From NCBI GenBank assembly GCA_031273495.1, contig JAISRT010000024.1:1-45310 (forward strand): a stretch of 45,310 nt of DNA, given 5' to 3'. Positions 1 through 45,310 of the stretch are shown piece after piece. Both the position numbers and the translations under genes were made by a program. Numbering within the stretch: the stretch's first letter is position 1; every line of letters starts with the position of its first letter. The notes below the pieces were generated by a model. That model was not told the origin of the DNA. It searched no databases and saw nothing but the letters and a program-made list of their open reading frames with translations. Source of the stretch: Candidatus Ancillula kalotermitis (GTDB lineage: Bacteria > Actinomycetota > Actinomycetes > Actinomycetales > Bifidobacteriaceae).

Positions 1-125
1 CCAGGGGGTGTTAGGGGGAGGTCCCCCTTAAATTAGATTGCCGGGGGTCGGGGTCCCCATTTTTGGGGCACCGGTGCAATTCCCCCCATCTCCACAGTAA
101 ATCGAGAATTGCGCACCCCGTGTGC

Positions 126-131
126 TACACT
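126..131 (+). promoter_or_regulatory. -10 TACACT (TGC extended), 7 nt before GTG at 139
   Basis: tgtgcTACACTctaactaGTG. Confidence 0.6.
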
Positions 132-138
132 CTAACTA

Positions 139-1257
139 GTGCTTAGGAAGAGATGTTCAAATAGTAGTGCGACGCGCCCCGTCCGCCGAGTAGTGTGGCG
201 TGGTTGGCATTTCATCGATCTGCACACCCCGAAGACTGAATCCGAAAAAGACGCGTGGGAAGTGTGGGATGATTTCTGGTTAACCCATGGAAGGTTTATT
301 GACTCAATCAGAAAAGTGTTTTTCTCCGATAAGGTCAATCAGTATATTAAACTTCGGGATACATTTGCAGCAAAACTACTGTTGCGAAAATCGATAGTCT
401 GCGACACTGACAATATTTACGTCTTTATGTATAATTTTCGCCCAAATCTGCGTTATTTTCAGTCATCGCACGCACAAAAAATGATTTCACAGAACGCTAA
501 TCTGGTGTATCTCTTTGGTGATTCTGTTAAATATCTGACTGCCCCAGTTTTCAAGAATAACGGTGAGACAAAACAAGTTTTCGATGCGATTTCCGTTTTC
601 CCTTCCATATTGAGCTATTGCTATTCAGATTGCGAACAGCTCGGATATCAGTATATGCCGCTAGCGTATCCTAGCGCTTCAAACTTGCCAGTAAAACATA
701 ATCCAGAGTATGACTTTTCGTTGTTCCAGAATATACGTTGCGTCCGGAAACCTGGAACAGAATTTTATGATCCCGAATATGATTTTGATTCAAACAATAG
801 GGTAGTGCTGACGAAAAAGCTCATTGAGACCGCAAACTGCAATGACGCCAAGTTTCTGCACCATTCTGACTCTGATTTTAACGTGTTCGACGAGTGGAAT
901 AATGTCGAGAGTGACACTATTAAAGATAACTTTTTGGCAAGAGTTGGTGACGCAAACTGCGTGGTTGCTTTTACTCAATTTGGAGAAAACTATTTGAGTT
1001 ATACCGTTTTCCAAGGGTTCTATTACGGACGCAAAATCCTTACAGATGCTGTATGCGTAAAAATGTTGAAGTGCTATGATGAGAGATGGGTGAAAGTTGT
1101 AGAATCTCCCGATGAAATTGACGACAAGCTGATAGAGTGGATGAAGAAACGTGAAGATGTGCAATACTCCAATGTCAGTGAGCTATCAATGGAACATGAT
1201 GCCGAACTTATTAGAGGGATAGTGCGTAAAAGGCGGGTCGAACTGAGTATTGCGTGA
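139..1257 (+). CDS. hypothetical protein, GTG start; possibly glycosyltransferase-like but family not recognised
   Basis: 372-aa ORF, acidic/aromatic globular composition, preceded at 7 nt by TGC-TACACT (126-131). Confidence 0.6.
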   Translation: MLRKRCSNSSATRPVRRVVWRGWHFIDLHTPKTESEKDAWEVWDDFWLTHGRFIDSIRKVFFSDKVNQYIKLRDTFAAKLLLRKSIVCDTDNIYVFMYNFRPNLRYFQSSHAQKMISQNANLVYLFGDSVKYLTAPVFKNNGETKQVFDAISVFPSILSYCYSDCEQLGYQYMPLAYPSASNLPVKHNPEYDFSLFQNIRCVRKPGTEFYDPEYDFDSNNRVVLTKKLIETANCNDAKFLHHSDSDFNVFDEWNNVESDTIKDNFLARVGDANCVVAFTQFGENYLSYTVFQGFYYGRKILTDAVCVKMLKCYDERWVKVVESPDEIDDKLIEWMKKREDVQYSNVSELSMEHDAELIRGIVRKRRVELSIA

Positions 1258-1296
1258 ACTTCTGAATTTTAACGCCAATTTGACATACTGCAGTGC

Positions 1297-1302
1297 TATA
1301 CT
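1297..1302 (+). promoter_or_regulatory. extended -10, 6 nt before aspS ATG
   Basis: agtgcTATACTcaagatATG. Confidence 0.8.
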
Positions 1303-1308
1303 CAAGAT

Positions 1309-3174
1309 ATGAATAATTACAGGACAAAGTATTGCGGTGAGTTGTTGGCTGAGAATGCTGGCGAAGAGGTGGTATTATCTGGCTGGATTGACCGCCGGCG
1401 AGACCACGGCGGCGTGGCGTTTATTGATTTACGTGACAAATCAGGCGTCGCACAAGTCGTCATAAATGATGAAGCGGTGGCACACCCGTTGCGCAGTGAA
1501 TTCGTGTTGAAAATTACTGGAAGGGTGCGCAAACGGCCCGAAGGGCAGGAGAACCCACGTCTGAGTTCAGGTGAAATTGAGGTCGAGGCAACCGATGTAG
1601 AGATACTAAATGAGTCCTCTGCGTTGCCGTTCCAGGTGTCGACTGCTCTTGAAGAAGCAACTGACGAAAAGGTCGGTGACGAAGTGCGCCTCAAGTTCCG
1701 TTACCTTGACCTCAGGCGTCCTGCACTAGCGAACGCACTGCGCTTGAGGGCTAAAGTTTCCTCGACTGCACGCCGCGTTCTAGACGAGTTAGGGTTTGCG
1801 GAGTTCGAAACGCCAACTTTGATCCGCTCGACGCCCGAAGGTGCCCGAGATTTTATCGTGCCCGCACGGCTTTCTCCAGGTTCGTGGTACGCACTGCCTC
1901 AGAGTCCGCAACTTTTCAAGCAGTTGTTGCAGGTGGCTGGCTTCGAGAAGTATTACCAGATTGCCAGATGCTATCGCGATGAAGATTTCCGTGCGGACCG
2001 CCAGCCCGAGTTCACGCAGCTCGATGTGGAGGCTTCGTTTGTCGGCGCTGAGGACATTTATGCCCTGACCGAAAGGCTAATGGGTGAACTTTTCGCGCTT
2101 ATTGACATTAAACTGCCCAGTGTGTTTCCCAGAATTTCTTTTGCGGATGCGATGAACAGTTATGGCTCGGATAAACCTGACTTGCGGTTTGGTAACCCTA
2201 TCGTTGAGTTGACGGAGTATTTCAAAGACACTGAGTTTCGCGTATTCCAGTCGGACTATGTCGGCGCAGTAGTTTACCCAGGTGGGGCAAGCCTCCCTCG
2301 TCGTCAGTTTGATGCCTGGCAGGAGTGGGCGAGGAGCCGCGGTGCGAAAGGGCTAGCATATGTGCAGTTTAATGAGTCTGAACTCGGAGGTCCAGTAGTC
2401 AAAAATCTTAGCGAAAAGGAGCGTGAAGGTCTACTCAAAGCAGTCAACGCTAAGGAAGGTGACGCCGTTTTCTTCGCTGCGGGTGAGCGCGTCAAGTCTC
2501 AAGAGCTACTCGGTGCGGTCCGTGTTGAAATAGCACAGCGTCTCGGTGTAATAGACCGTCATCTAACAGGTAATACTGCTCCTGACACCGCGATAGAGGA
2601 CCAATTGATGAAAGATGCACCATTTGAAGTTCTGGTGGGTAAGGATGGCAGAAAATGGTCAATTGTCTGGGTGGTTGACTTCCCAATGTTCAAGTCTACG
2701 GCACTAGCCAAAGGTGAAGGTGACGTTGCGGTCGGCGGTGGCGAGTGGACTGCGGTTCATCATGCTTTCACAGCGCCTATTGATGTTGAAGGCTTTGACA
2801 AGGACCCCGAAAATGCATTGAGCGATTCGTATGATATTGTCCTGAATGGCAATGAGATAGGCGGTGGGTCTATCCGCATCCACAGTCGTGACGTCCAAGA
2901 GCGAGTATTTAGACTGATGGGCATTGATGAAGATGAGGCGCAGGAGAAGTTCGGCTTCCTGCTTGACGCGTTCAAATATGGGGCACCTCCCCATGGTGGA
3001 ATTGCTTTCGGGTGGGATCGTATCGTTGCCTTGATGGCTGGAGTTGCTTCGATTCGTGATGTGATAGCGTTTCCCAAGACTGGAAATGGCGTAGATTTGA
3101 TGCAAAAGTGCCCTGCGAAGATAACTGATGAACAGAGGGCGGAAGCTGGAGTGGATTATGAGGATCTAGATTAG
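1309..3174 (+). CDS. aspS: aspartyl-tRNA synthetase (bacterial type with GAD domain)
   Basis: N-terminal OB fold ([31 protein letters not shown]), class II motifs ([27 protein letters not shown]), C-terminal [29 protein letters not shown]. Confidence 0.97.
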
Positions 3175-3177
3175 TTT

Positions 3178-3924
3178 ATGTTAAAGCGGCGTGTTATCCC
3201 TTGTCTAGACGTCAAGGACGGTAAGGTTGTCAAAGGCGTCAACTTCCAGGGGCTTAAAAATGTTGGCGACCCAGTCGAGTTGGCTAAGCGGTATTATGAG
3301 GAAGGTGCCGACGAGTTGACATTCTTGGACGTTTCCGCGTCAATTGAAGGACGAGGCACAATGCTTGAAATTGTCGAGCGCACTGCGAATCAGGTTTTTA
3401 TACCGCTTACGGTGGGCGGCGGTGTTCGGAGTGTTGAAGATGTTCGGACACTGTTGAATGCTGGTGCGGACAAGATTGGCGTTAACTCTTCAGCTGTTAA
3501 ACGTCCAGACTTGATTTCGGAGATTTCCGCTGCGTTTGGGCGTCAGGTCGTGGTGCTCAGTGCTGACGCGAGGCGAGCCGATGCTTCTTGGGCGCCTTCA
3601 GGATTCGAAGTGACCGTTAAAGGTGGCACAGTGTCAGCGAAGCGAGATTTGCTTGAATGGGTTAGGCTTGCAGAAAAGTTGGGTGCGGGTGAAGTGCTGT
3701 TAAACTCTATGGACAAGGATGGGACCAAGTCAGGGTTTGACCTCGAGATGATAAATCTACTGCGTGCGGAGTCGTCATTGCCGCTGATCGCGTCCGGGGG
3801 AGCTGGAAAGCTTGACCATTTTCGGGAAGTGTTCGATGAAACTGAGTGTGACGCTGTCCTAGCTGCGAGTGTGTTCCATAACGGTGAAGTTAGCATTTAT
3901 GACGTGAAACACCTTCTAGCGTAG
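3178..3924 (+). CDS. hisF: imidazole glycerol phosphate synthase subunit HisF
   Basis: [58 protein letters not shown]. Confidence 0.97.
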
Positions 3925-3926
3925 GG

Positions 3927-4922
3927 CTAGTGTGCATAAATTTCAGTCTTCGTCAATACGTCTTGGACAACTTGACCAGCGGATACTGAGTCAAATATAG
4001 CGTCCTGATTGAGTATTATTCGATGTTCAAACGAATATGTCGCGATGAACTTCACATCGTCTGGGGTAACGTAGTCCCTAGAGTCAATCGCTGCACAACA
4101 CCTGCTCATCTGCAGTAACATTTGGGCTCCACGCTGCGAAACTCCGCATCGGGTCCTTGAGTCAATTCGAGTGGCGTCAACAATGCGCATAATGTACTCG
4201 GCGATCTCGTGGGACACATCAACAGTGTCGACGAACTGCTGCATTTTTAGCATCTTCTCCACGTTTAAGTTGTTTTCGTTCGCGTTGCCCTCGAACAGTG
4301 AGGGGTCGGTGCCACTGAAGAAATTCGACGTAGTGCTACTCTTGCGCTCTGAGATTGGACTCAACAATAGCCGTAGCGCGTCCTTTTTGTTAAGGTATCC
4401 GATGCTGGTTTTGACTCCGAACCGGTCAAGTTGGGCCTCCGGAAGTTGATATACACCATTTTCTTCAAGTGGATTCTGCGTCGCGATGATGAAAAATAAC
4501 TCCGGGAGCTTGTGTGTAACGCCATCTATCGTAACTTGACGCTCCTCCATCGCCTCTAGCAGTCCGGACTGAGTTTTGCTACTGGCACGGTTAAGCTCAT
4601 CGGCGAGGACAACATTGGCGAAAATTGGTCCTGGACAGAAGTTGAAGCTCGAACTCGCCTGATTGAACACGTTTACACCAGCAATGTCTGAGGGCAGTAG
4701 GTCTGGCGTGAATGAAATACGCTTGGACACCCCTTCGAACGCGTCGCCAACCGCCTTCGCTAGCACAGTTTTCCCAGTCCCTGGCACATCTTCTAGAAGG
4801 ACATGTGTCCGTGAGAGTAGCGAGATTAGTACGAGTTTCAATACGACGCTCTTGCCGACGAAACTCCTAGAAACGGCATCAAAAAGTGCCTGATAATGCT
4901 TTGCGAACCAGTTAATATCCAT
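3927..4922 (-). CDS. MoxR-family AAA+ ATPase
   Basis: HVLLEDVPGTGKTVLAKA Walker A, RISFTPDLLPSDIAGVNVFNQ, GPIFANVVLADELNRASSKTQSGLLEAMEERQVTIDG, FFIIATQNPLEENGVYQLPEAQLDRF. Confidence 0.95.
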   Translation of the reverse strand: MDINWFAKHYQALFDAVSRSFVGKSVVLKLVLISLLSRTHVLLEDVPGTGKTVLAKAVGDAFEGVSKRISFTPDLLPSDIAGVNVFNQASSSFNFCPGPIFANVVLADELNRASSKTQSGLLEAMEERQVTIDGVTHKLPELFFIIATQNPLEENGVYQLPEAQLDRFGVKTSIGYLNKKDALRLLLSPISERKSSTTSNFFSGTDPSLFEGNANENNLNVEKMLKMQQFVDTVDVSHEIAEYIMRIVDATRIDSRTRCGVSQRGAQMLLQMSRCCAAIDSRDYVTPDDVKFIATYSFEHRIILNQDAIFDSVSAGQVVQDVLTKTEIYAH

Positions 4923-4928
4923 AGAAGT

Positions 4929-4934
4929 AGTATA
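4929..4934 (-). promoter_or_regulatory. -10, 6 nt before moxR ATG
   Basis: reverse strand: cgctcTATACTacttctATG. Confidence 0.75.
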
Positions 4935-4970
4935 GAGCGCTGAGTTGTCAAGTAGACGAAAATCTTGCCG

Positions 4971-5254
4971 TGTGGTTAATAAGTGGCATTTTTATGGTGG
5001 ACTGATTTTTTTTTGTCATACGATTAAGGGGCCACGGCCCCCCACCACCCGGTGGTATTGTAGCACAAAATGGTGTTGTCAAGGTGCCAAGAGTGCACTG
5101 TGGTTAATAAGTGGCATTTTTATGGTGGGCTGAATTTTTTTCGTCATACGATTAAGGGGCCACGGCCCCCCGCCACCCATGTGGCTAGTGTAGCACGAAG
5201 TTGGGGCAGAAAGGTGCCAAGGGTGCGACGTGGTTAATAAGTGCGGTTTTTATT
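4971..5254 (+). repeat. repeat family A, tandem array: partial unit 4971-5000, units 5021-5127 and 5150-5254
   Basis: ATTAAGGGGCCACGGCCCCCC...GTGGTTAATAAGTG...TTTTTAT; period about 128-130 bp. Confidence 0.95.
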
Positions 5255-5882
5255 GCGAGCACTTCGGGTGCGCTTTTAAGGCGTACTGACAGAAGCGGTA
5301 CTTAATTTTCTCACCAGTGGGCGTTAAATCGCTCTCGGAGAACATCCACTCAGTTGAAGAAATCGGCATATAATCAGTGTTCATCGCGAGTTCGGGCGCA
5401 TAAACATAAACGGACAGTTCGGTATCTTGCGCAAAAGAATAATCAATCTCGGTGACATACACTTTCTGCACCTGGTTCGTTGTGACTGCCCAATTATAAA
5501 CCGACGCACCACCTATAATGAACACTTTATCCACGTCTGATACACTGACCGCTCGTGTGGCTATATATTCAGAGACTTCACTCAGACTAGTGCAGATTCT
5601 CAGGTTCTTGCCCGCCAAGTCGCCTGCGAACTCAGTTTCAAGCGCACGCCTCTCGTCTGGGAAGCACAATATCCAGTTCAAGCGCTTCGGTAGCGGTCTT
5701 TTGGGCAGACTGCGGTAGGTCTCGACACCCATAACGACGTGGTTTCCGCGGGCGGTAGGGTCGGATGTCACTCTCCTAAAGAAGTCAAAGTCCTCCTTGA
5801 GGTGCCAGAGTAGTTCGCAGTCACCCTTTTTCCCCAGTAGTTTGTCTCGGTCTTGGCACCAAATTGCAGCAATTTCAATCAT
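5250..5882 (-). CDS. folA: dihydrofolate reductase
   Basis: N-terminal [75 protein letters not shown]. Confidence 0.85.
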
Positions 5883-5888
5883 AACATC

Positions 5889-5894
5889 AGTTTA
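5889..5894 (-). promoter_or_regulatory. extended -10, 6 nt before folA ATG
   Basis: reverse strand: gtatgcTAAACTgatgttATG. Confidence 0.65.
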
Positions 5895-5908
5895 GCATAC
5901 GAACGTGC

Positions 5909-5914
5909 TATACT
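5909..5914 (+). promoter_or_regulatory. extended -10, 7 nt before carB ATG (5922)
   Basis: acgtgcTATACTagagcaaATG. Confidence 0.8.
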
Positions 5915-5921
5915 AGAGCAA

Positions 5922-8900
5922 ATGAAGCGAAATGACTTGAATTCAGTGCTAGTAATCGGCTCTGGTCCTATTGTTATTGGTCAAGCGTGCGAGTTTGACT
6001 ACTCAGGGACGCAGGCTTGCCGTGTGCTAAAATCTGAGGGCATTCGTGTGATACTTGTTAATTCCAACCCAGCGACCATTATGACGGACCCCGATTTTGC
6101 CGATGCGACCTATATTGAGCCAATCACAACCCCGATTCTGGAGGCGATTATTGAGAAAGAGCGCCCCGACGCAATACTACCTACTCTAGGCGGACAGACT
6201 GCCCTGAACGCGGCGGTGGCACTTGGTGAGGCTGGTGTGCTTGAGAAATATGGTGTTGAGCTGATTGGAGCGAGCCTTGAGGCTATCAACAAAGGTGAGG
6301 ACCGCGAAGAGTTCAAGAAAGTGGTTGAAAAGTCTGGCGCGGAGTCAGCGAGAAGTGTGATTGCACATTCTATGGAGGAGTGCCGAAAAGGTGTGGATGA
6401 TTTGGGTGGGTTCCCCGTAGTCGTTCGCCCTAGTTTTACGATGGGGGGGCTAGGCTCTGGGATTGCGTATAATGACGAGGACTTGGAGAATATTGCTGGG
6501 GCTGGCTTGCGTTACTCTCCGACTAGTGAGATACTACTTGAAGAGTCGATACTAGGCTGGAAAGAGTATGAGCTTGAGATGATGCGTGACAGCAAGGACA
6601 ATGTGGTCGTGGTGTGCTCGATTGAGAATTTTGACCCAGTCGGCGTCCATACCGGCGATTCTGTGACAGTTGCGCCAGCGTTGACACTGACTGACCGTGA
6701 GTATCAGAAGTTACGGGACATATCAATTAACATTATCCGTGAAGTTGGCGTGGACACAGGTGGGTGCAATATTCAGTTCGCGATCAACCCAGAAAACGGT
6801 CGTATTATCGTTATTGAGATGAATCCGAGAGTGAGCCGTTCAAGTGCATTGGCGTCAAAAGCCACTGGGTTCCCGATTGCCAAAATCGCTACGAAACTGG
6901 CGTGCGGGTATAACCTCGACGAGATCAAGAATGACATCACGAGGGAGACACCCGCCTCGTTTGAGCCTACACTAGACTATGTGGTGGTTAAAATACCACG
7001 GTTTGCATTCGAGAAGTTCCCTGCCGCCGACGACACTTTGACGACCACTATGAAGTCCGTGGGTGAAGTGATGGCTATCGGACGTAGTTTCAATGAGGCA
7101 CTGCAAAAAGCCTGCCGCTCAATCGACAACGGCGCGACAGAGTTCAATTTCGAGTCTACTGCTGACGAACTAGATGACCTGCTTGAGAGCGTAAAGAGGC
7201 CGACTGCGGGGCGTCTACTCCAGATCCAGAGAGCACTCTACGCCTTACAGAAGACTGATACGGCAGATGTAGCGGTGACGAAACTACACGAATTGACAAA
7301 AGTTGACCCCTGGTTCCTCAACCAGATATGCTATATAAACGAGGTAGCAGATCGCATTAAGCAGAGTGCCGCTCTCATCAAGAGTGCCGAAAAGAGTGCA
7401 CGAAACGTATTGAAGATGGCTAAGCAAAACGGGTTTAGCGACAAGCAGATTGCAATGCTGATAGGGCTTGGGACTGGTGCAGATACTGAGAACGAAGTCA
7501 GGATGATTCGCATGAAAAACAATATTGCGCCGGTGTATAAGTCGGTCGATACGTGCGCAGCGGAGTTCCCAGCGAAGACGCCATACTATTATAGCACATA
7601 TGACTTAGAGACTGAAGTGTTGCCTCGGGAGAAGGAGGCCATCTTGATTCTAGGGTCGGGGCCGAATAGGATTGGGCAGGGGATTGAGTTCGACTACTCG
7701 TGTGTGCATTGTGCACTCGACCTGAGCAACCCATTTTCGCTTGATTTGAGCAACCCATTTTCGTTGTCTTCGGCTCAAGCAGTGCCTTCGCACAGCCATT
7801 CGCCTGCAGACTTAGAAACTGACTCACTCATATCAAGCTCGCCGCTCGATCAGTGCAAACCATCGTTACCGTCATACGAGACCATTATGGTGAACTGCAA
7901 CCCGGAAACGGTTTCAACAGATTATGACACCGCAGACCGCCTGTATTTCGAACCGGTGACCTTCGAGGACGTGATGTCGATCTATGACGCGGAATTGAAG
8001 GCGGGCCCAATAAAAGGGGTCATCGTCCAGCTCGGAGGGCAGACACCCCTCAGTTTGGCAGCACGCTTGAAGGCTGCAGGTGTCCCGATAATAGGCACAA
8101 CTCCAGAGGCGATTGACTTGGCAGAAAACCGTGAAGCATTTGGGGAAGTCCTCAAGAACGTCGGACTGAACGCTCCAAAGTTTGGGACCGCACTAACAGT
8201 TGATGATGCATTCAAGATTGCAGATGCCATCGGTTTCCCAGTGCTTGTTCGCCCAAGCTATGTCCTCGGTGGCCGTGGTATGGAGATAGTCTACACCAAT
8301 GATCAGCTTGAGGATTACGTGTCGCGCGCCCTGTCTGCGGCAAAAATGCAGGCGGAGGATCGTGACGAGCTACCAGTGGCACTCCTAATCGACAAGTTCC
8401 TAGACGACGCGATGGAGATTGACGTTGACGCACTCTTTGACGGCAAAGAGCTGTATTTAGGCGGCGTAATGGAGCACATTGAGGAGGCGGGCATCCATTC
8501 TGGTGACTCGGCTTGCGTTCTGCCTCCAGCAACTTTGAGTAAGGCACAGATTGGCGTGATTCGCGAGGCGACAGAAAAGATTGCAAGGGGGGTCGGTGTT
8601 CTCGGGCTAATAAATGTGCAGTTCGCGTTGGCGGCAGGGCAACTTTATGTGATTGAGGCTAACCCACGGGCGAGTAGGACAGTCCCATTTGTGTCGAAGG
8701 CGTCAGGTATTTCGTTGGCTAAAGCGGCGGCGCGAGTAATGACGGGTGTCCCGATTTCACAGTTACGCGAGCTAGGATACCTCAAGCGGGTGGGTGATGG
8801 TGCCGACTTCGATTCATCAACGCCAATAGCAGTCAAAGAAGCAGTGCTACCGTTCAAAAGGTTCCGCACCAAGTCAGGGCAAGCAGTTGATTCGCTACTT

Positions 8901-9446
8901 GGCCCCGAGATGCGTTCCACCGGTGAAGTGATGGGCTTCGATGTTGACTTTCCGCACGCCTTCGCGAAGGCACAAGATGCAGTCGTTGGCAAGCCTAGCG
9001 CAACATCTGGCGGCGTGTTCCTCTCGATTAGTGACCGTGACAAGAAATTACTACCACTGGTTGCTAGGGAAATTAGCGACATCGGTTTCAAAATCTACGC
9101 GACACAAGGCAGTAAAGACATCCTAGACCGTAATGGCATCGAGTCGACAATAGTCAGCAAGATTTCGGGCAAGTTCGGCGGTATGATAGACGGTGCACCA
9201 ACCGCAGTCGAGCTAATCGAGCGGGGTGACATTCAGTTGGTGATTAACACTCCGTCCGGGCAGGGTTCGCGCACTGATGGTTACGAAATCCGTGCGGCAG
9301 CAACCGTAATGGACATCCCAACTATAACTACAATTCAACACTTCGTCGCCGCGGTGGAGGCTCTTCGCGTAACAAAGAACTCGAAATTCACGGTCAAGAG
9401 CCTGCAGGAGCACCACAAGTCAACCAGGAGTACTGAGTCTAGGTGA
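5922..9446 (+). CDS. carB: carbamoyl-phosphate synthase large subunit with an in-frame insertion near residue 600
   Basis: [29 protein letters not shown]..., two ATP-grasp halves, [23 protein letters not shown] at start of second half; start at 5922 rather than 5853. Confidence 0.96.
7719..7766 (+). repeat. 24-bp tandem direct duplication inside carB encoding DLSNPFSL twice
   Basis: gacctgagcaacccattttcgctt / gatttgagcaacccattttcgttg, 20/24 identical. Confidence 0.95.
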
Positions 9447-9483
9447 GGACCAGTTTGCGGCACATCAAAAAAAATCGTTACAC

Positions 9484-9595
9484 CACTAAGGGGCCACGGC
9501 CCCCCACCACCCAAGGCCAGTGTAGCGCAAAATAGTGTCGCCAAGGTGCGGAAAGTGCGACGTGGTTAATAAGTGCCGATTTTATGGCTGGACTT
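9484..9595 (+). repeat. repeat family A unit between carB and isomerase-kinase gene
   Basis: ctaaggggccacggccccccaccaccc...cgtggttaataagtgccgattttat. Confidence 0.9.
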
Positions 9596-9629
9596 CTTTT
9601 TAAGGGTGACTCGCATTCAAGATATGTGC

Positions 9630-9635
9630 TACAAT
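9630..9635 (+). promoter_or_regulatory. extended -10, 6 nt before isomerase-kinase ATG (9642)
   Basis: atgtgcTACAATagtgctATG. Confidence 0.75.
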
Positions 9636-9641
9636 AGTGCT

Positions 9642-11906
9642 ATGATTAAGAATAGGCAACTCAATGCGGCAGTTAACCTATTAAATTTCGCGCGTAATTG
9701 CGTAGCTAAATGTGGTGGTTCGGGCTATCTCGATGCCAAGGGCGAACTGATTATTGATCGTGGCGTGGAGACGTGGATTACTGCACGGATGCTTTATAGT
9801 TTCTCGCTGGGGAAGATACTGCTGGACAACCGTTTAGTCGATGAGCGGCAATACAAGTTCGATGTTGAACATGTGATTGAGGGGCTACTGCAGGCGTTCG
9901 AGCCAGGAGGTTGTTTGTGCGATGATGTCAATGACGGCTGGTATGCGAAAGTCAGCTCAGTGGGCGAGGTGCTTGACCAGTCCAAAGCTGCGTATGCCCA
10001 CGCGTTTGTGATCTTGGCGTCGGCAACCCTTTTGAAAGCGGCTGAGAGTAATGATGAGCTGGCGGCCAGGGCGCAGAATTTATTCAGGCACAGTTTCGAC
10101 ATTTTCTATAAGTATTTCTGGGACAATGAGCAGCAGATGGCGCGAGATAATTACAAGCACGCCAATTGGACTGCACTTGATGATTACCGTGGTATTAACG
10201 CCAATATGCACACTGTAGAAGCACTTACGGCGGCATCGAGCATTTGCAAAGAGCTGAACTACGAGTTTGACAATCCCCAAAAAGTTGTACTTGAAGCTGA
10301 CTTGCCGTATGAGTTGGATGCGAAGAGTGCGTATTCGGTATTACTCTTTGATATGGCAGGCAGCATTATCGGGCGTGTTGTTCGTTTGGCGAAGCAGTTT
10401 GACTATAGGATACCTGAGCACTTTGACGAGAAGTGGACCCCGTTGCCTGAATTTAACAGCGCAGTGCCCGATGATCCTTTTAAGCCGTTTGGTGCGACTC
10501 CTGGGCACGCTATCGAGTGGGGGAGACTGATTCTGCAATACAACACTGTGGCGAAAGATGACGAACTCGCGAAAGTGGGGTGGAAGTTGATTGCGCAGAC
10601 ACTTTCGGAGAACTACACGCGCGGTGATGACGAGGGAATTGCCTACACGACTGATTTTAGCGGTGTGCCTGTGGTTAAGACAAGGATGCATTGGGTGGTT
10701 GCTGAGGCTTTAAGTGCGACTGCGGTGTTGGCGAAGGCTGGTGATGCAACTGCCTGGGAATTTTACGCTATGTTGGAACACTACGCACAAGAGTGCTTTT
10801 ATGACGAGGAATACGGGTCCTGGTTCCACGAGCTTGACGACAAGAACAGACTGAGTGATAAGGTTTGGCCGGGGAAACCTGATGTGTACCATGTGTTGCA
10901 GAGCTACCTTATTCCACTGTTTGACCCTGGAATGTCACTGGCGACCTCGATTAAGCCTACTGCAGTTGTTGTCGTCGGCGAATTGCTTTTCGATATCGAT
11001 CACACGAAGGGTTCGGGGCTTAAAGCGCTTGGAGGCAGTCTGACCAATATGGCAATCGGCATCTCGCGGCTGGGCAATAATGTGAAGCTATACACTGGTG
11101 TCGGCGATGATTCGCTCGGTACTGAAGCTCGAAACATTTTGCGCAGTGAACATGTGGATTTTGACGCTACAATGACCCTGATCGCGAAGACTAACACCGC
11201 GAAGGTAACACTTGACGCTAGCGGGAATGCACAGTACGAGTTCGAATACGACCCAACAATTCGTGGCATTCTGACTAGTGCCGCTGCCGACTTAATGAGT
11301 GCTAAAGCGCTGGTGCTAGGCTCGTTGTCGTCACAGTTTCCGCAAGGTGTGGCTGCTCATGAAATCGGTGTTTTGGCGCAAGAGGCAAAAACTCGCGGTG
11401 TAAAAGTCTATTACGACCCTAACATTCGCCCCACAGTTATCCCTGATCGTCACGCCACACTGAAAATCGTTGAGAACTATATTGCTAAATCGGCAGTTGT
11501 GAAGGCGTCACTTGAAGATCTCGAATGGCTCTACGGCAAGCAGGGCGAAGCATTTACCCGTGCAGACTGCGCAACATGGGCGGAGCGCTGGCTAGACCTA
11601 GGAGCAAAACTCGCAGTGTTCACTTTAGGGGCTGAAGGTGCCGTGGGATACTTCAAAGAGGTGCAGACCGCGTCTAGTGGTATCAATTTACAGTCAGTCT
11701 ATGTGCGCCCGAACGAAGTCGATGTCGCGGACACTATTGGCGCAGGTGACAGTTTCATGTCGGCATTGGTTGATGCGACCGCTAGTCTGGACCTTGACGC
11801 ACTCAACGCTCGCACAGTTGAAGAGGTGTTGCACTTCGCGTCCTCAGTTTCCGCAGTCACGGTTTCCCGCAAAGGTTCGAACCCACCGCACCTACATGAA
11901 CTCTAA
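9642..11906 (+). CDS. fusion: AGE-superfamily sugar isomerase (mannose isomerase-like) + PfkB-family carbohydrate kinase
   Basis: N-half: HAFVILASATLL, NANMHTVEAL, GATPGHAIEWGRLIL, KPDVYHVLQSYLIP; C-half: VVVGELLFDI, ALGGSLTNMAIGISRLGNNVKLYTGVGDDSLG, DVADTIGAGDSFMSAL. Confidence 0.88.
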   Translation: MIKNRQLNAAVNLLNFARNCVAKCGGSGYLDAKGELIIDRGVETWITARMLYSFSLGKILLDNRLVDERQYKFDVEHVIEGLLQAFEPGGCLCDDVNDGWYAKVSSVGEVLDQSKAAYAHAFVILASATLLKAAESNDELAARAQNLFRHSFDIFYKYFWDNEQQMARDNYKHANWTALDDYRGINANMHTVEALTAASSICKELNYEFDNPQKVVLEADLPYELDAKSAYSVLLFDMAGSIIGRVVRLAKQFDYRIPEHFDEKWTPLPEFNSAVPDDPFKPFGATPGHAIEWGRLILQYNTVAKDDELAKVGWKLIAQTLSENYTRGDDEGIAYTTDFSGVPVVKTRMHWVVAEALSATAVLAKAGDATAWEFYAMLEHYAQECFYDEEYGSWFHELDDKNRLSDKVWPGKPDVYHVLQSYLIPLFDPGMSLATSIKPTAVVVVGELLFDIDHTKGSGLKALGGSLTNMAIGISRLGNNVKLYTGVGDDSLGTEARNILRSEHVDFDATMTLIAKTNTAKVTLDASGNAQYEFEYDPTIRGILTSAAADLMSAKALVLGSLSSQFPQGVAAHEIGVLAQEAKTRGVKVYYDPNIRPTVIPDRHATLKIVENYIAKSAVVKASLEDLEWLYGKQGEAFTRADCATWAERWLDLGAKLAVFTLGAEGAVGYFKEVQTASSGINLQSVYVRPNEVDVADTIGAGDSFMSALVDATASLDLDALNARTVEEVLHFASSVSAVTVSRKGSNPPHLHEL

Positions 11907-11966
11907 TTAGCAGAGGCACTATTTCTGCCGTGGGTCACTCCTATTTAACTATTGAACATAAAGTGC

Positions 11967-11972
11967 TATAAT
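11967..11972 (+). promoter_or_regulatory. extended -10 of tuf (leadered, about 130 nt 5' UTR)
   Basis: aagtgcTATAATagtg; SD cgaaagga before ATG. Confidence 0.75.
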
Positions 11973-12107
11973 AGTGATAAGTGCACTCGATAGGTTTACA
12001 ATGCTTGCACGCTACTGATGATGAGATTGATTGAGCAGAGCACTCGCCCTGTTTGATGTTTCTTTGAGTCGGCAACTATGTAAGTAAACAAAAACGAAAG
12101 GAAATAT

Positions 12108-13298
12108 ATGGCAAAGGCTACATACGAAAGAACAAAGCCGCACGTAAACGTCGGTACAATTGGACACGTTGACCACGGTAAGACTACTCTGTCTGCTGCA
12201 ATCTCTAAGGTTCTGCACGATAAATTACCAGATGTGAACCCAGTGTTTGCGTTTGATGAGATCGACAAGGCTCCAGAAGAGAAAGAGCGTGGTATCACAA
12301 TCAACATCGCTCACATCGAGTATGAGACTGAGAAGCGTCACTATGCGCACGTAGATGCACCAGGGCACGCAGACTTCATCAAAAACATGATTACAGGTGC
12401 TGCTCAGATGGACGGCGCAATTCTTGTTGTTGCTGCTACTGACGGACCTATGGCACAGACTAAGGAGCACATCCTTCTTGCTAAGCAGGTCGGCGTTCCG
12501 AAGCTTCTCGTGGCTTTGAACAAGTCGGACATGGTAGATGACGAAGAACTACTTGAGTTGGTTGAGATGGAGATTCGTGAAGCTATTGAGGCTCAAGGTT
12601 TCGATCTTGGCGACGATGAGATTGTTCGCGTTTCTGCTCTGAAGGCTCTTGAAGGCGATGCTGAGTGGGCTAAAAAGGTTGAAGAGTTGATGGATTTGGT
12701 CGATGACCGCATTCCTGAGCCTGTTCGTGACCTTGACAAACCATTCTTGATGCCAATCGAGGACGTATTCACAATCACTGGCCGTGGTACAGTCGTAACT
12801 GGTCGTGTTGAGCGTGGTACTCTAGACATTAACACTGAAGTTGAAATCGTTGGTATTCGTGACACCCAGAAGACTACTGTTACTGGAATCGAGACTTTCC
12901 ACAAGCAGATGACTCAGGCACAAGCTGGTGACAACACTGGTCTTTTGCTTCGCGGCATCGAGCGTACGGCTGTTGAGCGTGGACAGGTTATCTGCAAGCC
13001 AGGTTCTGTTACACCTCACAGTGTTTTCGAAGGTCAGGTATACGTTTTGACTAAAGAAGAGGGTGGGCGTCCTGCTCCATTCTTCGCTGGTTACCGTCCT
13101 CAGTTCTACTTCCGCACGACGGACGTTACTGGTGTTGTTAATTTGACTGGTGGTGCTACTCAGGTTATGCCTGGTGATAACGTCACTCTTGAAGTTGAAC
13201 TAATCCAGCCTATCGCAATGGAAGAGGGACTTGGCTTCGCTATCCGCGAGGGTGGGCGTACTGTAGGTTCTGGTAAGGTTACCAAGATCATTAAGTAG
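12108..13298 (+). CDS. tuf: elongation factor Tu
   Basis: [28 protein letters not shown]..., full-length 396 aa; SD acgaaagga upstream. Confidence 0.99.
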
Positions 13299-13319
13299 TT
13301 CAGACACCTCTGTTCAAGC

Positions 13320-13348
13320 AAAAAAGCCGGCGTTCCGCCGGCTTTTTT
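13320..13348 (+). terminator. rho-independent terminator after tuf
   Basis: AAAAAAGCCGGCGTTCCGCCGGCTTTTTT, 7-bp GC stem GCCGGCG/CGCCGGC with flanking A/T tracts. Confidence 0.95.
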
Positions 13349-13371
13349 GCGTTTTGTACAGTTTCCCGGCC

Positions 13372-13402
13372 CGCAAGTTCCCTCGCAAGTTCCCTCGCAA
13401 GT
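13372..13402 (+). repeat. short tandem repeat, 12-bp unit about 2.6 copies
   Basis: cgcaagttccct cgcaagttccct cgcaagt. Confidence 0.9.
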
Positions 13403-13421
13403 CAGTATTTTTTTCGAGCAC

Positions 13422-13554
13422 TCCATTAAGGGGCCACGGCCCCCCGCCACCCGGTGGCATTGTAGCATAAAATGGTGTCGTCAAGGTGTCAAGTGCGCGC
13501 TGTGGTTAATAAGTGCGGAAAGTGCAGCGTGGTTAATAAGTGCTGTTTTTATTA
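13422..13554 (+). repeat. repeat family A unit between tuf and fumC; its end contributes the fumC stop codon
   Basis: ccattaaggggccacggccccccgccacccggtggc...gtggttaataagtg...tttttatta. Confidence 0.95.
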
Positions 13555-14982
13555 CACGAAATGTTCGGGGTCTATTGCCTCGCGGAACTCTTCCACGGTC
13601 AAATCAAGCCCAAGGTCACCTTGTAACGCGGTAAACGCCTCTTGCAACGTCAGGTCATTCTCAAATGCGTGTCGTGATATTTTCGTCGCATTATCATATC
13701 CAATCCGTGGGGTAAGCGCAGTGATCAACATTAGCGAATTCATCACATTTTCCCGCATCTTCGCAGTGTTCAAATGCATCCCAGAGAGTAAATTGTCCAC
13801 AAATGAGTTCACGCTATCGCCTAGAAGACGCCCAGACTGCAAAATGTTGTAGATTATCACTGGCATAAAGGTGTTCAACTGGAAGTGCCCGTTGCTCGCT
13901 GCGAATGTAATCGTCGCATCATTTCCTATCACTTGGGAACAAACCTGAGTCAGTGCCTCGATCTGAGTAGGGTTAACCTTTCCTGGCATTATAGAACTAC
14001 CAGCCTCATTCGCCGGAATGCTCAACTCGCTCAACCCTGCACGTGGTCCCGAAACGTAGACTCTAATGTCATTGCCAATTTTCGTTAAGCTTACCGCCAG
14101 CTCTTTCAGCACTGAAGAGTATGCCACGAGCGTTGACTTCGAGGAAATCTGGAAGAACTTGTTGGCGTCGAGTGTGAAGCCGTCCTCTTCAAGATGCTCT
14201 TGTGCTTTATCGACAAATGTTCCCATTTTCGGGACGTTAAGCCCAGTTCCGACCGCGGTTCCGAAGAGCGCCAACTTGCTCAACTCGGGCAGAATTGCAA
14301 TCAACCTGTTCTTTGCGACAACAATCATCTCGACCCATGATAAAACTTCATCTCTAAAACGCATTGGCACTGCGTCCTGCATATGTGTGCGCCCGATTTT
14401 TATTGCCTCTGACTCCTTCGAGTATGCCAAATTGTTGAGCGCATCGATAAGCTTGTTTAGCGACGGTATTACCAACTCCTCAAGCTGCTTTTTCGCGGAA
14501 ATGTGCATTGCGCTCGGGAAGACGCAGTTTGAAGATTGCGCAAAATTCACGTCATCATGCGAGTCAATTGGACAAAAATTCGAGCTCCCGAACAGTTCAG
14601 GCTCCTGTATTGAAATGTAGCGGTTCGCCAAATTCGCAATCACTTCGTTAACATTCATATTGGTCTGTGTGCCCGACCCCGTCTGAAACACTACGAGAGG
14701 AAAATGCTGATCATGCTCCCCATTCTCCACCTCTGCAGCAACTTTCACTATTGCACCAAGCACAACGTCGGCAGAATCTCTCGCACTGCGCACGTTCGAT
14801 TCAAGTGCCGCCTTTGCCACGATCCTTTTGATGTAACTTATCGAGTGGATAACCTCTATCGGCATCTTTGACGTCCCAATTCGGAAATTGTCCAGGCTCC
14901 TCTGAGTGTTAATGCCCCAGAACTTGTCGTCTTCGATTTCGACACTGCCAAATGAATCCGAATATTGCATATCAGATCGCAC
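13552..14982 (-). CDS. fumC: fumarate hydratase, class II
   Basis: FQTGSGTQTNMNVNEVIANLA, KIGRTHMQDAVPM, GTAVGTGLN, signature GSSIMPGKVNPTQ; start may be 14970. Confidence 0.93.
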   Translation of the reverse strand: MRSDMQYSDSFGSVEIEDDKFWGINTQRSLDNFRIGTSKMPIEVIHSISYIKRIVAKAALESNVRSARDSADVVLGAIVKVAAEVENGEHDQHFPLVVFQTGSGTQTNMNVNEVIANLANRYISIQEPELFGSSNFCPIDSHDDVNFAQSSNCVFPSAMHISAKKQLEELVIPSLNKLIDALNNLAYSKESEAIKIGRTHMQDAVPMRFRDEVLSWVEMIVVAKNRLIAILPELSKLALFGTAVGTGLNVPKMGTFVDKAQEHLEEDGFTLDANKFFQISSKSTLVAYSSVLKELAVSLTKIGNDIRVYVSGPRAGLSELSIPANEAGSSIMPGKVNPTQIEALTQVCSQVIGNDATITFAASNGHFQLNTFMPVIIYNILQSGRLLGDSVNSFVDNLLSGMHLNTAKMRENVMNSLMLITALTPRIGYDNATKISRHAFENDLTLQEAFTALQGDLGLDLTVEEFREAIDPEHFV

Positions 14983-16138
14983 CTTTTACCGCGTCGGCAA
15001 CTATTTCTGCAAGGTTCGGCGTAAACACACTCGGGATAATGTTTGCCGTGTGTAACTCGTCGTCACTCATTGAATACGCTAATGCATTAACTGCCGCCAA
15101 CTTCATCTCGTCGGTAATTCTGGTCGCCCTCGCTTCGAGTGCCCCCTTAAAGATGCCAGGAAACGCAATCACATTGTTGATTTGGTTGTCGAAGTCGCTA
15201 CGCCCACTACCGTAGATTTTAGCGCCGTTCTCTAGTGCCACATCTGGCATAATTTCTGGCGTCGGGTTAGAGAGTGCGAATATCACTGAGTCTTCGCGCA
15301 TTTTTTTAACATCGGCCGCAGTAAGAACATTTGGCGCCGACACACCGATGAATAAATCCCTGCCTTCTACCGCATCGCTCAACGTCTGAATCTGCTCTGA
15401 AAACGCATAACCACGAGCGTTCTTGAGTTCTACTGCAAGTTCACGCTTTTCGTCATTTATGCCCTCACGTGTAGAATGGATTGCACCTCGAGAATCACAA
15501 ATCAGTATGTCCTTAACACCGACCTTGAGCAACATTTTCGCAATAGAAATACCAGCCGCACCAGCACCATTAATCACTGCCTTCACCTCGGAGAGCGGTT
15601 TTGCCACCAGACGAAACGCATTGATTACCGCCGCGCAGACAACAATTGCCGTGCCGTGTTGGTCATCGTGGAAGACTGGGATGTTAAGTCGCTCGACTAG
15701 TGCCCGCTCAATCTCGAAACACCTTGGCGCAGAGATGTCCTCAAGGTTTATGCCACCGAAAGTGGGCTCCAGCAACTCAACGGTTCTGACTATTTCATCA
15801 ACATTCTGAGTCCGCAAGCAGATCGGGAACGCGTCCACGCCAGCAAACTCTTTGAATAGTGCACACTTACCCTCCATAACAGGCATCGCGGCTTCAGGAC
15901 CAATATTGCCGAGGCCCAACACAGCAGAGCCATCAGATACTACTGCGACAGTGCGTCCTTTTAGTGTTAACTGGTTCGCGCGCTGTACGTCCTCAGCGAT
16001 TGCGCGACAAGGCTCAGCGACACCCGGTGTGTACGCGATTGACAACTCGTCTTGTGTAGTAATTGGCATGCGCGACTTCACCTCAAGTTTTCCTTGATGC
16101 TTCAGGTGCTCCGCAAGTGCAGTTTGAAAATAGTCCAT
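14972..16138 (-). CDS. malic enzyme (malate dehydrogenase, oxaloacetate-decarboxylating)
   Basis: IAYTPGVAEPCRAI, VAVVSDGSAVLGLGNIGPEAAMPVMEGKCALFKEFAGVDAFPICL, NIPVFHDDQHGTAIV, IFALSNPTPEIMPD. Confidence 0.95.
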   Translation of the reverse strand: MDYFQTALAEHLKHQGKLEVKSRMPITTQDELSIAYTPGVAEPCRAIAEDVQRANQLTLKGRTVAVVSDGSAVLGLGNIGPEAAMPVMEGKCALFKEFAGVDAFPICLRTQNVDEIVRTVELLEPTFGGINLEDISAPRCFEIERALVERLNIPVFHDDQHGTAIVVCAAVINAFRLVAKPLSEVKAVINGAGAAGISIAKMLLKVGVKDILICDSRGAIHSTREGINDEKRELAVELKNARGYAFSEQIQTLSDAVEGRDLFIGVSAPNVLTAADVKKMREDSVIFALSNPTPEIMPDVALENGAKIYGSGRSDFDNQINNVIAFPGIFKGALEARATRITDEMKLAAVNALAYSMSDDELHTANIIPSVFTPNLAEIVADAVKGAI

Positions 16139-16144
16139 ATCAGC

Positions 16145-16150
16145 AGTATA
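16145..16150 (-). promoter_or_regulatory. extended -10, 6 nt before malic enzyme ATG
   Basis: reverse strand: agtgcTATACTgctgatATG. Confidence 0.8.
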
Positions 16151-16344
16151 GCACTAACTTCATTCGCAGGGCGGCGAAGCCACCCTGACGAATTTAGTAA
16201 GTGCTATTCATAACAAATTTAACTTCGAGAGGAAGAACCGCTGCGCTCGCGGGCGGGCGGGTGCGTCTCAGGGTCCCGCGCGCTAGCGCGGGTGGACGCC
16301 GAGCTCTCCTCCCGCTTATTTGCCAAACTCGCAAGCGAGTTTGA
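16145..16344 (-). repeat. composite repeat C/D ending at the malic enzyme -10 box
   Basis: reverse strand: ggtcaaactcgcttgcgagtttggcaaataagcgg...gcagcggttcttcctctcgaagttaaatttgttatgaatagcactta...ccctgcgaatgaagttagtgctatact. Confidence 0.93.
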
Positions 16345-16387
16345 CCTCTGTGCACTTTTGTGCACTTTCCAGATTCGTCGGTCGTGC

Positions 16388-16393
16388 TATACT
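16388..16393 (+). promoter_or_regulatory. extended -10 of adhE (leadered, SD ggaaggaag)
   Basis: tcgtgcTATACTagtg, 42 nt before ATG 16436. Confidence 0.75.
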
Positions 16394-16435
16394 AGTGATG
16401 TTGTTCGGCGCGGGATGCCGACGGGAAGGAAGTTC

Positions 16436-19135
16436 ATGTCAGAAGTGAAACCAGTAGATAATCCTGAGAACATCGCAGGAGTCAATGAAGTTAATGATAT
16501 GGTGCCAAAGGCGTTAAAAGCGCTTGGTGAATATCGTGCGCTTGACCAGGAGAAGATCGACTATATCGTCAAGAAGGCGTCAGTTGCAGCACTTAATCAG
16601 CATGCACCGTTAGCCAAGTTCGCAGTTGAGGAAACTGGGCGCGGTAGGATTGAAGACAAGGCTGTGAAGAACATCTTTGCCTGTGAGCATGTGACCAATT
16701 ACCTCGCGAAACAGAAGACAGTGGGCGTGATTTCCCGTGACCCTATTTCGGGCATCACTGAGATTGCGGACCCAGTTGGCGTGGTGGCTGGTGTGACCCC
16801 GACGACGAACCCTACTTCGACGGCAATTTTCAAGTCACTGATCGCGATCAAGACGCGTAACCCGATCATTTTCGGCTTCCACCCATCGGCACAGCAGTGC
16901 TCAATCGCGGCAGCAAAAGTTGTCCGTGACGCGGCGATTAAAGCGGGTGCCCCAGAGAACTGTATCCAGTGGGTTGAAACTCCCTCTCTTGAGGCGACGA
17001 CTGCGTTAATGAACCATGAGGGTGTGGCGACAATTCTTGCAACTGGCGGTAACGCGATGGTTGAGGCAGCCTATTCTTGCGGTAAGCCTGCGCTAGGTGT
17101 TGGTGCTGGAAATGTGCCGAGTTATGTCCATAAAGATGCGAACATCAAGCGCGCTGCGAACGACATTGTGGTCTCGAAGAACTTTGACTACGGGATGATT
17201 TGTGCCTCCGAGCAAGCAGTGATCCTCCATAAAGATATCGCTGACGAGTTCCTTAATGAATGCGAGAAGCTGCACGTTTATATGTGTAACGCCGACGAAA
17301 AAGCGAAGCTTGAGGAGTTCCTTTTTGGAGTGAAGGCGTATTCGGAAAACTGTTCTGGACGTAAACTCAACCCTACAATTGTCGGTAAGTCGCCGCAGTG
17401 GTTGGCGGAGAATGCTGGATTTAGCGTGCCTGAAGAGACGTCAGTCATATTCGCCGAGGTCTCAAAAGTTGGTGAAGAAGAGCCGTTAACCTTCGAGAAG
17501 CTCAGCCCAGTGCTCGCAGTGATTAAAGTCAATGATGAGGTTGAAGGGTTTGATGCAGCTGAAGCGATGCTCGAAAATGGTGGTCTCGGTCACTCTGCCT
17601 GCATTCACACGCGCGATAGCCAACTCGCTGAGGATTACGGTACTCGTATGCAAGCGTGCCGTATTTTGTGGAATAACCCTACGTCTCTCGGTGGTGTTGG
17701 TGACATCTATAATGCTATCATCCCGAGTCTGACCCTCGGTTGCGGTAGTTATGGTAAAAACTCGGTCTCAAACAATGTGCAGGCCTGTAATTTAGTGAAC
17801 GTTAAGCGTATCGGAAGGAGAAACAATAATATGCAGTGGTTCAAAGTCCCAAGTCGAATCTATTTCGAGCCCAATTCAATCAAATACCTCCAGGATATGC
17901 GTGAACTAGACAGTCGTGTAGTCATCGTAACTGATAAAGTGATGAATGAGATTGGCGTTGTCCAGAAAGTTATTGACCAGCTCCTCGCACGTGAGGATGG
18001 ACAGAATATCCGCTACAAAGTCATCGATTATGTTGAGCCAGAGCCTAGTGTTGAAACCGTTCAAAAAGGTGCTGCCGAGATGCGTGACTTCCAGCCGGAC
18101 ACAATTATTGCAGTCGGCGGTGGTTCTCCTATGGACGCGGCGAAAATTATGTGGCTGTTGTATGAGCACCCCGAAATCGACTTCAACGACTTGCGCGAGA
18201 AGTTCTTCGACATCCGTAAGCGTGCCTTCCGCATTCCAAAACTCGAGAAAGCGCGCCTGGTTTGTATTCCGACAACTTCTGGTACTGGCTCGGAAGTGAC
18301 CCCGTTTGCAGTGATTACTGACCACTCGACTGGCTATAAGTACCCGATTGCTGACTATGCGATTACACCGTCTGTGGCGATTATTGACCCAGAGTTGGCG
18401 TATTCTCAGCCTGCACGTGTCGCTACGGACTCCGGTCTGGACGCTTTGACGCACTGTATTGAGAGTTATATTTCAGTCTACGCTAACGACTACACTGATG
18501 GCTTAGCGCTGCACGGAATCCGTATCATCTCGAAGAACCTTGAGAAAGCTGTCCTCGAGGGCGATCGCTGTGCGAAGGAGAGTATGCATAATGCGGCGAC
18601 TATTGCTGGTATGGCTTTCGCGAATGGTTTCTTAGGTGTTTGTCACGGTATTTCACACACACTCGGTGCCGTCTATCACGTGGCGCATGGTCGCATGAAC
18701 TCGCTGCTATTGCCGACTACAGTCCGCTACAATGCGAAAACACCTGTGAAGCCGACTGCTTGGCCGAAATATGACCACTACGTTGCTGGAGAGAAGATGC
18801 AGGACATCGCTTGGGCAATGGGGTTGGACAATTCTACTCCTGAGGTGGCAACTGAGAATGTGGCGACTTTCATTGAGGGTATGCGTGACCGCCTCGGCGT
18901 CGAGAAGTCGATTAAAGAGGTTCACCCAGAAATCAATGACGACGACTTTATGCGTAACCTTGACTCAATCGTGATGCGTGCGTATGAGGATCAGTGCACA
19001 CCAGCGAACCCGCGCGTGCCGTTGCTTGAAGAGATGAAAGACATCGCTGTTGGAGTGTTCTACGGCGTCCGCATGGAAGAGGGCAACCGCATTCGCAAAG
19101 AGTGGGAGGAGGCGCACGGCATCGAGTCTGAGTAG
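16436..19135 (+). CDS. adhE: bifunctional acetaldehyde-CoA/alcohol dehydrogenase
   Basis: N-terminal aldehyde dehydrogenase domain (VAGVTPTTNPTSTAIFKSLIAIKTRNPIIFGFHPSAQ) and C-terminal Fe-ADH (VGGGSPMDAAKIMW, GFLGVCHGISHTLGAVYHVAHG). Confidence 0.97.
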   Translation: MSEVKPVDNPENIAGVNEVNDMVPKALKALGEYRALDQEKIDYIVKKASVAALNQHAPLAKFAVEETGRGRIEDKAVKNIFACEHVTNYLAKQKTVGVISRDPISGITEIADPVGVVAGVTPTTNPTSTAIFKSLIAIKTRNPIIFGFHPSAQQCSIAAAKVVRDAAIKAGAPENCIQWVETPSLEATTALMNHEGVATILATGGNAMVEAAYSCGKPALGVGAGNVPSYVHKDANIKRAANDIVVSKNFDYGMICASEQAVILHKDIADEFLNECEKLHVYMCNADEKAKLEEFLFGVKAYSENCSGRKLNPTIVGKSPQWLAENAGFSVPEETSVIFAEVSKVGEEEPLTFEKLSPVLAVIKVNDEVEGFDAAEAMLENGGLGHSACIHTRDSQLAEDYGTRMQACRILWNNPTSLGGVGDIYNAIIPSLTLGCGSYGKNSVSNNVQACNLVNVKRIGRRNNNMQWFKVPSRIYFEPNSIKYLQDMRELDSRVVIVTDKVMNEIGVVQKVIDQLLAREDGQNIRYKVIDYVEPEPSVETVQKGAAEMRDFQPDTIIAVGGGSPMDAAKIMWLLYEHPEIDFNDLREKFFDIRKRAFRIPKLEKARLVCIPTTSGTGSEVTPFAVITDHSTGYKYPIADYAITPSVAIIDPELAYSQPARVATDSGLDALTHCIESYISVYANDYTDGLALHGIRIISKNLEKAVLEGDRCAKESMHNAATIAGMAFANGFLGVCHGISHTLGAVYHVAHGRMNSLLLPTTVRYNAKTPVKPTAWPKYDHYVAGEKMQDIAWAMGLDNSTPEVATENVATFIEGMRDRLGVEKSIKEVHPEINDDDFMRNLDSIVMRAYEDQCTPANPRVPLLEEMKDIAVGVFYGVRMEEGNRIRKEWEEAHGIESE

Positions 19136-19200
19136 CAGTTCTTAGAATTCTTCCACGGTAAGCATCGTGGGCGTGTTTTAGCGTGCCGAAATCGTAAAGT

Positions 19201-21495
19201 ATGACTGAGAGTATTCTTGATGAGTTAGTCGCTGGTGCAGTTGAAGATTGTGCTGAGCGTCGACGTCTTGTGCCAAAAACCCAGCTGATGCTACTGGCGC
19301 AAAACCAGCGTCCTGCGTTAGACGTGCTTGAAGTGTTCAGACAGAGGCCCTTCAACTTGATAGCGGAAATCAAGCGCGCTAGCCCGTCAAAAGGTGACAT
19401 CGGTGAAATACTTGATCCGGTGAAGTTGGCGAAAGAATACGAATATGCGGGTGCTTCGATGATATCAGTTTTGACCGAGCGGCGTAAATTTAAGGGCAGC
19501 ATTAACGACTTGAAAAAGATTGCGAGTAGTGTTAATGTGCCTGTATTGCGCAAAGACTTCATAGTGGACGAGTATCAGATTCTTGAGTCGCGGGCTTGCG
19601 GCGCTAGTGTTGTGCTTCTAATTGTTGCGGCATTCGAGTGGGACAAAAACGGTGGGTTTAACCATCTGCAACGCCTCGTAAATCTGACGCACGAACTTGG
19701 CATGAAAGCGCTAGTGGAGTGTCACAATTATGACGAGATTCGCACTGCAAAAGGGCTCGGCGTTGAACTAATTGGTGTTAACGTGCGGGACTTAAAGACT
19801 TTCGAGGTCGATAAGAACATTTTTGCGCGGTATGCCCCCTCTTTTACTGATGAGGTCACACTAGTCGCAGAGTCTGGTGTTGCTGAGCCAGCAGATTTCG
19901 CATACTATGTGCGCAACGGGGCGAAGGCGGTTCTAGTGGGTGAGGCACTTGTCAAGGCAGCGGACCCCGTGCGCCAAGTTCGAGAGTTCTTGACGGCGGG
20001 TAAAATCGCGAAAATGGATACTCCGCAAGACCAACCCTCGATGTATCCAGTGGCAGATATCGCTCCTGACAGCACTCAGACTCAAAGTCAAGTCGGTGCA
20101 CAACGCAGCATTAACACTTCTGGTGTGGGTGCCTCGTTCAATACCACGCGCTATCAGACGCAGGAAGAGCAGAACCCGAACCAGCGTCCACTCGACGGCA
20201 AGCTTAGCGAGCTCAACGGACCGTATTTTGGTGAGTTCGGTGGTCGTTTTGTCCCCGAGGCGTTGGTTGGTGCCTTGACCGAGTTCGATGAGGCGTATCA
20301 GAAAGCAAAGGCGGACGACGAGTTCCAGTCCGAGTTCAAGCGGTTGTTGAAGGATTACGTTGGGCGTCCCAGTAGTTTGACTTTAGCCGACAGGTTCGCG
20401 ACGGCGTTGGGGGTCCGGATTTCCGAGGAGTTAGGTGTTTACGCGGTTCCAAAAGTATACCTTAAACGCGAGGACCTCAACCACACGGGTGCACACAAAA
20501 TAAACAACGCACTAGGTCAAGCACTCCTTGCAAAAAAGATCGGCAAGAAGCGTGTCGTTGCAGAGACGGGTGCGGGCCAACACGGCGTCGCCACAGCAAC
20601 CGTTTGCGCACTGCTCGGGCTGAAGTGCGTGGTCTATATGGGGGCGGTGGACGCAAAGCGGCAGGCATTAAACGTGGCTCGAATGAAACTGCTTGGCGCA
20701 GAAGTTGTTGAGGTTCAGACTGGTGACAAAATCCTCAAGGATGCGATAAATGAAGCACTGCGCGACTGGGTGACGAATGTTGAAACTACACATTATCTGC
20801 TAGGAACAGTTGCGGGCCCACATCCATTCCCTACTGTTGTGCGTGACTTCCAGAAAGTGATTGGCGAAGAGGCGAAACAGCAACTCAAGGAGGAGTATTT
20901 AGAACAGAAACTCCCTGATGCAATCGTGGCATGTGTTGGCGGTGGGTCGAACGCAATAGGCATTTTTAACGCATTTCTCGATGATGATCAGGTGCAACTT
21001 TTTGGTGTCGAGGCTGGTGGGAGTGGTCCTGAATCGGGCAAGCACGCGATACGTTTCGGTGAAGATTTGCCTGGCGCGCAGAATGTCGGGTCAATCGGCG
21101 TGTTCCAGGGTGCTAAGTCATACCTTTTGCAGGATTCGCAGGGGCAAACGCTAGAAACACACTCGATTTCAGCAGGACTAGACTACGCTTCGGTGGGGCC
21201 TGAGCATCCATATTTGAGAGCGATTGACCGCGTGAACTACACTTTTGCCACTGACGACGAGGCGATGGACGCGTTTTCAACACTCTGCAAGACTGAGGGC
21301 ATTATACCGGCACTAGAGTCGAGTCATGCGCTAGCGGGGGCCTATAAAGTGCTCCGAAAACTTGTCGAGCGGGGCAATTTAACCCCGACGGTGCTCATTA
21401 ACTTGTCTGGGCGCGGTGATAAAGATGTCAGTACAGCGTCAAAATACTTCGGAATTGCGGGTGACGAGTCAAGTGGAGGTGCAGGTGATGTCTAA
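19201..21495 (+). CDS. trpC-trpB: fused indole-3-glycerol phosphate synthase / tryptophan synthase beta subunit
   Basis: [18 protein letters not shown] ... [12 protein letters not shown] (TrpC) then [42 protein letters not shown] (TrpB) in one frame. Confidence 0.96.
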
Positions 21496-21501
21496 CCCAA
21501 G

Positions 21502-22368
21502 GTGAGTGTTCCGTCTACATTTCTAAAAGTCACTGCGACAGGTAATGACTTCATAATCTTTTTAGACCTCGAAAACCGCTTCTCACCTACTGAACGCGAA
21601 GTATCTGGGCTCTGCGACCGGCACTTCGGAATTGGGGCAGACGGGTTAATCCGCATTGGCACTACTGAACTTGACGACTTCTTCATGGACTATTTTAACT
21701 CGGACGGCAGCTCGGCGCAAATGTGTGGTAATGGTGTTCGGGCGACTGCGGCGGCCCTGAAACATTTCGGCAAGACTGACGACGACTCAAGTATTTTAGT
21801 TGATACACGTGCAGGGCTGAAAGTTGTGCAACGACAGCATGATGTTGAACATGTGGGCTTTTCGCTTTTCGACGCTAACAATTTCCAGAAAAAGATTGAT
21901 GTTTTCCGCGTGAATATGGGCAAGTGGAGCGCGGACGACGGCGCAAAGTTTGAAGTGCGTGCAGGTCAGTTTAATTATTCCGCGCGATTTGTTGATATGG
22001 GCAATGAGCATCTTGTTGTCGAAGTGCCACTCCAGGCGGAGTTAGACAAGCTAGATTTGAGTATGCCTCCGCTGGTGTCTTCAGATGATTCAGAGTTTGC
22101 TGAGCGCGTTAAGACTGCGGGCACTAATGTTGAGTTCTACTATTTCCACAACGGTAAGCTGAAGTTACGCATCTGGGAGCGGGGTGTCGGTGAGACTTTA
22201 AGTTGCGGAACTGGGGTGTGTGCCACTGCCATCAGTAATTACCTAGACCGCGGGTTATTGCATGCTAGGGTTGAGGTGAAGGGTGGCGTGCTTGATGTCG
22301 ATGTCCACCCAGATTTCGTGTCGCTGCAGGGGAGTGCGCAAGTGGTTAGTGAGTTCGAGTATTTTTAG
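21502..22368 (+). CDS. dapF: diaminopimelate epimerase, GTG start
   Basis: FLKVTATGNDFIIF, MDYFNSDGSSAQMCGNGVRATA, ERGVGETLSCGTGVCATA. Confidence 0.94.
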   Translation: MSVPSTFLKVTATGNDFIIFLDLENRFSPTEREVSGLCDRHFGIGADGLIRIGTTELDDFFMDYFNSDGSSAQMCGNGVRATAAALKHFGKTDDDSSILVDTRAGLKVVQRQHDVEHVGFSLFDANNFQKKIDVFRVNMGKWSADDGAKFEVRAGQFNYSARFVDMGNEHLVVEVPLQAELDKLDLSMPPLVSSDDSEFAERVKTAGTNVEFYYFHNGKLKLRIWERGVGETLSCGTGVCATAISNYLDRGLLHARVEVKGGVLDVDVHPDFVSLQGSAQVVSEFEYF

Positions 22369-22395
22369 GTCTAGGGCAGTAAAGGGGGTTGAATA

Positions 22396-23235
22396 ATGTC
22401 TAGTTTATGGCAGAATTTGTTGGAGAATGTGGACGGAAAGCGTATTTGTCTGGGTATTGACCCACATGACGCCTTGCTCAGACAGTGGTCAGATGAGCAT
22501 GATGACTTGGCGACCGCCGCTGATGAAGGTGTCCTGCCTCTCAGTAAGTTCTCTAGTGCAGTGCTAGAGGTGGCTGATAACAACCCTAGAGTTGTCGCAG
22601 TGAAGCCCCAGTCGGCGTTTTTCGAGGCTCAAGGTGCAAATGGTGTGCACATTTTACAGGACTGCCTACAGAGTGCCCGGATGCGTAACGTCCCGACAAT
22701 TCTTGATGTCAAGCGCGGCGATATTGGCTCTACGAATCTAGGCTATGCGAAGGCGTATCTTGACTCGAAGTCTCCTATGCGTGCAGATGCGATCACTGTG
22801 TCTCCGTTTCTTGGTGTTGAAGCTTTGCGTAATGTTGCCGAGTTTGCTGCTGCCAATGGGCGTGGCGTTTTCATACTTTGCTTGACTTCGAACCCCGAGG
22901 CGATAAGTGTTCAACTTGCGGAGTATCAGGGCAGAACTGTTGCGCGGCAGGTCTTTGACTTCGCGAAGAACTTCAACCACGAATTCGGTATCACTTGCGG
23001 GCTTGTGGTGGGTGCCACTATTGGGGGACTTGCCGATGATGCAAATGTGCCACTCAGTGAGTTCAACGGTCCGATTTTGTCTCCAGGGGTCGGTGCACAA
23101 GGAGCTGGAAAACGTGAGCTAGATACGGTTTTTCGCGGTGCCAGGGACAAAGTTATCCCATCAGTCAGCCGTGCGGTGCTTAAACTTGGCCCTAACGTGA
23201 ATAGTATGCGTGATTATATCACTGAACTTGTCTGA
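22396..23235 (+). CDS. pyrF: orotidine 5'-phosphate decarboxylase (PyrF type 2)
   Basis: KRICLGIDPH, VVAVKPQSAFFEAQGANGV, TILDVKRGDIGSTNLGYAKAYL, ILSPGVGAQG. Confidence 0.94.
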   Translation: MSSLWQNLLENVDGKRICLGIDPHDALLRQWSDEHDDLATAADEGVLPLSKFSSAVLEVADNNPRVVAVKPQSAFFEAQGANGVHILQDCLQSARMRNVPTILDVKRGDIGSTNLGYAKAYLDSKSPMRADAITVSPFLGVEALRNVAEFAAANGRGVFILCLTSNPEAISVQLAEYQGRTVARQVFDFAKNFNHEFGITCGLVVGATIGGLADDANVPLSEFNGPILSPGVGAQGAGKRELDTVFRGARDKVIPSVSRAVLKLGPNVNSMRDYITELV

Positions 23236-23265
23236 AACGCAAGGTTAACCGACTCGTCTTGTTTT

Positions 23266-23367
23266 TGGATCCAGCGCAGCGTGGGACAAGCCCAAGGATG
23301 ACATGGGACCCCAAGGATGACATGAGGGGTTAATGTGTCATCTTTGGCTTTATGCCGAAGATCTACA
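23266..23367. repeat. repeat family B (hairpin cluster)
   Basis: gggacaagcccaaggatgacatg ... gtgtcatctttggctttatgccgaagatct. Confidence 0.85.
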
Positions 23368-23409
23368 AATCTTGAGGAAATCTTAACGTAAAATGACATA
23401 CAGTGTTGC

Positions 23410-23415
23410 TATACT
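23410..23415 (+). promoter_or_regulatory. extended -10 of the MacA/MacB-type operon (leadered)
   Basis: gttgcTATACTagtg; SD cgaaaggaag before GTG 23468. Confidence 0.7.
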
Positions 23416-23467
23416 AGTGTTGTAGAACTAGAATATAGTCTAAAGTGCAACGAAAGGAAGTGTTGAC

Positions 23468-25243
23468 GTGAAAGAATCGCCACTAAAAATAGTCAATAAT
23501 ATACGCAAAAAGCATAAGTGGGTGCTGCCAGTATTGATTATTGCCATTGTGATTGTTCTAGTTCTTGTGATAATGAACGGTATGGCTCCAAAGCGCAATT
23601 TCAATTCTATGGCGACTGCAGCAACTGGCGAACTGGAGAAAACGAGTATTGCTTCGACGGTTTCAGCCACAGGGAAGTTATTAGACCAGCGTGAGCGCAA
23701 TGTTTCGACAACTCAATCAACTAGGAAAATTGAGTCCATTGAAGTGAAAGACGGTCAGCAAGTTCACGAGGGTGACATCTTAGCAACCCTTAACACTGAC
23801 GAGCTTAATGACAGTTTGAAGACAGCTGACGTTCAGACAAGGACCGCGGCAAACAGCCTAGAAGAGCAGAAAACCACTCTAGCAAATTCACTAGAGTCCG
23901 CGCGGCTCCAAGTGGTCAGCGCAGAGAATAAGTATAATAATGCAAAACGACTGTATGAGCAGTATAAGTCAGACCCGAATCAGGAGTTGTCTGTCCAGTC
24001 GGCACAACTAACACTGAATGACGCGATAGCTAAGCAAAACGAAGTAAATAATGACACAGTGCTCAACGCTGCGAATGCTGCAGTCAGCGCAGCGCAGTCC
24101 GCCGCGGATCAACTTAAAGAAGCGTATAACGCGTGCATATTGGCAGCAGATGAGCTTGATGCGATCTCCCAACCAACTGCAATTGCGGAGTGTAACACCA
24201 ATGTAACTTATGGGTCAGCGGCACAAAACGCGGCGTCAGCAACACTCCAGAGCGCGAAGTCCACTCAGCAGGTGGCACAAGCATCACATAACCAGAATGC
24301 GGCGTCGGCTCAACAAACCAGGGACAAAGCGCAGAATGCCTACGACGTAGCGGTCAAGAATGCGAATGACCAGAAAGAATCAGCAGCGAACAGCCTCCGT
24401 GACGCCGAGAACTCACTCAATTCGGCAAGAGTGTCCTATTCGGCAGCCGAAAGCAAAACTACAAACTCACAACTCCTGAGCCTAGAGTCCTCGAAGATAT
24501 CGCTAAACAAGGCGAAACGCAATCTGGCGGAAGCGGTCGTCAAGGCCCCTACGGACGGAACGATTACACTTGTGAACTGCAAAATCGGGGACACTGCGAG
24601 CGGGACACTCTTCGTCCTAGACAGTGTTAGATCCCTAAAAGTTGAGGCGGAACTCGGGGAGTTTGACATTTCGAACATTAAACAAGGTCAGCGGGTCAAG
24701 ATTTCGACTGACGCAACTGGGGATGACGAATTCGTGGGTGAAGTGACTGAAGTTGGTATGACGTCAACATCCAGCGTCCCGTCTACGAGCTCAACGACTT
24801 CATCATCTTCAGGCTCGACCGCTTCTTCGACATCGTCAACGCCAAAATATAAGGTCAGTATTGCTGTAAACACTTATGACGAGCGGATGAGAATTGGGAT
24901 GACCGCGCGCGTTAGCATAACTACACAGGAGAAGAATAATGTGTTCAGTGTGCCATTTGACGCCGTGAAGACTAATGACAAGGGAGTGGCGCAGATTTTC
25001 GTTGTGGAAGGCGAAGGTGAGGAGGCACGGACCCGGCCAGTGCAGGTCACGACTGGGATTGAGAACGACACTAACACGGAAATTACTGGTGCTGCACTGA
25101 AAGAAGGGCTTAAGTATGTGCTGTCTACTGCGGAGGCATCAGACTCTATAGGGTCATTGCGTGGCGGTGCGATGATGGGTGGCGCAGGCGGTATGGGGGC
25201 TGTCGGTGGCGGTGCCAGTGGTGGCGGTACACGAGGACTCTAG
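23468..25243 (+). CDS. periplasmic-adaptor (HlyD/MacA-like) efflux subunit, GTG start
   Basis: N-terminal TM anchor, barrel-sandwich (VSATGKLLDQRERNVSTTQSTRKIESIEVKDGQQVHEGDILATL), long coiled coil, Gly-rich tail; SD gaaaggaag. Confidence 0.88.
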   Translation: MKESPLKIVNNIRKKHKWVLPVLIIAIVIVLVLVIMNGMAPKRNFNSMATAATGELEKTSIASTVSATGKLLDQRERNVSTTQSTRKIESIEVKDGQQVHEGDILATLNTDELNDSLKTADVQTRTAANSLEEQKTTLANSLESARLQVVSAENKYNNAKRLYEQYKSDPNQELSVQSAQLTLNDAIAKQNEVNNDTVLNAANAAVSAAQSAADQLKEAYNACILAADELDAISQPTAIAECNTNVTYGSAAQNAASATLQSAKSTQQVAQASHNQNAASAQQTRDKAQNAYDVAVKNANDQKESAANSLRDAENSLNSARVSYSAAESKTTNSQLLSLESSKISLNKAKRNLAEAVVKAPTDGTITLVNCKIGDTASGTLFVLDSVRSLKVEAELGEFDISNIKQGQRVKISTDATGDDEFVGEVTEVGMTSTSSVPSTSSTTSSSSGSTASSTSSTPKYKVSIAVNTYDERMRIGMTARVSITTQEKNNVFSVPFDAVKTNDKGVAQIFVVEGEGEEARTRPVQVTTGIENDTNTEITGAALKEGLKYVLSTAEASDSIGSLRGGAMMGGAGGMGAVGGGASGGGTRGL

Positions 25244-25283
25244 TGTTAACGGTTCTGCTGCAAGTGAGAAAAGGTGCTATAAT

Positions 25284-26063
25284 ATGATTGACCTCAAGAA
25301 TATCAGCAAGATTTATTTCAAGGGGACAGAGAACGAAGTCGCCGCAAACGATGATATTTCTTTGCGTGTCGATGAGGGTGAACTTATTGCGATAATTGGT
25401 CAGTCTGGGTCCGGAAAGTCGACTTTGATGAATATTATTGGAGCGCTCGACAAGCCAACTGAGGGCGAGTATATACTAGATAATGTTGCTGTGCATGAAA
25501 TCGATGATGCCGACTTGAGTGACATCCGAAACCAGAAGATTGGGTTTGTGTTCCAGACGTTTAACTTGTTGCCGAAAATCACCGCGCAGCAAAATGTCGA
25601 GTTGCCGATGCTTTATGCGGGTGCCAGCAAGTCTAAGCGGCAGAAAAAAGCCCGCGAACTGCTTGAAGTTGTCGGTATGCTTGACCGCGCAAAACACTAC
25701 CCAAACGAGCTCTCCGGTGGGCAAAAGCAGCGAATAGCGATAGCCAGAGCGCTAGTCAATGACCCCTCGATAATCCTTGCGGACGAGCCGACTGGTGCGC
25801 TAGACTCGAAGACCACGAAAATGGTGCTCGAACTCTTCCAGAAGCTGCATAAGGAGCGCAACTGCACAATTGTGATCATTACGCACTCCGCAGAGGTGGC
25901 AGAAGTGTGCGAAAGAGTTGTCACAATCGTAGACGGCAAGATTATCAAGGACACTGCGAACCCAGCGGTTTCTGGGGGTAGTTCTGCGAGCGGAGTGTCT
26001 AATAATGAAGAAAGTGACATCGATGACATAATGATTAGTTCAACCAAAGAAGGTGATGAATAG
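25284..26063 (+). CDS. ABC transporter ATP-binding protein (MacB/LolD-like)
   Basis: GQSGSGKSTLMNIIGALDKPT, LSGGQKQRIAIARALVNDPSIILADEPTGALD. Confidence 0.95.
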   Translation: MIDLKNISKIYFKGTENEVAANDDISLRVDEGELIAIIGQSGSGKSTLMNIIGALDKPTEGEYILDNVAVHEIDDADLSDIRNQKIGFVFQTFNLLPKITAQQNVELPMLYAGASKSKRQKKARELLEVVGMLDRAKHYPNELSGGQKQRIAIARALVNDPSIILADEPTGALDSKTTKMVLELFQKLHKERNCTIVIITHSAEVAEVCERVVTIVDGKIIKDTANPAVSGGSSASGVSNNEESDIDDIMISSTKEGDE

Positions 26064-27346
26064 TGCATCTGATTGAAAATGTTAAAATGGCACTTGAGTC
26101 GCTAGTTAGTAATAAGATGCGCACTGCGTTGACTATGCTCGGTATAATTATCGGCATCTCGTCGGTAATCGCGATAGTTTCGGTTGGGCAGTCTATGACC
26201 GGTGCGGTGACTGATGAGTTCGCGAATATGGGCATGAACAACATTCAGGTCAGTCTGCGTGCGAAGTCGACCACTGCAACTTCAACATCAAGGACAAGCT
26301 CGACTGGGAGCGGTGGTGCGTCGAGGCAGCCCAGTAATGACGATATGTTCACGGCGGATATGCTCGAGACTTTCAAGGACATGTACCCAGACGACATCCA
26401 GACTATAACGCTCACGGAGTCTGGGGGCTCAGGGCAGATTAAGGACGGGCACAAGTATGCCACAATCTCGGTTTCTGGCGTCAACGAAGGCATCACGCAG
26501 TCAAGTAACATCGAGATGCTACACGGCAGGTTCATACAAGAGTCTGACTTGATGCGCACGACACCTATTGCGGTAATCTCCGACAAGGCAGCAACTCTAA
26601 TTTTTGGAACATCGTCTGACGCCGTGTTAGGCAAGCAGATTAAGGTGTATGTCAATAATGAAGTTCAAGTGTATGCTATAGTTGGGGTATATGAATACGT
26701 CCAATCTGCGTTGATGACCGCGATGTCTGATGCCGACGTTTCGACTACACTCTACGTCCCAATAAATGTGCTCAAGGCGAATTCGAACAATAAGAACTAC
26801 GCGTCTTTCACGGTGATGGCGAAGAATGGGGTTGACACCAATATACTGAAGACCAAGACTGAGAACTTCTTCAACAGATACTACAAGAACAATGCGCAGT
26901 TCCAGCCGTCTGTCTTTAACACTGCCGCAGCGATGTCTACTGCGACCGATATGCTCGGCACGCTGTCTATTGTCATCGCCGTCATAGCAGGGATTTCACT
27001 TCTAGTCGGGGGGATTGGCGTCATGAACATTATGCTAGTCTCGGTCACCGAACGGACGCATGAAATCGGGGTGCGCAAGGCTCTGGGTGCACGAAACGGC
27101 GCGATAAGGATGCAGTTTGTCGTTGAGGCAATCACGGTGTCAATGCTAGGCGGTATTGTAGGGGTGATTATTGGGACTACTGGTGCCGCGGTGGCGTGCC
27201 ATTACTTGAAATATAACCTCGTCATCAGCCCTGGTGTGGTCGCACTAGCGGTCGGATTTTCGATGATGGTGGGCCTCTTCTTCGGATATTACCCAGCGAA
27301 CAAGGCGGCGAAACTGAACCCGATTGACGCATTGCGCTACGAATGA
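26063..27346 (+). CDS. ABC transporter permease, MacB/FtsX-like, GTG start overlapping upstream TAG
   Basis: ALTMLGIIIGISSVIAIVSVGQSM, GGIGVMNIMLVSVTERTHEIGVRKALGA, PIDALRYE terminus. Confidence 0.95.
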   Translation: MHLIENVKMALESLVSNKMRTALTMLGIIIGISSVIAIVSVGQSMTGAVTDEFANMGMNNIQVSLRAKSTTATSTSRTSSTGSGGASRQPSNDDMFTADMLETFKDMYPDDIQTITLTESGGSGQIKDGHKYATISVSGVNEGITQSSNIEMLHGRFIQESDLMRTTPIAVISDKAATLIFGTSSDAVLGKQIKVYVNNEVQVYAIVGVYEYVQSALMTAMSDADVSTTLYVPINVLKANSNNKNYASFTVMAKNGVDTNILKTKTENFFNRYYKNNAQFQPSVFNTAAAMSTATDMLGTLSIVIAVIAGISLLVGGIGVMNIMLVSVTERTHEIGVRKALGARNGAIRMQFVVEAITVSMLGGIVGVIIGTTGAAVACHYLKYNLVISPGVVALAVGFSMMVGLFFGYYPANKAAKLNPIDALRYE

Positions 27347-27399
27347 CTTAACTTTTGCCGGAGGATAATGCATTGCGATACGAATGATTTAACTTTTGC
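27329..27399 (+). repeat. 30-bp direct duplication of the 3' end of the permease gene
   Basis: gcattgcgctacgaatgacttaacttttgc (27329-27358) and gcattgcgatacgaatgatttaacttttgc (27370-27399). Confidence 0.95.
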
Positions 27400-27411
27400 G
27401 GTCAGAGGCGC

Positions 27412-27417
27412 TATACT
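27412..27417 (+). promoter_or_regulatory. -10 upstream of tRNA-Arg / malQ
   Basis: ggcgcTATACTagg. Confidence 0.65.
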
Positions 27418-27493
27418 AGGAGTATCACATTACAGCACACTGCTTGCTGTCTGACTGTGGCTGAAACCGCAGACCTACACTCGCAGTGCAGTA

Positions 27494-27567
27494 GCACCCG
27501 TAGCTCAGTGGATTAGAGCACTTGTCTACGGAACAAGGGGTCGGGGGTTCGAATCCCTTCGGGTGCA
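27494..27567 (+). tRNA. tRNA-Arg (anticodon ACG)
   Basis: GCACCCG...CGGGTGC acceptor, anticodon stem CTTGT-CTACGGA-ACAAG, T arm GGGGGTTCGAATCCC; CCA not encoded. Confidence 0.95.
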
Positions 27568-27613
27568 CGCACTAGTAAGACACTGAGCTACAGCAGCCAG
27601 CGTAGCGAGTGGT

Positions 27614-27631
27614 AATCCCTTCGGGTGCACG
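27614..27631 (+). repeat. duplicated 3' fragment of tRNA-Arg
   Basis: aatcccttcgggtgcacg identical to 27552-27569, 62 bp downstream. Confidence 0.95.
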
Positions 27632-27690
27632 TGTGACGATAGTGGGGAATCTCTTGCCTTGAGCATTTAAGTACATCGTTGAAAGGAAGT

Positions 27691-29946
27691 ATGGTTACAC
27701 ACCTAGTGAAAATAGGGGAGCAAGTCACCAAAAACGGTGCCGAGGATAAGCGCTTACGGTCCGAAAACGTTATCGAGTCTGCAGGAAAGATGTTCGAGCG
27801 CGCGAAACTGAACCAAAAAAAAATTGTTGAACTAGCGGATCTGGCAAGATTGCAAACATCCTACATCGGTGCGGACGATAATTATTACGAAATCGACACT
27901 GACGCTCTGCTCAAAGTGTTAAGTAGCCTAGGAATTGCGTGTAGCACCCCGGGGGACATAGAGAGAAGCATAGAGAAGCAGAAGAACAAGCGGTGGCTGA
28001 CCCCAATCAAGAAGACCGTAATCGAGATAGCGGAATACGCATCCGAAGTTGAGCTTTACCTCCCCTCAACTGTGTTCAAAAAATTGGACAACTTTGACCT
28101 GCGTATCGTTCTAGAAGAAGGCGCTTCGACACTTGAGAACATTCAGATTGACCAGATTTCGCGCTCACTTGAGGAAAGAGTGGTAGACGATGTAGAGTAT
28201 GAGAAGCATGTATTCAAACTCCCGGAGAACTTACCGCTCGGCTATCACACCATTGTGCTTGATATTGACGACTTGCACCACAAGTCCAGTTTGATTTGCA
28301 CCCCGATGTCCGCACCAGTGCCCAGCAAGCAGATGTATGGGTTTATGGCGCACTTTTATTCGATGCGTTCGCGCACTTCTTGGGGTGTTGGTGACTTCCA
28401 GGACCTAAAAATGCTGACTGACCCGATGAAATCAGAGACTGGTGCCGACTTCTGCCTAATAAATCCGATTCACGCCGACACACCTTCACTCCCACAGACC
28501 CCCTCGCCGTATCTCCCCACCTCGAAGCGCTGGATTAACCCTATTTACATTCGCCCACAGCTGATTGAGGAGTTCATATTCTCCAGCTCGAAAACCCAGA
28601 AATATGTTGAGCAGCTCGCTCGAATGGGGCGCAGTCTGAGCAACGAGAAGGGCAATTTGAACCGGGACGCAGTATGGTCGTTAAAAAAGGCGGCACTACG
28701 TCTAGTGTTTTCTGAAGGCATTAAGGACTCACGTCGTCAAGCAAAGTTCGTCAAGTTCATCAACGCGGGTGGTAGTTCTCTCGCTAAGTTTGCCCTTTGG
28801 TGCGCGCTAGTTGATGACTTTGGTTTTAACGGTGCGTTTCAGCAGGAGTCACCCAATTTAGAGAAGCATAAAGCCTACGCGAAGGATAATGAAGAGGAGC
28901 TGTATTTCTACATGTGGTTGCAGTGGATCGCCTTCGAGCAGTTGGAAGTCCTGCAGAATGACTTCAAGGCAAAGGGTGCAAATATTGGGCTGATTGCAGA
29001 CCTTGCTGTTGGAGTTCACCCCGAGGGTGCCGACGTCTGGGGTAACCGTTCAATGTTTGTCGAGGGCGCGAGTGTTGGTGCCCCACCTGACGTGTATAAC
29101 CAGATGGGTCAGGATTGGTCACAGCCGCCGTTGAGCCCAGAAAAACTTGAGGCGACCGGCTACCGTTTCTATATCGACCAGGTGCGCCAGACTATGAGGC
29201 ATGCCGGGGCAGTCCGCATCGACCACGCCTTAGGTTTGTTCAGGTTGTGGTATGTTCCGCGGGGTGCAACTGCGCGAGAGGGTGCCTACGTCCTGTATGA
29301 CCATGACGCAATGGTGGGTATTCTAGCACTTGAGGCACTGCGTAACAACTGCTATGTTATCGGTGAAGATATGGGGACACGGCCACCACATGCGGCAAAA
29401 TACCTCAAGAACCGTGGCATATTAGGGACGTCGGTGTTATTCTTCGAGCGTGAGAAAAATGGTGATCCCCGTAGTCCCGAAATGTTGCGCGAACTCTGCT
29501 TCTCTAGTGTTACGACCCATGACATACCGCCCACGATTGGTTACCTCGAAGGTGAACATGTTAAGCTGCGCGAAGAGCTTGGACTGCTGACTGAGGACCC
29601 CGCGCAAGTCTACCGCGAGCAGCAGAAAGACCTCCAGAAAGTTAAGGCGTCATTGATTCAAGCAAAACTACTGGATGATAATAAGGCGGATGACGACCTT
29701 GAAGTTTCAATTTCGCTCCAGAAGTCACTCTTTTCGGCACCGAGCCTCCTACTTGGCTTCGCAGTCACTGATTTCGTCGGGGAATACCGTGCACAAAACC
29801 AGCCTGGCACCTCTGACGAGTATCCGAACTGGCGTGTTCCGCTCGAAAATCTAGAAGGGGAACTCGTGTACACTGACAACATCTACGATAACAAGTGTTT
29901 CAGGCACTTTATGGCAAACCTAGAGAAAATGCGTCCTAAACGCTAA
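27691..29946 (+). CDS. malQ: 4-alpha-glucanotransferase (amylomaltase)
   Basis: YGFMAHFYSMRSRTSWGVGDFQDLK, GLIADLAVGVHPEGADVW, RIDHALGLFRLWYVPRG, YVIGEDMGTRPP, SSVTTHDIPPTIGYLEG. Confidence 0.95.
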   Translation: MVTHLVKIGEQVTKNGAEDKRLRSENVIESAGKMFERAKLNQKKIVELADLARLQTSYIGADDNYYEIDTDALLKVLSSLGIACSTPGDIERSIEKQKNKRWLTPIKKTVIEIAEYASEVELYLPSTVFKKLDNFDLRIVLEEGASTLENIQIDQISRSLEERVVDDVEYEKHVFKLPENLPLGYHTIVLDIDDLHHKSSLICTPMSAPVPSKQMYGFMAHFYSMRSRTSWGVGDFQDLKMLTDPMKSETGADFCLINPIHADTPSLPQTPSPYLPTSKRWINPIYIRPQLIEEFIFSSSKTQKYVEQLARMGRSLSNEKGNLNRDAVWSLKKAALRLVFSEGIKDSRRQAKFVKFINAGGSSLAKFALWCALVDDFGFNGAFQQESPNLEKHKAYAKDNEEELYFYMWLQWIAFEQLEVLQNDFKAKGANIGLIADLAVGVHPEGADVWGNRSMFVEGASVGAPPDVYNQMGQDWSQPPLSPEKLEATGYRFYIDQVRQTMRHAGAVRIDHALGLFRLWYVPRGATAREGAYVLYDHDAMVGILALEALRNNCYVIGEDMGTRPPHAAKYLKNRGILGTSVLFFEREKNGDPRSPEMLRELCFSSVTTHDIPPTIGYLEGEHVKLREELGLLTEDPAQVYREQQKDLQKVKASLIQAKLLDDNKADDDLEVSISLQKSLFSAPSLLLGFAVTDFVGEYRAQNQPGTSDEYPNWRVPLENLEGELVYTDNIYDNKCFRHFMANLEKMRPKR

Positions 29947-29964
29947 AAAACGACAAGCATCTGC

Positions 29965-29970
29965 TATAAT
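29965..29970 (+). promoter_or_regulatory. extended -10, 7 nt before LCP gene ATG
   Basis: tctgcTATAATactgataATG. Confidence 0.8.
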
Positions 29971-29977
29971 ACTGATA

Positions 29978-31552
29978 ATGTCTAACCTTGCTAATTTGGC
30001 AAACAGTTCAGGTAGCGATCCCGCGCCTAGAGTTAAGCGCATAAAAACCGATCCTCACGACAAAACGGATAGCGCTAAGAACAGGAGTTTCGAGTCGATA
30101 AAGGTGCGTAACACTGACATCACCAATCTTGAGTATGACATCAAAACGGGTGCGAATGACGAGAAGAAGAATATTGTTCGAATTGAGAAGACTTACCACA
30201 GCGGAAAGCGCAAAGGCGAAGTTAAGGTCAATAGGAAGGGGTTCGCGAAATGCAAAGTGCGGGTCCAAAAGTTCAAGCGGAACGGTATGCCTGTCCTCAA
30301 GCGCGACGGTAACTTTAAGTTGGCGTTCACAAATTCCAGGAGGTTCCTAAATGCACTTCTAATCTTTCTATTTCTTGCACTTATCGCTGTAACAACACTT
30401 GCCGGTATCTTTTACTTTAGTGCAGAAAAATCACTCAACCAGGGCTCAATTCAGGGCAGCTTGAGCGACGTAATTTTGAAGAATGACCCGCTGCAGACCG
30501 ACGACTCAGGGCGAACCAATATCGCGATTCTGGGTACTTCTGAAGATGATGTCGGGCATGACGGTGACACTCTAGTGGATTCAATCATGATTCTTTCGAT
30601 TAATGTGCGCACTGGTGCGGCTAACGCTGTGTCAATCCCACGCGACTTAACCTATAAGGACACTGTGCCGAGCGGGCAGCGGATGTGTAGCGCGGGGATA
30701 ATTTGGAAGTTGAATACTGGGTATATGTGCGGTATGGAGTATGCGATTAACGGGATTGAGATGGATGTCAAAGACCCGAACTATAATCTCGAAAAGCAGC
30801 GACGAGGTGCACGATATATGGCAGACATCCTAGAGAAGGTGACCGGTCTACAGATTCAATACTACGTCAAGGTTGATTATACGGTTGTTTCTCAGACAGT
30901 TGACGTGCTCGGAGGCATTGACGTTATACCTTATTCTGACGACCCGCGCGGCATCTGGGACTGGAATATGGAGCTCAAGATTCCTACAGGACTACAGCAT
31001 CTCGACGGCGCTACGTCATTAAAACTTGCACGTGCTAGGAATGACAATGGTGCCTATGGGCTCGCACGGAGCAACTTTGACCGTGAGATTAACCAGCAGA
31101 TTGTGATCGCAGGAATACGTGAAAAAGCAGCGAACTCGGGTATTCTGCTCAATCCACTTAAAATACTGGAACTCTCGGGTGCACTCGGTAGCCATATTGT
31201 GACCAATTTCAAAACTAGTGAACTACGTAGCCTTGGGCAGATGGCGAACTTGACGCAGAATATTGTCCAGATGCCGTTGCTAGCGCCAAAAGACAACCCG
31301 AGCTTCCTGGACCTCGTGGTTGCGGGGGGCTCTCTTGCCTCACCAAATCTAGGCTCAGTAGTCCTCCCTGTTGCTGGCGAGTTTGATTTCACGGACATCA
31401 AGAAGTATATTCGCATATGCCTAGAGAATAACGGTGCCAATATCACTCAGGCGTCAATCGATGCATTCGGTGGCAAGCGCGGGAAAGTTGGTGTATATTC
31501 GCCTCCGACTGACGATGAGGAGACGACAAGTTCAACGGAGACAACGCACTAA
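29978..31552 (+). CDS. LytR-CpsA-Psr (LCP) family protein, single TM
   Basis: TNIAILGTSEDDVGHDGDTLVDSIMILSINVRTGAANAVSIPRDL, VDVLGGIDVIP, HLDGATSLKLARARND. Confidence 0.93.
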   Translation: MSNLANLANSSGSDPAPRVKRIKTDPHDKTDSAKNRSFESIKVRNTDITNLEYDIKTGANDEKKNIVRIEKTYHSGKRKGEVKVNRKGFAKCKVRVQKFKRNGMPVLKRDGNFKLAFTNSRRFLNALLIFLFLALIAVTTLAGIFYFSAEKSLNQGSIQGSLSDVILKNDPLQTDDSGRTNIAILGTSEDDVGHDGDTLVDSIMILSINVRTGAANAVSIPRDLTYKDTVPSGQRMCSAGIIWKLNTGYMCGMEYAINGIEMDVKDPNYNLEKQRRGARYMADILEKVTGLQIQYYVKVDYTVVSQTVDVLGGIDVIPYSDDPRGIWDWNMELKIPTGLQHLDGATSLKLARARNDNGAYGLARSNFDREINQQIVIAGIREKAANSGILLNPLKILELSGALGSHIVTNFKTSELRSLGQMANLTQNIVQMPLLAPKDNPSFLDLVVAGGSLASPNLGSVVLPVAGEFDFTDIKKYIRICLENNGANITQASIDAFGGKRGKVGVYSPPTDDEETTSSTETTH

Positions 31553-32482
31553 ATGCCAAGTCTTGCGCAAGTCCTTAAAGTCCTCGACCTAGAGCAAAAC
31601 GGGGCTGACAAGTTCACAGGTGGTAATATTTCAATTCCTACTGGAGCAGTGTATGGCGGTCAATTCCTGGCACAGTCAATCATCGCGGCATCAAGGACAA
31701 CTTCTGAATACCGCTTTCCGAATTCAATGCACGCCTACTTCATAAAAAGTGGTGACCTGAAGAAAGAAATCTGCTATACTGTTGATAGGTTACGCGACGG
31801 TGTCAAATTCTCCCACCGCGAATTGTCTGCGTCTCAAAAAGTAGACAACCGCGAAGTATTGGCATTCCGCTCGCTGCTTAATTTCCACGAAAAAGAGGAT
31901 TCTGCGCTTGATTTTAGTGCCGAGATACCCGACGTCCCACTGCCTGAAGAGGTCCAAAAACTGAGCGATAGATTCCTCGAACGTGGGGTGAAAGGAGAGT
32001 GGGGCAACTATTTCATCAATGAAGCACCATTTGAGGTTCGTCAGATTTCCCCGAGCCTATTCTTGACCCAGGACGACACACCAGATCGCATTGAAGCCGC
32101 TTGGTTCAGGATTAACCCCGAGGACGTTGAGATGTTCAAAAAAATGACAGCAGAGCAGTTCGGCAACAATTCCGAGACGCTAAATAGGGCACTCCTCGCG
32201 TTCATCTCCGACCAGTTTGCGTTTTCACCCGCGATACGGAAGTCAAACCTCAACTGGATGACACATGGTGCAAGTTATGTCAGTCTCGACCATTCCCAGC
32301 ACTTCCACCGTGCGGTCGACTTGAGCAAGTGGCACCTAATTTACGGGACATCGCCCGCAGGGGCAAATGCGCGTGGTATCGGTGTTTCCAATATTTTCAG
32401 CATCGCTGGTGATTGCGTCTCGACAGTTGTGCAAGAGGGCTCGATTCGGGTTGCCGACCACGACAGTTCGGTAAAGTTTTGA
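31553..32482 (+). CDS. tesB: acyl-CoA thioesterase II
   Basis: YGGQFLAQSIIAASRT, SMHAYFIKSGD, hot-dog fold; SLDHSQHFHR. Confidence 0.9.
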   Translation: MPSLAQVLKVLDLEQNGADKFTGGNISIPTGAVYGGQFLAQSIIAASRTTSEYRFPNSMHAYFIKSGDLKKEICYTVDRLRDGVKFSHRELSASQKVDNREVLAFRSLLNFHEKEDSALDFSAEIPDVPLPEEVQKLSDRFLERGVKGEWGNYFINEAPFEVRQISPSLFLTQDDTPDRIEAAWFRINPEDVEMFKKMTAEQFGNNSETLNRALLAFISDQFAFSPAIRKSNLNWMTHGASYVSLDHSQHFHRAVDLSKWHLIYGTSPAGANARGIGVSNIFSIAGDCVSTVVQEGSIRVADHDSSVKF

Positions 32483-33261
32483 CACGTCTGGACATATTGC
32501 TGGTTGAGCGCGGTTATGCTTTGTCGCGCAATAAGGCACAGGAATTAATCAAGTCCTCTGCGGTTCTAGTCACTGGGGTCCCCGAGCGCAAGCTGAAGCC
32601 TTCGCTTAATCTTCCCGACGACGCAGTCATCAAGTTAAAAGCGTCCAAGGCTGGAACTGATGGTCAAACAGTGAGCATAGGTGGCGTGCAGGCCACGCAT
32701 TATGTCGCCCGCTCTGCGTTCAAACTGCTCAATGCGCTTGATGAGACACTTTGCAGTGCAATCGCTGGTGGGAGATGCCTTGACGTCGGTGCCTCCACTG
32801 GTGGGTTCGTGCAGGTTCTACTCGAGAAGGGTGCGCAGGAGGTTGTCGCACTAGACGTCGGACGGGGACAATTAAATGAGTCACTAGCGTCCAACCCGAG
32901 AGTGTCTAGCCTGGAAGGTATTAACGTCAAAGATGCCAAGTTCAGCAAGGAGTTCGACATTATTACAGTCGATGTGTCATTCATCTCGGTCACGCATATT
33001 ATACGTCAAGTTGCCTCGTTCCTCAAGACGAGTGGTTATGCTATAATACTAGTTAAGCCGCAGTTTGAGGTGGGCAACTTCAGCACGAAAAGGTTCAAGA
33101 ACGGAGTAGTCAATGACGACGCTCTGATAAGTCGTTGTGTCGAAAACATTATTGCGCAGTGCGCTGACGTGGGGTTGATGAAAATACGACTTGAGCCCGC
33201 AGCAATCCAAGGGAAGAGGGGTAACACTGAGTGGGTGCTGGTGCTGAAAAGCTCATTTTAA
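32479..33261 (+). CDS. tlyA: TlyA-family rRNA 2'-O-methyltransferase, TTG start overlapping tesB stop
   Basis: LTRLDILLVERGYALSRNKAQELIKSSAVLV S4-like domain, CLDVGASTGGFVQVLLEKGAQEVVALDVG. Confidence 0.92.
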   Translation: MTRLDILLVERGYALSRNKAQELIKSSAVLVTGVPERKLKPSLNLPDDAVIKLKASKAGTDGQTVSIGGVQATHYVARSAFKLLNALDETLCSAIAGGRCLDVGASTGGFVQVLLEKGAQEVVALDVGRGQLNESLASNPRVSSLEGINVKDAKFSKEFDIITVDVSFISVTHIIRQVASFLKTSGYAIILVKPQFEVGNFSTKRFKNGVVNDDALISRCVENIIAQCADVGLMKIRLEPAAIQGKRGNTEWVLVLKSSF

Positions 33262-33327
33262 CTACTTCATTAAAAGCCTCTTCAAAAAATGTTACTCCAT
33301 TAAGGGGCACTCCGAAAAAACCGGCAC

Positions 33328-33434
33328 TCCATTAAGGGGCCACGGCCCCCCGCCACCCATGTGGCCAGTGTAGCATGAAGTCGGGGCAGAAAGGCGTCAA
33401 GTGTGTGCTGTGGTTAATAAGTGTGGTTTTTATT
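33328..33434 (+). repeat. repeat family A unit between tlyA and ARH-Nudix gene
   Basis: ccattaaggggccacggccccccgccacccatgtggc...gtggttaataagtgtggtttttat. Confidence 0.95.
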
Positions 33435-33474
33435 GGGCAAAGAGGTTCTGCGATATGTAAATGGAATAATCTGC

Positions 33475-34881
33475 ATGTTTTCTCGTTATAAAGTAATGTT
33501 TGGCGCGCTGTTTGGTGATATAATCGGGAGTACATATGAGTCTGTCCCAGCTTTTGGGTCTGATTTCGATTTGTTTCCTGCCAGTGCGCATTGGACCGAC
33601 GACTCTGTCTTGACGATTGCGACGACGGTCGCCTTGCGTAAATGCCGTGAATTGGGTGCCGAAAGAGCGCGTAACTCCAACCATAGTATTGACGATATAA
33701 GTTTGCGTGAAGTTTGGCCTGATGCACTAACAGACGACGAGATTTCTGTCATTTTTCGAGAATGCTACGCTAAGTATGCAATCATGAATCCTCGTTCGGG
33801 GTTCGGCGGTATGTTCTACGAGAAGTGGCTTGTCGAAAAGAACTTTGTGCCCTACAACTCTTTTGGGAATGGTTCCGCTATGCGTGTTTCGCCAGTGGGT
33901 GAGTATTTCATTCGCGAAGAGCAAGTGCTAAGGTTCGCTAAGTTATCAAGCGCCGTGACTCATGACCATCCTGAAGGCGTAAAAGCCGCACAAGCAGTCG
34001 CACTAGCAGTTTTTCTGGCGCGAAGAGGGTGTACGAAACGCGAAATTCGTGATCGGCTTGTCAAAATGTTCGGGTATGACGAGGCTCCGTATCTAGTCAA
34101 TAGACAGTATGACGAGGTTAAGAAAGGTAGTGTTTGGTCAGAGCGCGCAATGGACTCAGTGCCTGAGGCGATCATCTGTTTTCTGGAGTCGACAAGCTTC
34201 GAAGACTGTGTTCGCAAGGCGGTGTTCCTACAAGGTGACGCGGATACTCAGGCTGCCATTGCTGGCTCAATTGCCTATTCATACTACAAAACCGAGGTCC
34301 CAGAGCATATTGTTGTCCCCGGGATGCGCATAATAACAGGCAGGTTTAACGACGAGATTCGGGCATGGCAACGCGACGAGCAGACGGCGAATTTGCATCA
34401 TAACGGCGACGGTTTCATAAACTGCGAGGGGTGCAAGAAGACGCATTGGGGAGTGAATGGCGCCGCGGGAATGCTTATCGCGCAGACGGAACGCAAAAAA
34501 GTGAAGGCGATTTTATTGCAGTTGCGCAGTCTAGACACTATAATGGGTGGGACTTGGGGTAATCCAGGCGGTGCGATTGACAACGGAGAGTCTGACGAAG
34601 AAGGTGCGCTGCGCGAGGCGTATGAGGAGGCGAATGTTCTTCCGGAAAACATTACGGTGCTCGGCAAAATTGTGCGTGACCATATCAACTGGAAGTTCAC
34701 GACATTCCTTGCGGTTGAGGATCCTGAATGCCCAATAGACCCTGCAGATAACGACAATGAGGCAGTTACCGTCCGTTGGGTGCGCCTTGAGGAGCTTGAC
34801 GAGATTGAACTACTGCCCGCCTTGAAAGATGAACTCCCCGAACTGTTACACGCACTTGAGGACGCTTTGCAGTCAAACTGA
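33475..34881 (+). CDS. fusion: ADP-ribosylglycohydrolase (DraG/ARH-like) + Nudix hydrolase
   Basis: FGALFGDIIGSTYES, HWTDDSVLTIAT, SAVTHDHPEG, QGDADTQAAIAGSIA; then Nudix box GAIDNGESDEEGALREAYEEANV. Start may be 33496. Confidence 0.9.
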   Translation: MFSRYKVMFGALFGDIIGSTYESVPAFGSDFDLFPASAHWTDDSVLTIATTVALRKCRELGAERARNSNHSIDDISLREVWPDALTDDEISVIFRECYAKYAIMNPRSGFGGMFYEKWLVEKNFVPYNSFGNGSAMRVSPVGEYFIREEQVLRFAKLSSAVTHDHPEGVKAAQAVALAVFLARRGCTKREIRDRLVKMFGYDEAPYLVNRQYDEVKKGSVWSERAMDSVPEAIICFLESTSFEDCVRKAVFLQGDADTQAAIAGSIAYSYYKTEVPEHIVVPGMRIITGRFNDEIRAWQRDEQTANLHHNGDGFINCEGCKKTHWGVNGAAGMLIAQTERKKVKAILLQLRSLDTIMGGTWGNPGGAIDNGESDEEGALREAYEEANVLPENITVLGKIVRDHINWKFTTFLAVEDPECPIDPADNDNEAVTVRWVRLEELDEIELLPALKDELPELLHALEDALQSN

Positions 34882-34890
34882 AAGAGGTGC

Positions 34891-34896
34891 TATAAT
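34891..34896 (+). promoter_or_regulatory. extended -10, 6 nt before in-frame ATT 34903
   Basis: ggtgcTATAATagtgaaATT. Confidence 0.75.
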
Positions 34897-34902
34897 AGTG
34901 AA

Positions 34903-36120
34903 ATTAGCACAGGAAAATCTGCGGCTCTACGGTCTTTAACGGCGCTTCTTCTCGGATGCGTTGCGGGTTTTGTCGCCGTTTTTTTGCACCGGATGTGGCT
35001 AAATGCTGTCCTGCCGTTCGGGTTTATCATCGCAATTTTAGGGCTCTTCTGCGCTGGTGTCGTCGTTCGGGCGTATCTTGGCAAAAACTTCACGTACATC
35101 TTTGCGCTTTCCGTTTCGCTGAGTATTTTCTTCCTCGGAACGCTCTCTTCGGGTGACACACTCATCCTCGCTGGCACGATTGAAGGGGAGAAAGGGTATG
35201 CAGGGCTAGTCGGTGTGTGTTTGATGCTCTTCTCGTTCATCTTCCCGTTCCTTGCCTGTCTGCTGCCTGAGAAGTTGTTCACACGGCGTCTGCGTGCTCC
35301 GATTTGGCGAGTTCCTGACGCTGACCTGCAGTTTATGCTCTCGATTGTTGAGATTACCGACGTTATGCTGGAAACCGCGTTTTTGAGCGGTAAGTTCAAG
35401 GCTGAAACTAAGTCGGATTCCACACCTGTGACCGAAGTTGACCGCGACATCGAGAAGTATATTCGAAGTCATATCGAGAGGAAGTTCCCCAACGACGGCA
35501 TACTGGGAGAAGAAGGTGACGACAAACCAGCAAAAAACGGCAGCACGAGGCGGTGGATTGTCGACCCAATTGACGGGACCAAGAATTTTGTCCGTGGCGT
35601 TCCGATCTGCGCAACGCTTATTGCACTCGAGGACGAGGTGACGCTCGAAAATGGTGAACGCATCATCAAGCCAATAAAGTCAATCGTTTCGGCACCACTG
35701 CTGAAGACGCGCTATTGGGGTGTTTCTGATGCTAAAGTGCAGCTCGCCTTCAAGCAGTTTGACCAGTCGAAGCCCGTGCGGATTGAGGTTTCTGGAATAT
35801 CTGACCCGCAGGACGGGACAATTTCTATATCTTCAAGAGGCGGGTGGGCGCAGAATGGGCGCGCGGATTTTATCGACGGTTTGACAAGACGGTTTGCTCG
35901 TACGCGTGGGTTCGGCGACTTCTTTTCGTATATGCTACTTGCACAGGGGAGCGTCGATTGTGCTACTGAACCAGACTTAGAGCTCTATGATATTGCGGCA
36001 CTACTTCCGATCGTCGAGGGTGCAGGCGGTAGGCTAGTTGATGTTGACCAGAATGCTTGGACTACTCGCGCCGGGATACGCTCTGCGCTTGCGACTAATG
36101 GTGCCCTGACACTCACATAA
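34903..36120 (+). CDS. N-terminal multi-TM domain fused to inositol-monophosphatase-like (HisN/histidinol-phosphatase-like) domain; putative ATT start
   Basis: Hydrophobic N-terminus SLTALLLGCVAGFVAVF...; IMPase motifs GEEGDD, WIVDPIDGTKNFVRG, YDIAALLPIVEGAGG. Only in-frame conventional start is TTG 34984, which would remove TM1. Confidence 0.8.
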   Translation: MSTGKSAALRSLTALLLGCVAGFVAVFLHRMWLNAVLPFGFIIAILGLFCAGVVVRAYLGKNFTYIFALSVSLSIFFLGTLSSGDTLILAGTIEGEKGYAGLVGVCLMLFSFIFPFLACLLPEKLFTRRLRAPIWRVPDADLQFMLSIVEITDVMLETAFLSGKFKAETKSDSTPVTEVDRDIEKYIRSHIERKFPNDGILGEEGDDKPAKNGSTRRWIVDPIDGTKNFVRGVPICATLIALEDEVTLENGERIIKPIKSIVSAPLLKTRYWGVSDAKVQLAFKQFDQSKPVRIEVSGISDPQDGTISISSRGGWAQNGRADFIDGLTRRFARTRGFGDFFSYMLLAQGSVDCATEPDLELYDIAALLPIVEGAGGRLVDVDQNAWTTRAGIRSALATNGALTLT

Positions 36121-36141
36121 CTTCGGTTTGCGCCCCTCTAT

Positions 36142-36352
36142 TGTCATCCTTGGGCACACTGCCCCTTCATGTCATCCCAGCGTAGCGTGGCATAAAGCCA
36201 AGGGCAGGCGCGGCTTGTCCGTCCCATGTCATCCTTGGGCAGTCCGCCCCATGTCATCCTTGGGCACACTGCCCCCTCATGTCATCCTTGGCTTTATGCC
36301 GAGGATCTACTGACACGATGTACTCTATGTACCCTCGGGACAAGCCCAAGTG
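36142..36352. repeat. repeat family B cluster, multiple units
   Basis: tgtcatccttgggc repeated; tgtcatccttggctttatgccgaggatct; cctcgggacaagcccaag. Confidence 0.92.
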
Positions 36353-36690
36353 TGACAGAATGGGTCAAACTCGCTTGCGAGTTTGGCAAATAAGCGGAAG
36401 AGGGGTGTCGCGTCCACCCGCGCGCTAGCGCGCGGGACCCTGAGACGCACCCGCCCCAGCGGCGGACAGCGTAGCGAATAGGCGCTCGATTCATTCGGCG
36501 CCGTCAATGAGCGGAGTGTGCTTGAGAAGTGTGAAACACTTCGAGGTCCGCGCCGGAAAGCGACGATATAGCGAGCGTAGCGAGCGCTGAGGAGCGAGGC
36601 TCAAAGCGTGAGCAGCGGTTCGTCTCCCTGACGATTAATCTGTTATGAATAGCACTTATTATTCCGGAGGAAAATTTGCGAATGAAGTCA
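36352..36690 (+). repeat. composite repeat C/D copy A
   Basis: gtgacagaatgggtcaaactcgcttgcgagtttggcaaataagcgg...gttatgaatagcacttat...gcgaatgaagt. Confidence 0.88.
36417..36436. repeat. 20-bp perfect palindrome inside composite repeat copy A
   Basis: CCCGCGCGCTAGCGCGCGGG. Confidence 0.98.
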
Positions 36691-36971
36691 AATATGGTCA
36701 AACTCGCTTGCCAGTTTGGCAAATAAGCGGAAGGAGAGCTCGAGAGGAGAGCGCAGCGGTTCTTCCTCTCGAAGTTAAATTTGTTATGAATAGCACTTAC
36801 TGAATTCGCCGCATTTGGTTCGATCGCTCCGCGCTCTCATTACGCCCCTCGCACAGGCTTCGCCAGTGCTCAAACACACTCCACTCGCTTTACGCCGCCG
36901 AATAAATCGTCGGCTGCTCGCTACGCTGGGCATGTGCTTCGCCACCCTGCGAATGAAGTTAGTGCTATACT
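36691..36971 (+). repeat. composite repeat C/D copy B ending at the TPM gene -10 box
   Basis: ggtcaaactcgcttgccagtttggcaaataagcgg...cagcggttcttcctctcgaagttaaatttgttatgaatagcacttactgaattcg...ccctgcgaatgaagttagtgctatact. Confidence 0.93.
36966..36971 (+). promoter_or_regulatory. extended -10, 6 nt before TPM gene ATG
   Basis: agtgcTATACTacagatATG. Confidence 0.8.
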
Positions 36972-36977
36972 ACAGAT

Positions 36978-40634
<3,657 letters not shown>

Positions 40635-40690
40635 AGAGCAGAACACTATTAGACCTAGTTGAAGGACGAGAGCAGGATGAACTACTCTTC

Positions 40691-42223
40691 GTGTCTAAGG
40701 TTGTGTCCAAAATTGGCGGTAAACATTATGATTGGCGTGAAGTTACCGCAGCGGATTTTATACTGAATGCAAAACTAGCGGCTTGTCTATTAGTCAGGAA
40801 GAAGTTCAAGCCTGGTGCAAAAGTGTTGATCATTGCACACTCGTCATATTGGGTCCTACTGATGGAATTCGCCTGTCTCTATGCTGGTCTGACAGTCGTG
40901 CCGATTTATGAAACTGCGTCTAAGCGCCAGGTGAAGTCGGTGGTGGACCAGGTTAACCCGTGTTGTGGATTTATTGACAGTGTTCGCTACGAAAGCTTGC
41001 TGCCCAAGGATTTGGAGGTCATTGGGGTGCAGGAACTGGTTGAGTCGACGCATGGGACACGAGTTAATGAGAAGAAGCTTGCCGAGAGGAGGCCTTCAAA
41101 CACGGATGTTGCAGCAATGGTGTGGACTGCGGGTATGGACGGGAAACGTGTCGGAATTGAATATACGCATGAAGATTTCTTGAAGAATGTCGATACCGTT
41201 TCTGCGCGTCTCAAGGGTTCGGGGCTGAATGTTGACCGGTATTTGAGTTTCTTGTCCTTTGCACACATTTCACCACGGATTTTTCTCTACGCCGCGATCA
41301 GTCTTGGAGCAAGGGTCGGTGTTAGTCCAGGGGTGCGGCACCTACTGAAAGACCTCGCGGATTTCAAGCCCACTTTTATCGTTAGCGTTCCCCGTGTGTT
41401 CGACTCGCTTTACGCTCAAATACTCGACTCAGCACCTAACCACCTACTTAGCCTGCTCATAAAGTGGCAGATTCATAGGGTCACAATTGGGAAAACATCA
41501 CCGCGTCTGACGAGGAAGGTCAAGCAGATGTTCGGTGGCTGTCTTGAAGGCGTTTTTTCCTCCGCGATTAAGGCAGACTCTAGGCTATTGCAGACGTTTA
41601 CTGATTTTGGCGTGCCTGCGTTTGATTGCTACACCTCCACTGAATTCAAGGGTGTCATCTCTATGAATGTGCCTAAGCAAAACAAGATCGGGACTGTCGG
41701 GGTGCCACTAGAACAATTTCAAGTTGCGGTTGAAGACGGCGAAATACTGATTGACGGCGCGAAGACTGGTGACCTCGGTGCTATTGACTCTGACGGGTTC
41801 TTGAGCATTAACGGGCGCGAAAAGGATGTCATTATACTCAGAAACGGGCGCAGTGTTCTTCCAGAGCCACTTCAGCAAGCCCTGGCGACAGACCCGATGA
41901 TAGAAGATGTGCTGGTGATAGGGGAGAACCGACCATATCTTGCAGCACTAATCTCGCTCAACAACCAACACAAGCGTAAAGTTCTAGACGACTGCGGACT
42001 CGACGAGGATTCGATTGAGGGCGCCGTTTTGATTGACCGTCTTGTGGAAAAGGCCATCGAGAAGCTTAACAGATTGAACTCCAAGGACGAGAGCATTCTA
42101 AAATATGTCATCCTTGAAGACGGGTTTGCGAAGAAGGATGAGTTTATGACTGGTTCGCTACTCTTGAAGCGCGATGCGGTGTGCAAATTCTACAAGCAGT
42201 TGATCAATGAAGTGCTGTATTAA
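40691..42223 (+). CDS. divergent AMP-dependent long-chain acyl-CoA synthetase-like protein; true N-terminus probably upstream
   Basis: VPIYETASKRQV, FLSFAHISPRI, PTFIVSVPRVFDSLY, GDLGAIDSDGFLSINGREKDVIILRNG; P-loop degenerate (WTAGMDGKRVG). Confidence 0.8.
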   Translation: MSKVVSKIGGKHYDWREVTAADFILNAKLAACLLVRKKFKPGAKVLIIAHSSYWVLLMEFACLYAGLTVVPIYETASKRQVKSVVDQVNPCCGFIDSVRYESLLPKDLEVIGVQELVESTHGTRVNEKKLAERRPSNTDVAAMVWTAGMDGKRVGIEYTHEDFLKNVDTVSARLKGSGLNVDRYLSFLSFAHISPRIFLYAAISLGARVGVSPGVRHLLKDLADFKPTFIVSVPRVFDSLYAQILDSAPNHLLSLLIKWQIHRVTIGKTSPRLTRKVKQMFGGCLEGVFSSAIKADSRLLQTFTDFGVPAFDCYTSTEFKGVISMNVPKQNKIGTVGVPLEQFQVAVEDGEILIDGAKTGDLGAIDSDGFLSINGREKDVIILRNGRSVLPEPLQQALATDPMIEDVLVIGENRPYLAALISLNNQHKRKVLDDCGLDEDSIEGAVLIDRLVEKAIEKLNRLNSKDESILKYVILEDGFAKKDEFMTGSLLLKRDAVCKFYKQLINEVLY

Positions 42224-42239
42224 CACTGTCCGCGGACAC

Positions 42240-42343
42240 ATATACCCTTATGAGTCTCAGCATAAAGCAATGTCATCCTTGGGCAGCATAACGTGTCCCG
42301 AGGACCCATAATGAACCTGACAGTGAGTGATGTCTCGAGGGTG
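42240..42343. repeat. repeat family B, degenerate copies
   Basis: cataaagcaatgtcatccttgggcag...gtcccgaggaccc. Confidence 0.7.
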
Positions 42344-42349
42344 ACAGTA

Positions 42350-42883
42350 TTATCGCTCGTCAAGCACTGCGCGAACTATATCCTCAACGCTGGCTAGTGC
42401 GCCACGTCCCTCCACTCCACACGCTAGTCGGGCTGTCCGCGGCTCGATGACTTCCCAGCCGCGGTTTCGCAAAGTTTCTAGGTTACTGCGGGTTGCAGCG
42501 TTCTCAAGCATCACGGTGTTCATTGCGGGGGCGACCACTTTCCTTGTCGCGTCGGGGAGTGCGAGAACCATAGAGCTTAACTGGTCGTCAGCAATGCCGT
42601 GCGCAATTTTAGCGATGATGTTCGCGGTTGCGGGGGCCAAGCAAAATACATCGACACTCTGCGGAAGGTCAACGTGCACAATTTTCTCTGCCACTGGTTC
42701 GTCAAGCACATCGAGATAGACATAATTCTGGCTCAGCGCTTGCATAGTCAGTGGTGTGATGAACCCGCAGGCATGCTTACTCATTACCACGCTCACTTCG
42801 ATATCACGTTTTTTGAGCGCAGAAACAACATCGGCCGCCTTGTATGCAGCAATCGATCCAGAAACACCGAGCAGTACCTTAAT
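42350..42883 (-). CDS. coaC: phosphopantothenoylcysteine decarboxylase (CoaC domain only); putative ATT start
   Basis: IKVLLGVSGSIAAYKAADVVSALKKRDIEVSVVMSKHACGFITPLTMQALS, LAPATANIIAKIAHGIADDQLSS, APAMNTVML. Confidence 0.9.
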   Translation of the reverse strand: MKVLLGVSGSIAAYKAADVVSALKKRDIEVSVVMSKHACGFITPLTMQALSQNYVYLDVLDEPVAEKIVHVDLPQSVDVFCLAPATANIIAKIAHGIADDQLSSMVLALPDATRKVVAPAMNTVMLENAATRSNLETLRNRGWEVIEPRTARLACGVEGRGALASVEDIVRAVLDER

Positions 42884-42889
42884 TCCATT

Positions 42890-42895
42890 AGTATA
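42890..42895 (-). promoter_or_regulatory. extended -10, 6 nt before in-frame ATT of coaC
   Basis: reverse strand: tcgtgcTATACTaatggaATT. Confidence 0.75.
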
Positions 42896-42957
42896 GCACG
42901 ACACCCCTCTTCCGCTTATTTGCCAAACTCGCAAGCGAGTTTGACCCATTCTGTCAC
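42890..42957 (-). repeat. truncated composite repeat C abutting the coaC promoter
   Basis: reverse strand gtgacagaatgggtcaaactcgcttgcgagtttggcaaataagcggaagaggggtgtcg identical to 36352-36410, then tgctatact. Confidence 0.95.
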
Positions 42958-43178
42958 CCTTGGCTTTATGCCACGCTGCGCTGGGATGACACTGCGAGGG
43001 TGTAATGAGAGCGTGGAGCGTGTGTCATTCTTGGCTTTATGCCGAGAATCTATAATGGCATGACTGACGCGTGGATCCTCGGGACAAGCCCAAGGATGAC
43101 ATGGTGGCGCGGTGTGTCCGTTACCGTGTGTCACCCTTGGCGTCCCATGTCACCCTTGGGCTTGTCCCGAGGGTCCAC
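42950..43178. repeat. repeat family B cluster
   Basis: tgtcacccttggctttatgcc, cctcgggacaagcccaaggatgacatg, tgtcacccttgggcttgtcccgagggtcc. Confidence 0.92.
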
Positions 43179-43241
43179 ATTGGCGCGGAGCGTTCGAACC
43201 AAATCACGTGACGCTAATTTAACAATCCGGACGGAGTGTGC

Positions 43242-43247
43242 TAGACT
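43242..43247 (+). promoter_or_regulatory. extended -10 of rpsD (leadered, about 100 nt)
   Basis: tgtgcTAGACTagt; SD cgaaagga before ATG. Confidence 0.65.
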
Positions 43248-43352
43248 AGTTAAGTTCAAGGACGTTCACCCGCCCGCAGTATTTGTGCGCAAAAGAAGGT
43301 CCAGCCGAGCAGACGGTCTGCAAGGTTATGTAGGAATACGAAAGGAACTCAA

Positions 43353-43985
43353 ATGACAGGAAATAACCTGACGAAATCACGTCGCCTAGTGCGTCGTTCA
43401 CGTGCCCTCGGATTGGCATTGACCCCGAAGGCAGCAAAGTATCTCGATCGCCGAAATTATGCACCTGGTGATCACGGTCGCACATCACGCAAGAAAGACT
43501 CTGACTATAAAATCCGCTTGAAGGAGAAGCAGCGTCTACGCGAGCAGTATGCACTCCGTGAGAAGCAACTCCGTGCAGTTTATGACTACGCAAAGACGCG
43601 TCCTGGTCTGACAGGTGAAGTTATGATTGAAACGCTAGAAACACGTCTTGATGCTCTAGTTCTCCGCGCAGGGTTTGCTCGCACAATTTATCAAGCTCGC
43701 CAGATTGTGACCCACGGGCACCTCCTTGTTGATGGCGTGAAGTTAGATCGTCCAAGCGCAAAGATTAAGGAGGGGCAGACAGTTCAAGTCCGTCCGAAAT
43801 CGCAGGCGTCACCTCAGTTTTTCGTTGCCGCTCAAGGCTCACACCGTGACGTATTGTCACCTTGTCCTGAGTATATTGATGTTGAGTTGACAAAACTACG
43901 TTTCAAGCTCGTGCACGCGCCAAAGCGTTCAGAAGTGCCAGTTGTATGCGAAGAAAACCTTGTTGTTGAGTATTACGCACGTTAA
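43353..43985 (+). CDS. rpsD: 30S ribosomal protein S4
   Basis: YAPGDHGRTSRKKDSDYKIRLKEKQRLREQYALREKQL, TRLDALVLRAGFARTIYQARQIVTHGHLLVDG. Confidence 0.98.
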   Translation: MTGNNLTKSRRLVRRSRALGLALTPKAAKYLDRRNYAPGDHGRTSRKKDSDYKIRLKEKQRLREQYALREKQLRAVYDYAKTRPGLTGEVMIETLETRLDALVLRAGFARTIYQARQIVTHGHLLVDGVKLDRPSAKIKEGQTVQVRPKSQASPQFFVAAQGSHRDVLSPCPEYIDVELTKLRFKLVHAPKRSEVPVVCEENLVVEYYAR

Positions 43986-44029
43986 TAGTCGATAAGCTGC
44001 GCAGTAAGATTCACGGTCCACTTTAAGAT

Positions 44030-44491
44030 ATGGTAAGAGCACGCAATGTTGCACAGCGCAAACCGCGTATGGAGTCAGCAATTCTACAGGTTGTTGCTTC
44101 AACACTGCTTTCTGACTACACTGACCCAGATCTTCAAGGGGTGACCATCACGCAAGTTAGTATGACTGGCGACCTTCAGCACGCGACAATCTACTGGACG
44201 GCTGCATTTGTGGAGTCTGGTTCTGATGAAGCGCTAACTGACCGTGATGAAAAACTAGTCGCAAGGAGTTCTACCGCGCTAAATAAGGCGAAGGGGCGTT
44301 TCAGGACAAGCGTAGCGAAGAAGTTGGGTTCTAGGCTCGCACCGACACTTGAGTTTGAGTTCGACAGGCTGAACGAGCAAGTATCTTCAATAGAGAACTT
44401 ACTGGCACAAGCCGAGAAAAAGGACCGCGATGCCGCAAAACTCCGCGCTAACGCACAGCCCGCAGGAGGTGACGCGCCCTATAAAAGCTAA
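44030..44491 (+). CDS. rbfA: ribosome-binding factor A
   Basis: [26 protein letters not shown]...[19 protein letters not shown]. Confidence 0.9.
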
Positions 44492-45113
44492 GTTGAACAT
44501 TAAGGCGAAAACCGCAGGGCAGATGAAATACCTCGAGGCGATTGAGAACAACACTATAACATTTGGCATCGGACCGGCAGGCACCGGAAAGACTTTCCTC
44601 GCAATCCTCAAGGCCATAGAAGCGCTGGTATCACACCAAGTTCAACGTATAATACTGACGCGTCCAGCAATTGAAGCAGGCGAGCGACTTGGTTTCCTCC
44701 CTGGTGACTTGTATGCGAAAGTTGACCCGTATCTGAGACCACTATTCGACAGCCTGAACACTATTCTTGATGTGAAATCTGTTGCGGAACTCATCGAAGA
44801 TGGCATCATTGAGATTGCACCTCTAGCGTATATGCGCGGTCGCACGCTGGAGTCGGCATTTATTATACTCGACGAGGCGCAGAACACGACAAATGAGCAG
44901 ATGAAGATGTTCTTAACGCGACTGGGGAATGATTCAAAAATGGTCATAAACGGCGACTTGACCCAAATAGACCTGCCGAAAACTACACCTTCAGGACTCG
45001 AGAAGGCCGTGCAAATTCTTGGTGGAGTTAAGGGGCTCGAAATACTGCGCTTGACCGAAAAAGATGTTGTCCGAAACCGCATCGTGTCCGAAATAATTAA
45101 AGCCTACGCATAA
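44430..45113 (+). CDS. PhoH-like ATPase, short form overlapping rbfA by 62 nt
   Basis: [74 protein letters not shown]. Confidence 0.93.
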
Positions 45114-45116
45114 CAC

Positions 45117-45236
45117 CTCGCGCCTCCTCATGTCATCCTTGGGCTTGTCCGTCTCATGTCATCCCTCGGCATAAAGCCAAGGGCAGGCGCGGGCTTGTCC
45201 GTCCCATGTCATCCTTGGGCTTGTCCCGAGGATCTC
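45117..45236. repeat. repeat family B cluster downstream of phoH
   Basis: tgtcatccttgggcttgtcc ... catgtcatccttgggcttgtcccgaggatct. Confidence 0.92.
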
Positions 45237-45310
45237 GCTAATCGCTCGATTTTCTGCGTTTGTCGCCAAAAATATACAACAAGTTGTCCATTGTGGCTCG
45301 TAAACTTGAA

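Follow-up and report, generated by a model that had tools for sequence, protein, structure and literature searches.

The genome of Candidatus Ancillula kalotermitis holds a species-specific family of non-coding, modular palindromic repeats whose right end, where it lies in front of a gene, should probably act as a promoter, mostly of leaderless mRNAs. The best reading of these sequences is a non-autonomous, promoter-carrying repeat similar to CREE and BOX elements. The window analyzed here (the whole stretch of 45,310 nt) is contig C13 of a genome of 1,070,202 bases in 62 contigs that is 81% complete. We read the genome sequence as stretches around matches, and these have a GC content of about 49.7%. 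A. kalotermitis Kf353_bin77 is reported to have 1.07 Mbp and 49.22% GC; the Ancillula MAGs are described as endosymbionts of termite gut flagellates, and transposable elements, prophages and CRISPR were reported in none of the Ancillula MAGs of that survey (PMC11707648). The genome-reduced bacterium is probably a symbiont of termite-gut protists.

The repeat upstream of the malic enzyme and TPM genes

An earlier note on this DNA described three colinear blocks common to the regions upstream of the malic enzyme and TPM genes. Reading both loci directly, we found all three in the orientation reported, on the minus strand at 16346-16312, 16243-16197 and 16171-16145 on the malic-enzyme side and on the plus strand at 36696-36731, 36753-36799 and 36945-36971 on the TPM side. 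A repeat search of the window returned the blocks as inverted pairs (60, 47 and 45 nt, at 98%, 96% and 93%, respectively). With three or fewer mismatches, GTTATGAATAGCACTTA and GCGAATGAAGTTAGTGCTA each match three times in the window, against 0.13 and 0.01 matches expected from shuffles, respectively. Also in agreement with the note, both upstream regions end in the same extended -10 GTGCTATACT, six bases 5' of the ATG, and the shared sequence passes through this box and stops before the gene, the spacer between -10 and ATG being weakly shared. The downstream genes are unrelated, which rules out an ancestral duplication of the locus and bears out the proposed dispersed repeat. Ancestral duplication and copies without a link to start codons were the two observations that would have spoken against the note's reading; we looked for both and found neither.

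In the malic-enzyme copy (minus strand), the element begins with hairpin H1 (GTCAAACTCGC..GCGAGTTTGGC; 16322..16345), which has a 20-nt palindrome and is evident both in the sequence and in the folds. The position of H2 is taken by an inserted nested hairpin, L (GGCGTCCACCCGCGCTAGCGCGCGGG..GACGC; 16263..16300), which appears in the fold and is present in only some copies. The conserved connector C (GTTATGAATAGCACTTA; 16198..16214) follows, as the 5' arm of hairpin H3 and an inverted copy of the -10 region. H3 itself (16148..16207) is seen in the folds and in compensatory X and Y alleles; its 3' arm takes in the first bases of the -10, and its inner stem is allele X in this copy (CAGGGTGGCTTCGCCGCCCTG; 16187-16167). 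The terminal joint J (GCGAATGAAGT; 16157..16167) leads into the predicted extended -10 promoter (16145..16154), and the ATG of the malic enzyme gene (388 aa; 14972..16138; PF00390/PF03949) lies 6 nt downstream. This copy sits between divergent genes.

The TPM upstream region holds two units, of which the note's interval of 36691-36971 had taken in one. The first composite unit (36363..36693, plus strand) ends in an internal joint (GCGAATGAAGTCAAAT) without a -10. The second (36696..36971, plus strand) is made up of H1, H2 allele B1, C, a long Z insert, J (36949-36959) and the -10 (36962-36971), and the TPM-domain protein gene (36978..38408, plus strand; PF04536, E 1.8e-7) has its ATG 6 nt past this box. 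A third copy, truncated to H1 and connector (42909..42946, minus strand), is followed directly by GTGCTATACT (42899-42890, minus strand) and then by a gene for a CoaBC-like flavoprotein, whose start is apparently an ATT at 42883 (minus strand). Searched for known RNA families, the window and five loci of the same genome yielded one tRNA and nothing else.

Other repeats occur in the window as well. A different palindromic family (TGTCATCCTTGGGCTTGTCCCGAGGATC; 23271-23368, 36141-36357, 42942-43180 and 45121-45239) usually lies to the left of the promoter element and at other loci near a J joint; its cluster left of the TPM-side element (36141..36357, plus strand) carries TGTCATCCTTGGG... Repeats of a second dispersed family are about 110-130 bp long (4956-5253, 9467-9587, 13407-13552 and 33284-33435) and combine a -10-like site, TGCTACA[CA]T, with a GGGGCC..GGCCCC hairpin (opposite strand GTGGTTAATAAGTG..TTTTTATG); several copies also have a stretch that resembles TTGACA. 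The family is possibly a multicopy small RNA or a terminator unit.

Copies across the genome and the anatomy of the unit

The genome confirms that the repeat family is larger by far than first reported. With the 237-bp malic-enzyme element as query, BLAST returned 79 pieces in its own genome. Exact genomic copies number 26 for the C block, 24 for the right end GAATGAAGTTAGTGCTATA and 25 for the 20-nt palindrome of H1, which has none in congeners. The joint J, written as GCGAATGARGT, occurs 59 times, and the reversed pattern not once. Copies were sorted with a slightly looser joint, within the fetched stretches, into 46 terminal copies, whose joints run within 1-3 nt into GTGCTATA, 10 internal joints (..CAAATAAGGTCAAACTCGC) and 6 others; the internal and other joints are without promoter and lie inside arrays or at left boundaries. 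Because several contigs end inside copies, the copy number is a lower bound, and the repeat may explain breaks of the MAG at intergenic repeats.

An open reading frame follows 44 of the 46 terminal copies, with ATG, GTG or TTG exactly 6-7 nt past the -10 in 31. In a 45th copy (L057), an ATA at +6 is in phase with the glgX-like frame that follows, and four copies first classed as 'leader' (L050, L055, L060 and L062) have an in-frame ATA, ATT or ATC at +6. Predicted leaderless sites at 6-7 nt therefore number about 36 of 46 when ATH starts are included. The sole terminal copy without a frame (L045, 135 minus) runs into another repeat. The association with start codons for which the note had proposed a genome-wide search is found at 45 of the 46 terminal copies, in the orientation of the gene.

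The downstream proteins, named by their Pfam and NCBIfam domain hits, include the lysyl- (lysS), phenylalanyl- and threonyl-tRNA synthetases (thrS), DNA gyrase B (gyrB), primase (dnaG), a peptide release factor, EF-P, TypA (typA) and trigger factor (tig). Metabolic genes are represented by malic enzyme, glucose-6-phosphate isomerase (pgi), triosephosphate isomerase (tpiA), enolase (eno), GcpE, GlgB and xylulokinase; the TPM protein, ATP synthase gamma, CrgA and transporters also occur. Because these genes are unrelated and mostly housekeeping, with no common pathway evident, no regulon is apparent.

A separate observation concerns start codons. At 119 promoter-like sites matching TGCTA[TC]A[CA]T, frames of at least 100 codons at +6 begin with ATG, GTG or TTG 42 times and with ATA, ATT or ATC 11 times; at +7, frames beginning with ATA, ATT or ATC number 0. 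Such candidate starts are seen at 42883 (minus strand) in the window and at L055, L057, L060, L062, L066, L033, L052 and other loci, for instance in a CoaBC-like (IKVLLGVSGSIAAYK) and a TpiA-like (ISRRKIVVANFKMN) frame. This suggests leaderless mRNAs with apparent non-canonical AUH start codons.

The full unit consists of three hairpins (H1, H2 and H3) with near-invariant linkers between them. In the short unit the order is H1, linker, H2, linker GTTATGAATAGCACTTACTGAATTCG, inner H3 stem, J and -10; the right end combines J (GCGAATGAAGTTA) with the extended -10 of the genome. Over all copies the modules run as T-repeats, (J), H1, linker, H2 or nested L, C, X/Y/Z, J and -10, and this order is strict, although some copies are without certain modules. 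Single-strand folding gives all three hairpins (z -7.9 for L044), and the malic-enzyme copy folded as DNA has z -6.2; the two-unit TPM array folded as one was no better than shuffles. In H3, base pairing joins the 5' arm (ATAGCACT..) to the -10 region (..AGTGCTAT), and some of the -10 lies in the 3' arm.

Three alleles are seen of H2 and two, X and Y, of the inner H3 stem. In both, the two sides of the stem swap together, and the H2 and inner-H3 alleles are reassorted between copies. Of the stem-allele cells, 96.5% pair, compared with 35-45% in slid controls, and 28 cells are changed on both sides, compared with 12.4 in shuffles. As few independent alleles exist, we interpret this as hairpins exchanged whole and not as many independent compensations. 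One recombinant (L036:2263) joins the 5' half of one H2 allele to the 3' half of another, with the switch inside the shared loop.

Origin of the -10 and spread of the element

The claim of the earlier note that the repeat carries a promoter stands in part: the repeat is dispersed and linked to start codons, and the -10 boxes that go with it vary far less than others in the genome, but an element-borne -10 is an overall trend, and the box may be native at single loci. Among leaderless starts, GTGCTATACT is present at 29 of 30 element-linked and 15 of 44 other starts, and TATACT at 29 of 30 and 19 of 44 (Fisher 9e-7), the 44 comparison starts having been drawn by a loose pattern that likely includes some chance matches. 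The six-base spacer is hardly more alike among element copies (identity 0.56) than among others (0.43; permutation p 0.05, marginal), which places the end of the common sequence near the -10.

It is conceivable, and in our view unlikely, that the -10 is native to each gene and that hairpins insert, or are tolerated, just upstream of it, the element bringing no promoter; extended -10 leaderless promoters need no -35, so hairpins would be tolerated exactly at that position. This explanation gains from the repeat-less genes that are served by the same core, GTGCTATACTA[GC]TGATATG (for instance at 1294 and 16385 in the window), sometimes with a TTTGACATACTGTAG box just 5' of it. It gains also from two AAA-ATPase paralogues (C62:13073 and C19:19), which are 96-97% identical from GTGCTATACT on, while their upstream DNA differs completely and J is found in only one. 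These genes and this pair make a native -10 conceivable at some sites. J-to-promoter junctions vary by 1-2 nt, and the variation (A, AT, CT, C, T) falls exactly between J and GTG, which speaks likewise for a native -10. Internal array copies have J without a -10, and the truncated copy at 42909-42946 meets its -10 at 42899 without a J. Against a native -10 at every gene stand the much greater uniformity of the box at element-linked genes, the nearly fixed J-to-(-10) register across 46 loci and the pairing of the H3 5' arm with the -10. A further argument comes from L048:3320-3360 (plus strand), where an inverted H3 arm (GAATTCAGTAAGTGCTATACT) has its own GTGCTATACT and faces a divergent gene, whose apparent promoter it is. 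Each end of the element may thus carry a promoter that faces outward. On balance the trend favours a -10 borne by the element.

We consider it improbable that J and the -10 form a selected operator or promoter of one regulator or sigma factor, with the hairpins as unrelated junk. J and the -10 do occur with many upstream contexts, but J is also found at the 10 internal and 6 other sites that have no promoter, the targets share no function, the strict order of the hairpins is unlike random junk, and the sequence is absent from congeners, which are close relatives. Still harder to credit is that the copies are REP-like terminators or insulators of the upstream genes, near promoters simply because intergenic regions are short. 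Strong hairpins in the intergenic DNA of a compact genome would fit this, yet in 45 of the 46 terminal copies the element points toward the gene that follows and finishes at that gene's -10, and the malic-enzyme copy lies between divergent genes, so no terminator is needed there.

Under the favoured reading of a promoter-carrying repeat, copies would have been placed upstream of about 46 unrelated genes, so that dozens of genes would share one promoter module, and transcripts would start at or next to the start codon in most element-linked genes. We infer that the element brings its -10 along, that this box is the working promoter, and that the family spread by copying and not by convergence. 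The distribution of copies suggests that a dispersed repeat has replaced many native promoters.

Several observations bear on how the copies spread. No match to the Y1 (RAYT) transposase PF01797 was found in the 81% complete genome, while 5 of 14 control genomes have matches, and the IS630-type DDE_3 transposase PF13358 was likewise not found in it; mobilization by a resident RAYT/IS200 or IS630 enzyme was rejected for this reason. We also set aside a phage or plasmid origin (no exact matches in viral contigs and none in plasmids) and an attC/integron reading (none of the modules is coding, and they show no core-site logic). Some units have J at either end, in direct repeat, where it may be an array joint; this fits either tandem array growth or insertion at J. 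No clear target-site duplication was found around copies; TA lies on the right of terminal copies and AA on the left of nearly all. Relatives (54-61% protein identity) are too diverged to offer a clean empty orthologous site at malic enzyme; in L094, from another Ancillula, the malic enzyme gene directly follows its neighbour. At L038:2741-3510 (minus strand), a two-ORF cassette, made up of the gene of a PIN-domain protein (PF13470) and a small upstream ORF, is inserted at the xylulokinase 5' end; on either side of the cassette stands one copy of a segment of roughly 90 bp that extends from the loop of hairpin X through J and the -10 to the first xylulokinase codons. Because these duplicates span the loop, J and -10, the insertion appears to have regenerated the predicted promoter, with its breakpoint in the hairpin loop. 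The hairpins may have provoked recombination or template switching; another possible route is transposition in trans, by an enzyme since lost.

The element sequence is absent from three genomes of the same genus and from the other relatives searched, except for a weak 36-bp match in one more distant genome. In the congener G001 a different sequence (AAAATGTCATA-N4..8-TGNTATAAT) is arranged in the same way, in 68 copies with 0 for the reversed control; this pattern has 7 copies in G003 and 0 in G002. At the G001 loci sampled, a start codon lies 5-8 nt downstream in 22 of 23, 17 of 23 match motifs of a common mosaic block upstream, and shared 8-mers number 1.43 per pair compared with 0.09 when shuffled; the G003 loci have little in common beyond the core. 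Because of this counterpart in G001, a dispersed block fused to leaderless promoters seems recurrent in the genus, its sequence differing from case to case. Examples of promoter-fused repeats in G001 are L203:7018-7091, L204:13739-13811 and L213:3725-3799, and a CTTGACAAGCATAAAAAAGTGTGGTATAAT variant occurs at several of its loci.

A broader proposal, which we offer tentatively and hold to be somewhat doubtful, is that Ancillula endosymbionts repeatedly copy promoter modules onto unrelated housekeeping genes without a transposase, via hairpin recombination or template switching, and that each species amplifies its own promoter-ended repeat, so that transcription of core genes would largely converge on one promoter. 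If the favoured reading of a promoter-carrying repeat is right, dozens of genes in a reduced symbiont genome, mostly housekeeping ones, have had their promoters taken over by a repeat family, a natural wholesale promoter replacement in a lineage reported to be without transposable elements, and promoter propagation becomes testable in the sequence data of related symbionts.

Comparison with known repeats

BOX elements of Streptococcus pneumoniae are intergenic, modular mosaics of hairpin blocks with variable composition, and the Ancillula element resembles them as a hairpin-block mosaic. BOX copies are not known to end in a -10 at a start codon, as the copies do here. The 26-bp Correia inverted repeats are expected to differ from the Ancillula element in sequence. 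We compared both CREE and BOX with the element by description.

REP/BIME sequences are dispersed palindromes in composite arrays (PMC2817692); unlike the REP/BIME-RAYT system, the Ancillula repeat has a fixed orientation before genes, in a genome where Y1 was not found. As in MITEs of the IS630/Tc1 type, there are terminal inverted repeats, namely the H3 arms TAGCACTTACTGAATTCG and CGAATGAAGTTAGTGCTA, which pair at 15 of 18 positions; unlike for those MITEs, no related transposase was found in the genome.

CREE/NEMIS of Neisseria are short, non-coding and palindromic, number more than 100 copies per genome, encode no transposase of their own and are restricted to species or genus; the CREE end gives a -35 and a partial -10 (Black promoter) that the target completes (PMC2649163). 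Similarly, the Ancillula repeat consists of dispersed non-coding palindromes whose end forms a promoter predicted from sequence, with an extended -10 at 46 terminal copies. It differs in its modular three-hairpin unit, where CREE has one core between terminal repeats, in the fusion of nearly every terminal copy to a start codon, and perhaps in that no clear target duplication was found. Putative mobile promoters (Matus-Garcia 2012; van Passel 2014; cited in PMC8049555) are likewise a single promoter sequence dispersed in front of genes that are not homologous, all within one genome. The Ancillula genome, too, has homologous promoters ahead of non-homologous genes; with regard to movement or horizontal transfer, the observation is a presence restricted to this species. 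Unlike the mobile promoters as cited there, the Ancillula repeat is tied to a hairpin mosaic and to dozens of housekeeping genes. Without claiming membership in a known family, we find the Ancillula repeat best described, by analogy, as one that would work like CREE promoters and putative mobile promoters.

Follow-up and report, generated by a model that had tools for sequence, protein, structure and literature searches.

Candidate leaderless starts at ATT, ATA and ATC codons in an Ancillula-like genome

The window (the whole stretch of 45,310 nucleotides that was analysed) contains a gene, hisN, whose frame runs open through a promoter and past an ATT codon placed where a leaderless message would have its first triplet. 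This raises the question of whether translation can start on this ATT, and whether hisN is alone in doing so.

The 5' end of hisN

The product of hisN (34903-36120, plus strand, 405 codons plus stop) is a fusion of a membrane domain with a HisN domain. TIGR02067 (his_9_HisN) aligns with residues 142-387 (E=8e-60) at 202 bits, below the curated cut-off of 275, and PF00459 matches with E=2e-36, placing the protein in the inositol monophosphatase family. The frame is open to 36117 from the TGA of the upstream gene (34879-34881), which lies just 5' of the promoter. This upstream gene (33421-34881, plus strand) itself joins two domains in one frame, an ADP-ribosylglycohydrolase (PF03747) and a NUDIX domain (PF00293).

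Read directly from the sequence, the hisN promoter consists of an extended -10 element, TGC-TATAAT (34888-34896; TGC 34888-34890, TATAAT 34891-34896), a discriminator of six nucleotides, agtgaa (34897-34902), and the ATT (34903-34905), which is the proposed start codon and also the predicted transcription start. The -10 box is thus so close that transcription would begin at the first codon, with the same spacing of six nucleotides (N6) as in leaderless ATG genes. An AGAGG (34883-34887) is 15 bases away from the ATT and upstream of the predicted transcription start, while a Shine-Dalgarno sequence would be expected 4-10 bases before the start codon. The original prediction had compared this geometry with coaC, and the N6 spacing is indeed present in both: the coaC promoter TGC-TATACT-aatgga-ATT (42881-42898, minus strand; TATACT 42895-42890, ATT 42883-42881) leads into the second candidate leaderless ATT frame of the window (42350-42883, minus strand, 177 codons plus stop), to which TIGR02113 aligns from residue 2. 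Three leaderless genes with the same promoter geometry and an ATG serve for comparison: TGC-TATACT-N6-ATG 1309 (1294-1311, plus strand), TGC-TATACT-acagat-ATG 36978 (36963-36980, plus strand) and TGC-TATACT-gctgat-ATG 16138 (16136-16153, minus strand), the latter two behind a dispersed promoter repeat.

A scan of the frame found TTG 34984-34986 as the sole conventional in-frame start ahead of the conserved part of hisN and, as predicted, its use would cost the first hydrophobic segment. The fusion is present in three congeners (48-52% identity over residues 12-400), and all three (G001, G002, G003) retain transmembrane segment 1, up to FLHR, and with it the segment between 34903 and 34984. Counted back from FLHR, the G002 gene begins with GTG AAA AAA TCT, one codon off the position of the ATT. 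The reading of hisN must therefore begin near 34903, and TTG 34984 was rejected, as it would delete the conserved segment. A search of the genome contigs for a second copy of hisN returned only more distant homologues. The fusion is common to the genus; in other genera (G010, G015, G017), the membrane domain matches stand-alone frames.

We consider it highly probable that the hisN mRNA is leaderless, that fMet-tRNA(CAU) starts on its 5'-AUU and that leaderless messages of this lineage need only a 5'-AU-. TGC-TATAAT would drive hisN and place the RNA 5' end on the A of the ATT or on an adjoining base, leaving no leader.

Candidate ATT, ATA and ATC starts across the genome

The genome is a single metagenome-assembled genome of one strain (1,070,202 bases, about 50% G+C, 81% complete), in which local errors are possible. 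The extended -10 motif TGNTATAMT occurs 415 times, compared to 80 times in the reversed control, and many of these boxes feed leaderless ATG genes at exactly N6. TATAMT-N6-ATT is found 51 times versus 6 times in the reversed control, in agreement with the earlier argument that two identical geometries make coincidence less likely, and TGNTATAMT-N6-ATH, with ATH being ATT, ATA or ATC, 71 times versus 4 times.

Codon statistics were obtained from a 366-kb sample of the genome, taken in stretches, plus sites located by search; the triplet at N6 behind TGCTANAHT was scored as open if the frame beginning there ran for 100 codons or more. Within the 366-kb sample, the N6 codon opens such a frame in 38 of 44 cases for ATG and in both cases for GTG, and also in 10 of 19 cases for ATT, 5 of 12 for ATA and 1 of 5 for ATC. 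Together, 16/36 ATH codons are open versus 9/91 other non-start triplets (p=3e-5, same sample), and most of these nine can be explained otherwise, either by an ATG or TTG that coincides with the following codon or is close to it, or by a location within a gene. A chance origin of the N6-ATH starts is ruled out by these codon statistics together with the relatives described below.

The sample and the sites outside it gave 28 open ATH frames. Six doubtful ones were set aside (atpA, the secreted protein at C10:21929, the epimerase fragment L145, ruvB, the GT2 L158, and L159), leaving about 22 credible candidates. Predicted to start with ATT are prfB, tpiA, proA, trpE, tilS, coaC, hisN, a GT8 and a signal-peptide protein; with ATA ispF, lepA, metF, alr, nadK, glgX, two glycosyltransferases, a cpaB-like protein and an hgdC-like protein; and with ATC priA, ispG and a sigma-like factor. 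Some of the gene names are backed by profile searches, the remainder were assigned by reading the sequence. The genome scan suggested with the original prediction thus supports ATT as a leaderless start and points to ATA and ATC in addition. Some twenty genes would be affected, housekeeping genes among them, and gene finders limited to ATG, GTG and TTG would mis-call or truncate them.

The orthologues of congeners support these positions. For metF (two genomes) and alr (three genomes), the congener ATG is at offset 0, the very position of the ATA in this genome; the predicted N-termini are Met followed by KRNFTLSFEVMPPR for MetF and Met followed by EHFPAR for Alr. Conventional congener starts are at -1 relative to the ATN codon for coaC (in G002, an ATG one codon from the ATT), prfB, ispG and priA, at -2 and -4 for ispF, at -3 for tilS and, as GTG, at -2 for tpiA. 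Family profiles (NCBIfam) begin at residues 2-6 of ispF, coaC, tpiA and prfB.

Relatives and competing readings

Could these genes be leadered and translated from an in-frame GTG, TTG or ATG further downstream, with the ATN at the transcription start being coincidental? ATT and ATA are in fact common as transcription start triplets of leadered genes, for example of atpA and groES in this genome and also in G001, and usable conventional codons lie slightly downstream in ispG, lepA, the hgdC-like gene, ruvB and one GT2. However, a downstream start would remove conserved N-terminal elements of hisN, metF, ispF, nadK, coaC and alr. In metF, the next conventional codons (GTG 10, ATG 11) fall behind the Glu of 'SFE', which we take to be the catalytic Glu of MTHFR. 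The relatives argue in the same direction. In G001, which has leaderless ATG genes as well, none of 20 N6-ATH sites opened a frame, the sites being leadered genes, tRNA genes or other sequence; in G003, G010, G016, G021 and G032 it was one of 20, with an ATG six codons on. Across G001 and these five other relatives, 39 of 40 ATN transcription start triplets run into stops rather than into long frames. A downstream start is therefore an improbable explanation. Open N6-ATH frames amount to 28/84 in this genome and to 1/40 in the six relatives (p=4e-5, with a slightly looser -10 used for the set of this genome), and because of this difference the use of ATN starts appears, as judged from the genomes, to be specific to this lineage.

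A slightly smaller chance is left to a one-base deletion, by assembly error or mutation, near 34901-34905 of hisN. The discriminator contains an out-of-frame GTG (34898), preceded by AGAGG at a distance of ten bases, that opens a short frame (GTG AAA TTA ... TAA 34937), and insertion of a single base would bring it into the hisN frame as GTG AAA (A)TT AGC, similar to the GTG AAA AAA TCT of G002. Against this, discriminators with TG at -4/-3 are recurrent (agtgat, actgat, agtgga; A(C/G)TGNN) and alike in ATG and ATH genes; the very spacer of hisN, agtgaa, precedes an ATG at C10:13590. Moreover, there are intact ATN genes with spacers that contain no start codon (prfB ataagt, metF tgtatc, priA tgttaa, lepA aggtca).

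It is very unlikely that the true starts are located further upstream in frame and read from another transcription start. In-frame conventional codons upstream of the ATN are found in coaC (GTG -21, TTG -51, ATG -66), alr (ATG -45), the GT8 and trpE. But hisN, prfB, metF, nadK, ispG, priA, tilS, glgX and others have no in-frame ATG, GTG or TTG in the stretch from the preceding stop to the ATN, and upstream reading would mean translating the -10 box. Least probable of all is that fMet-tRNA engages the 5'-AUN and is lost, with translation resuming from the second codon to give proteins without fMet: such drop-off-reinitiation is known from in vitro work on weak pairing at the third position (PMC10158994), but it would remain 5'-AUN-dependent initiation.

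Leaderless initiation at ATN thus stays the preferred reading, with promoter geometry, codon position relative to orthologue starts, the number of genes and the absence in relatives as its basis at the sequence level. Are such starts also used behind a Shine-Dalgarno sequence? Scans of this genome for AGGAG and GGAGG found genes starting with ATG, TTG and GTG and no ATH start that lacked a nearby conventional codon. With the strictest filter, ATH starts account for 5/34 leaderless and 0/32 Shine-Dalgarno-led genes; as this contrast has p=0.054, a confinement of AUN starts to leaderless messages is suggestive only. We regard it as likely, with less confidence than for hisN itself, that one Ancillula-like lineage, probably Ancillula kalotermitis, starts leaderless messages on any 5'-AU-N while leadered messages keep AUG, UUG and GUG. 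If true, start-codon choice would relax by initiation route, with two start-codon rules in one cell.

Initiation machinery, known systems and promoter repeats

The initiator tRNA is found at the end of contig C20, cut by the contig end; its anticodon is CAU, on an anticodon stem of the usual GGG/CCC form. The stems of two more CAU tRNAs mark them as elongator or Ile tRNAs. An initiator tRNA with altered anticodon was considered and rejected, as only the CAU form is among the tRNAs found, and so was a loss of IF3 or IF1, as both are present. Inspection of infC, another check proposed at the outset, found an intact IF3 that carries 11 private substitutions in conserved columns; its gene (L170, C28:5341-5592) has an apparent TTG start after AAGGAG. 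IF1 has unusual residues (PNCHF for PNAMF, VIDAH where others have VxLAH or VLAT, and GRIKYRYK); the row labelled Eco in its alignment is a bait sequence and carries no weight. The IF1 gene (L293, C1:20264-20452, minus strand) is itself leaderless with an ATG. The 16S rRNA was looked for in the assembly and is absent from it.

In the proposed mechanism, a 70S (or 30S) ribosome carrying fMet-tRNA(CAU) would accept 5'-AU plus any third base: AUG would be the commonest start of leaderless messages, and AUU, AUA and AUC would also function. Third-position proofreading, normally by IF3, would be bypassed or weak on these messages. IF3 demands Watson-Crick pairs at positions one and two in vitro and is less strict at position three (PMC10158994), which fits the AUN set of starts; leaderless initiation is reportedly less dependent on initiation factors (PMC9031893).

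Several known systems share parts of this pattern. Mammalian mitochondria have leaderless mRNAs, use AUA, AUU and, in some species, AUC as starts beside AUG, lack IF1 and carry f5C34 in tRNA-Met for AUA. The genome resembles them in its leaderless messages and, by comparative evidence, in AUA, AUU and AUC starts in several genes, and differs in that IF1 and IF3 are present and the initiator tRNA is, judged by its sequence, ordinary; neither a changed initiator tRNA nor a lost initiation factor is seen. Starts of this kind have until now been linked to animal mitochondria; if true, this would be a bacterial parallel, with a leaderless rule converging on that of mitochondria. In Escherichia coli, infC and pcnB start with AUU, but each of these is an isolated, leadered gene that uses the rare codon for control, unlike the many unrelated leaderless genes here. 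Deinococcus deserti has isolated non-canonical starts. Deinococcus also has -10-adjacent ORFs, in which a TANNNT placed 6-7 bases ahead of the ORF yields a leaderless mRNA, a geometry as found here; in contrast, the start codons described for them are conventional (PMC12340547). Leaderless translation is also established in Actinobacteria, of the same phylum, including mycobacteria (Shell et al. 2015, PMC4633059); there the -10 element likewise adjoins the start, and leader and Shine-Dalgarno sequence are missing. In Mycobacterium smegmatis, leaderless translation is started only by ATG or GTG, and ATT functions only with a Shine-Dalgarno leader (PMC4633059). Given this limit, the organism studied here would differ: the predicted 5' codon of hisN is ATT 34903, and across the genome ATT, ATA and ATC appear as 5' codons in about 22 genes while GTG is rare. 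If true, this would contradict the mycobacterial rule that leaderless translation requires AUG or GUG.

Ancillula kalotermitis Kf353_bin77 (1.07 Mbp, 49.22%) was obtained from the termite Kalotermes flavicollis and belongs to a lineage of Bifidobacteriaceae that is associated with flagellates (PMC11707648). The terms leaderless and start codon are both absent from that paper, which lists OR396858 for the 16S rRNA of the species (PMC11707648). The bacterium studied here probably lives inside termite-gut protists. The contrast with genomes of the same genus makes a genetic cause searchable.

A dispersed repeat, GCGAATGAAGTT(A/T)GTGC-TATACT, contains the extended -10 and ends immediately before start codons; it may be a spreader of leaderless promoters. 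Its sites are at 36965 and 16150 (minus strand) in the window, at C7:28261 and C10:15756, and on C15, C24 and C14. Ending in GCGAATGAAGTTAGTGC-TATACT, it stands directly 5' of several ATN genes (prfB, tpiA, ispG, glgX) and of several ATG genes; hisN is not among them. By spreading, a repeat that carries a promoter in this way could make new 5' ends that need only AT at the junction. Intergenic space (36120-36960 and other regions) is filled by short repeats such as gtcatccttgggc, with 31 copies in 366 kb. At L133, L149 and L153, the predicted transcripts begin with ATATG, so that two bases separate the AUG from the predicted 5' end. A repeated promoter block, gggTGCTATAATagacatATTATGG..., is found in G001 ahead of near-identical coding starts at L175, L183, L187, L190, L191 and L192; these starts (MDKNAYRN-like) apparently represent a gene family.

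Follow-up and report, generated by a model that had tools for sequence, protein, structure and literature searches.

Introduction

The bacteria in which leaderless mRNAs have so far been studied start them with AUG only, or with AUG and GUG, and do not allow start codons that match these in the first two letters alone. The AUU start of Escherichia coli infC, the same codon as that proposed for the coaC gene described here, is found there in a single gene that is leadered and controlled by IF3. In mycobacterial reporters, a 5'-terminal ATG or GTG was both necessary and sufficient, and other codons were inactive there (Shell et al. 2015, PMC4633059). In E. coli, only AUG has been reported to work in leaderless translation, with GUG, UUG, and CUG being no substitute, and the route is IF2 dependent, antagonized by IF3, and possibly based on 70S initiation (PMC4611024); discrimination against AUU is a property of IF3 (cited in PMC4611024). 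Within the same family as the organism studied here, leaderless starts accounted for 10-15% in Bifidobacterium pseudolongum by Cappable-seq (PMC4782308). Mammalian mitochondria are more permissive, and AUG, AUA, and AUU at or near the mRNA 5' end all initiate with formyl-methionine (PMC5203842).

The coaC gene examined here presents ATT where a 5'-terminal AUG is found in E. coli and a 5'-terminal AUG or GUG in mycobacteria (PMC4611024, PMC4633059). Like the mycobacterial leaderless mRNAs (PMC4633059), those predicted here are actinobacterial, have the start codon as their 5' terminus, demand a purine followed by U, and reject CTG and TTG; unlike them, they would also start with ATA, ATT, ATC, GTA, and GTT, codons that are not used in this genome behind Shine-Dalgarno (SD) sites. 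With E. coli they share the 5'-terminal start codon, which is AUG only in that species (PMC4611024). In the literature searched, subscription papers being outside its scope, no prior report of leaderless AUU, AUA, or GUA starts in bacteria was found.

The genome is a metagenome-assembled genome (MAG) of 1.07 Mb in 62 contigs, 81% complete, with an assembly that contains no 16S rRNA, of which 1.04 Mb (97%) was analyzed as stretches. "The window" refers to the whole 45,310-nucleotide stretch that carries coaC.

The coaC locus and its candidate ATT start

The coaC gene, predicted to encode phosphopantothenoylcysteine decarboxylase, occupies 42350..42883 on the minus strand of the window, with 177 codons counted from ATT and a TAA stop at 42352-42350. 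From 42898 to 42878 the minus strand reads TGC-TATACT-AATGGA-ATT-AAG, followed by GTA CTG. These letters comprise a predicted extended -10 element, TGC-TATACT (42890..42898; TGC at 42898-42896, TATACT at 42895-42890), with a PWM score of 18.5, a 6-nt spacer, AATGGA (42884..42889), and the candidate leaderless start codon, ATT (42881..42883), exactly 6 nt 3' of the -10 and within the 6-7 nt expected for leaderless genes. A sequence-only reading of this DNA had reported the same letters at this place, with the ATT in frame exactly 6 nt after the -10 box and the ATG inside the spacer (aATGga) out of frame, and all of this was confirmed. The TATACT box was likewise present, but that reading had missed both its extended form and its genome-wide recurrence with other non-ATG codons.

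The spacer fits the A-G-T-G-A-T consensus of leaderless ATG genes; AATGAT and AGTGGA serve as spacers elsewhere in the genome, the same promoter and spacer as those of coaC are followed by ATG at L174:3483-3500, and the out-of-frame ATG in aATGga merely fits this consensus. Since the sequence is a MAG consensus and there is an ATG five bases 5' of the ATT, a sequencing or assembly error might be suspected, having either turned ATG into ATT or dropped a base and shifted the frame of the spacer ATG. However, a single base separates the spacer ATG from the -10, too little for it to be transcribed, for which reason we reject it as a frameshifted start of coaC; in addition, the spacer is standard for its promoter class, and the same base would have to be wrong in dozens of genes. 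Error is a highly improbable source of the ATT.

The coaC promoter score exceeded the median of 17.6 for the 114 leaderless ATG genes described below. Because a promoter match this good occurs at 6e-5 per strand position, its exact gap of 6 nt to the first codon predicted by homology is unlikely to be accidental. Residues 2-173 of CoaC matched positions 2-173 of the 177 in NCBIfam model TIGR02113 (coaC_strep; E 1.5e-63) with a score of 213.9 bits, which is below the curated cut-off of 261.4. The coincidence of protein residue 2 with model position 2 bears out the earlier claim that the ATT stands where CoaC proteins normally begin. Furthermore, the closest homologue among the genomes compared, in the same-genus genome G002, reads TGaGATAAT-attatt-ATG, with GATAAT rather than TATAAT as its -10, and its ATG aligns with the ATT to within one residue, so that a relative of the same genus does carry ATG at this codon, as the sequence-only reading had proposed to check.

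No CoaB domain is present in the coaC ORF, and a CoaB-like ORF, assigned by eye, lies apart from it at L171:298-934, upstream of infC and of apparent rpmI and rplT genes; with the CoaB-like gene located elsewhere, a separate CoaC would be needed. The apparently stand-alone CoaC is most like Streptococcus and Clostridiales CoaC, at 55-60% identity, and its matches in named genomes are mainly from Firmicutes, the others being distant. In the related genomes except G002 and G013, either there was no coaC match or it lay within a longer ORF, of the size of a fused CoaBC. A horizontal gain of coaC is possible on this sequence pattern.

Repeats of the CCAAGGGTGACA / TGTCATCCTTGGG type and of the CGCTTGCGAGTTTG palindrome family are dispersed over intergenic stretches, among them 42899-42967 of the window, and their 14-mers reach counts of up to about 160, which is abundant for a 1.07-Mb genome. 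The repeat at 42899..42967 (minus strand) abuts the coaC TGC, ending at 42899 next to TGCTATACT. Its core is present in 26 copies in 1.04 Mb, and a second copy in the window, with its core near 36371 on the plus strand, shares the identical letters AGAATGGG...CGCTTGCG...GGGGTGTCG. In agreement with the earlier claim, this repeat contains every upstream in-frame start codon of coaC (minus strand: GTG at 42904-42902, TTG at 42934-42932, and ATG at 42949-42947).

Translation of coaC could in principle begin at the GTG (42904) or the ATG (42949) on a longer transcript from another promoter, adding 7 or 22 residues, and this reading draws on the frame being open to 42949 and on GGAAGAGGG, a weak SD-like stretch 5' of the GTG. 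However, both codons are repeat borne and lie upstream of the -10, so that any N-terminal extension would be encoded by a dispersed repeat; the extension has no counterpart in the CoaC model, whose beginning falls at the ATT, and the exact gap-6 promoter would be left unexplained. Moreover, an upstream start is not available at all in five comparable genes discussed below (tgt, tyrA, priA, cinA, and glgX). We consider an upstream start of coaC unlikely. The preferred reading, a leaderless ATT start, is supported by the gap-6 register, which is that of the genome's own leaderless class, and by agreement with both the family model and the G002 alignment. We conclude that coaC probably starts at a leaderless ATT at the very 5' end of its mRNA, with both the transcription start site and the N-terminus as predictions from sequence.

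A predicted leaderless promoter class

Within the first third of ORFs, 81 TANNNT hexamers were spaced exactly 6 nt from an ATG that followed them; the numbers at other gaps were mostly 6-18, with 26 at gap 7, and 13 were found deep in genes. The aligned sites gave a sharp consensus, GTGC-TATACT-AGTGAT-ATG. By standard promoter geometry, transcription is expected to begin on the start codon itself when the hexamer ends 6 nt ahead of it, and genes of the gap-6 class are predicted to have leaderless mRNAs. A canonical example in the window is GTGCTATACT-ACAGAT-ATG at 36962..36980 on the plus strand (PWM 20.6). The window also holds a second ATT-start candidate, a histidinol-phosphatase-like ORF at 34903..36120 on the plus strand, with an N-terminal hydrophobic segment and preceded by TGCTATAAT-AGTGAA-ATT, which has no in-frame ATG, GTG, or TTG upstream before a stop codon and whose next such codon is codon 27.

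Another dispersed repeat (...GAATGAAGTTA), present in 38 copies in 1.04 Mb, itself ends in a leaderless promoter, ...TGCGAATGAAGTTAG-TGCTATACT-ASTGAT. In many copies the promoter is exactly six bases away from a start codon, such as ATT of tpiA, ATT of prfB, ATC of ispG, and ATA of glgX, and two copies with outward-facing leaderless promoters are in the window, near 36940-36980 on the plus strand and near 16136-16175 on the minus strand. The 11-mer of this promoter repeat was absent from the stretches of G001, G002, and G010. We suggest that portable promoters of this kind may have landed at gene starts and displaced the original starts, so exposing a two-letter rule of initiation.

Candidate ATH and GTH starts across the genome

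The start class was counted over 1.04 Mb as sites with a PWM score of at least 9 and a gap of 6, where the triplet is followed by an in-frame ORF of at least 100 codons. The triplet counts alone are uninformative, because promoters may favor A-T at +1/+2; the evidence lies in the in-frame ORFs. Canonical codons at this register were followed by such an ORF at 114 of 133 (ATG) and 11 of 15 (GTG) sites. The ATH codons had such ORFs at 18 of 47 (ATA), 15 of 36 (ATT), and 5 of 18 (ATC) sites and the GTH codons at 7 of 30 (GTA), 5 of 18 (GTT), and 1 of 4 (GTC), for a total of 51 of 153. Second-base variants of ATG were near background (AAG 3/16, ACG 1/10, and AGG 1/11; together 5/37), as were pyrimidine-initial codons (CTG and TTG 1/15, CTH and TTH 0/13; together 1/28), and all remaining triplets gave 15 of 277. 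When sites with an ATG, GTG, or TTG in the next 10 codons were removed, 30 ATH/GTH sites stood against 2 of the 277 of the rest. The pattern was absent or weak at gap 5 and neighboring registers, and spacer composition was alike in ATG and ATH/GTH genes. A simpler -10 definition gave the same picture, with 34/126 for ATH versus 37/927 for other codons (Fisher p 3.7e-15) and 11/65 for GTH (Fisher p 1.3e-4).

These counts are of sites, and the gene lists include some ambiguous members: ispG and ruvB have an ATG or TTG a few codons downstream, lepA has a canonical codon further downstream, and rsmA has a GTG just before the proposed start. With a background of about 5-8%, some ten of the 51 ATH/GTH sites are perhaps due to chance, which leads to an estimate of 30-45 genes. 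Thus, while the sequence-only reading of an unusual leaderless AUU start at coaC is supported, its view of coaC as one odd gene is not, since coaC would belong to a group of roughly 30 to 45 genes whose leaderless start shares no more than the first two letters with AUG or GUG.

Alignments of individual proteins point to the same codons. Against their family models, residue 2 of TyrA (GTT) fell on position 2, residue 2 of IspF (ATA) on position 1, residue 3 of AcpS (ATT) on position 3, residue 4 of ArgC (GTA) on position 2, residue 6 of PrfB (ATT) on position 2, and residue 6 of Tgt (GTA) on position 1. MetF (ATA) aligned residue for residue with its ATG-started orthologue in G010. The G002 orthologue of sufB (ATC) reads TATAAT-attagt-ATG, that of tyrA has ATG at the same position behind GATAAT-gtatat, and the G010 orthologue of tgt has ATG behind TATAAT-attaact. 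No canonical in-frame start was found upstream before a stop codon in tgt, tyrA, priA, cinA, glgX, prfB, nadE, or the NAD kinase gene, and the next downstream start is at codons 48, 26, 41, 41, 42, 17, 47, and 24, respectively.

These distances also bear on whether the -10 elements are real but serve leadered transcripts translated from a downstream start codon. This may hold for some genes in which an ATG follows within 12 codons. In coaC, however, the next start is codon 29, past GSIAAYKA; a start at codon 26 would cost TyrA its GLGLIGG, and the losses would be longer still in tgt (48), cinA (41), priA (41), and glgX (42). A downstream start of coaC is barely conceivable.

A further alternative is that coaC has lost its start, ATG having become ATT in a gene that is dying or unexpressed, and that the other cases likewise reflect decay. 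The genome is small, the family has strongly reduced members, and loss is usual in shrinking genomes. Nevertheless, the ORFs are intact and include many core genes (prfB, tpiA, acpS, nadE, the NAD kinase gene, and sufB), and the third base alone is changed (51/153 for ATH/GTH versus 5/37 for second-base and 1/28 for pyrimidine-initial variants), where random loss would hit all three positions; relatives with leaderless genes, moreover, show hardly any such changes. Because only third bases changed and core genes are intact, decay is a poor explanation, and we hold it to be very unlikely.

Shine-Dalgarno sites and relatives

A relaxation of start codons everywhere in the genome was rejected, since SD-led sites showed no excess of ATH/GTH. 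In a strict test that excluded nearby canonical starts, SD-spaced positions gave 12/1498 for ATH/GTH versus 73/14338 for other codons (p 0.10), whereas leaderless positions in the same test gave 13/191 versus 4/927 (p 9e-8). Relatives were compared as stretches of G001 and G002, of the same genus, and G010, of the same family. Together, these had 48 leaderless ATG/GTG sites, and ATH/GTH accounted for 2/138 in them versus 45/191 here (p 5e-10). With no excess at SD sites and no such pattern in the relatives, the relaxation appears specific to the leaderless class and, among the lineages tested, to this lineage. We think it likely that leaderless initiation in this species depends on no more than the first two bases of the codon (RUN), the third-base check being systematically dropped, while SD-led starts remain conventional. 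The family pattern, with small and large genomes, would fit the termite-flagellate Bifidobacteriaceae of PMC11707648.

Possible mechanism

In the mechanism that we propose, coaC would be transcribed from the extended -10 TGC-TATACT, with the A of the in-frame ATT as the predicted start point, giving a leaderless mRNA whose first codon is AUU. Initiation at AUU would most likely use the initiator tRNA (anticodon CAU) with formyl-methionine, pairing at two positions, by the leaderless route, presumably on 70S ribosomes or IF2-assisted 30S subunits. This route would check for A or G and then U but not the third letter, and AUA, AUU, AUC, GUA, and GUU would thereby serve beside AUG and GUG. A lineage-specific change in the ribosome or its factors may have relaxed the third-base check. 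At the level of sequence, the proposal draws on the promoter register, the in-frame ORFs, the N-terminal alignments, the third-base specificity, and the absence of the pattern at SD sites and in relatives.

Several candidate causes were considered. A changed initiator tRNA anticodon was rejected, as the one gene found, whose 5' end is cut by the contig end, has an ordinary CAU. Loss of IF3 was rejected because infC is present, and it appears to start with TTG behind AGGAG. Loss of the 16S methyltransferases RsmH and RsmI was also rejected, rsmH and rsmI both being present. Two genomes of the same genus have rsmI matches, at G002:C94:4601-5284 and G003:C72:996-1730, that contain in-frame stop codons. 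The molecular cause of the relaxation was thus not found among the initiator tRNA, IF3, RsmH, and RsmI in this 81% complete MAG without 16S rRNA. The tilS gene is present, which argues for ordinary decoding of AUA as isoleucine.

The mitochondrial acceptance of 5'-terminal AUA and AUU is best regarded as a parallel and not as membership of one class, with the bacterial case being a prediction from DNA. Mammalian mitochondria rely on one tRNA-Met, whose anticodon is modified, and AUA means methionine inside their genes; here, the initiator anticodon is ordinary, and GUA and GUU are included.

Implications

Acceptance of AUN and GUN only on leaderless mRNAs would separate start-codon checking in the leaderless and leadered routes, in a manner that resembles mitochondria. 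It would make testable what reads the third start-codon base of a leaderless mRNA, and which change in the ribosome or its factors turns that reading off. If the two-letter rule is true, roughly a quarter of the recognizable leaderless genes in this genome have starts that gene finders refuse, and in genomes of this kind many genes will be shortened, lengthened, or overlooked by standard gene calling.
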